Source: Caulochytrium protostelioides (Eukaryota; Chytridiomycota; Caulochytriomycetes; Caulochytriales; Caulochytriaceae). From it: a stretch of 64,000 nucleotides of DNA. The stretch is taken from NCBI GenBank assembly GCA_003615045.1, contig ML014177.1:1-64000 (forward strand), written 5' to 3'. The translations under genes were made by a program, and so were the position numbers. Shown here piece by piece: positions 1 to 64,000 of the stretch. The notes below the pieces were generated by a model. The model was given only the letters and a program-made list of their open reading frames with translations, did no database searches and was not told where the DNA came from. Within the stretch, counting starts at the first letter, position 1. Each line of letters opens with the position of its first letter.

Positions 1-742
1 GGCGCTCGCTATGCGCTGCAAGCGCGACCTTGAGTTTCTCGTAGAGCGAGAACTGCACGGCCACGTGTGAAATGCCCAGCAGGCTCGGCCCCAGATCCTT
101 GTAGAGCGCGCGCCAGCCTTCGTCGGCACGAATCGTCTTGAATGCGTTCCACACCGAGGTATAAAAGTACGGCGCATTCGAGGTCCTTTGGCTGGAGGTC
201 TGGGTCATAATCCGGGTGCGGATCACCCACAGCGGGTTGATCGCGGTCGTGCTCGTCATACTGGCCATGATGGTGGCGGCCACGTGGACGACGGACCGGT
301 CTTCGGAGATGCCCATCCAGGACGCGACGCGGGGCTTGAGGTCGTAGTAGACCATAAACCAGTAGGGACGGTCGCAGAAGTATGCGAGCGTGGTCGCGTT
401 GAGGCCGCGATAGAGGCCGCGAACGCCTTCCTCACGGACGACTGTGCGCAGCGTGCCCATCGTGCCAGTATACTTGGATGGCCCAGGGGTATGCGACTGG
501 TTTTGCAGGCGGACCTTACAAGCATCTAATGGGCACACCAGAACCGAGGAGATGAGGCCCACGCCTGCGCCGGCGATAAACGTCCTCTCGGTCTGGTTGA
601 GTCCAGCAAAAACGTGCGGACCAGGTTCGCGCGCAGTATCCAGGATGAGTTTGCTTGCATGATTCACGTACGCACCACTGTGCGCCGCCAAGTCCTTGCC
701 CGAAGGCTGCGGAGCGCTACGGTCGTAAAACGATTCTGTCAT
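1..742 (-). CDS. Mitochondrial carrier (SLC25 family), NAD+/pyrimidine-nucleotide/folate type, C-terminus beyond the window
   Basis: Membrane transporter of the mitochondrial inner membrane. Translating the minus strand from the ATG at 742 gives 247 codons without a stop before the left edge, so about the last third is missing. Repeat 1 has the carrier signature PLDACKVRLQ near residues 71-80, followed by REEGVRGLYRG. Repeat 2 has NPLWVIRTR near residues 169-177, then DEGWRALYKGLGPSLLG and VQFSLYEKLK. A tryptophan replacing the acidic residue in the second signature (PLW rather than PxD/E) is known from the NAD+, pyrimidine-nucleotide, folate and FAD carriers (YIA6/NDT, RIM2, SLC25A32/33/36), so the substrate is probably one of these. 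The ending resembles YIA6/SLC25A32 most, but the substrate cannot be fixed without repeat 3. No intron is seen. The start is the first ATG of the open frame and is plausible but not proven. Confidence 0.88.
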   Translation of the reverse strand, partial: MTESFYDRSAPQPSGKDLAAHSGAYVNHASKLILDTAREPGPHVFAGLNQTERTFIAGAGVGLISSVLVCPLDACKVRLQNQSHTPGPSKYTGTMGTLRTVVREEGVRGLYRGLNATTLAYFCDRPYWFMVYYDLKPRVASWMGISEDRSVVHVAATIMASMTSTTAINPLWVIRTRIMTQTSSQRTSNAPYFYTSVWNAFKTIRADEGWRALYKDLGPSLLGISHVAVQFSLYEKLKVALAAHSER

Positions 743-1113
743 GGACCAGGCCCCTGGAGCCGCGATCCCGTCTGTGGGCGGGGGAGGACCAGCATGGTGC
801 ATTGCTCGAGCGGGGCTCGAGAGATAGACGTGGACGCGCCGGGAGATCTCAGTAGGATGGCGTCGTAGGGGTGGCCAGTATGCGGTCCACAGAGGAGATT
901 TGCTGGTGGTGTGATTCCACCAATTGCAAGTTTGTCTACCGCGATCTCCATGTCGTGTTGAACATCCGAACATCTGGTGTGCACCAAGGAGGGCATGGTG
1001 TTCGTGTTAGGTCATCTCTAGGGAGAGCCTCTATGTTCTTAAAACATACGTGACACTCGCGAGTCACGTATGTTCTTAAAGAGATATATAAAATATATAA
1101 AAGAGAGTACGGT
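743..1113. other. Intergenic, with AT-rich TATA-like run and palindrome
   Basis: Lies between the start of the carrier gene and the stop of eIF2-beta, both on the minus strand. It holds an AT-rich run at about 1083-1102 made of TATATA steps, which could be an upstream promoter element of the carrier or a 3'-end signal of eIF2-beta, and a strong inverted repeat at 1044-1073. No coding signal is seen. Confidence 0.6.
1033..1080. repeat. Inverted repeat nested in a direct repeat, downstream of eIF2-beta
   Basis: Arms ACATACGTGAC (1044-1054) and GTCACGTATGT (1063-1073) are perfect reverse complements separated by 8 nt. The sequence ATGTTCTTAAA occurs at 1033-1043 and again at 1070-1080. It sits 41-70 nt past the eIF2-beta stop codon, so it would fall in that gene's 3' UTR or just beyond it. 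Confidence 0.85.
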
Positions 1114-2073
1114 TCACACACCCGCGGCTGCACGCGCCACGGAACGCTTGGTCGTTTGGGCCATGAAACCCGTCTTAATCGTCGACACAGTACGCGCACT
1201 CCCGCACGCCTCGCAGTGCATGAAGTACAGTCGGGCCTCCTTGGTGAGAATAGTATCCGGGCTCTTACAGGTCTTGCACGTGACGTACTCGACAATGTAG
1301 CGCTTCAGGACGTTCTCGATCTGTTTCGGCTGGAAACGGCCCTTGATCACCAGACGCTGGGCACCGTCAATGGAGCCGGTCGTGCCCAACTCGGCGAACA
1401 GGAACTGGATCACGTGGTCGGGCTGACGGTGCATGCGTTTACACAGGTCGACCACATTGGCGAAGATCGTGCGCTTCGCGCCTTCGCGGAACACGATCGG
1501 CGGCGTGATGATGTAGCGCTTCTTATCACCCGCGAGCTCGGGGTTGTTCTGGCGCAGGATCTTGAAGACACGGGCCAGCAACTCCGAGTAGTCGTAATCG
1601 CGGTCGGACTTGGTCCATGCGTCGTCGGCGTTCTCGCCGCTGGCTGCGCCGAAAGCGCCCTCGGCAGCGCCCTCAGCGCTTTCGGCACCTTCGGCGCCTT
1701 CGGCCGCGGCATCGCCCGTAGACTCGAGACCGCCCTCGTCCTTCAGCAGCGCTTCGAAGAGCGACACGTCGGCCTTGCCCTTCTTCTTCTTTTTCTTCTT
1801 CTCACCCAAGAGGTTCGGGTCGAAAGCGTCGCTCGCGACCGTCGGAGCCGCCTCATTGGCGGGTGCCGGCTCGGCCTCCATCTCCATCAAGTGCGAGTCA
1901 GGAATGCTCACCGGTACCGAGCCGCCGAGCGCCGAGAGGTCGAGCAGCGGCTTCTTCTTCTTCTTCTTCTTGAGATCCGAGAACATGCGGGCGGGGTCCT
2001 CGGACACCGGTGCCGAAGACTCGCTGGCATCGCCAGCGGGCGTGGCCTTCTTCTTCACGCCATCAAACAGAGC
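1114..2073 (-). CDS. EIF2S2: Translation initiation factor eIF2 subunit beta (first exon not found)
   Basis: Beta subunit of the eIF2 ternary complex that brings initiator Met-tRNA to the 40S subunit; its lysine blocks bind eIF5 and eIF2B-epsilon. The sequence shows two runs of seven lysines (after SDL and after LLGE), an acidic/alanine-rich linker, the eIF2B/eIF5 core ([17 protein letters not shown]) and a C-terminal zinc ribbon CKTC...CEAC, Cys 261/264/282/285 when numbered from the GTG at 2058. No ATG opens this frame upstream. The in-frame codons ALFDG precede the GTG and are themselves preceded by TAG, which reads well as a splice acceptor (TTAG at 2074-2077) followed by a phase-0 exon. 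A short first exon carrying the ATG is therefore inferred further upstream, but I could not identify it. An internal ATG just before the first lysine run is a less likely start. Confidence 0.93.
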
Positions 2074-2076
2074 CTA

Positions 2077-3368
2077 AGATGGCAGGCATACGTCATTCAT
2101 CACGCATAGTTCAAGAAAAACAAAACAAGTTCGTGAGTCGATAGTCGATTGGCTGGCGTCGAGTATGTCAGTAGGGTATCATATAAAACGAATGATGAGT
2201 TGCAGAGCTAGTGAAGGCACGACATCCAGACGACAATACCCGGATGGAGAGCAAGGGTAGGCATCGCGCGATGCTTTCATCACGAGGACAAGTCCTTTTG
2301 AACCCACATGCGCCGAATCGTCGGGCTCCGTCGCGGATAATATTGTGTCGTTCTGCGGCGCCGCATGATCCGACGACGATCCGGAACAACCCCATCGTCG
2401 GGACGACATCAACGGGTACGTGGCCATGTCGCAGCTTCGCAACACCCACGACCATCACCGGGGTGGTATGAGGCCAGTGACGGCGCGGGCCGGCCAGCCA
2501 TCACGATTTCACGAGCGCCAGTCTCGCGAACGGACCTATGGGGAGTATGGCGACCACTGCCACACCGGCTTGGGCACCGGCGGCGGGCGCGTGGCCATGA
2601 CTCCGAACAGGGCAGTATGAGCCGACAGTGAAGGGGAGGATGAGCTCGAAGGACGGATGCTCGACCCACGGGGCTGTGTCGCCCAAGAGAGGGTCCAGCA
2701 GAATCGATGGCGGCTCATGGCTGGCTGAGGCCAGCGAACGGAACAAAAGGGTGAACATACAGCCGGGTTCTGCTCCGTCTGGAGCTTCTGCTCGTCAGAC
2801 ATGGCAGCACAAACAAAAGGTGACGGTTGTGGGAAAAGCGGTGGGATGGGGCAGCTCGTAGTAGGGAAATAGCGTCGATGCAATGCCGGAAATGACAGTC
2901 AAAATGGGTTCAACGGGCAGTCAGGCGGGCTACAAAAGAGTCGATGGGGTGCAATGCACACAACGCGGGGCGTGGCAGCTTCAGAAACGTATCTCATCAC
3001 GTCGGCACGGAGCATCTGAAAATCATATTCTTAAGTATTCTTAAGCCTCCCATCCCTATCTTTCAGCACCCTTAGCTATTCCGTCAAATTCGTTTTGACG
3101 GCCCCATCGCTTCGCGTCGGTCGCTTCAAGGCCCACGGCACGGCATGGCCTTTCGCTAGTCTGGCTCGGGCCCGCCTCGCTTCGCTCCCGCTTCCAACTC
3201 GTCTCAAGCCGACGAGGCCGAACCAGCCACGGCGAGGCCAGCCAGGACGAGGCGGGGCGGACGCACGTCGACCTTGATATTGAGTATGTTGAGTCAAGAC
3301 CCACACCATGCCCACGGTGGGGGACCTCAGGCATCGCCCCTTCCCCCCCACCCCCACCAACCAAGGCA
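2077..3368. other. Intergenic, no firmly supported gene
   Basis: About 1.3 kb between eIF2-beta and Fanzor copy A. The first exon of eIF2-beta should lie at its left end. A weak spliced candidate on the minus strand (2501-2802) is listed separately. The stretch 3100-3290 is GC-rich with many short open frames on both strands, none of which resembles a protein I know. Confidence 0.5.
2501..2802 (-). CDS. Possible small two-exon gene, unrecognised
   Basis: Low-confidence candidate. The ATG at 2802 opens 14 codons (MSDEQKLQTEQNPA) ending at 2761 and followed directly by a good donor, GTATGT. If the intron ends at ATGAG (2714-2718), a 47-nt intron joins in phase 0 to an open frame starting PPSILLDPLLGDTAPW and ending at 2501, giving about 84 residues. 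The second exon contains a hydrophobic stretch (VAVVAILPIG). I do not recognise a family, the intron is short and the acceptor is poor, so this could be chance. Confidence 0.2.
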
Positions 3369-4035
3369 GCATTCGGTTCAGTGTCGAATGACTTTGCCGA
3401 CCTTGGACTGCAGTGGAGCTTGCCCGGGAATGCGGTACAGCGCTATCGGTCTGTCCGGTAAGGCCAGGCAGCGTCGGATGTTCAACGCGGCATTGAGATC
3501 GCGGTTCACCAACTTGCTCTTGGTAGACCCATGGCAAACCTCGAACCACGAGCCTCTGGCGCCGACGATGCCCTTTGTTTAGGACCACACTCGTCGGGGC
3601 ATACACCCGGATCGTGTGGACCGGGTCCACGGCCGTCGGCGCGGTCGGGTGGGCGCCCGCCCAGGATGCGAGAGAGATCGACACGACCGTCGTGTCCCGG
3701 ATTGTTGTCTGTCAGGATCCGATGACTCTCCGCATGCATCTGGGTCGTCCGGAACTCGTCGACCAGGGCGATATGGGAAGTGCTGGGCGCACGCTGGGTA
3801 CGCTGGAGCTGTTGGGCGGCGATCTCGCTCTGACCTCCCGGAGCAGACTTAGATGCGCCATAAGCGATCACCACTTCAGCGACCATGGGCTTCATCTCCA
3901 TGGCCGCCCCCTCGGCAACGCGGTTCAAGAACGGGGCAAACACGCGCTGCTTGCTACTGTACAGCCACAGGCGCTGGCGTGCCCCGCCAGGCTTCAGGGA
4001 CTCGGTCCACAGCGATTCGTATACCTGATAACAAC
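3369..4035 (-). pseudogene. Fanzor copy A (TnpB-like RNA-guided nuclease), decayed, C-terminal half only
   Basis: Relic of a Fanzor, the eukaryotic relative of the IS605 TnpB nuclease. On the minus strand, in different frames, one reads YESLWTESLKPGGARQRLWL, YSSKQRVFAPFLNRVAEGA, KPMVAEVVIAYGASKSAPGG, ALVDEFRTTQMHAE and, near 3475-3509, LVNRDLNAALNIRRC. These match in order the pre-RuvC-II helix region, the YGAS block, the V-DE-F/Y-R-T block before the zinc ribbon, and the RuvC-III motif with its catalytic Asp (RDLNAA). The frame ends in VIRH and TGA at 3378-3380, the same stop position as in copies B and C. The RuvC-I (DPG) half is missing beyond about 4035. At least two frameshifts separate the blocks, so the copy cannot encode a working nuclease as it stands. 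Close similarity to copy C at 3840-4010 versus 22620-22790 implies common descent. Confidence 0.85.
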
Positions 4036-4991
4036 GGCTGCATCGCATCAGGATAGCTAGCAAACAAGTCACTTGGATGGCTCTCGTCATAGCATTGGAT
4101 CACGACCTGGCGTGAGCAGCCACCGCTCTTCATGCAACACACATCTCGATCGCACGGCTTTATCAACTGCTGTCGTGTATCGTTCCCATCGCGGGAAGCA
4201 GATGATGCCTTGCCTAAGTACACGTTTGATCTTGTGTTTGGCCGCCGTATCCAGTCAATGGATATCACGTATCAATGCACTGTGTGGACGTTCTGCATGG
4301 TCGGCATATATTGGCAATTCCATGATATCAGGGTCGGTGTGATGTAGCGCCAACGCAAGGAGGCACGACTACTTGTCTCCCAAACAAAATTCCCTTCCTC
4401 GTCGCCTGGCACCGCCACCTGCAGAAATCTTAATAAACCCGGCTTCAGTCGGAGCGTAGCGGGAGTTGGCGCAGACCGACAATCGCCTTGATCGCCATCG
4501 CGTAACGTCTCCGGTGAAGTCGATCTCGACGAATATCGAGCACAAAGGCGATTGGCGGCGGTTGAATGGGAAAGAACGCCGATGCTCATTTTCAGGTGTC
4601 AGCGCTTCATGGAACGATGGGGCTTGCTCGATACATCCCCCTAGTCATACAGAGGAGGTGGTCGATTCAGTCGGTCCCGTCGCCGACTGAAATCCGGGGC
4701 CGCCCGATTTTATCGGAGTCGGTTTGTCGGAGATTCCCGATCATGCGCCACATGCCTTCCACAGCCCCGCTTGCTTGCGGCGTTCTGCCCCGGGGGATGG
4801 GGAAGCAGTTCCTTCAAGAGAGCACAGTGCATTATGCATGAACTCGGCCGCTGGGAGTTGCCCCGTACACACTTCTAGCAGATCGCTTTTCTTCATACTA
4901 CGAAAGATGAAAGAAACTTTCCACCTCTCATTATTCGTCCATCGACTTTCTGCTACCGGCCTCGATTGCCCGATCCATCTCCGCCATCGCT
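4036..4991. other. Intergenic / AlkB upstream region
   Basis: No coding signal is seen and no further Fanzor-like block was recognised, so the N-terminal half of copy A appears lost. The 100 nt before the AlkB ATG at 4992 are T/C-rich, as expected for a promoter or leader. Confidence 0.5.
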
Positions 4992-5924
4992 ATGGTCACC
5001 GCCCAAGCCACAGCGGCATCGCCGCAGCCGCTGGCGATTCCCGGACTCGTGCTGTACCCGGACTTTGTCACGCCCGTGGAGCAGGCTGATATCATTGAGC
5101 AGGCCGACCGCGCTCCATGGTGTGGGCGCGGCATCGCGCCGAACCCCGAAATGCATCGCCGCACGCAGCACTATGGCTTTGTCTTTAGCTACCGTCACCG
5201 TAAGATCTTGTCCGAGTGCCACGAGCCGCTGCCGGAGTTCCTCGCTGGCGTGACCGAACGCGTGACCCAATTACCCGACTGGACGCCCCGAACAGGCCCG
5301 GATGCGAACCTAATGGTCCTTGTGAACGAGTATAACCCGGGGCAGGGGATCATGCCCCACAAAGACAGCTCGGCAATTTTCGGACCGGCTATCGGGTCGC
5401 TCTCCTTGCTCTCGCCGTGCCTCATGACGTTCACCAAGATCAAGCCCAAGCCGATGAAATCGAAGCCCGAGGCGGACGCACAGGCTGGTGCTGATATGGC
5501 GAGACTGTCCACGGATTCAAATCCCACGGGCCCGCTGGTCGCGTGTGGCGAAGAAGTCATCGTGGACCCTGAAGTCATGGCCAAGCTTCCAGACTCCATC
5601 TCGGTCTACCTGCCGCCGCGGTCGCTACTGCTGATGACGGGTATTGGCCGCGATGCGTATACCCACACCATCAGCAAAGACATGACGGAGCGGCTTCCCC
5701 CGCCGGATTCGCTCGAGATCGCCGATGTCGCTGCCTCGTCGTTAGACAAGCCATCGCCACCGGAGCATCCGAGCGTGAATGCACTCACGCTGCAGAAAGC
5801 GCAGTTCGAGCGCGAGCGTCGTATTTCGCTGACCTTCCGCACGGTTCGCGCCGTCGCGGTGGACGACAAAATGGAGGCGCTGCCATCGCATCGCGACGCC
5901 ACGACGATGGCATACACCAAATAG
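4992..5924 (+). CDS. AlkB-family 2-oxoglutarate/Fe(II) dioxygenase (ALKBH6/ALKBH8-like)
   Basis: Predicted oxidative demethylase of nucleic acids (310 aa). The double-stranded beta-helix core is clear: VLVNEYNPGQGIMPHKDS carries the iron ligands His123 and Asp125, YTHTI carries the distal His225, and RISLTFR supplies the RxxxxxR 2-oxoglutarate signature (Arg277, Arg283). The block GIMPHxD is typical of ALKBH6, while NEYxPGQGI...RSLLxMTG also fits the AlkB domain of ALKBH8. There is no methyltransferase or RRM domain as in animal ALKBH8, so it is an AlkB-only protein. About 55 residues rich in Lys, Ala and Ser (150-205) are inserted between core strands, longer than usual. The substrate (tRNA wobble uridine, other RNA, or DNA) cannot be decided from the sequence. 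Convergent with the mitochondrial EF-G gene. Confidence 0.88.
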   Translation: MVTAQATAASPQPLAIPGLVLYPDFVTPVEQADIIEQADRAPWCGRGIAPNPEMHRRTQHYGFVFSYRHRKILSECHEPLPEFLAGVTERVTQLPDWTPRTGPDANLMVLVNEYNPGQGIMPHKDSSAIFGPAIGSLSLLSPCLMTFTKIKPKPMKSKPEADAQAGADMARLSTDSNPTGPLVACGEEVIVDPEVMAKLPDSISVYLPPRSLLLMTGIGRDAYTHTISKDMTERLPPPDSLEIADVAASSLDKPSPPEHPSVNALTLQKAQFERERRISLTFRTVRAVAVDDKMEALPSHRDATTMAYTK

Positions 5925-6039
5925 CGCACCTTGTTTCTTGACTCCGTGAGAAATGGAATATTGGATGGAATCTAAGTTCTCAAAATTACTTTAGTAGATT
6001 CTACTTCAGTGGAATTAGTAGATATTATTTATTATCTAG

Positions 6040-6098
6040 TTTTTTTTTTCTTGGGGGGGGGGGGAGGGGGAGGGGGAGGGATGCCATATATGTATGGC
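6040..6098. repeat. T10 / G12-A-G5-A-G5-A-G3 tract plus small palindrome between convergent genes
   Basis: T run at 6040-6049, then an almost pure G tract at 6053-6080 interrupted by single A residues, a textbook G-quadruplex-forming pattern on the plus strand. It is followed at 6083-6098 by a palindrome with arms GCCATA/TATGGC. The whole block lies between the stop codons of AlkB (5924) and EF-G (6158). Confidence 0.9.
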
Positions 6099-6157
6099 AC
6101 CTTATAGTCAGTCATGACAGTCAATAGGGAGAATGACAGGCATGTCAGGGCGGTGGT

Positions 6158-8581
6158 TTACTTCTTTTGGCCGGCCTTGCGATGCTCGTCCATCAGCTGC
6201 ATCTGCACCTGGGGTTGGACCGGCTCGTGCTTCAGGTACTCCATGGCGAACTCGCCCTTGCCCTGCGTGATCGAGCGCAGCGCTGTGGAAAAGCCGAACA
6301 TGTCGTTCAGCGGCACCTCCGCCGCGATTTGCACGTAATCGTCCACAACCTCCGTGTCGCCGATGGTGCCCTTGCGCTTGTTCAGCAGGGATATGCCGTT
6401 ACCCTGCGCCTCGGCAGGCAGCGTCAGATCGACGGCCATGATGGGTTCCAGGATCTGTGGCTGGGCTTGCATGAAAGCTTCGCGGAACGCGTACGCCGCA
6501 GCGGTCTTGAAAGCCAGCTCGCTGGAGTCCACCGCGTGAGCCAGACCGTCCTCTAAGACGAAGCGGACGTTGGTGATCGGATGACCCGTGAGGAAGCCCT
6601 TTTGGCAGGCCTCCAGAAACCCCTTCTCGATCGAGGGGATGTAGCCCTTGGGAATGTTCATGCCGACAACGGCATTGACAAACTCGAGCGTTTCGCCTTT
6701 CTCATTGGGCTTCTCCATTGGCTCAATGTAGCCGATGACTCGACCGAACTGACCCGAGCCGCCACTCTGCTTCTTGTGGGTGTAGTTGAATTCCACCTTC
6801 TGCTGGATGGTTTCGCGGAACGCAACGCGCGGCTTGCCCGTCGTGCACTCCGTCTTGTACTCACGCTTCATGCGTTCGATATAGATCTCAAGGTGCAGCT
6901 CGCCCATCCCGCTGATGATGGTCTCCTTGCTCTCGGGATCTACGGTAACGCGGAACGTCGGGTCTTCCTTCTGGAATCGGTTGAGCGCCTTGGAAAAGTT
7001 GGGCGTCTCACGGCCCTTGACGGACACGCTCAGCGAAATAACCGGCTCGGGGACAAATATCGACGACATCGTCAGCGCCGACTTGCCGTCGCCGAAACTG
7101 TCGCCGGAGGCACAGTCCACGCCAAACAGCGCGCAAATCTCGCCCGAGGGAACGATTTCGACGTCCTCCATCTCGTTGGAGTGCATGCGCACCACGCGCG
7201 GAATCTTGATACGCTTGCCGGTGCGCACGTTCACGAGCCAGTCGCCGCGGCGCAGCGAGCCCTGATAGACGCGCAGGTAGGTGAGCTGGCCGAAACGGCC
7301 TTCTTCCAGCTTGAACGCCAGCGCGACCAGCGGCTCGTCCGACGCCGAGGGAATTACGACCTGGCTGGACTTATCGGAGGTCGGATTCCTTTCGTCGGCC
7401 GCCTCTTCCTCCGAAGCGGTTTCGTCGGCCTCCTTGGCAGCATGCTTGTTGAAACCATAGTTGGTGACCTCGTGCGGCGCGGGAAGATAGTGGCCCACGC
7501 CGTCTAGCAAGGGCTGGACACCCGTGTTGTGATATGCCGAGCCGACAAAGACGGCACAGAACGCATTCTTGAGTGTTGCGCGGCGGATGGCATCTTCCAG
7601 CTGCTGAGGTGTCGGGTCCTGCTCCGCCAAGAACATCTCGGCAATTGTGTCATCCGCATCCGCCAAGTTTTCGATCAGCTCAGCCCGCTTCGTCGTGTAT
7701 TGCTCCATGAGATCCTCAGGGATCGGACCTTCGCGCACGATCGTGCCCTTGATCCCCTCGTTGTAGTAGGCCTTGCCACGGACAAGGTCTACGACACCGG
7801 CGAGATCATTTTCGGATCCAATCGGGATCTGAACGGCGGCGGCGTTGAGGCGCAGTTTGGTGCGCAGCTGCTCGATCACACGCCACGGGTTGGCTCCCGC
7901 TCGGTCCATCTTGTTGATGAAAGCGACACGAGGCACGTTGTAACGGCGCATCTGACGATCGACAGTGATACTTTGACTTTGGACACCCGCAACAGCGCAC
8001 AGCACGAGAATGGCACCATCCAAAACACGGAGGGCGCGCTCGACTTCGATCGTAAAGTCCACGTGGCCAGGCGTATCAATAATGTTGATGCTGTAATCCT
8101 TCCAGGACGTGTACGTGGCAGCACTCTGAATGGTAATACCCTTCTCGCGCTCGAGATCCATCGAATCCATCGTGGCGCCGACATTGTCCTTACCACGGAC
8201 TTCGTGGATATCATCGATACGGCCTGTATAGTAGAGAATGCGCTCAGTCAAGGTCGTCTTGCCCGAGTCGATGTGGGCCGAGATACCGATGTTGCGGAGG
8301 CTCCGCAAGCGCGTCAACTCTTCGGGACTATAGTTGTAGCCATCCGTCGAGAGGTTTTGCGTCGGCGTAGCGTAGCTACGCACCCCTTGGAACGTGGGCA
8401 GCAGGGTCGATGTCGTGGGCTTACGAGCCGTGATCGAGGCGAAGGCACGGAGGATCGGCTGGGCAGCGGGTTCGGTGACGGAACGACCATGCATCAGCGT
8501 GAGCGCGGAGGCCTGACGTAGCAGGGGTGTCGCGCCGAGGCGACGTCCTACCTGGCGTCTCAACAAGCTCAAGCGGGTCAT
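6158..8581 (-). CDS. GFM1: Mitochondrial elongation factor G (mtEF-G1)
   Basis: GTPase that drives ribosome translocation in mitochondria. From the ATG at 8581 the protein is 807 residues, in the usual range for MEF1/GFM1 with presequence. The N-terminus ([16 protein letters not shown]) is basic and lacks acidic residues, like a mitochondrial targeting peptide; mature EF-G starts near [10 protein letters not shown]. GTPase motifs are complete: AHIDSGKT (102-109), [14 protein letters not shown] (169-173) and NKMD (223-226). Domains II-V follow to the C-terminal [15 protein letters not shown]. Residues 395-425 hold an acidic, Glu/Ala-rich insertion before domain II. The frame stays open 19 codons further upstream but only to a TTG, so the ATG at 8581 is preferred. 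No intron is seen. It pairs functionally with mitochondrial EF-Tu at 43.5-45 kb. Confidence 0.96.
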
Positions 8582-10526
8582 GGTCGAAAAGAACTCTTCG
8601 CGTGGGGGAAGTGGTATGGAGGAACGACGATTGAACAACGTCCACCTCGGTGCACGGATGAGATGGACTCTAGGGTTCTGTCACGCGACCCGTGTGGCGG
8701 TACGGCAGTCTTCTCTTGACCGATGTCGCTGAGGCAGAAACAAAGAGAACCGCCCGTCGGAGTTTTGACTCGCGTCCGCGTGGGTCCTATTGTATTCCTA
8801 CGACAACGGCTGTCAGTTGCAATGGCCGCACACAAAGACATGCTGTCGTCTGACTCAGACGTGTGCATACGTTGAAGCAGACACATGGGCTAGACCGACC
8901 GTTACTATACGTTGCTTCAATGACTTCAGTGACTGTATCAAGCATCGGGCGTCTTGACGGCTCAGCCGTTCCTTCGGACATCGGATTCGATGCCTGCCGA
9001 CGAGGCTTAGTCAACCCCGAGAAAAAGAGACACCCGTTAGCGGATTCGCCGTCGAAAGGACCGGGCGACGCTGCCAAGGAGGCTGGCGACGTCGTCCTAA
9101 ATGCCGCGAGCGCGGGCCCGCCGGCGAACAAGACGGTCGCGGGATTGATCGCAAGGAAGAGGTTTCACCTGGCACGAGCCAAGTCGTCCGGCGACTTGAG
9201 CGCGTGCCGCGCCAGGAAGGGCCCCCTCTTGCTGCGGTCGGCGGTGGCTTTCGGGTTGTGAGAAGCTAACACGAGCGTGTGTGGCCACCGCTGCTTCTGC
9301 CCCCAGAGGTGGGAGAGCCGTCTGGATTCATTCGTATGAACCAAGTCGGACGGCGGGCCGCGTCTAACATCAGATCTTGCGCTTGTTCTCGCAACTGCCA
9401 TACCCGAGTATGCGGTTTGCGGTATCGTGGCCTTCCTCATCCACCTCCAACATACGCCGGAATGTCTGACAGCAAGGGACGACAGCAGGCAAGCAACAAT
9501 CGAAAAAAAAAACCAGCCGGTCAAATAGAGTTCCCGGGACAACACGTGCCGATAGATCAAAAAAAAAAAGAAAAAAAGAAAAGAAAAACCGACAAATGGG
9601 ATGGAGGAGCGATTTTCTGGGACAGCAATCGAAAACATACCGGCAAAGGACGTTAGATGCATTTAGCCGCCCTGAACATGCTATGATGTGTCGCGTCCTG
9701 GGGTAAGGCCGCTGCAGCCCCTGGCCGGCAAGCGCATTCGTCGCTGAGTATACCGCGAGCTGCCTCTTTGGGGATCCCCTTCACATCTGGCATGTAGCCT
9801 TCATGTCGGGACCACCTGTTGATGCTCATCGACTGCTATATCATGCCCTCACAAGCTGCAGCTCGAGAGCCACATCGCGTACCTGGGCCCTGTTGTGTGA
9901 AGGATCGGAGGCGTGTTGATGGCCATCGGATTGCGCCTCTCGCGCTGGAGGGGTGGCGTGGCGTTGCCGCACCCCGTGGCGCGCGGGGTGGGCGGCCGGA
10001 GCGGCAAGCCTCAGGCGAGGTCAAGCGAGGTCCCGCTTGAGGGCCATCGATGGAACCCGCCGGACGCCAGTGCGGTTGAACTGGTAACGAAAAGGCCGCG
10101 AGGAGAGGCGACGCCGACGGGGTAAGTGCGCGGTTTGAACGACTCTTTTGGACTCTTCTCTTTTATCTCCCGAAACGTGGCTGGATGCCCACGTCGATTT
10201 CTCGTTGAAGGCGTCGGTGGCGATCTACTCTTCCGTGGTTTCGATGTATTTAACTTCGCTTAACTCCGCTTGACACCGCTTAGCTTGGCTTTGCTCTGCG
10301 GTACTCCGCTTGACACTGCGTAACTCTCCTTAACTCTGCTTAGCTCTGCTTGACGCCGCTTGACTGCCAGGTGCCTTCCGCCTCACGACCTTCATCTCTC
10401 ATCGCCCCTGAGGGGGCGGTGGCATGCGGCGGTTAGGGGTGCGAGTGCGGCGCTGTGTGCATAAATCCTGCGTGCCTGACCATCTCTTGGTCTTGAGAGG
10501 CTGGACCTGGACAGGTTTGCGTCACG
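8582..10526. other. Divergent intergenic region between EF-G and WRAP73
   Basis: About 1.9 kb serving as the upstream region of both genes. An open frame of 113 codons starts at 8920 on the plus strand (MTSVTVSSIG..., stop at 9259-9261) but resembles nothing I know. A minus-strand frame across 9165-9662 is largely created by A-runs near 9505-9590. A run of twelve 10-nt repeats lies at 10251-10370, and a C/T-rich stretch precedes WRAP73. Confidence 0.5.
10251..10370. repeat. Tandem repeat, 10-nt unit, 12 degenerate copies
   Basis: Consecutive decamers of the type TAACTCTGCT / TGACACCGCT run without spacers from 10251 to 10370. Nearly every unit begins with T and ends CT or CG; internal positions vary. 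The array ends about 155 nt before the WRAP73 start codon. Confidence 0.85.
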
Positions 10527-12062
10527 ATGGAGTTCACGGAGCTCTGCAAGCAGTCGTCGAACCACTGCGCGTATTCGCCGAACGGACAATATTTGGCGAC
10601 AGTCGTCGGGTACCGTCTTGTCGTTCGTGATGTTGCGTCGCTGAAGGCCATTCAGCTCTACGCATGTAACGAGACGATCCAGCAGATCGCGTGGTCGCCA
10701 GACAGCCTGCTTATCCTCGCGGCGAGCTACAAGCTCGGCACCTTCCAGGTTTGGCGTCTTGACGACCCCGACTGGACGGCCACGGTCTCCGAGGGCCTCG
10801 CTGGACTGAGCCGTGTGCAATGGATGCCTGACGCGCGCCACATCTGGTCGATATCCAACCACCAGCTCCGCAGCACTGTCTACTCGCTCGTAGACGGCAC
10901 CACGCACCCACTTCCTGCGCCCAAGACCCCCACGGAGGGCTGGGCACTCCGCTGTGACGGTCGGTACCTCGCCGTCTGCGAGCGACAGCGCTCGACCGAC
11001 CACCTGCACCTGCTCGATACGACCACGTGGCAGACGGTGCACGCGTTCCCGTGCGGCACCAATGACCTGCGCCACCTTCAATGGTCACCCGACGGCCGCT
11101 ATCTCGCTATCTGGGACGGCCTCTTTGATCCGCGCGTTTTCGTGTATCTGCCCACGGGCCAGCTGGTCGCCGAGTATGCGCCCGACCCCTGTGGCGCGCC
11201 TGAGACGGGCCGACCACGTACCGGCGGCCTTGGCATCCGCACCGTGGCCTGGGCACCTTCCGCCCAACTGCTCGCCCTGGGCGGCTACAACGGTCGCGTC
11301 ACCCTCCTCAACCACTACACATGGAAGCCGGTGGCCGAGTGGGGCCATCCGAAGCGCCTCGAAACCTCCCGCGAGACGCGCGATGCCGTGGTCTACCGTG
11401 AGATCCGGGAGCCCTTCCGGACTGTGCTGAAGCCCGTCGGTGGGCTCGTGGCGGCAGGAGGTGATTTCGGCAGCGCGAGCCCCCGCGACGGACCGGGGGT
11501 CCTCGCAGGCGCAGGTGCCGCTGCGAATCCGCCATCCCGTTCGCACCAGATGGGCTATGAAATTGCGACGCTGCCACTGACCATGGCTGCGGAGACGTCT
11601 GACGACGCGGTGGCGACGCCGAAATCAGGCGTGACGCGGCTCGCATTTAGCGCGACTGGCGACTATGTGCTTACGAGCGACGGCCGGCTGTCACAGACGC
11701 TGTGGATCCGACGGCTGGTGGACGTGCAGCTGGTCGCGGTGGTGGTGCAGGCTCAGCCCATTCTGACCGCGGCATGGCACCCGCGGCAGCCGGATTTGCT
11801 CGCGTTTGCGTGCGGTGGCGGCTACGTTCATCTCTGGAAGGGCGAGACGCTCGGCTGCGAGCTGCTCGAAGTGCCCACCACCCACTTTGCCGTTCGCAAG
11901 CTCGCATGGAGCCCAGACGGCGCTTCGCTCCTCCTCATGGACAAGGACAAATTTTGCCTTGCCTTCCCCCTCAACGCCGATGCGTTGGGCGGCGGCGTCT
12001 CTCCGACCCTTGATTGTGCCGGGCGGCCGCTCGAGTCGACTTTCCCGTCTCACGCGCCGTGA
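10527..12062 (+). CDS. WRAP73: WRAP73/WDR8-like WD40 protein of centrosome or spindle pole
   Basis: WD40 protein of 511 residues, close to the family's usual length. The start MEFTELCKQSS and the blocks YRLVVRDVASLKAIQLY, GRYLAVCERQ, LAIWDGLFDPRVFVY, IRTVAWAPSAQLLALGGYNG, VTLLNHYTWKPVAEWGHP and YEIATLPL follow WDR8/WRAP73 from end to end. In fission yeast and vertebrates this protein acts with Msd1/SSX2IP to anchor microtubule minus ends at the spindle pole or centriolar satellites. Two linkers, around residues 300-345 and before the last blades, are rich in Gly, Ala and Pro and longer than in animals. A single exon; the ATG at 10527 matches the conserved N-terminus. Convergent with PSMG4, with 219 bp between stop codons. 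Confidence 0.93.
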   Translation: MEFTELCKQSSNHCAYSPNGQYLATVVGYRLVVRDVASLKAIQLYACNETIQQIAWSPDSLLILAASYKLGTFQVWRLDDPDWTATVSEGLAGLSRVQWMPDARHIWSISNHQLRSTVYSLVDGTTHPLPAPKTPTEGWALRCDGRYLAVCERQRSTDHLHLLDTTTWQTVHAFPCGTNDLRHLQWSPDGRYLAIWDGLFDPRVFVYLPTGQLVAEYAPDPCGAPETGRPRTGGLGIRTVAWAPSAQLLALGGYNGRVTLLNHYTWKPVAEWGHPKRLETSRETRDAVVYREIREPFRTVLKPVGGLVAAGGDFGSASPRDGPGVLAGAGAAANPPSRSHQMGYEIATLPLTMAAETSDDAVATPKSGVTRLAFSATGDYVLTSDGRLSQTLWIRRLVDVQLVAVVVQAQPILTAAWHPRQPDLLAFACGGGYVHLWKGETLGCELLEVPTTHFAVRKLAWSPDGASLLLMDKDKFCLAFPLNADALGGGVSPTLDCAGRPLESTFPSHAP

Positions 12063-12281
12063 ATAGTCATTTTCACCGTCAGTTTCCATCATCAAGCTTT
12101 CCATCATCTTGTCCCAAGATTTCGTCAAAGATCCGCTATCACCCTACAAGCGGGAAGTGCGCTTCTCGACATCACATCGCCATCCCCACATCCCGACAGG
12201 GCGCAATGATTACGTCAGGAATATGCATGAGCTTGATGCTGTTGTTAATTTGCAAGTTGCCATTGGGCTAATCTCGACATG

Positions 12282-12942
12282 TCAAGCCGATGCAGCATGC
12301 TGGTATTCAAGGATAAACTCGCATAAGGCCTTTTCGGCGAATCGACTCAGCATCGCATTGCCTTCCGGCACGCCAAGGCTGCACAGCACATGACACTTAA
12401 ATCGGGTCGCTGCTCCCATAAATTCAATGAAACGGTGGATGAGAAACCGGTCTCGAATGCGGACGGTGAAATTGTAGTTATGGCATGAAAAAGGTCACTT
12501 ACATAAGCGTTTGGCCACTTGTTGGCTCGTCTCACTGAGCGAAGGACCCAGAAGCGTACTCCCGGTCGCCATCGTGGTCTATCCTTAGTTTATCGTGACA
12601 AAAGGATACGGTGTGAGAGTCTGCCGTCTGTTATACGGGGAGCATCGTGACATACATGGCCAGTTGCCGCCATGGCGGCGTTAACGCGTGACCGTAGGTT
12701 CCTGGCCGATAATTCCGGCAGACTCATACCGGATGCCGCAGCGCATGCCACACCGGACGGTGGTTACTTACCGAAACGGACGGCGGCACGGCGATCGCCA
12801 GCGTCTCCAGCGAATATGGAGGCGTTCCCGCGTACACAAACAGCGATTGTGGCATGCGATACATCAACAGCTGAAGCCCATTCCCTGTTGTAGGAACGCT
12901 GACTTCTTTTTGAAAGACTTCGAACCGAGGCTCGATCGCCAT
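12282..12942 (-). CDS. PSMG4: Proteasome assembly chaperone 4 (PSMG4-like), three exons
   Basis: Subunit of the PAC3-PAC4 type chaperone that helps build the proteasome alpha ring. It was assembled by eye: exon 1 12942-12772 (57 codons from ATG), exon 2 12578-12503, exon 3 12409-12282 with stop TGA at 12282-12284. Introns start GTAAGT at both donors and end ATAG and GCAG; phases are 0 and 1. The product is 124 residues; human PSMG4 has 123. Matching blocks are PQSLFVYAGTPPYSLETLAI (family: dSFFLWVGa...LrNLAVA), STLLGPSLSETSQQVAKRL (family: vSTsLfGd..dttS..LAqRLa) and VLCSLGVPEGNAMLSRFAEK (family: VFVSYNLP......LLVEnRI). Exon 1 and the exon 2 junction are secure. The last intron border is chosen because it restores the family C-terminus in frame; without splicing the frame would stop at RLCK. 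Confidence 0.78.
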
Positions 12943-14094
12943 TGTGATAATCTTCGTGATCTGGTTGACTGGTTGCGTAGCGTGTTCGCTTCGCGCCGCG
13001 ATTCCGGGTCGTATTGTTTTCAATACACTGCTCGACGTGGTGGGGCAAACGACCGCAACAGGAGTAGGCGATGAGAATACAGAGCACACGCCGAAAACAC
13101 TCATGAATCGTGATAATGCCTCCCTGCTTGAGTACTTCAACGTTTGGCGTCCCAGTGCGGCGGCGGCCGTCGTGGCGGCGCATTGGCATTTGCAACGATA
13201 TAGGAGGAAGCTTCGGTGGCAAGCCACTTGGCCCGCTATCGTTTCCGGCAGCCCCGCCACGCAGGATGCACCGCGCATGGCCGTCTTCACGGATCACGGC
13301 AGTGGCGCATGATCCCATCGCCATCGCCGCCAACCCAGGCTCCTCAGCGCTACGACAATGATGATTACGCGTATTCGACTGATGCCCCAACCACCAGGGT
13401 GCGGACGTCCCCATGTAGTCGCGGCCTCATCAGCACCGTCGCGTCCAAGAGCTTGCCGAAGCCTCTGATTCAAGGGAGAGTTTTCGCAGATCGCCCGGAC
13501 ATAGTCCCCTTGCATCCACCTCAGGCTCCGCCTGACTCCTTCCCGATGGTAACCTGGGTGTCACAGGGGTCGTAGCTCGAAATCATTCGCCTGGACGAGG
13601 CCCAGCCGAACAGACTTCCGCATCTAAAGCATTTCGCCAGCAGCAGCGTTTGGCCTGAGAAAACCGTCTACATGGTGCTTCGACGAATAGAATATGCATG
13701 TGGAATATGTAGAATGCTCTTGAAGCGCTTTCAATACAGGGACTTTCCGGAGGGCCACAGGGTGGCGTCGAAGACGAACCATCATGCTGATGACTATGTC
13801 GATTTCTGCAGCAGCTAGCAGATATGCTTGAGTTTGTTAAAACATGCATCCGGCCTCAATCAGCAGCCTTATAACGGTTGCGTACCTTTCAGACTATGTG
13901 CAGCTGCGGGAGACTGACGGTCGATCGACGGGCCACTGACGGCGATGCGGTGGATGCCTTGGAGGCCGTGAACCCCGCTTAATTCGCGGGCGCCGCAGGG
14001 CCTTCCCGTCATCCCTGCTCACTCTGCCCATGAATGTGGAGGCTGCGACCGTCAGCCTTCGATCGGCGTGAGCCAAGTCAACCGTCCGTCGCTT
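12943..14094. other. Intergenic, no supported gene
   Basis: Upstream of PSMG4 and of Fanzor copy B. Several frames of 60-190 codons exist on both strands, but the longest minus-strand one is simply PSMG4 exon 1 read back through its leader, and none resembles a known family. The left end of the mobile-element relic may lie in here, but no terminal repeat was seen. Confidence 0.45.
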
Positions 14095-14988
14095 ACGAGA
14101 CGGCAGAGGTCACGGGTTCTCCCACGCTGTGGACAGTGGCGGCAGCAGCGTGTGCGTATACTTCCACCACAGCAAGAAGGTTGCCGGCGACGTGCCAGCC
14201 CTGGTGGCCGTGCCCAAGACCAGAATCCATTTGGCAGATAGCCTAAATGAACACTGCATCCTCAAAAGCGACCCGGGCAGCACCAGTGTCTTCTACATGG
14301 CGATAGAGCGGTCCGACGGTCATGTCGACAGCTTGAAGCTGACGAGAAAACGGTACGATGTGGAAGCCGGCATCAAAGCAGCCCAAACAGTAAGAGACCT
14401 GGCAGCCCGATCTCCACGAGCCACTGCAGCGGCTGTCGGAGTTCAGCATCGAAGGACACGGCGCTCGCAACGCACCAGGCCCCCCTAGAGGTGTGGATGA
14501 AGACCGACTACCGAGTACTTCAAGCCGCGCTGGGCGCGCTTGCCCCTGCGGCTATACGGAGATGCTTCCCGAGCTGCGTGGCTGACGTGGCGGCCGCGGA
14601 GAGCAAGTTTCTGCTCGTCGCTTACAGCGCATCCAAGTCTGCCCCCAGGGGCCAGGGTGAGATCGCCGCCCAACAGCTCGAGCGTACCAGGCGTGCGCCC
14701 AGCGCTTCTCATATCGCCCTGGTCGACGAGTTCCGGACGATCCAGGTGCATGCCAAGAAGAATGGGGGCCCGTAGAAATATGCAAAGCCGAAAGTGGCCC
14801 GTGGTCAGAGGTTTGCTGTGGCGCATTTCCAGCCACGGCATATTTGTGATCCGCGACTTAAACGCCGCCTTGAACAACCGACGCCGCCTGTCTCGCCAGT
14901 CAGGCCGACTAGGGTACGCGTTCCCGACTGACGTGCCTGGCACGACAGGCCGGTGGTCAGGCATGCCTATCCGGTGCTGAACCGAATG
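14095..14988 (+). pseudogene. Fanzor copy B, decayed, retains RuvC-I and RuvC-III
   Basis: The most complete of three Fanzor relics here. In order: SSVCVYFHHSKKV, VPKTRIHLADSLNEH, then the RuvC-I block ILKSDPGSTSVFYMAIERSDG with its catalytic Asp at about 14270, and LKLTRKRYDVEAGIKAAQ. After a frameshift near 14420 the helical block found in copies A and C (LWTESLKPGG...) is deleted or unrecognisable. Then come LLVAYSASKSAPRGQGEI (14605-14670), ALVDEFRTIQVHAKKNGG (about 14720-14770) followed by a stop, and finally FVIRDLNAALNNRRR (RuvC-III, Asp at about 14855-14857) running to MPIRC and TGA at 14978-14980. Family logic: RuvC-I Asp, central Glu region and RuvC-III Asp form the nuclease site. 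Frameshifts and the internal stop make it a pseudogene. Copy B is inverted relative to A and C. Confidence 0.87.
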
Positions 14989-14996
14989 CGGACTGC

Positions 14997-15029
14997 CTCT
15001 CGAAGGGACCCCCGGGGTCCCGAGGAGAG
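14997..15029 (+). repeat. Hairpin 16 nt downstream of the Fanzor B stop codon
   Basis: Perfect inverted repeat GGGACCCC-C-GGGGTCCC at 15005-15021, flanked after a 3-nt mismatch by CTCTC (14997-15001) and GAGAG (15025-15029), so a stem of 8 plus 5 pairs can form. In TnpB and Fanzor systems the guide RNA begins near the 3' end of the nuclease ORF, so this is a candidate remnant of that RNA; the link is inference. Confidence 0.6.
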
Positions 15030-15510
15030 AAGTTCGTCTTGCAGGGTCTCCCCGGACAGCATATATCCTTCAAAAGGCTTTGATGGCTTTGGTGATGCGG
15101 GCGCCACCCGGGGTGAAGCGCTCTCTCGAGTGCCCCTCGGGACGACAAAGGTAAAAATGATGATTCAAAGCCTATCATGCAGCGCCGGCTTGCTCGGCAA
15201 ATGTATTCCTCGCTGCTTCATACACGCGACCGAGTTCCGGATATAAAAAGCCCGCTATAGCGTGCTGTATCATTGTGTATCGTTGAGTGGATGCAAATCA
15301 TGAATTCACTGTGACATCTCTGTACGAGAGAGCCTTGTCGTGGGTCGTCACATTCAGCTCGTGAACCACCTCAGTTCTCTTGACTCCTGACGAACCATTC
15401 CGCATTCTGTCTTTGCAAACTACCAGATCTCTGCTGTGATACGCGGTTACGGACCCTAGTTTGTCCTTTGACTTTTTCCCCTTGAGCCTGCAGATAACGT
15501 GCCGTGAAAC
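15030..15510. other. Intergenic, upstream of the acyl-CoA ligase
   Basis: About 480 nt; T/C-rich in its last third, as expected of a fungal promoter/leader. No coding signal is seen. Confidence 0.5.
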
Positions 15511-17238
15511 ATGTCGCCTACCTACTACACGTCGGCCCATCCCGACATAGACATCCCGTCCGTGGATGTCGCTTCCTTTATCCTCAACAGCGAGGGCTTC
15601 AGACGCGCTGAAGACGCCGACAAGACGGCTTACGTGGACGGCAATCTCACCGAGCAGCGCCGCTCGTTCCGTCAGGTGCGCAGCGACATTGAGAAATGGG
15701 CCCGCGGCTGGATCCATGTGATGGGGATCGGCCGGCCGACCGAAACGACTGCCGCCACCGAGATCGACGCTGTGGGTCTGATCACCCCTAATACCGTTGA
15801 TGTGGCCGCCGTGATGCTGAGTGTCCTGCGGACCGGCAATGCCACCATAACGCCGGTTAATCCGATGTACACGCCAGCTGAAGCCGCGCACCAACTGCAC
15901 ACCTGCAACGTGAAAGCCCTCGTCGTACACGCCTCCTCGATCGAATTGGCCCGCGAGGCTGCCAAGCTTTGCGGTCTGGCCGAGGACAAAATCCTGCTGA
16001 TGCCAGCGTACGGAAGCTCCAAAGCGGAGGAGCAGGCCGTCAAAGCATCGGGGCTGCGCTTCATGAACGATGTCCTCGTGTGCGATGAGGCGCTCCCGAT
16101 CATCAACATGACCAAGGAGCAGCTGCAGTCTCGCCCAGCCGTGCTCTGCTTTTCATCGGGGACCTCCGGCCTGAGTAAAGGTGTGATTAGCTCCCACCGC
16201 AACATTGTTTCGAACGTGATGCAGTACGTCACGCCTCAGGACGATCTTCGTCCCGACGATGTTTTCACGGGCCTGTTGCCCATGTTTCATGTCTATGGGT
16301 TCATTATGGCCATTGTCATTGCGCCTTATCTCGGCTATACGGTCGTGTCGTATCCCCGCTTTGTCCTGGGCCACTTCTTGTCCTCCTGCCAGCATTGGAA
16401 AGTCACGCGCATGTTCATTGCGCCCCCGATCGCGCTCGCCATCGTAAAGAGCCCGCTTCTTAAACGCCACCAGAACCAGTCACTGCGCGCGATTGTGTCG
16501 GGTGCTGCTCCGCTGAGCGAACATCTCCACCAAGAGCTGTCGCGCTTGACGGGATCCTATGTCTCGCAAGGCTATGGTCTGACGGAGACGAGTCCTATCA
16601 TTGTGGCCTCTTACAAGGCCAAAGAGCACGCGGTTCCCGGCACGGTGGGAGTCCTGCTCCCTAATCACCGCGTGCGTCTCGTCGATCCCGATACGCGAGA
16701 GGACGTGCCCGTCGGTCCAGAATCCCGTGGCGAAGTATGGGTGAGTGGCCCGAATGTCATGGCCGGCTACCTGGGCAATCCGGAGGCGACGGCGAAAGCC
16801 CTTGAAATGGATGCCGAAGGACAGATCTGGTTCAAGACGGGCGATATTGCCGTAATCGATGCCAGCGGTTTCTTCCGGATTGTGGACCGTGTGAAGGAAC
16901 TGATCAAAGTCCAGGGTTTTCAGGTCGCGCCCGCGGAGCTGGAAGGCCTGCTGCTGGAACACCCGGGCATTGCGGACTGCGCCGTGATCGCCCATCAAGC
17001 CGACGAGGGCGAGCTCCCACGCGGCTTTATTGTTCGCGCCCAGACGCCAGAAGGCGAGGCGTTGACTGCGGAGACCGTCCAGGCGTTTGTCGCCTCCCGT
17101 GTCGTCTCGTACAAGCACCTGCGTGGTGGCGTCGTGTTTGTTGACTCAATCCCCAAGAGCTCGGCGGGCAAGATTCTGCGCCGCCTACTTCGCGACGCAC
17201 AGAACGTGGACGCTCTGATCAAGGGCTCCAAGATGTGA
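15511..17238 (+). CDS. 4-coumarate:CoA-ligase-like acyl-CoA synthetase with peroxisomal tail
   Basis: ANL-superfamily adenylating enzyme (575 aa) that should activate a carboxylic acid as acyl-AMP and pass it to CoA. Motifs: phosphate loop FSSGTSGLSKG (about 213-223), YGLTETSP (from 355), the hinge-region RVKELIKVQGFQVAP (from about 458) and the catalytic Lys in KSSAGKILRR near 550. Overall pattern (NPMYTPAEAAHQL, LPMFHVYGF, GEVWVSGPNVMAGY) matches fungal 4CL-like proteins rather than long-chain acyl-CoA synthetases. The chain ends GSKM, which fits the PTS1 consensus [SAC][KRH][LM], so a peroxisomal location is likely, as for many fungal 4CL-like enzymes. The acid substrate cannot be read from sequence. 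Single exon; ATG at 15511 directly precedes the conserved N-terminal region. Confidence 0.92.
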   Translation: MSPTYYTSAHPDIDIPSVDVASFILNSEGFRRAEDADKTAYVDGNLTEQRRSFRQVRSDIEKWARGWIHVMGIGRPTETTAATEIDAVGLITPNTVDVAAVMLSVLRTGNATITPVNPMYTPAEAAHQLHTCNVKALVVHASSIELAREAAKLCGLAEDKILLMPAYGSSKAEEQAVKASGLRFMNDVLVCDEALPIINMTKEQLQSRPAVLCFSSGTSGLSKGVISSHRNIVSNVMQYVTPQDDLRPDDVFTGLLPMFHVYGFIMAIVIAPYLGYTVVSYPRFVLGHFLSSCQHWKVTRMFIAPPIALAIVKSPLLKRHQNQSLRAIVSGAAPLSEHLHQELSRLTGSYVSQGYGLTETSPIIVASYKAKEHAVPGTVGVLLPNHRVRLVDPDTREDVPVGPESRGEVWVSGPNVMAGYLGNPEATAKALEMDAEGQIWFKTGDIAVIDASGFFRIVDRVKELIKVQGFQVAPAELEGLLLEHPGIADCAVIAHQADEGELPRGFIVRAQTPEGEALTAETVQAFVASRVVSYKHLRGGVVFVDSIPKSSAGKILRRLLRDAQNVDALIKGSKM

Positions 17239-17747
17239 TGTGTTGATGTTTTCTTCCCATCCCCTAGACGATTACTCAGTATCATTTTAAAGTTATGCTT
17301 TTGCGTACCGCAAGTCTTTGATAATTCAATTTTTGCCGAATCGGTGGAGACGCCGATGTAATGCTCTTTTGCCGTGGCTTGGCGGCGACGTGACACTGGG
17401 ATTTGACGTCAAGCCCACGTCGGAATCGCCGAGGGCCCGCATGACGGATCGGCCCGTGTTCCGACATCGCACGCGCTTTTCACGACCGGCTCGACTATTC
17501 CTCAAACATGGGCATTGTACGATGGCGATCGCGATCGCGACCCCAAATGGCATCTGTCACAGAGGCCATGCATGCATACGCTAACATTGCCATCCCTCGT
17601 TCCGTGCATCGATCGCCTACAACCATACTTTGGCTTTCCTTCGTGCACGCACTCCGCACTCCGCCTAGACATCGCCGGCTCTGTTTCTGGTATGGTATGC
17701 TAACACGAACCAAATCAGATCAAACCAACTCAAATCGATAAACTATC
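17239..17747. other. Intergenic between acyl-CoA ligase and NECAP
   Basis: Both neighbours are on the plus strand. It contains the short palindromic run GCGATCGCGATCGC near 17525-17540 and an A/C-rich stretch with CAAATCA repeats just before the NECAP ATG. No coding signal is seen. Confidence 0.5.
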
Positions 17748-18748
17748 ATGACGTCTGTTGAGCGCACATTACTCGTGGTTCCTAAGGTCAACATCTACAG
17801 TATCCCGCCGCTCGTCTCGAGTCGAGGTTACCGGGCTTCCGACTGGCCGCCCGAGGCGCATATTTGGACGGGGCGGCTGCGCGTTCTCATTTCTGGTGCA
17901 CAAGCCACCATCGCGCTCGAAGATGCTGCCACGGGTGAACTCTTTGCATCTTGTCCATATGACGGGCCGCGAGCTGTAGAACCTGTGACTGACTCCAGCC
18001 GCTACTTTGTGATCCGCGTGGTAAACACAGCAACATGTAAATGACCTCGAAACGACCAGGTTATGCCGATAACGATCACTCTTCCTTCAGTGCAGAATTA
18101 GAGTACTCACAATGGAATCCCGGTAGATCACCGATCGCGAATATGCAAGATCTTGTCAATGATGAATCTTGATATTGTAGCACAACGGGCTTTTCTGGGG
18201 CTCGGCTTTGATGACCGCTCGGATGCGTTTGATCTGAATGTGGTCTTGCAAGATTTTGCCAGGTAAGGCATCGCTCCGGCGGACATTCATCCATATGTTT
18301 TGATGGGCATCTAAGTCTGCCATCGCTCGACGCTAACAGGAGCTCTTCATTTCTCCGTTCGTTATCTGATCTTCAGAGTGGAGCTAGCGAAAACGAAAAG
18401 CAAAGCGGCTCCACCTGATCCAGCTCTGAAACTGAGCGAGGGCCAAACCATCCACATCAAGCTCAAAGAGGTAACATAGTTCGACTTTTCTCTATGCGCG
18501 CTCCCAGTGTTTAACGAGAATGCGTTAAACTCAATATACCGAGAATGCAGTCCTCACCTGTCGATATAATATATTTGCATTAGACGGACCAGCTGTTCGC
18601 CGCACCAGCCGCTGTACAGCAACCAACTGCCGCCTCGTTGTTGGCCCCGCCACCCTCTCGCTCGGGTGCCTCGAGCTCTGATACCCGCTCACTCAGATCA
18701 GCAGAGACATCGCCGGCTGATTGGGACGATTTTGGCGACTTCCAATGA
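17748..18748 (+). CDS. NECAP: NECAP-type adaptin-ear-binding coat-associated protein, four exons
   Basis: Endocytic accessory protein whose PHear domain binds AP-2 and clathrin-coat partners. Exons by eye: 17748-18036, 18181-18262, 18377-18470, 18584-18748; all introns are GT-AG (GTAAAT, GTAAGG, GTAACA donors) and phases 1, 2, 0 keep the frame, giving 209 residues. The PHear domain spans residues 7 to about 150: [45 protein letters not shown], then [18 protein letters not shown], and [12 protein letters not shown], all family hallmarks. The tail is Ala/Pro/Ser-rich and ends [10 protein letters not shown], matching the acidic WxxF-type ear-binding motifs at the C-terminus of NECAPs. The gene is convergent with TUBE1, with only 31 bp between the two stop codons. 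Confidence 0.93.
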
Positions 18749-18779
18749 TGTGGTATGGTTTACGAATCTCGGAAAATTA

Positions 18780-20237
18780 TCAGCCGGATACGCTGGGCGG
18801 AGGCTTCCCGCTCTCGTGGTATTGCGCCACAACATCGCGTAAGTTGTCGAGCGCTTGGGTGAATTGGCTGACCTCCAGAAACTGCAAGTAGTGATGCAGG
18901 TTGGCGCGTCGCCGATACAGGCGCAGAAAGCGTCGCTCCATCTCTTGGAAACACTTCAGAATCGACGTGTTATTCGCGAGTGTGAGAATGCCTCGGCTCC
19001 CTGTATATGACGGTTTATAGCATAATCCGACTTTCCAGGCGTCCGCTTGCCAATGAACGAAGGTCATCTGGCCTCGGAGGAGATCGACATTGCGGCGGAT
19101 GTCGACCAGCGTAAAGGGGCCGCGCAACAACAACGCGCAGGCGAGATAGGTTCCGCGGGACGGCTCGGCCGCCATTAGCTGGGTTTTCGGATGGAGAATC
19201 TCGCGGAAGATGGTTGCGCTTTGCGCTGGCTTGAGCGCGGTCAAGCCGAGCGATGGGGACGAGGGAATACTGGCCAACACAAACTTTTGGCGAGGGAAGG
19301 GCACCAAGTTAGTGACGATGTCGTTTAGATCGACATTCATCCCGCCCTCGAATCGCATGGAAGACGTCATATCCAACAGCACCCGACCCGCAAGTGAATT
19401 GGCCGCGTCCCAGACCCGCCGTTCCTTGAAATCGCTCGAGAGGTGCTGATGCGTCTTGACTTGTGCCAATGATCTCTTGGCTTTGCTAAAGATAACCGGT
19501 GACGCCTCGGTGCCGCCCGCAGCGAGAGCCAACCCGGGGCCAGGTGTTTCTGATGCACGATGTGCATCGCCCGCCATCTTCAGCAAGTGGTTATTGTCGA
19601 GCGGCAGGACGCAATCTGCGGATCGGATCAGGGCATCGAGCGCGAGGATACTGTTGTAAGGCGAGGTCACAACGTCATCCACTTCACTCGGCCACGCGGC
19701 CATCGAGAACTTGTACTGGGTGGGCCACATGTCGCTGATCAGGTCAAACACATAGGAACCCAGTCCCGAGCCGGTGCCACCGCCCAGCGAATGGGTCATA
19801 AAGATGCCCTGCAAGACATCACAGCGCTCGGCCTGGCGCCGTAGTGTCTCCTCGATCCGCTCGTGGTAGAGCTCGCCATACTCAACGTACCCGCGGCCCC
19901 AGTTGTTCCCACAGCCGGACTGGCTTGTAATATACTGGTCTTCACCAAAGAAATGGCCTAATGGACTGCTTCGGATGTGATTGATCACGCCTTCTTCCAT
20001 GTCGATGGCCACCCCGCGCACCTTCAAATCATGTATGCGTTCGGTCTCGTCGAACGCATGGGAGGACTTGGCAGCGGGATGCGACCGCCGCGGGTTATTT
20101 CGGAAGAAGGTTGACATGGCACTATCGAAGTAGCCATGCGGATTGTGTGCCGCATGTTCCTGCAGCGCCATCTCCCAAAATCGGGATCCGATCTGATTGC
20201 CGCATTGTCCGACTTGGATGACGATGTTCTGCGCCAT
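18780..20237 (-). CDS. TUBE1: Epsilon-tubulin
   Basis: Tubulin family member needed for stable triplet microtubules of centrioles and basal bodies. From ATG at 20237 the protein is 485 residues. MAQNIVIQVGQCGNQIGSRF opens it as in all tubulins, and the GTP-binding signature GGGTGSG is at 152-158. Features that mark it as epsilon rather than alpha, beta, gamma or delta are AAHNPHGYFDSAMSTFFRN, IDMEEGVINHI, SGCGNNWGRGYVEYG, FEGGMNVDLNDIVTNLVPFP and the ending RLYRRRANLHHYLQF. A segment around residues 235-270 (Gly/Ala/Thr-rich) is the variable loop also present in other epsilon-tubulins. The frame extends ten codons upstream only to a TTG, so the conserved MAQ start is taken. Epsilon-tubulin is found only in lineages with centrioles, so it supports a zoosporic organism. 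Confidence 0.95.
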   Translation of the reverse strand: MAQNIVIQVGQCGNQIGSRFWEMALQEHAAHNPHGYFDSAMSTFFRNNPRRSHPAAKSSHAFDETERIHDLKVRGVAIDMEEGVINHIRSSPLGHFFGEDQYITSQSGCGNNWGRGYVEYGELYHERIEETLRRQAERCDVLQGIFMTHSLGGGTGSGLGSYVFDLISDMWPTQYKFSMAAWPSEVDDVVTSPYNSILALDALIRSADCVLPLDNNHLLKMAGDAHRASETPGPGLALAAGGTEASPVIFSKAKRSLAQVKTHQHLSSDFKERRVWDAANSLAGRVLLDMTSSMRFEGGMNVDLNDIVTNLVPFPRQKFVLASIPSSPSLGLTALKPAQSATIFREILHPKTQLMAAEPSRGTYLACALLLRGPFTLVDIRRNVDLLRGQMTFVHWQADAWKVGLCYKPSYTGSRGILTLANNTSILKCFQEMERRFLRLYRRRANLHHYLQFLEVSQFTQALDNLRDVVAQYHESGKPPPSVSG

Positions 20238-21061
20238 ACCTGGAGGCCGCGCCGTCGCGTCAATCAATGATCCTGAGGGTTCACTGTCGGTCTCGAGATG
20301 GATCAGCCAAGCTCAAACGCGCTGAGCTGGAGTGGCCTGGGCAATGGCGCCATATCAATGCGCATACGGAAGGCATAAGACTGCAGGAGTAATAGCGTGC
20401 ACGGTTCCGGCGCCCCTGTCGACGCCGTGATGTTTCGATGAGGTACGGGTCGCGCAGGATCAACATGCAGCGAAGCGGAACAAAACAGTAAGCATGATCT
20501 GATTCTGACGTTTGGATCAACGTTCCATCTTAATTTTTCTTCGGTTGCTCCAGTCATCACCGACTCCGCTCCGCATATGTCGTCGATGCCTCAAGGCGAA
20601 GCTTGCGAAAAGCGAATCTAGCATCCAAGCCACTCCGCTGGGGGTCCCCCTCCTTGCGAGCCGTTGCTGTGGCGCCTTCATTCCCTCGATTCGAATGGGG
20701 CACGCCCATGGCAAGTGACAGGCCGGCCCACAGACCCCGTTCGACCCATCCATCCATCCATCCATCCATCCATCCACCCGTTACGGCCACTGACCACGTC
20801 CTCCCACCATACATGTATACAACTGAACATCGAGGACATGTCGCATCCAATGCCGCGTCGCTATCGAAGGGCCCTCACGACGGGTTAACGTACATGTACA
20901 TTTGTCTCGAAGGCACTTCTATGAAGAAAGGGAACACTAGAATTCAGTGCTCGTCCTCGTCCGCGCATAACGTACTCTCCTTAGCTCGCTTCTAGTTAGG
21001 CAAGCTAACCCCCTCTCACCTTTCCCCCGTTTCCTTTTCTCAACCGGTACAAGCTCTTCAA
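20238..21061. other. Divergent promoter region of TUBE1 and RPS2
   Basis: About 820 nt shared by two head-to-head genes. Contains a CCAT microsatellite and, immediately before the RPS2 ATG, a long pyrimidine-rich stretch (about 21008-21045), typical of ribosomal protein genes. Short open frames over the microsatellite are artefacts of the repeat. Confidence 0.6.
20746..20773. repeat. (CCAT)7 microsatellite
   Basis: Seven perfect CCAT units in tandem from 20746 to 20773 in the intergenic space between TUBE1 and RPS2. Confidence 0.95.
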
Positions 21062-21847
21062 ATGGCCGACGCTCCGTCTGCCGAAGGTCGTGGTCGCGGC
21101 GGCTTCGGCCGCGGCCGTGGTGGCGCCCGCGGTCGCGGTGGTGCCCGCGGCCGTGGCCGCGGTCGCAAGGACGACGAGTCCAAGGGCTGGGTCCCCGTGA
21201 CCAAGCTCGGCCGCCTTGTTCAGGACGGCAAGATCAAGTCCATCGAGGAGATCTACCTGTTCTCGCTCCCGATCAAGGAGTACCAGATCGTGGACCACTT
21301 CCTCCCCACCCTCAAGGATGAGGTCATGAAGATTCACCCCGTCCAGAAGCAGACCCGCGCCGGCCAGCGCACCCGCTTCAAGGCCTACGTCGTCGTCGGT
21401 GACTCCAACGGCCACGTCGGTCTCGGTGTCAAGTGCTCCAAGGAGGTCGCCACCGCCATCCGCTCGGCCATTATCCTCGCTAAGCTCGCCGTTGTTCCCG
21501 TCCGTCGCGGCTACTGGGGTACTGTTCTCGGCTCTCCCCACACCGTCCCCGCCAAGATGACCGGCAAGTCGGGCTCCGTCGTGTCCCGTCTGATCCCCGC
21601 GCCCCGCGGTACCGGTCTCGTTGCTGGCCCTGTCCCCAAGAAGATCCTGGGCCTCGCCGGTATCTCGGACTGCTACACCCAGGCCACCGGTTCCACCTCC
21701 ACCATGGGTAACTTCGTGAAGGCTACCTTCCAGGCCATTGCCAACACCTACGGCTTCCTTTCCCCCGAGCTCTGGCAGGAGACCGACTTCACCAAGTCGC
21801 CCTACCAGGAATGGTCCGAGTGGCTCGCCAAGCACCACAAGAAGTAA
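21062..21847 (+). CDS. RPS2: 40S ribosomal protein uS5 (RPS2)
   Basis: Small-subunit ribosomal protein near the mRNA entry and decoding site. 261 residues, the usual length for eukaryotic S2. An N-terminal Arg-Gly repeat ([18 protein letters not shown], residues 10-36) is the methylated RGG tail known from this protein. Then [18 protein letters not shown] and the S5 domain ([46 protein letters not shown]), and a C-terminal eukaryote-specific part ending EWLAKHHKK. Codon use is strongly biased to C/G endings and a few preferred codons, consistent with high expression. The leader is pyrimidine-rich. Single exon. Confidence 0.97.
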
Positions 21848-21959
21848 ACGCGCTTCTTGTCAGCATCAGATCGCGGCTCCTGCCCCTCGGTGGATGTCAT
21901 TTGCATGTGTAAATCTTATATTGGCATGTGCTGATCTTATATTTTTGGAACGTACGTAA

Positions 21960-21977
21960 CATACGTGGCAACGTATG
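21960..21977. repeat. Short palindrome downstream of RPS2
   Basis: Arms CATACGT (21960-21966) and ACGTATG (21971-21977) with a 4-nt loop, 113 nt past the RPS2 stop codon. The same core appears in the palindrome after eIF2-beta. Confidence 0.75.
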
Positions 21978-22066
21978 CTCAGATACAGGCATCATCACCT
22001 AACACAATTACCATCCTCTTCTGGGTGTCCCACAGGGCTCCGCCGCGGCGGCATTCCGAATTGGGT

Positions 22067-23140
22067 TCATCGTCGGATGGGCATGCCAACCTTTGCAGAG
22101 GAGCTTGCCCGGGGATGCGGCGCAGCGCCTCCGGTTTGAGGAGTAAGGCCAGGCAGCGTCAGATGTTCAACGCGGCATTGAGATCGCGGGTCACAAACTT
22201 GCTGTTGGTGGCTTCACACCACAGCAAACCTCAGACCACGATCCCCTAGCGCCGGTGTTGCCCGAACTTCAGGACCACATTCGTATACACCGGGGTCCTG
22301 CGGAACGGGTTGACTGCCCTCAGCGCGGTCGGGGGGCGCCCGCCTGGGACGCTCGAGACATTGACACGACCGTCGTGTCCCGGATTGTTGCCTTTGTCAG
22401 GACTTGATTCGCCTCGGCATGCACCTGGGTCGTCAGGAATTCGTCGACCAGAACAATGCCGAATCACTGGGCCACTTTTGCATATTTTTACAGGCCCCAT
22501 TCGTTTCGGCATGCATCCAGGTCGTCCGGAACTCGTCGACCAGGGCGATATGGGAAGCGCTGGGCGCACGCCTGGTACGCCCGAGCTGTTGGAACAGAGA
22601 TCTCGCCCTTGCCCCAAGGGGCAAGCTTAGATGCGCCATAAGCGATCACCACTTCAGCGACCATGGGCTTCGTCTCCGTGGCCGCCCCCTCGGCAGCGCG
22701 GTTCAAGAACGGGGCAAACACGCGTTGCTTGCTACTGTACAGCCACAGGCGCTGGCGTGCCCCGCCAGGCTTCAGGGACTCGGTCCACAGTGGCTCGTAC
22801 GTGGCAAGCCACATCTCCCGGAACTGGTGCTACGCGGCGAGCGCTATGTCTTCGATGCTGAACTCCGACAGCCGCTGCAGCGGCTCGTGGAGATCGGGCT
22901 GCCAAGTCTCTTACTGTTTGGGCTGCTTTGATGCCGGCTTCCACATCGTACCGTTTTCTCGTCAGCTTCAAGCTGTCGACATGACCGTCGGACCGCTCTA
23001 TCGCCATGTAGAAGAAAATGGTGCTGCCCGGGTCGCTTTTGAGGATGCAGTGTTTTTAGGCTATCTGCCAAATTTATTTAGGCTATCTGCCAAATGGATC
23101 CTGGTCTTGGGCAAGGTGACCAGGGCAGGCACGTCGTCGG
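22067..23140 (-). pseudogene. Fanzor copy C, decayed and apparently recombinant
   Basis: Third Fanzor relic, same orientation as copy A. Reading the minus strand: DDVPALVTLPKTRIHLADSL, an 18-nt tandem duplication (23054-23092) that breaks the frame just before the DPG motif, then MAIERSDGHVDSLKLTRKRY, DVEAGIKAAQ, a frameshift, LQRLSEFSIEDIALAA, a stop, MWLATYEPLWTESLKPGG, SSKQRVFAPFLNRAAEGA, MVAEVVIAYGASKLAP and ALVDEFRTTWMHAE. After about 95 nt a second DEF block (VDEFLTTQVHAE) follows, then NPGHDGRV as in copy A, GLLWCEATNSKFVTRDLNAALNI and a stop. The conserved terminal TGA is at 22067-22069. Blocks near 22440-22500 match copy B, whereas 22270-22420 match copy A, so C combines both types. 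Multiple stops and frameshifts exclude function as written. Confidence 0.85.
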
Positions 23141-26100
23141 CCGTTTCCACTTACATTAGCGGGATGATCTGGGTCAGCAAGTCGGTCGGGGCATCATCGC
23201 ATGCGTGACCTACTTCGCGAGAAGATTCTTACGTGGACAGGGGGCTACCATTGTAAAGGCCGTCTATGTGAAAACGGATGCATAATGCTAAGCGTCGGTG
23301 CGCACGCCGGATAAACCTCCAGGTGGGCGATGACCGCCTGATCTATCATCTAATAGCTCGATACTGGATCAGGATGGATCGGATGGATCGGAATGGACCG
23401 GAACAAGCAGATGTCCATCGTGTATGTGTGCCGGGTCTCACAAATAATGCTCCTTGGCTCGAGCCTGCCAGGCAGGCCTCCTGACCGGATCACATACCCA
23501 AACAAACAACGGGCGATGATGCGCTTTGATGCCGTTTTGCACTATCAGGGCGGCCGGGCTGTGACGTCGTCGCCCCGGCTGATTGGCTTCGCCCTCTGCC
23601 GCGCCTTCCGTGAAGGAGCATCACGATCACTCCACACTGACCCGTCGGGAAAAACGCTGTGGCGATTCAGCCAAGACATACCATCGGCCAAGCTAGGGAT
23701 CATAAGCCCATCTCTCACGGCCGCCAACGAAGCGCGCATGAAACGGTCTCGATCGACATGGATATATGGCAAGCATATCTGGCGCGCGTATCTGGCGTGC
23801 GTATCCAGCATGGCTGTCTGCCATTGTCGGTCTCAACCTTAGGCATAGCCCGCAGCCAGGCCCAACCCCGGTCATCGGCGATCCTTGATGACCACCTAGC
23901 CCATGCTGAAGTTGGGGACGCCGCGTTAGATGGCGACGGAGACCCTGAATGGGGGACGAGCGGGCGCAAGTCAAAAGAGGCGGAGACAGCCCGCAAAGCC
24001 GACGGGTCGCGCCGCGCGACGACTGTCACGTCATCCAGTCCGTTGCCAGGGGCTGTCCCGATGCGGGCTGCGGAGCGGCGCATCGGGGACACGCATGCGC
24101 CGACTTCATCGTGGGGGCCAAAAACCCCGTCCCGTGATGCTGCGCGCTGCTCATCGTGCCTACTGACGATGTTGCATGTGCCGATCGCCTGCAAAAAGTT
24201 ATGCAGCTGGGGGCTTCTCGAGACATCCCCCAGCGCTCCACGGAAATGAAACATAAGCCGACACCGCGGTCGGCGAACAAAGCAATGCATTCGCCCGGCG
24301 TTTCGGTATCGGCATTAGCCGGAGAATACGGCATGTGCGCCAGCAGCGCGCGACAGCCACGCCAACGTTTCCACTGACGCCTTCTCCGCCACAAACAAGC
24401 AGAAAGCCGAGGCGGCTCGGGCTACACCATCAAGCGGTGAAAACAAAATAATGTCTTAACAGAGAAGGCGGATGGCACTGGACCTTTGCGCTTGAAATCC
24501 CGGTCGTTCTAGGGCGAACTGACCATCAGCAGGTGCGCTGACTAACCCGATTGAGTCTCTCGAATCCATTGTGGTACTCCAATATCACGTGTGAGAAGCG
24601 CCGCAACCCTGTGATCCGTAAGCTTCGATAACAAACCGCAGAAGTCAACTTTCCATGATGCAAACACCCTGCATTGTCGATTTTCTTGCCCCCCTCATCC
24701 CCCGAGGTCCCCACCGCCTCCGGCGTGTTGTGGCAAGTGCAATATGCGTCTCGAAAGGGCCAATATTTTTTTACGAACACTCACCCTTGAGACGACCGAG
24801 CGCGAACGCCAATATTGCTGGAAAGAGAAAAATGACCATTCTTGCGAGCGCCGAGGTGGCGGGCGGACCCGACCGTTGGGCCTTGCCTGAGACATCGCCT
24901 TGGAAGGTAGGGGACAACGCCGAATGAGCAGCGGACGGTTCCGCCAGCCTAACCCATCGGGAGCCCACGGCATGACCCGATGCCTCCCTGTTTCTTTACG
25001 GACGGGCCGATGAAGGCGGGATGACTCCAGCAGCCAAGCTCCTATCGCTCACAATGTCTAGCGTTGTCTTTTGCCTACCGGAAGGGGCCGATGGGCCCAA
25101 CTGTCTGCGCCGCGCTCGTCAGTGTGGGCTACGGAAACAACACGGGGGGCCCTTGTTCGTCCATCCCATCGTCGGCAGCAAGTGGCCCTTGCAACCCTGA
25201 CGGCATCCAGCGCCTGCGGTCCCCTGACATCGCCGGCCGGCCCGCCGCGGCATGGTGGCACGGGTCTTCAGGGCAGTGCGCCAATTCCTCAGACCCCTCG
25301 CGCACCATCGTGCTGCCGACTGGCCCTGACGGCTCGCTATGCATGCTTGAGGTCGCCGGACCATCATCTGGGCACATCCGTGATCTAGAGCAGCCTGGCG
25401 CAGGGAGCTCGTCTCGCCCCAGCATGAAGCGTGCCCTCACACGGCCCTGCCCTTTCACATTGTTGTCATCATGTTCCCTTTTTTTGCTCTTTTCCGCCGC
25501 GCGGTTCTACGGGCCCGCCGGCCCTCGGCAAGGCCGCGATATCAAGCCTTCCCTGATATTGCGGTCGCCCACTCCCTCATCCTCCCTCCTCGGGGCCGAA
25601 CACTGGCCGAGCACAGCATGACGGTGGCGGGAGGGGCGGGCAGCGGTCTGGAGATGCGAAGAGCCATGTGCAGGAGGCCGCGTGAGTGTGTGTGCCCCTG
25701 CTCCGACGGGCCGGTCATAATAAAATCGCTCGTTTTTTTTTTCTTGAAGCCACGAAGCGGTGGTGGGCGATGAAAACGCCGTGGCGGGGAGGAGAGGGGT
25801 CGGGGGGAGGAGGAGAGGGGACGCGACGCAGTACACGCGCGTGCCAGCGGTCATTGAGCGGCCACTCAGCCGTTTGCGGGCCTTATACCGCTTTGTCTGC
25901 ATCAATTGTGATTCTGCTTGGAGGCACGCTCGTGCTGTCAGCAACTCTGACATGAGCTGTGCCGGGCTGCTCCACATTCAGCCGATGTGGCGGGGCCCGG
26001 CTCCCCTCCGGATGTGGCCTCGCTGTGGGGAGCGCTGCCACTGCCCAAGGCCATGACGATGGCGGTGGCCATCCTTCGCGGCGATGATGATCCGATGGCA

Positions 26101-28594
26101 GCCGATGATCCAAGACAGGAAGCAAGCTTCATTGACGTTGTGCCCACGCGCAGGCCGCACGATACACAACGAGCCATGGTCTCCGTCCTTTGAGGACGCG
26201 GCGGATCGTTTCGACCCGCGCCACGCCCTCGGAGCATAAGGACGACCAGCCCGGCGCTTCATGCAACAACAACATTCGAGATCCGTGTTCATATCTGCAA
26301 TCTCTCACCTGTCGTCTAACCAGCGTACAAAGTTCCGTTGCCAAGGTCACTATAAAATCTGGTGTTGTCCCACGAGCCTCTCTCACCCTTTTCGTAGGGC
26401 GTCCAGACCGCCAACACGTCGATTCACGACGCCTCGTTGACCCCATACCCCACACCCCACACCCGCTTTGCCTGGTGCCGCGAAAAGACGAAGAACCCGC
26501 CCCGTTTCTCGCCTTGGGTTCGCTCCTCTGTGGGTCCCTTGCTCCTCCGACCCCCTCCCCCCGACCTCACTCATCCTAGCCTCCCTCCCCCTGCCCTTCG
26601 CTCTCCTGTTGCTCGTCCTCGTATCCCTCCCCAAACACTTCCATACTGCCCCTCTCCGTAGCTTACAAGGGGTCGCGTTCACTCGGTTTCTACAGCGCGT
26701 GCTTTCGTCGGACCTTCCGAACACCTGGATACTTTCGTGCAGCATCGCTTCATCGCACCATCAACGCGACTCGTCCCGGTCTTCGCGCCGTGCTTCTCAG
26801 TCACGACGTGCCAGGTCGCCGTCACACAGTCGTGGCTCACATCTCGAGAGTCGCCCACCCCTTCGCCTTTCCCTTGCCTGGGGCACCTCGTCCGTTTGCG
26901 AGGCCCCTCCTACTGGCCTTTCACGTGTTTGCGATATTGCTCAGACCCCTTGCCGTCCTGATCTACGAAACCTGACCTCTGTGAAGCGAGCGCTCCTGCT
27001 CCTCTGTGCCACCCTTGCACGGTCTTGATAGAAATCTACGTTTCATATTCGGCCTATCGCAGTCCCCATATATTACTCGCGAGCCGTTGTGCAGGTGTTT
27101 TCCTCATTCATCCATTTCTTTTTTATTTCGCGAGGGCACTGTGTCGACCCTCTTGTGAATCCCGCACATTTCCCCTTGTCGAACGCACATTGCATGCCTG
27201 CTGCCAACCGCTTTACCGCTTCATTCGTCGTCTTCATACCCGTCCATTTCGAGGCTCGCGCAGCCTGAGCCGCCTACCCCCTCGTTCTATACCCGATAGC
27301 TCCGCTGCGACGAGACGTACTTTTGCGTTTGTTGCGAGCGGCGATTTTTACCTTGTTGCTGCACCCCGACCAGATTTCCTTTTCTGTTACTTTTTCTTTC
27401 GTTTTCAACAGCTCCGGTCAAAACGCAGTGTGCTCGTGTGCTAGCGTGACTGACCCACCCGCTCCGCCTCTTGTCATCGGCCTGCGCGCCAGCCCACCGT
27501 TCACTTTTTCTCTTGCACGCGCCAGGGGTTTCTTTCCCCTTTTCTGCGTTTGAGATCATCGACTTTAGCGTATCTTGCAAGAATCGACTTTTTCCGGCTT
27601 TTCTCATCATAGAGTGGCTGAGTGGCATCTCAACTTTTTTGACGGGCTGCCTCGACGTGCGGGCGGTCGGCCGTGGAAAGTTGCTTCATAATCATACAAT
27701 CGCTCACTTCCGACGTTTGAATGCAATCGACACCGTTCGGCCGCTTGTAGTATGGCAGCGATCTTTCTGATGTGAGTAAACATCATTGTGCTCTTTCTCA
27801 TATTTCCAGATAGTTCACCACTGTTCACGCAGTAAAACAGGTTGGCCGAACTCGCTTCCTCATACCCGCGGCGGCACAGCGCCGGACTTTCTGAAAACAT
27901 TGAGCCTACAAATACCCACTTTCAGCAGATCTATTGCCCGGAATAGAACGCACGGCACAGCCTGCGCTCCATCTGGTGACACACTTGGTTGACGCCCGAT
28001 TGACCAAACACATAAACTCTAGAGATTTGCGCTCAAGGCCCACTCAACTCTTCTCTCGCGTTTGCGATCTTCTCTTCTTTTTCGATATCCGTGGCGCGCC
28101 GCCGTGGATATCAGCCTGATCTGATCCTTGCCACCGCTTCGGGGGAACTGGACCGGACCCAGAGCCATTTAGCCCCCTGTTCGAGCGACGCGGCCGATTC
28201 GCGAGACTCCGACGCGTGGCTCGGATCGCCCGCCACGGCCCCATTGACGCCACACACCGCTGCGCCACACTTTCTGGCTTCGGTCGTTCGACCTCACGGG
28301 TTTCGCACCGGCTTGGTACTACGCCTCGCACCTGGCCCGAAAGACCGCCCACGTGTGGCGTGCTTTTGTCTCTTTCTCCGGTCGTTACGTGTGTGGTCGG
28401 TGATCGAGACATCCTCTGTGTGACCTGAACCGAGACATCGGCGGTCAAGGTCGGTCGCAGCGGATAACGAACTCTCCCCTTCTGCCGCCGCAGAAGAGAG
28501 CGCTGCTTATTAAACGGCGCGTCACCGCGCCGTCGACCACGCCTTCGACGGCGTCGCTTGCACCTTTTTCGTCGCGACGAACACGCGTGCCACC
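23141..28594. other. 5.4-kb gene-poor region upstream of the C2H2 factor
   Basis: No gene can be supported. Open frames of 100-196 codons occur (for example 23659-24249 plus, 23715-24290 minus, 25064-25621 plus, 26468-27028 plus) but overlap on opposite strands, lack conserved motifs and lack a consistent codon bias. Notable local features: imperfect repeats of GGATCGGAT type near 23367-23400, repeats of GCGTATCTGGC type at 23775-23810, a T10 run at 25733-25742 and a G/A-rich run near 25780-25830. From about 26350 to 28590 the plus strand is markedly pyrimidine-rich, compatible with a long promoter and 5' leader of the transcription factor that follows. Confidence 0.5.
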
Positions 28595-31147
28595 ATGGAC
28601 ATGCCGCTGTGGGAGTCGCTCTATGGCCTGCCCTTCAGCGATGCCGCGACCTCACCGATGCTGCTGCTGCAGGACGCTGCTGCGGCACCCCTTCTCGACC
28701 ATGTGGATGTCAAGGACCTGCCCGACTTCCCGCTTAGCATCTCGCCCTTCAGTTTACACAAGAGCGGTATGCTCAGCATTCCCACTTCGTCAGCATATCC
28801 GCCTCAGCATGGCCGTCTCGTCCAGTCTCCGGACGCGTATGCCGCCACGGCCGCGTCAGCGATGATGATGAACCCGCATCCGGTCGGCGCCGCCAGCGCC
28901 GCGGACCAAGCCTACGCGGCGCTATTTCACATAATGTACGGCCAGCATGCCGCTGCTGCGGCGTCGGCCGCGTCGGCCTCAGCGGCAGCGGCCGCTGCCG
29001 CCGCCGTTTCACCTGCCACACGCTTTCCAGAGCCGTTGCCGACCGCCACGCACGGCTTGCCTGACCCGTCGCCTGCGGCGGTTGCCATTGCTAAAGTCGC
29101 TGCGGCCGTGGCCGAGGCCACGCAGTATGGCGCGACTCCAGCAACGCTGCTGGCCGCTATGCAAGGCGCCTTTGCCAGTGACTATACATCCCAAGCTTTC
29201 GCTCAGCTCGGCATGCCAATGCCGGGCGTTTTCCCGGGTACCATGATGCAAGGGCTCGCCTCAGGGTCGCAACCGGCGGCAATCCATCCCCTTGCCCGGA
29301 CCTCGCAGCGGTCGGCGTCATCGATGGGGCACGGGTCCGTGCAGCCGCTGACCCCAGAAGGGGCCTCCGCGCCCCCGAAGACGACTGCATCGACGTCGCC
29401 GCTCACAGTGGCTTCTGATGCAGCGAGCTCCAAGGCCTTGTCAACCCCGCCACCGCCGCATCTGGCGGCCGCGGCTGCCGCCGTCGTGACCCCGGCGACC
29501 ACGCCTCCGCGCCGCCATGCTGGCGGCTGGCCACACAGCGGCTCATCGTCAGGTGACCGTCATGGGCTGCGCATGCATTCGCCGTCCGCCGGGTTTCCAC
29601 TATCGGATCCTGCACAGGCGCAGGTCCTGGCGGCGCAAGCGGCGCACCTGGCCGTTAGCGGGTTGGTGTCCTCGGCCGAGACAGCCGCTGCGATGCCTGC
29701 GTACGGCACGCCGCTTGCCGGCGCGTTGCACGACATGGCCTCGACGCTCTCGCCGTTCCCAGGCGAGGAGGACGAAACCGGTCCTACCGAGCTTGTGCTG
29801 CCGCAGGCTTTGCTCCATGCGGCATCTGCGACCGCGTCGGTCTCGGTAGCCACTTTAGCTTCTGCCGTCTCCCTGCCCGCCCTGGCTGGGCACGCCCAGC
29901 TCGGCGTGCCTGCCGACTTGCAGAGCCCCACGATGACGCAGGCCGTGGCAACGAGTCTCTTCAGCGCCACGCCGACGACGTTGTTCAGTGACAGCGCCGC
30001 CGTCTCGCCTGTCGCGACACCTGCTGGTGCCGGTGGCGAGGTGAACACGACGGCGCCGGTTCCCACGGAAACGACAGGGTCGGCTCCGCCTGCGTTGGCG
30101 CTGTTGACCGCATCGACCCGCGGCAAGCGCAAGGCCGCCGCCGCGATGCAGCCGCTCAGTGCGATGCTGGCGATGTCGACCGCAACGCCGGCCGAAACGC
30201 CCAGTGCCTCCAGCCCATCCTTGGACTGCAACGAGTCAATCGGCTCACCAGCATTGACGGCGTCGTCGTCGCCATTGAACACGGACGCCGAGGCCCAGAC
30301 CGCATTGGCTACCGCGACCGCCGCCGCGACCGTCATTGCCGGCAATTTGACGCTGTCCGAGGCGGTTGCCGCGCCGGCATCCGCTGCATCAGATACCGTG
30401 CCGGCCTCGTCCGCTGCCGCGTCCGTCGCATCGCCGGCGACGGAGGCGGCGACCGCGCGTGCTGCGAAACCGCCGCCGGCTAAGAAGCCGCGGCGTGTCC
30501 GTGCGGCGGTCGCCACGTCGGCCGTCATCAAGAAAGCTTTCCCGCGAGCCAGTGCCGCAGGCTCCGGTCCGGCATCCGGTGTCTCGACCGATGCCAGTGG
30601 GCTGCCGACGGCGCGCACCATGGCGACGCGCGCGCATCCTCAGGCCGGCGCGGGTGCTGGCGCCGGCTCGAGTGCCTCGTGCCCCCCTCGGGCTGCTGGT
30701 ACGGCCAGCGGCAAGACTTTCCAGCCGGGCGTGCCGCTCGATGTGCCGATCGCTTCGGACGGCAACGGTCTGCCCGCGCGGTACCACTGCACGCACCCAG
30801 GATGTGGCGCGTCCTACCACCACCAGTACCGCCTGACCTCGCACCGCGTGAGCCACATGGTGGAGCGTCCGCATGCGTGCTCGCAATGCAAGAGCGCGTT
30901 TGCCCGCAAGCACGACCTGCAGCGCCACGTGCGCCTGTTGCACTCGATGCGCCGTCCGTTTGTGTGCCCCGCGTGCCACCGCGGGTTCAACCGGGAGAGC
31001 GACTGTGAGCGCCACATCAGCAATGGATGCCGTGAATGCAAATCGTCCCCTGGGCCGGCCCCGCCGGCGCTGCCCGTGTCCGCATCGGCTACCTCGACCA
31101 TCTCGACCGTTTCGGCCGCATCATCCACATCCATCGCCCCTTGCTGA
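28595..31147 (+). CDS. C2H2 zinc-finger transcription factor, large low-complexity N-terminus
   Basis: Putative DNA-binding regulator of 850 residues. Only the last tenth is folded: three C2H2-type fingers at about residues 731-813, YHCTHPGCGASYHHQYRLTSH, HACSQCKSAFARKHDLQRH and FVCPACHRGFNRESDCERH. The second carries KHDLQRH, a recognition helix type common in fungal C2H2 factors. Upstream are about 700 residues rich in Ala, Ser, Thr and Pro with poly-Ala runs, and the basic stretch KPPPAKKPRRVRAA (about 630) that could be a nuclear localisation signal. The ATG at 28595 lies in a strong context (GCCACCATGG). No specific orthologue is recognised. The target is unknown. Single exon, preceded by the long gene-poor region. 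Confidence 0.85.
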   Translation: MDMPLWESLYGLPFSDAATSPMLLLQDAAAAPLLDHVDVKDLPDFPLSISPFSLHKSGMLSIPTSSAYPPQHGRLVQSPDAYAATAASAMMMNPHPVGAASAADQAYAALFHIMYGQHAAAAASAASASAAAAAAAAVSPATRFPEPLPTATHGLPDPSPAAVAIAKVAAAVAEATQYGATPATLLAAMQGAFASDYTSQAFAQLGMPMPGVFPGTMMQGLASGSQPAAIHPLARTSQRSASSMGHGSVQPLTPEGASAPPKTTASTSPLTVASDAASSKALSTPPPPHLAAAAAAVVTPATTPPRRHAGGWPHSGSSSGDRHGLRMHSPSAGFPLSDPAQAQVLAAQAAHLAVSGLVSSAETAAAMPAYGTPLAGALHDMASTLSPFPGEEDETGPTELVLPQALLHAASATASVSVATLASAVSLPALAGHAQLGVPADLQSPTMTQAVATSLFSATPTTLFSDSAAVSPVATPAGAGGEVNTTAPVPTETTGSAPPALALLTASTRGKRKAAAAMQPLSAMLAMSTATPAETPSASSPSLDCNESIGSPALTASSSPLNTDAEAQTALATATAAATVIAGNLTLSEAVAAPASAASDTVPASSAAASVASPATEAATARAAKPPPAKKPRRVRAAVATSAVIKKAFPRASAAGSGPASGVSTDASGLPTARTMATRAHPQAGAGAGAGSSASCPPRAAGTASGKTFQPGVPLDVPIASDGNGLPARYHCTHPGCGASYHHQYRLTSHRVSHMVERPHACSQCKSAFARKHDLQRHVRLLHSMRRPFVCPACHRGFNRESDCERHISNGCRECKSSPGPAPPALPVSASATSTISTVSAASSTSIAPC

Positions 31148-33093
31148 TAACGCTATCCTTTTTCTCTCTTTTCTTTTTCCTCGGAAGACCCGCGTTCGGG
31201 CCAACCGTTCTCCTGCCCAGACCTCATACCCTATCCTTCGTGTCCGTCAGAGGAACCCACCAACCACTCTGTTGGGCTGCGAAGATGCCCTCGCATGATT
31301 CGAACATCGCTGATCCTCATGGCCGACTCTTTATGTTCTTTATGCTTATATCTCTCAGGTTTCACTTCATCCAAGCGATGCGTAGGAGCAGACGATCGCT
31401 TCATCATCAAGGACAGGTGGTACGGACCATGCATCACAAGATCCTTGCGCCTTTTCAAATCCTACGCTTTCTGTCTCTGGTACCCACTGAGCTGGCGAAT
31501 TTGATCCACTGGTGGAAGGATACCGGTGGAACTGTCCGACAGTCGGATTCGGGTTGAATTGTTCTAATTCGCAAAACAGGAGTTTCGAGGGAATTGTGGA
31601 TTGGGCATTGAACTTTGCGTTCTGGGAAAAACATGTCTTGATCGATGTTTGAGTCATCAACCCATTCGAACTGCTTCCGAGGCGTGAAATAGTTTTCTGT
31701 GATAAACGCTGAGAGATTGCTCTCTCGCGCTGCGTTTGCTACGAATGCCCTAGTATTCAAGCATCGTTTCGCCATTGACTGTCAAGAGGATAGCTCCGTC
31801 GTAACCAACAATACGCGGAGTGATTCTGAGCGGGTTCGGTCGTTTTCATTGACCGACCTTATCTCGAACTTGACGGTCTCCTTCGACCTTACGGTCACCG
31901 TTGCTGCGCTCGAACTGTGCCTCTCGTCGTGACGACGTCAACGCCGCTGGCGCCTATATCATGGGGGCGTCACAGGCGGCCCTCGGCCAAGTGGCTGGGA
32001 GAGGGCCGTGGAGCCGGGCGCAGCAGAGGCTGCCGAGGGGCGAGGCCGTGGCGCGCCCGCGGGGCCGGCGTGGCAAGGCCGTGCTGGCCGCCCCTTCTCC
32101 TCCGGTGGGTCTTCCGGCACATGCATGCATATCGGCGCGCGCATCCTTCGTCGACTCAGCACGTGGCAACGGCCGCGGCAGCGCGATGCGGCGGTTGCGA
32201 AGGACGTCGGTTGACGCTGCCAGGGGGCTCGTCTGCTGATCTTCCAGAAGAACACCAGCGACCTTGACGGCTGGCTCAACTCCCTTCGTATCCCTTCTTC
32301 CCTCCGTTCTCCTCCTACCGCTTCCATCCTCCTCCCCCGCAGGTCGGCACCATCGTCACCTGCCTTGGACTGACCTGGCCTGGCTTGGCCTGACCTCCCT
32401 CCCGCGCCGATGCTCCCAACGCTTCTGTCTTGTTGACCCTCCGGGCTGGACCCTTGATTCATCTGCATGACGACGCTGTATGCCTGTCGTGGCTGGACCA
32501 TCTCTTTCGACCGCTAACGCTCCTCACACCCCGCTGTCTTTCTGCTCCAATCCGCTCCGCTCCACTCCGCTTCTCTCTCCTCCTTCCTTCCTTGCTCACT
32601 CGCTCTCCCCGATTCCTCCTCTTCTCCCTCCTCCGGCTGCCAACGCGTAGCATCTAGATCCTATTTCCGTCCTTCGTTTGACGTCACGCGGTCCGCAGGG
32701 TTGCTGGATACCAACTCACGGACATCGCCGTAGTGATTTCATCATCGGATATCGTCAAAGACACCGACGTCTCTCGTATTGTTATATTAATGTTTTTTTG
32801 CGGACGCTTCTCTTGGCTCGTCTTCCTTCCTCCCTCCTCTCCTGTTGATATACTAAACTCCGACATATTCCTTCTCTAGATCCACGTGCTGCCACACGTC
32901 TCCACACGGCGCAACTTTTTGGACGCCGAGCTCATCCTCGCGTGTCGCAGTTTTGCCCGTTTCTCTGATTAGACGACGTCGAGCGGCTTCCCGAAAAAAA
33001 AATTCAAATCATGCCTGACCCGCCCGCTGCCGTCTCCGCCACAGCTTTGCCTCACACCTTCTCGTCGCTCTTGACAATTGCTCTTGAACCGGC
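31148..33093. other. Intergenic / leader of the Myb-like gene
   Basis: About 1.9 kb. The first 700 nt probably contain the 3' UTR of the C2H2 gene. From 32260 to 32900 the plus strand is C/T-rich. An upstream ORF begins at 33011 and overlaps the Myb start. No other coding signal is seen. Confidence 0.5.
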
Positions 33094-33169
33094 ATGGTCG
33101 CGCCCTCACCCTCTCCTGCATCGGCCGCCGTCGCCGCCTCGCATGCATCGCCCCATGCGGGCCCATTAG
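33011..33169 (+). promoter_or_regulatory. Overlapping upstream ORF over the Myb gene start
   Basis: ATG at 33011 opens 52 codons (stop TAG 33167-33169) in a different frame and runs through the main start at 33094. If the mRNA leader includes 33011, scanning ribosomes would meet this ATG first and could only reach 33094 by leaky scanning. Its context (AATCATGC) is weaker than a Kozak consensus. No conservation evidence is available. Confidence 0.45.
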
Positions 33170-36100
33170 TCCTTCTCGCGAGCGATGCGGCGTCTGCCTC
33201 GGGCACAACCATCGCGGCGGCTGCGGTTGAAGCGGCCGTCACCGATGCGACGCGCTCCGATCTCGGATCCGCTGTCGAGGCGCAGCAAAGCCTCCAGGCC
33301 GAAGCCGATGCAGCTGAGGCGGCCCACGCGGCCGTCGCGGCTGCGGCTGTGGAGCAGAACCAGGCGGATCTGCTGCTGCTGGGCTTGGCGGCCCCGGGAA
33401 TGATGACCCCGAAGCCGACGGAGGTGGCGACTGCGGTGGCCGCAGCGTCGATGAGCGCCGCCTCCATTGGGGTGCCCGTGGCCGCCACGGCAGCGGCCAG
33501 TGCGACGGCGGCGACGTCGACGCCATCCACGGACTTTTTCTCGCCGTACACGGCCGGCGGTTTATCGCATCCCAACACGCCGGGAACGTATGCGTTGCCC
33601 CACCCGACTTTGCTGCCTCACCCGTCGGACGCCTTCGGTCTGGCGACTGCCGTGGCAGCTCTTCAGCAGCAGCAGCAGCAGCAGCAGCAAGACCATGCCA
33701 TGACGACCGGACAGCGTTCATGCGAAGCGAATGCACCAAACAACGCCGCGATTCTCAACTACTTGACAATGCAGCCTGCCGGTGGTCCGTCGCCGACGCA
33801 ACCGCCGCAGCCGCCGCAGCTGCAGCCGTTGACCCATCCTGCGGTGTCGGACCTCACCGCGAGGTCCAATTTACTGGGGGATCCGTTGCAGTTGTACACT
33901 GCCGGCGATGTGACGCAGGGGGGCCCCTCACGGGGCGCCAGCATGCATCTCGCGACCGCTTTTCACGGAGGCCTCTCGCCGGCCATGCCACCGCTCTCCG
34001 CCGTCGGTTCCGGGGCTGGTCCCGGTTCTGTCGGGGTCGCGTCGCCGCTGCCCATGACCGCGCCGCCGGCTGCGGCTGCAGCGCCGTCCAGCGGCGCCGA
34101 CACGCCGGGCCGCAACGGCCAGCCGTTCGCTTTGACGCCGAAAGCGCCATCGCCGCTCGCCCATGACGGCCACCTGACGCCGCCGCCGTCGGCCCTTGTT
34201 TCAGGGCAGTCCACGCCGGCCTATCCGGCCATGGCAATGAGTCTCGGCCTGACTTTCGGTCTTGATCTGGCTGCCGAGCGTTCGCACCCGCACCCGCACC
34301 CGCACCCGCTGGTCGTCCAGTCGGATCCCGGGCGGCCGTCTGCTTTAGTGACGGCCACAGCGCTCGGGTTTCCGAACAGCTCCCTGTCCCCGCTGACCGA
34401 CCTGCATCGCCCCCCTCATTCACCGGCGGCCGCCCCGCCGACTGCGGCAACGCCCACGGTCGGCCCTGCCGGTCCGCTGGTAACGCCTGCTCTCGTGGCC
34501 CCTCAAGGCCTCGACATCCTGCCCGGTACGGGCACATGTCTCGCCCATGTGTCGGCGGGATCGTTCACACCATCATCGCCCACCGCTGGACTCCTTGTGC
34601 CGGCGGCATCCGCCAGCCAAGCCGTTCCGATCCCTGGCGCTGGTTCCTTGTCACAGGCGATACCGAGGTCACTACCGATGTCGATGGACTTGGCCTCTTC
34701 AGCGGCTGCCGCTGCTGCAGGTACTGCGGGTGCGGCCGCGAAGCCGCCCGCGTTGGCGCCCATGGACCTTACTGCTGCGCCGACGGCACCAACGCTCACC
34801 CACACCCCGGTCGTGGCGAGTGCTTACACGACCCCCGTGGTGCCGGGGCTTGCCTCCGTGTCTGGCGCTCCCGACGGCACGCTCCTGCCTGCCCCGCCCC
34901 ATCCCACGCATCCGAATACCGACCTGCATCCACATCCGCATCCACACGCGCCCATGGCGGCGACCTTCCATACAGGGCTGATTGATGCGTCTATGCCGAG
35001 CCCAATGGCTAACCTGCCCCCGATCCCGCACAACGGCATGTCGTTTGTCCACCTGGATCCGCCGACGATGGCGATGCCGATGGCGATGCCGATGGCGATT
35101 CCCGTCGGGCTGAGCATGGGCTTACCCATGGGCATTCCACAGGCGCCTGGCACGCAGTCCCCGGTCGGCGACACCTCGGCTCGGCTACGCCACGCGCCGC
35201 TTCCGTTCATGGACCCCTCACCGCCCCTGTTCACGCCCATGTTCACGCCCCTGCCAGCCGTCGCCGCATCCTCGCCCCTCACGATCTCGCCGTCGTCTTC
35301 ATCGGCCGCCGCTGCTGCGGCTGCTGCCGCCGCCATGATGAATGCTCGGATGACGCCGACCCCTCAGCTGACCTATCCTCAACCGCCCCCTCAACCGCCT
35401 GCTGCCGCTGCTCTTCCTATTCCCCCGATCGATACCATGTTGCCTCTGGTGACCGGGTTGAACCCGTGTCTGCCTCAAACCCTTTCAAGGCGTGGGCTGA
35501 CGCCTGCTCCCGCTCTTCTCTCTGCCGCTCCTGCTCCCATCCTTGCTTCCGCTCCCGCTCTTGCTCCCACTTCGTCGACCGCCTCTCCCGCTTCCCTCGC
35601 TGCCGCTCCCGCCGCCCATCACATTCCAGTCTCGATCTCAGCGTCCCCCCTTGAGCAGAATCCCGTCTCCCTTCAAGCTTCCGGTTCGGATTTCATTCTC
35701 TTTCAGCCTCCGAATCCCTCTGCCCATGCGGCTTCGCTTCCCGTCTATCCTGCGCTTCCCACACCCGCGTCTGCCACCGTCGCAACCACGGTTGCTGCTG
35801 CGGTGGCTACCACTGCCGCTACTGCTCCACTGAGGCCGGTGGCCATATCCGCATCGGCCGCGACGACAGCGACAGCGGTGACAACGGCGTCGGCGGCATT
35901 GGCCGCGCCAGGCGCAGCCCACCCCCCCGCGACGCCCGGTTCGGCCCCTTCCATCCCGGCAGGCCGGTTTCCCGCTGGGTGCCCTCGTGCCTCGACCGCC
36001 ATTCCGCTCCCCTCCACCGCCGTCTCCTCCTCATCGAAGTCTAAGCCGGCGGCCGTCGCCGCCGGCGCGACGGCCCTCGCATCACCCCGTTTGAAGCGGC

Positions 36101-37923
36101 CCGGGCTGATGGGCACGCGCTCCGCATCCCAGGGCACGCTGGCGACGTCGCGGCAGCTCCAGCTCCGCATGTCCAATGCTTACAACAAGTGGACACCCGA
36201 AGAAGACGCGCTGCTCCGCGCCGGCGTCGCGCTGCATGGTACGACGGGCAAATGGCCCGCCATCGCGTCCATGATCGCGGGTCGATCGGCCGTCCAGTGC
36301 TCGACGCGCTGGTCCGGCGCCCTCAACACGACGATTATCCGCGGCAAGTGGCGCCGCGAAGACGACGCGATTCTGCGCGAGGCGTATGCTGAGCAGTTTG
36401 CCTGTGCCTATGATCGAGTGATGGAGCAGCGCGCGAACTCGCACGTCCTCGACGCCGCATCGCATCGTTCTCCGACGGCGCCAGCCCGCTCGCGATCGCC
36501 GTTGTCGTCGTCATCGTCGTCGCCGTTGTCGTTGTCGTCGTCGGCCCCGCTGCCGTCCGCGCCTCGCGTGTCCAAGACGGTGGCGGCGTTCTCCTCATCA
36601 TCTTCACAGCCCTCCAGCCCACGCAACCAACCGGGGGCCAGGCAGGGACGCACGAACTATCAGCGATTCGGCGACGTGCCGGGCGCCAATCTGGGTCCGG
36701 ACGATCCGCCCGAAGCCTTGATCGTGTCGGCCCTGAACTGGCAAAAAGTCGCCGACCGCGTGCCCGGCCGCACGTCGCTGCAATGCATGGCGCGCTACCA
36801 AGAAACACTCGATCCGCGCATTCGCAAGGGCAAATGGGATGCTTGGGAAGACGAGCTTCTTGTTAAGGGGCTCCATGAACACGGCAAGTCCTGGATCAAG
36901 ATTTCGACCAACATCCCCGGTCGGACCCAACGGCAATGTCGCACCCGATGGCTGCAGCTGACGCTCAAGCCGTCGATGCTCGATCAGTGGGGCACCGATA
37001 CGGTCATGGAAACCGTCTCCACCTCGCCCTCTACCCCGGTCACAGGTGTTCCAGCCGGCACGACGGCTGCCGCGAGTCCATCGCCGTCGCTGGTGCCATC
37101 GTCGGCTGCCTCGACCGCGTCGGCCGCATCGGGCCTCTCCACCTCGATGCCGACCCTCGCCTCGAGCGCTGCTGCCGCGACGTCTACGGCCACCGTCAAG
37201 CCGCCACCGCCGCCTTACACTTCGCTGCGTCGTGCCGTCTCGAGCATGGCAGCACCCCAGCGTCACCACGACCTGGCCGCCGACGCGCACGTGCTCGGGT
37301 GGTCTCTGCCGGCATCGCCCTTCGGTTCCTTGTCTCCAGCGGCGCCCGCGGCGCCCGCGGCGCCTGTCTCCACCCTGCCCACGCCAGTGTCCGCGTCGGC
37401 GGCAGCTGTGCGTGTGGCTTCGAGTACGACGGCCGTCTTGTCGACGGGCAGCTTGACCCTGACGCCCAGTGGCAGCTTGGCCGCGGCGATGGATGCGGCG
37501 ATACGGATCCACTCGCCTGACATCGAAATGGCCGAGTCCTCCCACACGCTCGCGCGGGCCGCTGCGTCGATCGCGGCCGCTGGCTGTCCGCCGCTGACCA
37601 AGCAGGCGGGCCTGGCCAGCGCCAGCGTCGATGTGCCCATGGCCAACCACCCGCCTGTGGCGCGGCTCTTCCCGGAGTCCCCCCATAGTCTCGGCGCCCT
37701 TCCAGCCGTCGCGAGCGCCGCCGAGCCCGGGCGGCCCTTCGAGATGGCCCACCTCGCCACGTTGTCCCACGCGGTCCCGCATTCCGCTTCTCCGCATACC
37801 CATCCGCTCTCCCATGCTCCTGCCCAGGCGCAGGCGCCCGCGATGTCACCGGCCTTCCCCGTGGTCGCGATCACGAGCTCGGCGACGCCGTCCTCTATGG
37901 CCGTTGATCATCCACTTCCCTAA
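33094..37923 (+). CDS. Large Myb/SANT-domain transcription factor
   Basis: Putative DNA-binding protein of 1609 residues. Myb repeats lie at about residues 1030-1290: NKWTPEEDALLRAGVALHG...WSGALN (repeat 1), RGKWRREDDAILREAYAEQ (start of repeat 2), LNWQKVADRVPGRTSLQCMARY (end of repeat 2) and KGKWDAWEDELLVKGLHEHG...RTRWLQL (repeat 3). Repeat 2 is split by about 115 residues, mostly Ser/Pro/Arg-rich. Arrangement resembles multi-repeat Myb proteins such as BAS1 or SNAPC4, but no orthologue is assigned. The first 1000 residues and the last 300 are low complexity: a nine-Gln run (CAG repeat near 33664-33690), HPHPHP runs, poly-Ala and a MAMPMAMPMA repeat near 35066. Start ATG 33094 is the first after an in-frame TGA at 33085. 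An overlapping upstream ORF may dampen translation. Confidence 0.85.
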   Translation: MVAPSPSPASAAVAASHASPHAGPLVLLASDAASASGTTIAAAAVEAAVTDATRSDLGSAVEAQQSLQAEADAAEAAHAAVAAAAVEQNQADLLLLGLAAPGMMTPKPTEVATAVAAASMSAASIGVPVAATAAASATAATSTPSTDFFSPYTAGGLSHPNTPGTYALPHPTLLPHPSDAFGLATAVAALQQQQQQQQQDHAMTTGQRSCEANAPNNAAILNYLTMQPAGGPSPTQPPQPPQLQPLTHPAVSDLTARSNLLGDPLQLYTAGDVTQGGPSRGASMHLATAFHGGLSPAMPPLSAVGSGAGPGSVGVASPLPMTAPPAAAAAPSSGADTPGRNGQPFALTPKAPSPLAHDGHLTPPPSALVSGQSTPAYPAMAMSLGLTFGLDLAAERSHPHPHPHPLVVQSDPGRPSALVTATALGFPNSSLSPLTDLHRPPHSPAAAPPTAATPTVGPAGPLVTPALVAPQGLDILPGTGTCLAHVSAGSFTPSSPTAGLLVPAASASQAVPIPGAGSLSQAIPRSLPMSMDLASSAAAAAAGTAGAAAKPPALAPMDLTAAPTAPTLTHTPVVASAYTTPVVPGLASVSGAPDGTLLPAPPHPTHPNTDLHPHPHPHAPMAATFHTGLIDASMPSPMANLPPIPHNGMSFVHLDPPTMAMPMAMPMAIPVGLSMGLPMGIPQAPGTQSPVGDTSARLRHAPLPFMDPSPPLFTPMFTPLPAVAASSPLTISPSSSSAAAAAAAAAAMMNARMTPTPQLTYPQPPPQPPAAAALPIPPIDTMLPLVTGLNPCLPQTLSRRGLTPAPALLSAAPAPILASAPALAPTSSTASPASLAAAPAAHHIPVSISASPLEQNPVSLQASGSDFILFQPPNPSAHAASLPVYPALPTPASATVATTVAAAVATTAATAPLRPVAISASAATTATAVTTASAALAAPGAAHPPATPGSAPSIPAGRFPAGCPRASTAIPLPSTAVSSSSKSKPAAVAAGATALASPRLKRPGLMGTRSASQGTLATSRQLQLRMSNAYNKWTPEEDALLRAGVALHGTTGKWPAIASMIAGRSAVQCSTRWSGALNTTIIRGKWRREDDAILREAYAEQFACAYDRVMEQRANSHVLDAASHRSPTAPARSRSPLSSSSSSPLSLSSSAPLPSAPRVSKTVAAFSSSSSQPSSPRNQPGARQGRTNYQRFGDVPGANLGPDDPPEALIVSALNWQKVADRVPGRTSLQCMARYQETLDPRIRKGKWDAWEDELLVKGLHEHGKSWIKISTNIPGRTQRQCRTRWLQLTLKPSMLDQWGTDTVMETVSTSPSTPVTGVPAGTTAAASPSPSLVPSSAASTASAASGLSTSMPTLASSAAAATSTATVKPPPPPYTSLRRAVSSMAAPQRHHDLAADAHVLGWSLPASPFGSLSPAAPAAPAAPVSTLPTPVSASAAAVRVASSTTAVLSTGSLTLTPSGSLAAAMDAAIRIHSPDIEMAESSHTLARAAASIAAAGCPPLTKQAGLASASVDVPMANHPPVARLFPESPHSLGALPAVASAAEPGRPFEMAHLATLSHAVPHSASPHTHPLSHAPAQAQAPAMSPAFPVVAITSSATPSSMAVDHPLP

Positions 37924-38468
37924 TCCCCCTATCGGTTCCTCTCAGTTCCTCACCATCATGGACCAGCGATCATCCCCTTATCATCGCCAACCCCTTCGCG
38001 CTAGGCGCGAAGGGGTTGGCTCGACTTCATACCCTGCTGACCGCCGTTGTCCACACCCTGTCGCTTTCCCATCTCTTTCATAAACCTGTGTGCCCTTTCT
38101 CTCTATCGCCCATAACCTCTCGATGCTTTGGGCATCATCCCTCTCACAGGTCTCACTTGCCACTCGCCGTCATCTCTGTTCCCGTCTCCCTACCGCGACG
38201 TCCTTTCTGTTCTCTATCTAGTTTCCAACCTCGTATTTCACATCTTGATGTTTATGATGTATATGATCTGCTGAGTTTGGACGGTGCCCCCCATTTTTTT
38301 TTTTACAACGTTGAGACACCCGTAGCACGATCACGCATCGCCTGGATCTCGCGACCACGGGTCTCTGAATAGGTGGAGAGCGAACCGCAAGCAGGCGTGC
38401 CGGGGTATGGCAGTATGGGTGAATGAAACTCGCGACAAAAGCGCGCGACTCCCATTCACATCAGCGGC
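37924..38468. other. Convergent 3' region of the Myb gene and the PPR-like gene
   Basis: Contains the perfect hairpin at 37986-38020 (listed separately) and a T-run near 38294-38304. No coding signal is seen. Confidence 0.6.
37986..38020. repeat. Perfect 16-bp hairpin with 3-nt loop in the Myb gene 3' region
   Basis: Left arm GCCAACCCCTTCGCGC (37986-38001), loop TAG, right arm its exact reverse complement (38005-38020), 62 nt after the Myb stop codon. It is GC-rich and would be very stable as RNA. Confidence 0.92.
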
Positions 38469-41400
38469 TTACCGCTTCTTTTGTTCGAGCTGACGTGCCT
38501 TGATGGCATACTCGGCATGCTGAGTGGTCCAGTTGGTGGGGAAGGGCTCGACCTGGGGCCCGCGCGGCAGGGACACGTACCGGAACTCGCGGCGCACGGG
38601 TCCACCGGGCACGTCCTCCGAGAGCGTGCCCGTTGTTCCGACGACCGTGTTGCTTGTCGACGTCGAGGCTATGGCCACGGTGCGGCCGAGCGGCCGAATG
38701 CGGAAGTTGCCGTCGTGCTTCAGGACGACGCCGCGGGCATCCAGCTCAATAATACGGGCCGTCGCACGCATCAGCAGAATGTAGTTGATGTACGGTTTGC
38801 TCGTGAGGACGATGTTGCGCTTTGCCGGCAGGCTGTCGAGGGTCTCACGCGCCCGACTATACTGGCCGGTCAGCACGAGGCTCTCGATGTACGACGTCCA
38901 GTTGTTCTCGTCGAGGGGGAACTTGTCTTTGCGCAGGCGCGCCCACACGCGGCTCAGACCGACGGCGTCCTGGCTGCGCCCAAAGGCGTCAATGAGCACG
39001 CTGACCTGAGCATGGGTGACGCCGAAATGGAGCCGCGTTTCGAGGTCGCGACGCCGGCGGCTGTTGATGCGCCGCGAAAGGTTGCTGGGCGTCGAGATAT
39101 CGGGCGACATCGGTGACGATGGGGGCGACGACAGTGATGACGAGAACGACGACGCGGCGTCGGCGTATCGATCCGGCCGTCGTGGCGTGGCGTCGTCGTA
39201 GAAGACCGATTCGACGTTGGGGTCCATGGCGGCATCGCGCGCCGTCAGCGCCTCGAGCTCAGCCATCGTGTAGTCTAAGCGGGCGCCCGCGGCGTTCCCC
39301 CGGGGCGAGTGATACTGCTCACCGAACGTCACCGCCGCGCGCATGGCGTCGCCGAGCTGGCCGAGGATGTTCATGTAGGAGCACATCACATACGCGTCGG
39401 GCTGGACACCGCGTTTGCGGCGCAGATGGTACACAATTTTGCGGGAAAAGAAGTGGACGCGGTCGCAGTATGCGACAGGGAGCGCGCCGGCGATACCGAC
39501 GTCGCGCGTGGGCGTCGAGCCGGGCACGATGGGCGGGATGTCCCGCCACACGCGCAGACCAATGTTGTCAAGGATCCGCGAGTAGGCGCTCTGCGTCCAC
39601 TGCGTGCTGGAGAGCGCGAACAGCTTCTCGGTCATGTCCGTGAGTCCGGCTTCGTCGAGCTTGTTGTTGCGCACCGAGAGGGCGAGGTCGGCGCCCATGA
39701 CAGGGGCGGACTCGAGCACTTGCGGCGGGAAGTGGGCGATGGCGCGCTTGATGTCGGGGTAGGATTCGCCGAGGTCCGCGAGCATCGTCATGGATTTACT
39801 GATCGCGCTGAGGAAGCGACCGCGCGGGAGGCCCGGGTGGTCATACTGCTCGTCGTCTGTGAGAATCGAGAGCGCGTGCCGCATGATCCTGAGGTAGTCC
39901 TGGCGAGCGTAGTGCGACAGGCTTTCGATTTCGAATTTGGCGAGGCGAATGTTGAGAATGAGGGCGAGTGCTACGGGCGGGCCGACGCAGTTTGATTCCA
40001 TGAAGACGCGGTACAGATTGTGGCCGCTGGCGACGTCGCGGAGGATGTGATACGAGAGGGTGCGCGCGAGCAGGTTCTGGACTTTAGTATCGTTAAGCAT
40101 CACGTCAGCGCCGAACACGCGTTCATAAAACTCGAACGTGTCGATCGCGAATCGCACCGGGCGGTTCCACGACGCGTTGATGGCAATCAGAAAGACGGAG
40201 CGAACGCCGAGACTCTGGCGCAGCGGCGAGTTCGGCTCCGTCGAGGCAGGTATCCCGGCGAGCTGCACGCCGGAGTCCCATTGCGCGTCTTCATGGGTAA
40301 GGAGGTAGGTGCTCAGATAGATGGTGTATAGCCGCTGCATGAGCTTCGGAGTCATGTGCGGGTTCCTGCGGAACAGCTGCTGGAACGGCTCGAGCGGCAC
40401 GGCGCGAGTCGCAAGCGCAAACACGAGATACGGGTAGTCGTCCGGTTTCGTGGTGCGCTTAAGGATACGACGCTGCACACTGTGGACCAAGCGGTCGAAC
40501 TCTTCAACGTACGCACGGTGGTCGGGGGCCTCGATGCCCTCGCGCCGCAGCTGCCGGGAGATGCGGATCAGCCGCACCACATAGTCGGCGAACGTCTGCG
40601 GATGGAACGGCTTCTGCATCTCCTCGACCGTGTACGGCATGATGTCGAGCCAGATCACATACGCGTAGCGAATCGCATCCAGATCGATCGCCGCGAACAG
40701 CAAGTCACGGCGGAGGGGGCGCGAGACTTCGTCCTGGAATTCGAGCCGCGACGCGGCCTGGACGGCGCCGAGCTTGTTACCCATACTCAGCTGCCGCTCA
40801 ATCTGCGCGGTGACGGGCGTCAGGTTCGCGGTGCGCGACGCTGCGGCTGCGGTTGCGGGTGGTCGTGCTGTCGGGAGGGGTGCTGGGATCGGTGCCTGCA
40901 TAGGCGCCGCGGGCGAGGCCGGTGCTGGTGCTGATGCCGGTGCTGATGCCGGTGCGGGCGCCGCGAGTTCGGCGATCGCGGCCTCGCGGGCGAGTGCATG
41001 GGCCTTTTTCTTCTCCTGACGCCGGATATCGTCCATGCGGCTCGTGATGCGCATTACAAAGACGTCGCCCAGCGCGTTGCGTAAAGCCTCGACGCCGAGA
41101 ATGGCCTGGACCTTGGTCCACTGCGGATGGATGCCCATCTCGGTGAGCATTGTCAGCTGGTCGTGGGTGGGAAGCAGATCGCAGGCCGCCTCGACGCTGT
41201 CCATGGCGAGGGTCAGTGCGAGGTAGGTGTGAAAGGTCTGCGAGACGAATTTCCCGAACCGCGGGTCCTTGATGGCTTGCTTCCAGTAGTCCTCAACGCC
41301 GACTTGGCGCGACGCCATGTAGCCGGCGGTGACTTGGCCGACGACGTCTTGGCGGTTCTGCATCGACAGCTGCCCGAGCGGCACCAGCGCCGATTCGATC

Positions 41401-42494
41401 GCGCTCGCGGCAGGTTTGCCCGTGCGGTCGTGGGGCGCACCAAACAGCACGACGTTCAGCAGCCGGCTTGCAATGCGGTCCGTCACACTTAAATGCTTGT
41501 TCTCAAACAGCGTCGCGGCGGTCGGCGTCCGCGGCAGCGCCATCTCGGGCGTGATCGCCGCCGGATCGGGCACCTGATCCCGGAGCATCTCATACAGCTG
41601 CTCAGGTCGCGTCATTTCCTTGACGGACGCTTCCTCGGACGCCACGGCGGATTTGTTCGGGGACGCATCCGCCGATGCCGCAGTAGCAGCCGTAGCAGCA
41701 ACAGCAGCATCATCGTTCTTGCGATGGATCGAATCGGCCGGCAGCAGCTCCTCGAGCTGTTCCATCAAGGCGACAATGGAGGCCTTGGTGCCTGGGAACT
41801 CGGCGAGCTCTGGCCGGGTTTCCAGCTCATAGGTGAGAAACTCGGCGGCCTGGATGACATCGGCGCGTTCCAGATGCCGAGCAATGAGCAGGATCAGCCG
41901 TGGATCGTCGAGGGGCAGCTCACTGTAGACGAGCGTGATGTAGTCGATGGCCATGGCGGCATGTGTAAACTCGTTGAGATGTGTGTTGGCGACAATCATA
42001 AAGTCGCGCAGCGTCACGGCGCGGCCCGACTGCCGCGCGACAACGAGCAGCAGCCGCGCCGTATCGATGGTGCGCGTCGTCCGCAGCAGCGCGATCCAGT
42101 CCTGCTCCATCAGGTGGCCGTAGAAGTCGCCGTCCCGCCGCAGCGCGTGGTGCAGTTCCGCCTGCACCATACTTGGATCATCGAGCGTGCTGAGCGCATC
42201 GTGGAGCCGCGTCGCCGTCTGCTCGAGAAGGGCCGTCGTGATCCCGCGGTGGGCGCCGTCCGTCCACGCCGGCGGACCATATCGCCGTGGCCGCCACGCG
42301 GCCGGCTGAACTAAGCGCCATGGCGGCAGAGGAGGCGACGCCGCCGCCGCCGCCGCCGCCGCCGCCGCAGCGGTGGCGAGGATGCCGCCGCAGGTCGCGG
42401 GGGTGGTCGACAGACGGCGGCACCACGGGCGGGCAAGCACGGTGCGGCAGGCGCCGGGCCAGCGTCGCGCGGGCTCCATGACCGCGGGCCGCAT
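38469..42494 (-). CDS. Large mitochondrial PPR-like protein
   Basis: Probable mitochondrial RNA-binding protein of 1341 residues, not assigned to a named orthologue. The N-terminus (MRPAVMEPARRWPGACRTVL, then WCRRLSTTPA) is basic, rich in Arg, Ala and Ser and free of acidic residues after the first few positions, as in mitochondrial presequences. Most of the protein reads as alpha-helical. Close to the C-terminus, around residues 1150-1230, are PPR-type helices: VSVLIDAFGRSQDAVGLSRV, WTSYIESLVLTGQYSRARET and KPYINYILLMRATARI. Length and make-up resemble fungal mitochondrial expression factors of the CYA5/DMR1/CBP1 kind, but that is inference. An Ala/Pro-rich linker lies near residues 505-560. 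Two ATGs (42494 and 42479) could serve as start. Convergent with the Myb gene. Confidence 0.72.
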   Translation of the reverse strand: MRPAVMEPARRWPGACRTVLARPWCRRLSTTPATCGGILATAAAAAAAAAAASPPLPPWRLVQPAAWRPRRYGPPAWTDGAHRGITTALLEQTATRLHDALSTLDDPSMVQAELHHALRRDGDFYGHLMEQDWIALLRTTRTIDTARLLLVVARQSGRAVTLRDFMIVANTHLNEFTHAAMAIDYITLVYSELPLDDPRLILLIARHLERADVIQAAEFLTYELETRPELAEFPGTKASIVALMEQLEELLPADSIHRKNDDAAVAATAATAASADASPNKSAVASEEASVKEMTRPEQLYEMLRDQVPDPAAITPEMALPRTPTAATLFENKHLSVTDRIASRLLNVVLFGAPHDRTGKPAASAIESALVPLGQLSMQNRQDVVGQVTAGYMASRQVGVEDYWKQAIKDPRFGKFVSQTFHTYLALTLAMDSVEAACDLLPTHDQLTMLTEMGIHPQWTKVQAILGVEALRNALGDVFVMRITSRMDDIRRQEKKKAHALAREAAIAELAAPAPASAPASAPAPASPAAPMQAPIPAPLPTARPPATAAAASRTANLTPVTAQIERQLSMGNKLGAVQAASRLEFQDEVSRPLRRDLLFAAIDLDAIRYAYVIWLDIMPYTVEEMQKPFHPQTFADYVVRLIRISRQLRREGIEAPDHRAYVEEFDRLVHSVQRRILKRTTKPDDYPYLVFALATRAVPLEPFQQLFRRNPHMTPKLMQRLYTIYLSTYLLTHEDAQWDSGVQLAGIPASTEPNSPLRQSLGVRSVFLIAINASWNRPVRFAIDTFEFYERVFGADVMLNDTKVQNLLARTLSYHILRDVASGHNLYRVFMESNCVGPPVALALILNIRLAKFEIESLSHYARQDYLRIMRHALSILTDDEQYDHPGLPRGRFLSAISKSMTMLADLGESYPDIKRAIAHFPPQVLESAPVMGADLALSVRNNKLDEAGLTDMTEKLFALSSTQWTQSAYSRILDNIGLRVWRDIPPIVPGSTPTRDVGIAGALPVAYCDRVHFFSRKIVYHLRRKRGVQPDAYVMCSYMNILGQLGDAMRAAVTFGEQYHSPRGNAAGARLDYTMAELEALTARDAAMDPNVESVFYDDATPRRPDRYADAASSFSSSLSSPPSSPMSPDISTPSNLSRRINSRRRRDLETRLHFGVTHAQVSVLIDAFGRSQDAVGLSRVWARLRKDKFPLDENNWTSYIESLVLTGQYSRARETLDSLPAKRNIVLTSKPYINYILLMRATARIIELDARGVVLKHDGNFRIRPLGRTVAIASTSTSNTVVGTTGTLSEDVPGGPVRREFRYVSLPRGPQVEPFPTNWTTQHAEYAIKARQLEQKKR

Positions 42495-43492
42495 GGGCGC
42501 CCGTCGCCGCGGCGTTCACGCGCGAGCCGTCGGCCGGCCGATGGGCGTCCGCGGTCCTGCGGCCCGGCCGTTCAGCGGCGCTCCGACCAGCGCGGCACGG
42601 GCCGTCGTGGGGTCTGCCGGCGTCGCGGGATCGCGCGGTCTCTCTTGTTTCTGATCAGCCGCCGGCGGTCCGGACGCTGAGATCGGGGGTCCGTCGTGGG
42701 TGGGGAACGGTGGGTCTCCGGGGGATTCCGAGCGCTGGTGCTGGGCCGTGCTTCTCGCCGCTGATCTCCTAGTGAGACGCGTGCCCGAGCTGCGGCGCGG
42801 CGGGCCCAGCGTCGGTTGCTCTTGAGAGAGTGGACGCGAGTGTCGTCCTGCCGGATCCGATATTGATGATGGCGCCATGGCCATTCACATCGACGCCACC
42901 AGGAACATGGACGGCGACGCGATGCCGGCAACCCACGGATGGATCACGGCCACCACGTGGGAGGTCACGCGACACCACGGCGGCCGGCGCGCGCCGGCGG
43001 CGGTGGCCGATCTGCCGTGGGCCCTGTGGCCGATGGGCACCACTCAGGAAGAGGGAAGCCCGACGGCCGGACGCACGTGCCGTTGGGTGCTACGACGCCC
43101 CCCGCGGGTGGGCCCATCGTCGGCGTCGCTAGGCCGGCGCTAGGCACCGCGTCGCGCCACCGCCTGCGCGCCCTTTCGGGGCGGCGGAAGGCGCCGGTCC
43201 CTCCGAGCCCCAACCCCGCCTCCGATCTCGCTCAACCCCTTGTAGCGCCAGTCTGATGGGCATCACCCGTCCGAGAAGACGACTCACCGATGCTCCGTCA
43301 CGCATCCTACCGCGGGGCGTCGTCCAGCCCGTTGACGGTGCCATCGCACGAGACGTGACGGACGACGCCATCGAACATGAAATGGAAATCAATTAAAAAA
43401 AAGTAAAACGCCATGATATAAAAGGGTAAGAATGCAACCCAACGGCGACTGACACCGGGGTCCAGGCTGTCCGTCAAGAGCAGGTCGGTTGC
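42495..43492. other. Intergenic, GC-rich
   Basis: About 1 kb between the PPR-like gene start and the mitochondrial EF-Tu stop, both on the minus strand. Overlapping frames on both strands are Arg/Pro/Gly-rich and look like GC-driven chance. No conserved motif is seen. Confidence 0.5.
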
Positions 43493-45008
43493 TTAAGCGA
43501 CAATCTTGGTCAGCACGCCGGTGGCGACGGTGCGGCCGCCCTCACGGACGGTGAAGCGAAGACCGGCCTCGAGAGCGACCTTGCGCTCCAGCGTGACCTG
43601 CATCTCGATGTTGTCGCCCGGCATGATGAGCTTGCCCTCCTCGCGCGCGGCGAGGCCCTCCGGGGTCTCGGGCCAGTTGAGGCAGCACGGCACGTCCATG
43701 GTGCGCGCGAACAGCTGCGGCTTGTAGTTTTCAACGAACGGCTTGTGGCGGCCGCCCTCCTCCTTGCTGAGCACGTAGATCTGGGCCAGGAAGGTGGTGT
43801 GGGCGGAGATCGTGTCAGGCATGGCGACGACCTGGCCACGGCGCAGGTCCTCGCGCTTCACGCCGCGCAAAAGCAGGCCCGCGTTGTCGCCGGCCTCGGC
43901 GCGGTCAAGCTCCTTGTGGAACATCTCGACGCCCGTGATCGTCGTCTTGCGCGTCTCGCCGAAGCCGACGATCGCGATTTCCTGGCCCTTCGTGATCACG
44001 CCACGCTCGACACGGCCCGTCACCACCGTCCCGCGGCCCGCAATCGAGAAGACGTCCTCGATGGGCATCAAGAACGGCTTGTCGAGGTCGCGCTTCGGCG
44101 TCGGGATCGCCTCGTCGACGGCGGCCATCAGCTTCAGCACGGCGTCCTTGCCGATCTCGGGCTGGTTGCCCTCGAGCGCGCACAGCGCCGAGCCCATGAT
44201 GATGGGCACGTTCTCGCCGTCGTAGCCGTACTCGCTGAGCAGCTCGCGCATCTCCAGCTCGACGAGCTCCAGCATCTCCTTGTCGTCAACGGCATCGACC
44301 TTGTTCACAAACACCACGAGGTCCTCGACACCGACCTGGCGCGCCAGCAGCAGGTGCTCGCGCGTCTGCGGCATCTGGCCGTCAGTGGCTGACACGACAA
44401 TGATCGCGCCGTCCATCTGCGCGGCACCGGTGATCATGTTCTTGATGTAATCAGCGTGACCTAATGAAAGCCCCCCCATATCGCAATTGTCAACCGAAAA
44501 GAAAAACGCGGTGAGACGCCAGATCAATCAATCATATCGCATCACCATAGTCACCATGAATCTCCCATGCGGAATCTCCAAGGCCAATGTCGGACATTCC
44601 ATGTCGGCGGTCAGACCGGATGGTTAGACGGAGCCCTTAGCTCGCAGAAAACTTACCCGGGCAGTCCAAGTGGGCATAGTGGCGCTTGTCGGTCTGGTAC
44701 TCGACGTGCGTCGTGTTGATAGTAATACCGCGGGCACGCTCCTCGGGCGCCTTGTCAATGGAGGCGTAGTCTCGGAATTCCTTGGACCCCGCGGCCTCAG
44801 CCAACACCTTCGTGATGGCGGCCGTCAGGGTCGTCTTGCCGTGGTCGACGTGGCCGATGGTGCCGATGTTGACGTGCGGCTTCTCGCGCGAGAAGGACGA
44901 GCAGCGGAACGGCTGTTTGAGCAGGGCGTGGGCCGTGCGCGGCGCGGCCGTCCACGCGCCCGCGGCAGCGCGGCGCAGACCCGCGGTCACGGCAGCGGCG
45001 ACGACCAT
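43493..45008 (-). CDS. TUFM: Mitochondrial elongation factor Tu, two exons
   Basis: GTPase that delivers aminoacyl-tRNA to mitochondrial ribosomes; partner of the EF-G at 6-8.6 kb. Exon 1 45008-44657, intron 44461-44656 (GTAAGT...TTAG, 196 nt), exon 2 44460-43493; the join falls inside Gly of [13 protein letters not shown], the G3 motif DCPGH, and keeps the frame, giving 439 residues. The first 45 residues ([19 protein letters not shown]...) are a mitochondrial presequence; the mature part begins [19 protein letters not shown] (G1). NKVD (G4) is present, and domains 2 and 3 end [15 protein letters not shown], as in bacterial-type EF-Tu. The ATG at 45008 is the start of the presequence; frames further upstream open only at non-ATG codons. 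Confidence 0.97.
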
Positions 45009-45396
45009 AGTGGCACTGGTGGTAGCTCGACAACACAGGGCAGAGGAGACAAACAGGAACAACCTGCCGGTAGCGACCGTGGGATACCGTCCTCTTTGCT
45101 TTGTTTCTCATGGGCCCTTGCGAGCGTGCGCGTTTGCTTTGACCTATGCGTTGGCACCACGCGTGTTCAGCGTCTCGTCCTCGGGTTCCCTTGACACGCT
45201 TGAATCATGACCGTGCTGTCCCGTATGACGCCGATGCTGGTGCGGGTGCTTGCTGACTGTGCTGGCGTCGTTCGCTAGCGTCGTTCGCTAGCGTCGTTCG
45301 CCGACTCCGAGCCTCTCGCAGGACCACGCCGGAGGCGCGACCGTCGAGCGCAGCCGGAGTGAGACGCGACGCAGGCCGTCCTCATGCCGACCCCGT

Positions 45397-45428
<32 letters not shown>

Positions 45429-47297
45429 TGCCGAGGGCAGCGACGACGTGGAGGGCAGCCGGGATGCGGCTGGCCAGGACCGCCGAAGCCAGAGGGTCCG
45501 CGACCCCGACAGTTCCGGGCACAAGAAGAGCTGAGCCGGCGCGTCTGCTCTCCTCACCGGCGCGTCTGTTGGCCCTGCGGCCGTCGCCGCGCGCGGTTTC
45601 TCCCGACGGCTCGGCGTTCTGAGCTCCGCTCGAGCCCCGCGGACGGTCGGTGCGGTCGCTCTCGGCGTTGCGTCAATGCCCGGCGGCGCTGCGCCACCCA
45701 AAACTCAGCCCCTCGGAAACTCAGCCACGCACCCCCTGGCAAAAAGGGTAAGAGGTGCCGCCGCTCTTGCCGATCCTTTCGGACGGCACGGCTGAACTCC
45801 GATCGATACCGGTCGCGTGTGATGCCATCGCGCCGTCTGCCACCTGATGCCTCCTCCCCGGGACGAGTGGATGAATGGATGATGAGGAGGGGAACTGATG
45901 ATGGAAAAGATGCGGATGGACACATCGCATCGCTCAAGCATGTGACAGCGTATCCCCCGTATCCGATCGAGGCGACCCCGCCGAATCGTCGACGGTGCTC
46001 AGGTTGCTTGACATCCGGCGCGATGCTGCGATGCCGCGATGCCATCACTGACCATTAATAGGGCGGAGGCGTCGGCCATATGCTTGTGCATCTCTTTTCG
46101 TGCCGCACCGAATCCCGCATGGGTGGAAATGTACGAGGTACATGGCGTCGAGGACGCCCCCTGAAGCGCACTCAAGCGAATCACCCATGTGTCGATCAAA
46201 GAGCGGATGGACTTTGCAAGAGATGCCGCGAAATTATCATGCCCAGGGATGAGACTAGCTTCTCCCCACCCCAGCGCCATATCAAGTGGATCTTAAGTTT
46301 CTGCTGGACCTGATACTGGACCATATGCCTTACGCGAGTGGTGTCACCGTGGGATTTGCAAACACGCGGAAACACAGAGTCTTGGGCCCGCGATAAGGCC
46401 TGACCATCCGCTGGCCAATCAACGAGCATGGCTTGCTCGCGTAAGTCTCTTTTCCTCCTGGGCAACGCAACGCGTTGCAACGCCTCACGACGCCATACCC
46501 TCGAACCACCTGTGTCGAGCCTGCGCCATGCAATCGCCGCCCCGGCTGTTGCCGATGCTACCGAAGCGTTGATGAGACGGCTTGAGATCTCTCCAGATAA
46601 TGCGGCGTGGGCAGCGCCTGATGGACGCACCAGCCTGTGGCGAGACTCGCGCGTGGGTTACAATGGCCCCACGCGCGCGCCTCAGTACGATGCGACGTTG
46701 GCGTTTAAGTGGCGGTCCAGTTGCCCCACACGCGCCGCTGTTGACGTGCAGCCTCGAGACCCATCGGCGATCTTGACGGGTCACCGCGATCCTGTGGGCA
46801 GGGCCGGCGACAGTGGCCGCGATGCGTCGACAGCGTTCGAGAAAGAGGCGATGCGAGCCCGACGGTCCAACTACTTAAAGCGCGACCCGCGGTCAGCAGT
46901 CACAACTGGCCATGATACATTTCTCTCATCAGGATTGTGTCGGGACATCGGAAGCTTCTGCGTGGCACCAGCACCGTTGAACCCGTGTCCCTTCCTGCAG
47001 CCTCGTCCCCAATCCCCGCCATCCGATGGACCACTCGGGTCTTCGCTCCAGACTTCCGGACCCACACGTTGGACTGTGATTCCTGTATATATATCGCATG
47101 AAATCGTCGCAAGCCCCATCCCGACAGCGGTCCTGAGACCAGGGCCCATCGGAACTTGCTCCCCTGACTCTCATCTTCTCCCCCTCTCCACCCCAACCTC
47201 TCCGTCATAGACCAACCACGCGGTTTTCCCGCGTTTCCACACCGGTCCTCTCCCCGTCCCCTTGTCCCGTGATTCACGAGCCGGTTCATCGGCCACC
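45009..47297. other. 2.3-kb divergent intergenic region between TUFM and tyrosinase
   Basis: No supported gene. Contains a 13-nt tandem repeat (GCGTCGTTCGCTA, almost three copies, 45265-45301), a CCG trinucleotide run at about 45401-45430 and, close to the tyrosinase start, a C/T-rich leader (47160-47280) with a TATATATAT element at about 47086. A 260-codon plus-strand frame at 46428-47210 has no recognisable domain and ends inside this leader. Confidence 0.5.
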
Positions 47298-49871
47298 ATG
47301 TGGTCCACCCACCTCGTGCTCCTGCTGGGGCTCCCGTCCATGGTGATCTATGCGACCGCTGGCGCCCCGCCCGCCGCGGCGGGATTCTACCGCCGCAACT
47401 TCCTCTCGCCCTCGGCGCTCGGGTTCGGTACGGCTGAGGCCCCGCTCAAGCTTCTGGACGCCATCCCCCAGCCGCTCGAAGAGATGGTCCCGCCGCCGCC
47501 GCAGGCCGCGTCCTCCCACCCGGCGCGCCATGGGGATGACCGTTCCGCACCAGCGCCGCGCGCGGCATCCACGCCTGAGGTCGCGGCCGCCGCGCCGCCG
47601 CCACCTCCTGCCGGCGCGGTCCCGCCACCGGCGGCGATCCCGAGCCCCGACACGACGGCTGCGCCCATCAGTGCCACATCCGCCTCGTCCTCGGCGACCG
47701 CGGCGGCCACATCGACTTCTGCGGCAGCGGCAGCGGCCCAGTCGTCCGCGAGCACCGTGCCCATGCCCGCGACCGGCAGCTGGGGCCCGCTGCGGTTGAG
47801 CGCGTCCGATCAGTGCATCGAAGCGGGCGCGACGGCTGGGGCGAGCGCGGCGTTCGTGACGTGCGATGGCGCCAAGACGGCGCAGGCGTGGCAGTTTGCC
47901 TACGGCAAGCTCGTGTCCCGCGTCCAGCAAAGCCGGGTCCCGCTGTGCCTGAGCGCGGCCGAGACCGAGGAGTCGGGTGCGCGCCTCGTGATGGTGGCGT
48001 GCACCACGTCGGAGCTGACGGCGCTGACGTCGATCCGGCCGGACAGCGCGATCCTGCTCGCGAGCTCGGGGCTCTGTGTGACGTCGCAGGGCGGCCACGC
48101 GGTGCAGATGGCATGCGACGGTGCGGCCGCGGCGACGCAGGCGTTCGTCACCGTTGCGGGCGGCCCGCTCCGCACGGACACGTGCACGAATGTGCAGACC
48201 CGCCGCGAGTGGCGCACGCTGAGCGACAGCGAGCGCCGCGCCTACATCGCCGCTGTCGAGACGATCCGCAAGCAGCCATCGGTTCTCGGGCACTCCTCAC
48301 GCTACGACGACATTGTCGGGTTCCACGCTGAGGCGCTCGCGTTGATCCATACCTCGGGCACGCTCGTCGAGAAGGACAAGCAGGGCACCCAGTTCCTGGT
48401 GTGGCACCGCGCGTACCTGCGGCTCTATGAGGAAGCGCTGCAGTCCGTCGATCCTTCAGTCACGCTGCCATACTGGGAATGGAGCTCGGACGCTCAGAAG
48501 CCGCTCGCGAACACGGCCATGTTCGGCGAGGGCCCCACGCAGTTCGGCACGAACGGCGTCGGCGACGAGACCTGCGTCCGCGACGGTTTCGCCCGACTAT
48601 GGACGCGCACGACTCCAGACACGGCGCCGTGCCTGCGTCGCAATCACACCGACACCGTCACGCTGTATGACACCGAGACGCTCAAGCACACACTGGACCA
48701 GGCCACCGACTACGACCAGCTGCGCATCGGCATCGAGATGTACTCGCACGCGGTCGTGCATACCGCGATCGGCGGCACCACGGGCGACATGACCTTCATC
48801 CCGAATTCGCCCTCGGATCCCCTCTTTTTCCTGCACCACGCGAACGTCGACTACTGGTGGGCCGTCTGGCAAAAGAAGTACCCGAGCCGCGTCCAGTACA
48901 ACGGCTGGGCCGTCTCGGCGCCCGGCCACACCGATGTCCGCCCGGCCAGCATGGACGACGTGGTGTATGGTACGAGCTGGACCGTTCGCGATGCGGTGAC
49001 GCATGCCCAGGGCCACGGCTTCTGCTACCAGTACGCCGACCTCGAAGTGCCGACCGCCAAGACGGGCGGCGCCGGCGCCATCGCGCCCTGGCCACGCCGC
49101 CGCCGCCGCGCCGTTCTTGGCGGCCTCGGCGGCCTCACGAGTCTGACTTCGGCGGCCGCGGCCCCGCTCGGCGCGGTCGGTGACGCCGTCTCGGGCGCGT
49201 CCGCGAAGGGCCTGCTGTCGTCGGCCTCGTCACGCGCCACGGGCATGAGCAACGGCGACGACCTCAAGTATGCGGTGAAGGGCGCCGACGACGTGACGGC
49301 GTACACGGGCGTCGAGGACGGCGCGAAGACGGTGGTGCGCACGCCGGACGAGGTCGCCGATATCGTGGCGCCGGCGGGCGCGAATGCTGTCAACGTCATC
49401 GACAACCACGTCGGCTCGATCACCAACATGGCGTCGACGATGCCCGGCGCGGACGCCGTCTCGCAGATCGTGCGCGTCGCCCGCGGCCTGCCGATTGGCG
49501 GGTTGCTGGGTACGGCGACAGGCGCCGTGGCAGGCGCCGGCCCGACGGCGCTGGTAAGCACGGTGACTCATCTTGCCGGTGGCATGCTGAGCCCGGTCGC
49601 GATGCTGGCGGAAGCGCGATCGCTGCTGAACCGCACGACGCCGTCAGGTCGCGTGCATCCGCAGCCGCTGCCGTCCGCATGGGTCCAGCACATGGGCTGG
49701 TGCGTCGACGAAATCCGCGAAGGTGAGCACAAACTCCGCTCGATCGCCGATGCGATCGACATGGCCCGCGGCTTGCTGCCGTTCGGGTGGAAGCTCGGCG
49801 TTTGGCCCGACCAGCAGCCCGTCGATGTCGAGGATGACTGTGACGAGGACGCGGGCGTTCCCTCATACTAG
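47298..49871 (+). CDS. Secreted tyrosinase with lectin-like N-terminal region and long C-terminal tail
   Basis: Type-3 copper oxidase that should convert monophenols or diphenols to quinones, probably for melanin or wall cross-linking. From ATG 47298 (context CCACCATG) the protein is 857 residues. Residues 1-22 form a signal peptide (STHLVLLLGLPSMVIYATAG). A Pro/Ala/Ser linker follows to about 158. Residues 160-290 look like a ricin-B-type beta-trefoil: CIEAG...AQAWQF, CLSAAETEESGARLVMVAC, GLCVTSQGGHAVQMAC. The tyrosinase domain (about 297-590) has CuA histidines 343, 351 and 370 (GFHAEAL, IHTSG, VWHRAYLRLYEEAL) and CuB histidines 484, 488 and 513/514 (SHAVVH, FLHHANVDYWWAVW). After PWPRRRRRAV (about 597), a possible proprotein cleavage site, come 255 residues without a known domain, Gly/Ala-rich and ending in an Asp/Glu-rich segment. 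Single exon. Confidence 0.9.
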   Translation: MWSTHLVLLLGLPSMVIYATAGAPPAAAGFYRRNFLSPSALGFGTAEAPLKLLDAIPQPLEEMVPPPPQAASSHPARHGDDRSAPAPRAASTPEVAAAAPPPPPAGAVPPPAAIPSPDTTAAPISATSASSSATAAATSTSAAAAAAQSSASTVPMPATGSWGPLRLSASDQCIEAGATAGASAAFVTCDGAKTAQAWQFAYGKLVSRVQQSRVPLCLSAAETEESGARLVMVACTTSELTALTSIRPDSAILLASSGLCVTSQGGHAVQMACDGAAAATQAFVTVAGGPLRTDTCTNVQTRREWRTLSDSERRAYIAAVETIRKQPSVLGHSSRYDDIVGFHAEALALIHTSGTLVEKDKQGTQFLVWHRAYLRLYEEALQSVDPSVTLPYWEWSSDAQKPLANTAMFGEGPTQFGTNGVGDETCVRDGFARLWTRTTPDTAPCLRRNHTDTVTLYDTETLKHTLDQATDYDQLRIGIEMYSHAVVHTAIGGTTGDMTFIPNSPSDPLFFLHHANVDYWWAVWQKKYPSRVQYNGWAVSAPGHTDVRPASMDDVVYGTSWTVRDAVTHAQGHGFCYQYADLEVPTAKTGGAGAIAPWPRRRRRAVLGGLGGLTSLTSAAAAPLGAVGDAVSGASAKGLLSSASSRATGMSNGDDLKYAVKGADDVTAYTGVEDGAKTVVRTPDEVADIVAPAGANAVNVIDNHVGSITNMASTMPGADAVSQIVRVARGLPIGGLLGTATGAVAGAGPTALVSTVTHLAGGMLSPVAMLAEARSLLNRTTPSGRVHPQPLPSAWVQHMGWCVDEIREGEHKLRSIADAIDMARGLLPFGWKLGVWPDQQPVDVEDDCDEDAGVPSY

Positions 49872-50668
49872 AGCCTTGCTCATGGCCTTCCGCACTGCGT
49901 TCTGATCCCCTTTTCTTTAGCCCCCTCATTTTTTCCATTTTCCTGATTGTTTCTCTTGTTTCGCCCGATCTTCGTTGACTTCATTGTGTTGCTTTTCCTT
50001 CTCAGGTGTCCCCGCCTACTCTCGTTCGCTTCCTGCTTCCTGCTTCCTGCTCATCCTTTACTTTCTTCTTTCTTCTTTTTGGTCATAAATACACAACACG
50101 GTTCTTTGTACCGCTGACAGATTGACGGCTGCCCTACGCTGCACCCGCTGAGACGATGGCGATTCCCGTCTTAATAAGGAGCTTCTGATCGACGGCAGGG
50201 TCTCTGAGACCATGCATAAGATCCTCGGATAGACTCCAGCGCACGGCCATGCGGCGTGCCTTTCCTATCTTTCCGCGTGCGCGATAGCGAAGGTCCGCAC
50301 CCCCGTGGTCGTGGTGGCGGCAGGGGGAAGCGGCGGGAGCGGCAGCGACCGTCCTCATGGCGTCGGCCGTCGGCCGACTCCGTGGCAGTCGTCGGCTCGG
50401 CAACCCGCAACAACAAAACAGCCGCACGCGTCGCCGCGGAAGCCAGGGTGCACCCCTCCGCCCGGCGACCGCGGCCACCGTGACGCCGCCACGTTGGTGC
50501 CACAGGGCCCCGCCATCTCCGCACCGCCCACCGCCGTCGCCCTGACCAACCTCCCGGCCTCCCTTGCTCCCCTCCCGCATCGCGCTGGGATACGGTACGA
50601 CGCGACTCCCCGCTCGATCGCGCGTCTGTCGCTTCCCACGCCCCGGGTGCGCGTCGGCGATCGCCACG
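49872..50668. other. Intergenic between tyrosinase and RFC1
   Basis: The first 230 nt are T-rich with TTTTCTT-type runs, fitting the 3' UTR and polyadenylation region of tyrosinase. The remainder is GC-rich RFC1 promoter. An open frame continuous with RFC1 begins at 50564 but only from a non-ATG codon. Confidence 0.55.
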
Positions 50669-53600
50669 ATGCCGCCCAAGGGCACATTGCATGCCTTCTT
50701 TAGCCCGTCGCGCAAGCCGGGCCAGGCCAAAACTGCGCCGGCGTCGTCACTAGCCGACATCTCGGCGTCGCCATCCTCAGCCTCGCCGTCCTCGGCCTCG
50801 CCGTCCTCATCACCGGCAGATCAAGCAGCGCGTTCGCCATCGACCACGCCGGCGTTCACGCCGCCCGCCGCAACGGCCGCGAATCCGCCAGTGGTCTCCG
50901 TCGCATCGGCGCCACAGACGGCCACCCGATCTTCCACGCGCGGCAGGCCGACGCGTGCCGCGGCGGCCGCCTCTTCATCGGCGACGGCCATCGACGTTCA
51001 CGCCCCCGCCCCCGCCGACGCCCCCGACCCCGCCATGTCGAGTCGCGGTAAGACGGTCTCGCGGCATTTCCGCGGGAAGCGCAAGACTCTCGTGAGCGAC
51101 GACGACGACGATGAAGCCGACGTGACGCCGCAGCCGACGGCGGGGACGGCCGCGAATTCGCAGAGTCACACGGCGTCGCGACGCGCGTCGTCACGAGCGG
51201 CTGTGGCGGCGGCGCCGGCGGTCGCCTCGACGCGATCCCGCCGATCCCTCACGGCCGCGTCCTCGGCGAAGGCCTCCCCGAGCCGTCCTAACAAACGCAC
51301 ACGACGCGCAGCAGCTTCGGACGACGACGACGACGACGACGACGCCTCGATCGACGATGCTGAAGACGACGACGACGACGATGATGACGATGTCGTGATG
51401 CTTGATGACAACGACGCCGACGCCGATACCGACGACGTCAAGCCTGTCGCGACAGTCAAGGTCAAACCCATTCCAACGCCGCGCCAACCCCCCAAGAAAT
51501 CCGGCGTCAAGGTCGAGACGAAACCCACGGGGCTCGCGGACCTCAAGCCCATTTTGGCGGCGCCGTTGGCGCCAGCAGTCATGCCAAAGCCGACGGTCGT
51601 CACGCCGATCGCGAGCAGCGACATGGAGATCAACTTCGATCTCGCGGGCGGCGCCGCCGCCGGCAGCGGTGACGGCGCTGACCTGCCGCCCGCGGGCGCC
51701 GACGGCGTTCTGGCCGGTCTCACCTTCGTCTTTACGGGCGACCTCGCAAAACTGGGCCGCGACGACGCGCATGACCTCGTCAAACGCTGCGGCGGCCGAT
51801 GCACCGGCGCCATCTCGGGCAAAACCAGCTATCTCGTGATGGGCAACGAGCCGGGCCCCTCCAAGATCGCGAAAGCGAAAGCCGCCCAAGTGCCGACCTT
51901 GACGGAAACCGCGTTCTATGCGCTCATCAACCAGAAGTGCAGCAGTGTTGCGAAACTGGCTGATGCGACCGTGAAGTCGGAGCCGGATGCGAAGCGCGCG
52001 GCTTCCTCAACGAGTGCTGCCGTGGCATCGTCGGCAGCCAAGGGCAAGCTGCCCCTCGCCGCTGCCACACCCGCCTCCAAAGCAGCGGCGACGAGCCATG
52101 CCGCGAGCGGCGTCAATGTGACGGACATGTGGGTGGACAAGTATCGCCCGCAGCGAATCGAGGACATGATCGGCAACAAGAGCGCGGTCGAGAAACTGAT
52201 CACCTTTATCAACAACTTCGAAGCCAGTATGCAGCAAGGCGTGTTCAAGCGGAGTTTTAAAGACGACACGGCAGGCTATCGCGCAGTCCTCCTCTCGGGC
52301 CCGCCGGGCATCGGCAAGACGAGCGCCGCCCATCTCGCTGCGAAGCTCACGGGCCGCGACGTGCTCGAGTTCAACGCGTCCGATACGCGGTCCAAGAAGA
52401 GTATGGACGCGATTGTTCGTGAAGTCGTCGGGACCCGCACCATGACCGAGTTCTTCCAACACGACCGCCGCCCCGACGACGACGATCACGGGACCGCGAC
52501 GACGTCAGCGCCGGCCAAGAAGCGCAAGACCGTGACGGCGAACCACGACCCGGCGGCGCCGCGCAAGCTCGTGCTCGTGATGGACGAGGTGGATGGCATG
52601 TCGGCCGGCGACCGCGGCGGCATGGCGCAGCTCATTACGCTGCTGAAGAATTCCAAGGTGCCCATCATCTGCATCTGCAACGACCGGCAGTCACCGAAAG
52701 TCAAGTCGCTCGCGCAGTATACGATCGACCTGCGCTTCCGCCGGACCCCCGCGGCCCAGTGCGAGCCGCGGCTGCGCGCCATCGCCGAGCGCGAAGGCTT
52801 GACCCTGGCGCCGAACGTGATTGCCAAGCTGGTGGAAAGCACGCAGGGCGATATCCGCCAGGTGCTCCATATCCTGAGCACGTACCGGGTCCGGTCGCAG
52901 ACGATGTCCTATGACGAGAGCAAAGCGCTTGCGAAGGACAGCGAAAAGGATATAAGCCAGAGCCCCTTCGACATGACCTCGCGGCTGCTAGGCGTCGGCG
53001 GGTTCCGTCACACGCCGTTCCCGGCCAAGTGCGAGATGTACTTCATGGATTACTCGCTCATGCCGCTGATGGTCCAGGAGAACTACATCAAATGTATTCC
53101 GGCGATGGCGGTCGAGCAGAGCCGCGGCAACCAGCGCATGCAGGAAATGATCAGCATGGATCTGATTTCCCGCGCCGCGACGGCCATCGCGGACGCGGAT
53201 CTCATTGACCGCGTCCTGCGTTCTTCCCAAAACTTTTCGCTGATGCCCGTGCACGGCGTGCTCTCGACCGTCCGCCCCGCCTTCTTTGCCCACGGCCAGT
53301 TTGCACCGCCGCCCGGTGGCCGGTTCCTCGGCCCGCCGATCGGGTTCCCCTCGTGGCTCGGGCAGAACAGCAAGCAGGGCAAGTATACACGGCTGCTGCG
53401 CGACTGCCACAGCCGCGTGCGTATGCGTGCGGGCGGCACCACGAGCGACCTGCGCATGCAGTACGTCCCGACGCTGATCCCGCGGATCGCGAGCCAACTC
53501 AAGGAAGCCAGCGCGCGCACGAGCGGCGGCAAGGGCGGCAGCGCCCGCGACAAGACCGCCGCAAAAGCCGATGCCGAGGAATACCTGCAGACCCATCTGG

Positions 53601-53992
53601 TCGCGATGATGGACGCATACTATCTCGGCCGTGAGGATATCGACACCGTGCTGGAGCTCGGGATGGGTCCGCTTGACGCGACCAAGACGCTCAAGGGCGT
53701 CGACGGCCCTACGAAAGCGCTGTTCACCCGTCTCTACAATGCAGGCAAGCACCCCAGTTTCGGGACTGGCGCTGGCAAGCCTGTGCGTGCGGGTCGTGGT
53801 GCCGCGGCCGCCGAGTCGGTCCGTCCGGATCTCGAGGATCTCGTGGACGACGACGAGGTGGCGGAGATGAGTGACGACGCGGAGGCGGGCAGCGACGACG
53901 ACGATGCCGCTCAGGACAAGGCGATCACGGCGGCTACGCCGACGGCCATCAAGGCGGCATCAAAGCGCGCGAGCGGCTCTCGTTCCCGCTAA
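50669..53992 (+). CDS. RFC1: Replication factor C large subunit
   Basis: Largest subunit of the PCNA clamp loader (1107 aa). The ATG at 50669 gives the conserved start MPPKGTLHAFFSPSRK with a PIP-box-like segment (LHAFF) for PCNA. Then a Ser/Ala/Pro-rich region, a very acidic tract (about 220-255, mostly Asp), a BRCT domain (about 347-425: LAGLTFVFTGDL, GKTSYLVMG), the AAA+ module starting DMWVDKYRPQ, with Walker A GPPGIGKTSAA (about 544) and Walker B VLVMDEVDGM (about 637), and the RFC1-specific C-terminal domain (854-1020: LMPVHGVLSTVRPAF, FPSWLGQNSKQGKYTRL). The tail is acidic and ends in KRASGSRSR. The Walker B here is DEVD where small RFC subunits have DEAD, as expected of RFC1. No intron. 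Confidence 0.96.
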   Translation: MPPKGTLHAFFSPSRKPGQAKTAPASSLADISASPSSASPSSASPSSSPADQAARSPSTTPAFTPPAATAANPPVVSVASAPQTATRSSTRGRPTRAAAAASSSATAIDVHAPAPADAPDPAMSSRGKTVSRHFRGKRKTLVSDDDDDEADVTPQPTAGTAANSQSHTASRRASSRAAVAAAPAVASTRSRRSLTAASSAKASPSRPNKRTRRAAASDDDDDDDDASIDDAEDDDDDDDDDVVMLDDNDADADTDDVKPVATVKVKPIPTPRQPPKKSGVKVETKPTGLADLKPILAAPLAPAVMPKPTVVTPIASSDMEINFDLAGGAAAGSGDGADLPPAGADGVLAGLTFVFTGDLAKLGRDDAHDLVKRCGGRCTGAISGKTSYLVMGNEPGPSKIAKAKAAQVPTLTETAFYALINQKCSSVAKLADATVKSEPDAKRAASSTSAAVASSAAKGKLPLAAATPASKAAATSHAASGVNVTDMWVDKYRPQRIEDMIGNKSAVEKLITFINNFEASMQQGVFKRSFKDDTAGYRAVLLSGPPGIGKTSAAHLAAKLTGRDVLEFNASDTRSKKSMDAIVREVVGTRTMTEFFQHDRRPDDDDHGTATTSAPAKKRKTVTANHDPAAPRKLVLVMDEVDGMSAGDRGGMAQLITLLKNSKVPIICICNDRQSPKVKSLAQYTIDLRFRRTPAAQCEPRLRAIAEREGLTLAPNVIAKLVESTQGDIRQVLHILSTYRVRSQTMSYDESKALAKDSEKDISQSPFDMTSRLLGVGGFRHTPFPAKCEMYFMDYSLMPLMVQENYIKCIPAMAVEQSRGNQRMQEMISMDLISRAATAIADADLIDRVLRSSQNFSLMPVHGVLSTVRPAFFAHGQFAPPPGGRFLGPPIGFPSWLGQNSKQGKYTRLLRDCHSRVRMRAGGTTSDLRMQYVPTLIPRIASQLKEASARTSGGKGGSARDKTAAKADAEEYLQTHLVAMMDAYYLGREDIDTVLELGMGPLDATKTLKGVDGPTKALFTRLYNAGKHPSFGTGAGKPVRAGRGAAAAESVRPDLEDLVDDDEVAEMSDDAEAGSDDDDAAQDKAITAATPTAIKAASKRASGSRSR

Positions 53993-54515
53993 TGCGTTTG
54001 GCCGTGTCAATGCTTGACACTATCCCCTCGGACTCGCACGAGACGATGGAGAATTGTATGTAAAACATACGCCTTTTGGAACGCGCGGGAAAAAGGGCGA
54101 AGGCGACCCTTCAGTGTGGCGCAGGCTGAGAGACATCGGCATTGGAATTGGACGGAGTGGAGTGGCACTCAGTCAGAAGTGTGAGCGCCATAATGGCATC
54201 GACGTCAACAGCCACAGCCATCACAGCGACGACGCGTTTGTCTTACGCATCGAGCGGTGATCCATGTCGGCTGAATATGAATGACTGTCGTGGTGCGACA
54301 ACGTTCGATCCAACAGGAATGACATGTACGAAGGGCGCCTCTGTTTGTGGGTGCGGGGGTGTGCAGTGAGACTGCGTCTGTCGCCGCGTCGGCTTTCACG
54401 CGCACACTCCAACGACGTCTGTCTGCCCGTTTCTTATTTCTTAGATCACTCCGTCGTGCCCCGGCTTCAGGACCCGACTCGTCTGCTGCTCGCTATACGA
54501 TACACCATTCCCAAG
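53993..54515. other. RFC1 3' region with two small palindromes, HUT1 promoter
   Basis: Palindromes: GTGTCAA-TGC-TTGACAC at 54004-54020, starting 12 nt after the RFC1 stop, and GTATGT-AAA-ACATAC at 54056-54070. The second contains TATGTA, the sequence of the yeast-type polyadenylation efficiency element. No coding signal is seen; an open frame upstream of HUT1 is a continuation of that gene's frame without sequence similarity. Confidence 0.6.
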
Positions 54516-55646
54516 ATGGGCCCCGCTCCAGCCGCGGCGGCTGCCGCACGCCCGTCATGGGTCGCCCTCATCTTCTGCGTGCTCGGCATCTATACATGCT
54601 TCCTGACCTGGGGCGTGACACAAGAGCGTGTCACGACGACCAAGTACGGTGACGGCAAGTTCCGTTATTTCCTGGTGCTGAACGTCGTTCAGGCCCTCAT
54701 GGCCGCCGTTGTGGCGCGCCTCTACCTGCTCTTTCAGGGCAAGCGCCTGGATGTGATCACCACCGAGCTTCGTGTCTCGTTTGTGAAACTCGCGTTTCTG
54801 TCGACCATCTCGTCGCATTTCAGCTATGCGAGCTTGAAGCACATCGACTACCCGACCCTGATTCTTGGAAAATCGTGCAAGCTCGTTCCCGTGATGTTCA
54901 TGAAGTCGGTGTTGCACCGCCTCCGCTTCCACTGGACCAAGTATGCCGTCGTCACGCTCATCACGGCGGGCGTGTCGGCCTTCATGATCTTGCACGAGCC
55001 CGAGGCCACCGCGGGGCCCAGCTCGAGCAGCGCCAAAAAGCACGCAGCCGCCAACAGCCTGTGGGGAGTGGGGCTGCTGATGGCGCATCTGCTCATTGAC
55101 GGGCTGACCAACTCGACTCAGGACCAGGTCTTCCGCACGACGAAGGTCTCGGGCACGACAATGATGTACTACATGAACCTGTTTTCGGCGGCCATGATCC
55201 TCGCATGGATTACGGCGAACCCCTACTCGATGGAGCTGTGGGATGCAATCGCTTTCTGCAAGATGCACCCCGCCGTTATCCGCGATATCCTCATCTTTGG
55301 CGCCACGGGGGCCCTCGGCCAGTGCTTCATCTTCTACACGGTAGCGCACTTCGGAAGTATGACCCTTGTGACTGTCACAGTAACGCGCAAGATGTTCAGT
55401 ATCCTGATCAGCGTGACCATGTTCGGCCACCACCTTAGCTTGGGCCAGTGGGCCGCCGTCGGCGTCGTCTTTACGGGCATCGGGCTCGAGGCCCTTGTGA
55501 AGGGCAAGGACAGCAAGCCGACGTCTGCGAGTGGGTCCGCCGCCGCGAAGGCCAAGTACGAGGACGACGTCTCTTCGGCGACCAGCTCGGTGAAAGACGT
55601 CTCCCCACCGACGTCGGGGCGTCTGCGTCGCCGTCGTGCTGCATAA
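54516..55646 (+). CDS. HUT1/SLC35B1-like ER nucleotide-sugar (or ATP/ADP) transporter
   Basis: Multi-pass transporter of the ER or Golgi membrane, nucleotide-sugar transporter superfamily (376 aa from ATG 54516). The N-terminal helix WVALIFCVLGIYTCFLTWGV followed by TQERVTT is a hallmark of the HUT1/SLC35B branch. Further blocks are FSYASLKHIDYPTLILGKSC, KLVPVMFMKSVL, GLTNSTQDQVF, YMNLFSAAMIL, GALGQCFIFYTV and VTVTRKMFSILISVTMFGH. About ten hydrophobic segments can be counted. Human SLC35B1 exchanges ATP and ADP across the ER membrane and yeast HUT1 was linked to UDP-galactose, so the substrate is left open. The cytosolic tail is charged and ends RLRRRRAA, where Lys/Arg near the C-terminus may aid ER retention. 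Convergent with the HDHD5-like gene. Confidence 0.9.
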   Translation: MGPAPAAAAAARPSWVALIFCVLGIYTCFLTWGVTQERVTTTKYGDGKFRYFLVLNVVQALMAAVVARLYLLFQGKRLDVITTELRVSFVKLAFLSTISSHFSYASLKHIDYPTLILGKSCKLVPVMFMKSVLHRLRFHWTKYAVVTLITAGVSAFMILHEPEATAGPSSSSAKKHAAANSLWGVGLLMAHLLIDGLTNSTQDQVFRTTKVSGTTMMYYMNLFSAAMILAWITANPYSMELWDAIAFCKMHPAVIRDILIFGATGALGQCFIFYTVAHFGSMTLVTVTVTRKMFSILISVTMFGHHLSLGQWAAVGVVFTGIGLEALVKGKDSKPTSASGSAAAKAKYEDDVSSATSSVKDVSPPTSGRLRRRRAA

Positions 55647-55813
55647 ATTCTTGGGACCCATATCGCATCAGACGTGTGTATGAATGTAGGAATAGATACA
55701 TCATTGTATAGCAAAAAAAAGGCGTGTAGCAATAAACGCGCGGCAAAAACATATGACATAACATATAACAACACGTCGGTAAGAGCCATGCCGCCCAAGT
55801 CGTAGGAATACTC

Positions 55814-57261
55814 CTAGTTGTGAATGCCGTGACGCGCGAAGATGTAGTCGATGGCCTCGCCTGCGTCCGCGGCGACATGCTGGGCGCCGTGAGTTTCGGG
55901 GCTGACGCCGCGCTCGTAGACGCCTGTCTCAACGAGAATCCCGTGCCAGCCCCAAGCATTAGCGCCCGCAATGTCGCTATGCGGGTTGTCGCCGATGGCA
56001 TACACGACGCTCGGCCATGCGTCTGATTCAGGCGACGACTTGGACGACGCCTCGGACGACGCCTCGGGTGACGGGGGCCCAGACAGATGCAGCCGCGCGG
56101 CCCACGCACGCAGCGCCGCGTCGGCAAACACATACGCCGGCCGCTCCGGCTTGCCATACTTGATCAGCGCGAGCGGCGGCACGGCACGGCGGTCCGCTTC
56201 GGTGCTGTTGCCCGTGTCGCCCGCGCCGAGCTCGCGCCACAGATACTCGAGCACGCGGCGGAAGGCCCCGTGGGCGAAGCGCGCGTGGGGATGCGCGTTG
56301 CTCCACAGGAAGTCCTGGTTGCAGGCGTAGAAGGGGATCGCGCCGACGCGCGCCTCGCCGGGCTGGCACTGGTGCCGCGTGCCGAGCTGCCCTTTCTCGC
56401 TGAGCAGGAGGTCCATACAGATCTGCGCATCGCGGCCCCAGTCCCACGAGTCGTGGAAGCTGAAGATCGCCGACACCGGCTCTTTCGCAAAGTCGTGCTG
56501 GGTATACCTGGGATAATCGGGCGGCAGCTCGCGGAACGGCCACAAGTCGGGGAACTGTGACAGGATATCGTCCGAGGTGACTGGGTGCTTGAATCCGTAC
56601 GACCGCGCTACATCGCGGCAGACATCGTTGCCAAGAATTAGGACGATTTTATCGCGGTACTGGTCCGCGAGCAGACGGATCGGGCTTTGAAAACCGTTTT
56701 ATACCGATAAGCCATCACCAACCACGACGTCGGCATCAAGGGTCAATCAAGAGGAAAACAAGCACAAGGTGAGTCTCTGGGCGCTCATCCGCAGAGGCAT
56801 GCCGATCGTCTACATCCGCTCATGGCTTACGTGTGCGCCAGCACGACCTGGTCGGGGTCAATGGGCACGCCAAACTTGCGTGAATACTCGGCGGCCTTAG
56901 CGGCTTCTGTCGTGCCGCCACCGTTCGTCATGAAGATGGCGGGCACGCCCTGCTGCTGAAGTCGCTGGAACACGGCCCGCGTCGACGGGAGCACGCGGTC
57001 GCCGCGCACCAGCACGCCGTCAACGTCAAAAACCACGCCGAACGGCGGACGGCGCGCTGGTGACGGCGCCGTGGTCGCCGACGGCGGGGATAGCGGCGGG
57101 GACGCTGCAATCGTGGATCGCCCCCGGGCGGCCCTCCCGCATCGGGCCACAGACGGCGATGCGACCCCGGCGCGCCTCACGGGCAGGGCCCATGGCGCCG
57201 GCGAACAGCACGGCAGCCGCGGCCCGCGAAGCCGCCACGCGTGCCAGCCTCGCGCCGCCAT
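55814..57261 (-). CDS. HDHD5: HDHD5/CECR5-like HAD-superfamily protein, mitochondrial, two exons
   Basis: Haloacid-dehalogenase-type hydrolase, NagD-like branch (433 aa). Exon 1 57261-56831, intron 56685-56830 (GTAAGC donor, AG acceptor, 146 nt), exon 2 56684-55814. The junction restores VVLAHTPIRLLADQYRDK, matching the family's LSHSP segment. Motif I is FDVDGVLVRG (Asp79, Asp81), motif II FMTNGG (from 110), motif III Lys in ALIKYGKPERPAY, and motif IV AIGDNPHSDIAGANAWGW, so all catalytic positions are intact. The N-terminus (MAARGWHAWRLRGPRLPCC) is Arg-rich and acid-free, consistent with mitochondrial import as reported for animal HDHD5. The substrate is unknown. A Ser/Glu-rich insert lies at about residues 365-385. 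The frame opens one codon upstream only at GTG. Confidence 0.9.
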
Positions 57262-58249
57262 CACGGCCTCGGGAAATCGATCTCGGCGATCGGTAGCGAT
57301 CGCGTAATCGATGTGCCGCGGTCAGGACGCGCGCGTCGCGCCGCGTGCGTGCGCTCGATACCGTCGGAGCAGGACGGCGGTGTGGAGGTACGAGGCCGAC
57401 GACGCTGGGTCCACGTGGTGCAAACGTGCCGATCTGCGAAGCGTCCGCGTGCGGAGTTCGCGCGCACGCTCGTGGGGTCCCGTCGCCGCTGTGGTCGCCG
57501 CTGTGGCTTCGCGGCTCGGCCCGCGCCTCGTCCGCAGGCGTCCGGACGCCGCCGTCGCCCGCGGCTTTATCACGGTGGTCTGCCGAAGGGGTTGCTGCCG
57601 CGCGACGCCGCGGCGGCCGCAGAGACGCCGCTGGCCGCCAATCCCGCTGGTCGCGCCTGGCCTGCTCGAGGCTTGTGGCGCGACCCTGACGGTGCTAGCG
57701 GCGACGCCGTCGGCGGAGGGCACCAGTGGCGGAGGGCGCCGGCCGGACCGGCGGAGAATCGGCGGCGCCGCAGCCCAGCCGCGGCGACCATCAAGCATCA
57801 CAAGCCAGCCCGCCGCCGCCGCCGCGCCACGGGCGAATCGGGTCTTACATGGTTGGTGCGGGCACGCGGAAAGAGAAGTGAGATCGGCATCGCCATGAGG
57901 CGAGGCCTTGCAATTCGAAAAAAGCCCGTGAGTGTCAATGATCTTCAATGCATACCGAGGCCCAATGATCTTCGATTCTTGTTGTCAGTAGAATCTCGCC
58001 GATCTCGCCGATCTCGCCGACCTGGTGGGCTTCCTTCTTGGCCGTTCGACCCGACGACGGCGACGACGATTCTTCTACCATCGATTTTCGCTATCTCGCT
58101 CGCCAGATCGCTAGCGGCCCGAGAACAGCCGCATCGATAATAGATGGCATGGCCCACTGAGCAGCTCAGCGTTGCCGACCGTGTTCACTGACAAGCCCGC
58201 TGCGCCGCCAGCCATCGCCTGCCACATCGGTGCCGTCGGTGCCGTCACG
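57262..58249. other. Divergent GC-rich region between HDHD5 and IFT57
   Basis: About 990 nt between head-to-head genes, probably a shared promoter region. Arg/Ala-rich frames exist on both strands (up to 299 codons on the plus strand), but they overlap each other and resemble GC-driven noise. A 9-nt tandem repeat (ATCTCGCCG, three copies) lies at 57993-58019. Confidence 0.5.
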
Positions 58250-59783
58250 ATGGAGCCGCTGCTTGCCAAGCTGCACGTGCTCGACTATGTCGGAGCCTTC
58301 TGCAAGCCGAAGTAAGCGCATATCGCTTCTCAGCGCTCACCGGTGGACCGGCGGTTGAAGTCGCCAACGAGGCATCTCGACTCACCTTCCAATGAATTTC
58401 GGTGGAATTCCGATTATGAATCGTCACGCAGTGACATTGATCCTTTCCACAAGTTTTACTTTACCATTCCATCCGACCAACCTTCGGAGCAACTCCATCA
58501 CTTCGGAGCCTTATTTGCATGGCTGTCGACGCTGCTCGGCAAGCCGTTTGATGTCCCCAGCGAGTTCGATGATCCGAATGCGACGGCGGCAAATATCGGT
58601 AAGTCAACGATAGACGCGCGGTTCGTGATCTGCGTGATCTATTGTTCACAATCCGTGGCCTAGGCAAAAAATAAGTGCTCACCTGTATGCCTTTGTGTTG
58701 CCTGATTTATCTGCGTAGTGCAACAATGCAAGGTCCTTGGCGTGAGTCTCGAGCAGGGCCCGAACAAGGTCAAGCAGGCTTACGGCGACGTCGTATTGTC
58801 GATTCTAGATACACTGACGAGCAAAGCCCTTGCCAAACGAAATTTCAAGCCTGAAGCGCCATCGTTTCCCAACGACAAGTAAGTCTGGTGGAGCCGTGAT
58901 GCCTGCCATCGGAAGCGTAGTCCCCTAAGTATGAACTCACCGTCTGCCCCCCCTTCTTGGTGAATATGAAACTCCTGACCACCGGAACCACCGTCGTGAT
59001 TGGTCGATGGTGGAGCGTAGCACGATCGAGGAAGCCGATGTGGACGACGAAGCCGAAGTCACCATTGACGCCTTCGACGATGAAGTCGACTCTGACGAGG
59101 AGGCCGGCCGGCCCTCGTCGAGTGTCGGTTACCGCCGCGGCGGCCGCGGGATGGTGGTGTCCCACGGCGACGTCGACATGGGCAGTGGACTGAGCAGCCA
59201 CGGCTCGATTCCGTCGGTGTCCGGCGGCGTCGGCGGCAGCCGGATGAGCCGCGGCGCGATGGCGCTCGCGGCCGTCTCGCCCGAAGACTGGGAAAAGGAG
59301 GTGGCGCGGGTCACGCCGCTCCTCAAAACTGCGCCGGCGGGCATGACGAAGGACTGGCGCGTACACCTGGCGGAGATCCGCGGCGGCGTGGCGCAGCTCG
59401 CGGCAATCGCGCCGCAGGTGCAGTCGCAGCTCAGCGCGATGGTCGGCGCCGTGGGCGCGCAGCTCGAGAAGATTGCGACGCGGGAGCGGGCGCTCAACAA
59501 GCAAGTGACGGCTCAGCGCGACGCGCATCGCACGCTTGCGACGGACCTCGCCACGGCGCGCGAGCGCTATGACGCGAGCAGCGGCACCGTTGTCGCGCTG
59601 ACGGACGAGCTGGCCCAGCTGAACCGCGAGCTCGATGAGACGAAGGCCCGCATGGACACGGTCGGCTCCGCCATGACCGACAGCCAGCCCGTCAAGACCA
59701 TCAAGACCGCCCTGCAGCGGCTGCAGAGCGAAATCAAGGATATGGAGCTCCGCATGGGCGTGATTCAGAGTACGCTGCGCTAA
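58250..59783 (+). CDS. IFT57: Intraflagellar transport protein 57, four exons
   Basis: IFT-B complex subunit needed to build flagella. Exons by eye: 58250-58311, 58432-58598, 58719-58878, 59021-59783; donors GTAAGC, GTAAGT, GTAAGT and AG acceptors, with phases 2, 1, 2 all consistent, giving 383 residues. The N-terminal CH-like domain reads MEPLLAKLHVLDYVGAFCKP, then HKFYFTIPSDQPSEQLHHF, PSEFDDPNATAANI, VKQAYGDVVLSILDTLTSKAL, matching IFT57 (KPLSRHYFA.P.NPGEQF..F; DDPNAT.SNI; KLKQGYGE.VC.VLD.L). An acidic and Gly/Ser-rich linker is followed by the C-terminal coiled coil: WEKEVARVTPLLK, KDWRVHLAEI, LEKIATRERALNKQV, SAMTDSQPVKTIKTALQRL and MELRMGVIQSTL, which also follow IFT57 closely. The last intron acceptor (TAG at 59018-59020) is the least certain border. 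Confidence 0.92.
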
Positions 59784-60380
59784 TCATGGCTCGACAACGC
59801 ACGACAGAACGCGGCATGGCATCCTTGCTAACATCGTTTTACATCGCGATATACTTTGTCTGACGACCCCGTGGATAACGCGTTTCGACCCTCACGAGCA
59901 CGGTTGGCGCGACCCGTCGACCTCGCCGTGAACCATCCCCGCACGTGTGATACTTCTTTAGTCTTTATTTTTCCGGATGGGTCCTGGCGGCTGCTTTTGC
60001 TCAGCGTTGCGAAAGATCGGCGGTGCCCGCCACCACCTCGCCTCGGCGCAGTAGCGCGACCCCGCCATCGCGCGCGGTGGTCGCGGGGGCCGAGGTGCGT
60101 ATCCACACGCCCCTTCTCGTATCGTCGTCGCACCAACCCGGCGGGCTGTCGTGGCGTCTGGGCTTGTCCCTGAAGACGTTCCCAGATATGAGAGGTCAGC
60201 TTGCGACGGCATCGATGCCAGCTTCGAGGATCGTTGCTGTCGACAGCCTACCGCCACTAGGGTCGGCGAAGGCACGAGTCTTGCGGCTCGCCCGGCACCG
60301 CCCACCACCACGAACAATCACCCTCACTAACGCCATAACCACAGCGACAGCGCTAAAGGACTAGTGTATCAAGCGGATCC
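59784..60380. other. Intergenic between IFT57 and the MABP1-like gene
   Basis: About 600 nt. Frames on both strands lack recognisable motifs. The last 100 nt before 60381 are C/A-rich. Nothing else is seen. Confidence 0.5.
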
Positions 60381-63300
60381 ATGAGCGACTTCAGCGTGCT
60401 TTCCACCTTCAGTAGTCAGTATTCTGCCTCCCTGAGCACCATCCATCGAGCGCCATCCATCGAGCGGCAACGCTATTCGACCGCCGCTCCCGCCGCTCCT
60501 GTCACCCAGCAAGCGATCGCCAGTATTACCGACCACGCATCCCGACGTCAGCGAGGAACGTGACTCCGCGGTTCAGCCCTACCCACCCCGTCCGCCACAC
60601 AAGGGACTCGCGCCGGGCTTCGCATGCGCATCACCGGCCGGAGCTGCGGCCGGAGCGACTGCGGCGCCGGCGTCGGCGGCTCCCGCGGCGGCCGCCATGT
60701 TCGCGCCGGCTAACAGCCGTCCGCGCGTCCCGACGCCCACGGGCCCGCGCTCCGCGAGCGGCTCGACCGCCTCCCTCCACCGCGTGAGCAGCCACGGCCA
60801 TCTCGTGCTGGCCGACCGCGCCAGCCGCGATGTCGGCGACGGCGACCGCAGTGACCGCCGCGAGCGCCGCCGGATCGCGCGGCGGGCGAGCGCCATGGCG
60901 CTGGCGGGCGGCGCGAGCGCGGCCGCTCGGCCCCGCCCCATCCCGCTCGGGAAGCGGCCACAGGGCATGCGGCTCGAGCGGGCGTTCGGATGCACCGCGA
61001 CCGAGCCGGGCGCGGTCGCCGTGCATCCCGACCCGGCGGCAGCGCTGGTCGCCTATGCCGCGGGCGCCGTCGTCGTCCTTTACCATCATCGCAAAAACCG
61101 GCAGATCCGATACCTCGTGCCGCCCTCGGTCGACCCCGCCGGGACCGCCCGCCAGGGCAGCCTTGGCACCAGCAGCAGCACCAGCGCGACGGCGGCCACG
61201 ACGAAGGCCGCCGCGGCGGGTGCGGGGGGCCACTCGAATGCGCCAGTGACCGCGCTCGCCTTCGCGCCGTGCGGACGCTATCTGGCTGCCGGCAGCGGCG
61301 GCGCAACGCCGAGCATCACGGTGTGGAACCTGCAGACTGACCAGGTGCTCGTCTGCTTGGCCGCACACCGCTACGGCGTTCGCCAGCTGGCTTTTCTCGG
61401 CGGCCCCGGCCCGCAACACCCCTCGCGCGTCAGCGCCGTTCAGGCGCGGTACCTTGTCTCTCTCGGGACGACCCACGACCGCCTGCTGTGTGTGTGGGAC
61501 TGGGCGCTGTCGCGCCGTCTTGCCGCCACGCGCCTCGAAAAGGGCGTCATGGCCTTAGCCGTCCTGCCGCCGGCTGCGCCACCGATCGCCAACGAGCCTC
61601 TGCAGTTCGCGACCGGCGGCCGCGTCCACTGCAAGCTGTGGCAGTTCCATCCCGCGTCGGCGGCAGCTGCCGCGGGGTCGCCCACATCGCCACCCGCATC
61701 GGGGGCTGCCGCGAACGACGCCGCCCTGGGCGCCGGCCTGACCTGTGTGGACGTGCAGCTCGGCGACTTGTATCATGCTGACATCTCTGGCCTGTGCTGG
61801 AACCGCCCATCGACAGCGATCTACGCGGACCCCGCGCCGCCCGAGCTGTACGCCGTCACGCGGTCGGGCATCCTGCTGCTGATGCTGGAGGGCCGGCTTG
61901 ACCGCTGGGTCGACCTCGCGTCACCGCGGGGCGGCACGGTCGCCGCCCTCGGCGACGGTCACGTGGCCTGCGGCTTAGCCGACGGCATGATCCGCGTTTT
62001 CCAGGCCGGCACCCTCGTCTACCAGTACTCATTTCCGAGGCCGCCGCCGCTCACCAGCGCGTATGCGACCGTGCCCTCCACGCAGCGGCCGCGGTCGCCC
62101 TCGTGTGCCTCGCCGCCGCCAGCGTCGGCGCTGGCGGCGGCGGCGGCGGCCGCGCCCTTCGGGTTCCCCGACACGCGCGCGCTCGCGTTCAGTCGCGGCA
62201 CCAACCCGCGGCGTATGCTCGCAGTCGCCGTGTATGCGGACGCGACCGTGATTCTCTGGGACGTGACGCAGCCGACGCATATTGGCAAGTATCGCACGCT
62301 GAGCCACCACGCGCGGTCGGTGTATGGCGTGGCGGCGATGACCCCCAGGCCGGGCGAGCTCCGTGCCGGCGGGGCGACCGGCGGCGCTCACGGCCACGGC
62401 CACGGCCACGGCGCAGGCCCGAACGGCGCCGTGCCGAGCCGGTTCATCTCGTGGAGCTTGGATGGCACGCTGCGCTTCTGGCGGCCGTGCTTGACCTTGC
62501 CCACCCAAGCCACGGCGGCGGCGGCGGCGCTCACGACGACCTCCGCGACGACGGTGTCGCCGTCCAGCGCGGCGGCAGCGGCGGCAGAGACGGAGCTGCA
62601 CCGGCGTCGGAGTTTCTTTTCTCAGGAGCTCTCGGACGTCGTCTCGATCGCGTCCGAGCTTCGCAGCGGCACCCTGACGGCCGATGGCGAGATGGCGATT
62701 GTGGGCGACCGCGACGGCACGGTCCACTTTGTCACGTGCCGCGGTGACGAAACGCCTACGGTAACGGGATCGGTGGTGGCGCAGCAGGGCGAAATCACGG
62801 CCATTGCCGCCTCGACGCAGCATGCGTACTTTGCGACGGGCGGCCGCGACCGCGCGGTCCACGTGTACGGGTTTGACGGCCAGCGGCTGCAGACCTTGGA
62901 GCACCACTCGGCAACCATTACGCATCTCCATTTCTGCGAAGTCTTCCAGGAGACGGCGCCCGCGTCGGCCTCGCCGTCCGCGTCGGGCTCGGCCGCCGGC
63001 TCGACAGCGTCGCTGCCGACTGCCAAGACCGCCGTTGACCTGCTCATCTCCGCCGCGGCCGACAAATCCGTGGCCATCATGACCGCTGTCCAGGGCCGCT
63101 TTGTGACGCAGTCCCACGTGGTTCACCGGGCCTCGCTGGCGGACCTCGCCGTCGTCGATGACGTGCTGTGGCTCGTCCTGAGCGACCGCACGGTTCTCGC
63201 GTACGCGCTGGGGGCGCAGCAGACAACGAAGCTCGCGCAGCCGTCCGTGGCGATCCGGAGCCCCGCCGTCCCGACGCGGGTCGCCGTCGACCGCACCGGC

Positions 63301-64000
63301 TCGCTGATGGTCGTCGCCTCCGCCGACAAACGGCTGCGCCTCATCGCCCTCCATGACGGCACCTGTCTCGCCACCATGGCGGGCCCCTCCGAGCCGATCA
63401 TGGCGCTGCAGCTGCTCGCGACGCCGGGGCGCTTCGCAGTCGCCGCCGCCGACGGCTGCGTCTATGTGTACCGCTGGTCGCGGACCCACGACCCGTCGCC
63501 GCGGCCGCGGCCGCCGGGCTCCCCCGTCGCGGGCCTCACGAGCATCGCGAGCGGCGGATCTCTCCCGGCGGCGGCGGCGGCGGCGGCGCTGCTGCGCCGA
63601 TCGCTCGATCGGCCGCTGGATTCCGCGGCGTCCATGACGCAGCATATCGTGCATCGCCCGCGGTCCACGTCAACGCCGGCCGTCGCCGTCGCCGTCGCCG
63701 TCGCCGCGGAGACACGCGCACGCGATGGGCATCGGCCCGCATCACTGGACGGCGAGCCTCCTGCGTCGCTCGCGTACCGCGATGCGGAAGCCGGCCCGAC
63801 CTGCGGCGCGCTGGCGCCGTCGGCTCCGATCGCTGTCGTGAGCGAGACGGGCGTGGCGCAGTTTCTGGACCGCGGCGATGCGGCGGCGTGGAAGCCGGCC
63901 TGGCTGACGAAGCACGTACCGACGATCATGTCGCCGCTGCGGTCGGAGACACCGCTGATGGCCACGACGCTCGTGGGCGTGGAGCTGGACGCGGGGATGG
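60381..64000 (+). CDS. MABP1/WDR62-like WD40 protein, 3' end beyond the window
   Basis: Long WD40 protein, related to the JNK-scaffold/centrosome proteins MABP1 and WDR62. A single frame (codon phase of 60550) runs open to the right edge with blocks in MABP1 order: LERAFGCTATEPGAVAVHPD, YAAGAVVVLYHHRKNRQI, VTALAFAPCGRYLAAGSGG, VWNLQTDQVLVCLAAHRYGV, LVSLGTTHDRLLCVWDWAL, CKLWQFHP, LYAVTRSGILLLMLEGRLDR, HVACGLADGMIRVF, VYADATVILWDVTQPTHIGK, FISWSLDGTLRFW, FATGGRDRAVHVYGFDG and VVASADKRLRL. Linkers are long and rich in Ala, Ser and Pro. The start is unresolved: the only nearby ATG (60381, MSDFSVLSTFSS) is in another frame. A GT at 60419 and an AG at 60508-60509 would remove 91 nt and join the two frames in phase, so a first exon of 38 nt is the working model. 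WDR62 acts at spindle poles in animals; the role here is inferred. Confidence 0.82.

Follow-up and report, generated by a model that had tools for sequence, protein, structure and literature searches.

A decayed Fanzor1-type element without a zinc finger, and the probable remnant of its guide RNA, in a fungal genome

What kind of mobile element left the broken coding sequence that lies near 14 kb of the window (the whole stretch of 64,000 nucleotides analysed here), and does anything of its guide RNA survive beside it? Fanzors are eukaryotic RNA-guided nucleases that travel with mobile elements, and a preliminary description had read six short protein blocks at this place, in the order common to TnpB and Fanzor, as a fossil gene of this type. 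The tBLASTn search that it proposed gave a significant family match: the protein P0018 (618 aa) aligned with the 64-kb window at 14072–14893 with E = 2.2e-33, and because the reversed window, used as control, yielded E = 0.031 as the best value among 121 family proteins, the match to this locus (relic B below) lies beyond chance. All six blocks are present where they had been described, in frames 2, 2, 2, 1, 1 and 2, and the parts of the element are as follows.

13671..14068, forward strand: upstream segment without significant Fanzor protein match, which repeats beside the copies of the relic B subfamily on contigs C124, C109 and C207
14072..14893, forward strand: relic B, a broken Fanzor1-type coding sequence with blocks in frames 2, 1 and 2 (tblastn with P0018, residues 306–591 of 618 aa)
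14144–14164, forward strand: SSVCVYF, frame 2
14270..14296, forward strand: RuvC-I block DPGSTSVFY, frame 2, carrying the first catalytic Asp; its DPG is a Fanzor mark
14339–14371, forward strand: LTRKRYDVEAG, frame 2
14620–14637, forward strand: AYSASK, frame 1
14722..14739, forward strand: RuvC-II block VDEFRT, frame 1, carrying the alternative catalytic Glu; the zinc-finger Cys pair is absent after it
14852..14875, forward strand: RuvC-III block RDLNAALN, frame 2, carrying the last catalytic Asp
14982..15076, forward strand: non-coding 3′ tail of the relic B element, with a hairpin in its first ∼55 nt; similarity with the copy on contig C25 stops at about 15075

Stops and no fewer than two frame changes interrupt the reading frame of relic B, and the gene is thus broken and is the fossil that had been proposed; a working protein from it is hardly possible. 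The element itself extends past 14988, since similarity to the C25 copy (L055) continues until about 15075, and short pieces on contig C207 are 94–95% identical to relic B. On the left side, the segment at 13671–14068 is also present at genome sites without a known Fanzor match, and thus it may represent an independent repeat.

To place the gene in a family, a protein search was started from an uninterrupted segment of a sister copy in the same genome, and the six relatives obtained were built into a profile, which gave 465 protein matches; the full-length proteins among the best 120 of these 465 have ∼590–640 residues, and 121 family proteins were fetched for comparison. Solved Fanzor1 chains came within reach only when unbroken relatives were combined into a profile, the Guillardia Fanzor1 being matched only at 0.052; the chain of an unrelated protease was also listed by the initial six-row profile (0.0041). 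Searches of Pfam and PDB with individual relic pieces, which are too short or too worn, yielded no match above a cut-off. In the alignment with the solved chains, the RuvC-I Asp of the family falls on the Asp of DPG/DPN in Parasitella parasitica PpFz1 and Spizellomyces punctatus SpuFz1, and the Glu of DEFRT falls on the Glu in DEYKTS (SpuFz1) and DEFRTS (PpFz1). Moreover, the structure predicted for an unbroken relative has the Fanzor1 fold; the nearest predicted viral folds to P0018 are those of two Tetraselmis virus 1 proteins, A0A6G6XPP9 and A0A2P0VP66 (TM 0.82 and 0.77), which are 30% and 23% identical to it, and a search of IMG/VR viral contigs gave 20 pattern matches but, by pattern and tblastn, no relative. 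Many relatives carry the label PF26935 in the protein database; none of the 22 proteins or pieces scanned reached the cut-off of the Pfam TNB model, and PF07282 gave four weak matches across the genome, none above the cut-off. The Fanzor fingerprint in the available text of Yoon et al. 2023 (PMC10711439) consists of DPG at RuvC-I and the alternative Glu at RuvC-II, before the finger position. Relic B has both parts, DPG at 14270 and the Glu of VDEFRT, and a DPG is present in 89 of the 90 relatives that have both later motifs, 31 of the 121 having been set aside for a missing motif. Sequence, profile and predicted fold agree with the Fanzor identity first proposed from the blocks, and the full explanation that we favour, to which we give a probability of roughly 0.88, is that relic B represents what decay has left of the 3′ half of a mobile element of Fanzor1 type, which had a RuvC nuclease gene and a right end. 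Fungal Fanzor elements as such were already known (Table 1 in the accessible part of PMC3627910).

The family lacks the zinc finger. A C4 finger between the DEFR[TS][TS]-type and RDxNA-type motifs was sought in the 90 of 121 proteins that have both motifs (the other 31 failed the motif patterns), and none of the 90 has four Cys in this interval: 25 have none, 48 have one, 13 have two and 4 have three; a Cys pair is retained in 4 of 90. This sets the family apart from SpuFz1 (PDB 8gkh; 16–17% identity), in which the finger Cys pairs are present, and from PpFz1 (PDB 9cf0; 14% identity), which has Cys at the finger; PpFz1 also differs in its RuvC insertion domain, reported to bind cyclophilin (PMC11423790, in the portion available). 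Yoon et al. 2023 describe the finger in many TnpBs and Fanzors (PMC10711439, available text), and Bao and Jurka 2013 treat a C4 finger between [TS][TS]xx and RD as belonging to a motif that is strictly conserved (PMC3627910, accessible part). The family departs from the 2013 motif in that the C4 finger is absent. It is thus a Fanzor by the 2023 fingerprint and the fold, and outside Fanzor by the 2013 motif. No description of a finger-less Fanzor branch was found in the literature searched, subscription papers and published alignments lying outside that search. The spacing from DEFR to RDL is 42 residues in relic B and has a median of 47 in unbroken relatives (range 42–191, n = 89), and in 17 of 20 measured genome records, which overlap (for example L018, L024 and L066), it is 85–141 residues. 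By eye this long stretch in the genome copies is rich in Pro, Ala and Arg, and it sits where the zinc finger was lost; a tandem-repeat origin was considered for it, and one copy inspected gave no sign of repeats.

The preliminary description had also pointed to possible intact copies elsewhere. Many copies were indeed found, P0018 giving 102 matches in the window's own genome from 71 scored of 1241 candidates; the expectation of intactness was not borne out among the genome copies examined, none of which is intact, most of the 1241 candidates being unscored. Across 62 fetched records, some of which overlap, no uninterrupted frame spans more than 285 of the 618 residues. Two further relics lie in the window itself.

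21996..23225, reverse strand: second Fanzor relic with the shared part of the 3′ tail (tblastn 22389–23225, reverse strand)
3277..4069, reverse strand: third Fanzor relic with a 3′ tail ending in CTCAATAT (tblastn 3384–4069, reverse strand)

The second of these is 78% identical to relic B in DNA across 604 bases. Among 40 genome copies compared from RuvC-I to RuvC-II, identity to the nearest neighbour ranges from 76.5 to 94.1% (median 84.4%) and the mean pair is 79.5% identical, which suggests that the family was long active, without a very recent burst among the copies seen. The fossils also record how the family expanded in this genome and afterwards, judging from the copies seen, died out.

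The copies remain alike for roughly 100 nt past the stop codon, less in some, and diverge beyond, and one subfamily terminates in GACCGCGTTAAACTCAATA (37 matches with at most one mismatch, against 0 in the control). For the structure of this right end 62 tails were gathered, of which 10 unanchored ones were dropped, and the 52 untrimmed tails had no consensus structure (0.0). After trimming to 78 nt and removal of 9 rearranged-looking tails, including that of the window's 3 kb relic, the remaining 43 gave a consensus fold of −23.9 kcal/mol, whereas 100 column shuffles gave −14.2 (sd 3.0) and not one reached so low a value; this selection and trimming favours structure. Pairs are formed in 662 of 804 cells (82%) of these 43 tails, compared with 33–55% when the partners are slid by 1–3 columns, and double-change cells number 28 compared with 15–22 in the slid controls; pairs with double changes (7 compared with 7–11) and extra pair types (29 compared with 22–29) are not above the controls. 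Hence pairing is well kept and covariation in the tail is no more than suggestive. The outer stem can be extended by three pairs, A-U in 28 of 43 and in 32 of 43 tails and U-A or U-G in 29 of 43. Taken singly, the tail of relic B folds modestly better than its shuffles (z −1.84 for 14982–15060 and −1.73 for 14982–15076), with z −3.74 for L095 and −1.39 for L096. Rfam gave no match in the window. A base-paired right end adjoining the stop codon resembles the arrangement of the Spizellomyces omegaRNA, which according to the available text of PMC10432273 consists of a 75-nt scaffold, located at the right end and thus past the gene in the downstream direction, and then 14–15 nt of flank. The tail of relic B is a probable remnant of an omegaRNA scaffold, and many copies in the genome probably retain such guide-RNA remains.

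From these parts we consider it most likely that the living element had a Fanzor1-type nuclease which bound an RNA derived from the element's right end and cleaved DNA with the sequence of the flank beyond that end. The element would have encoded a nuclease of ∼620 residues that lacked a zinc finger and had Asp-Glu-Asp as its RuvC active site, and a right end of ∼100 nt would have followed only a few bases after the stop codon. The transcript of this right end would be the omegaRNA scaffold, and the guide would be the host DNA just beyond the 3′ end of the element, as for the Spizellomyces Fanzor; the enzyme would then cut DNA that matches the guide, which would help the element to persist. 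What the data show directly is the homology, the motifs of the active site, the fold of an unbroken relative, the many copies, the right end with its conserved pairing, and the lack of the finger; RNA binding, RNA guidance and cutting are what we infer from characterised relatives, and a target motif and a role in retention would come with them. Several results weigh against this explanation: the weak Guillardia match and the protease chain in the profile searches, the Pfam TNB and NCBIfam TnpB scores below the cut-off, the absent C4 finger, the weak covariation, the modest folding of relic B's own tail, and the selection of the 43 tails.

The readings that compete with this one concern the gene, its tail and the way the copies spread. 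Descent from bacterial TnpB, or from a gene of Fanzor2/IS607 type, would leave the same RuvC order, which is common to all of them, and the NCBIfam TnpB model does match the relative P0116 at 9.2e-7 (28 bits, cut-off 100). No NCBIfam model, TnpB included, exceeded its cut-off in the five relatives scanned. We regard such an origin as very improbable. It is also unlikely, in our judgement, that the conserved tail served only as the transposon end to which a transposase responds, without giving rise to a guide RNA. The tail does stop where the copies diverge, its covariation is weak, and a similar end lies inverted upstream of Fanzor 5′ parts at L051:791–876, L080:653–713 and L100:508–572, as it would in a terminal repeat; these inverted ends may be terminal repeats or joined fragments. 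However, at L051 and L080 the inverted piece continues into the hairpin and the coding end, and so a joined second fragment is likelier there than a terminal repeat; the terminal inverted repeats suspected from these three loci were dropped because at two of them the inverted piece extends beyond the end itself. The pairing held across the 43 copies also speaks against a bare transposon end, and one sequence may serve both as DNA end and as omegaRNA, as it does in Spizellomyces (PMC10432273, available text). The SPu-1 element of SpuFz1 has inverted repeats of 30–33 bp and putative TA duplications according to the accessible portions of PMC3627910 and PMC10432273, whereas neither inverted repeats nor target duplications are established here, and the Tc1/mariner transposase domain DDE_3 had no match in the genome, a weak negative.

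For the mode of spread, rolling-circle, Helitron-like movement has been proposed for the Chlamydomonas Fanzor1 elements CRe-1 to CRe-3, which likewise have many 5′-truncated copies with complete 3′ ends, have captured 5′ pieces, and share ends with Helitron2 and carry introns (PMC3627910, accessible part). Here a handful of copies share a 5′ leader that includes a TATA-like box and a start codon, and a first DNA search returned 16 candidates for the leader and 283 for the tail, 40 of the latter scored. In 98 fetched, overlapping records with a match, the N-terminus is reached in 25, cut in 28 and undetermined in 45, compared with 86, 7 and 5 for the C-terminus, and copies of the relic B subfamily repeatedly have the foreign upstream segment beside them. 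However, many loci were picked through a match in the 3′ half, so the bias towards 5′ truncation is only a lead; moreover, a diverged N-terminal half may escape tblastn, and the leader may change more quickly in evolution than the tail does. Unlike in Chlamydomonas, no Helitron link was found, a weak negative as Helitron_like_N (PF14214) had no match in this genome and was silent in the control genomes too. Such movement of the copies is doubtful.

The broader reading is that the zinc finger disappeared from the target-binding domain in a large branch of Fanzor1, which nonetheless stayed mobile and RNA-guided, and that this genome is the graveyard of such elements, with the guide-RNA scaffold preserved in many right ends, that of relic B included; in our estimate this reading has slightly less than an even chance. 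If it holds, the working form would be open to study through unbroken metagenomic relatives, a dispensable part of the target-binding domain would be revealed, and the many fossil right ends would provide a natural alignment of a probable guide RNA. Fanzor in fungi is itself known; what merits further study is the finger-less branch with its many preserved right ends.

Two more pieces resembling Fanzor right ends lie in the window at 974–1052 (forward strand) and 24763–24811 (reverse strand), with no coding part beside them among the best 60 tblastn rows. Near relic B, and apart from it, 12968–13647 is 97% identical to contig C207:1277–1957, a young duplication.
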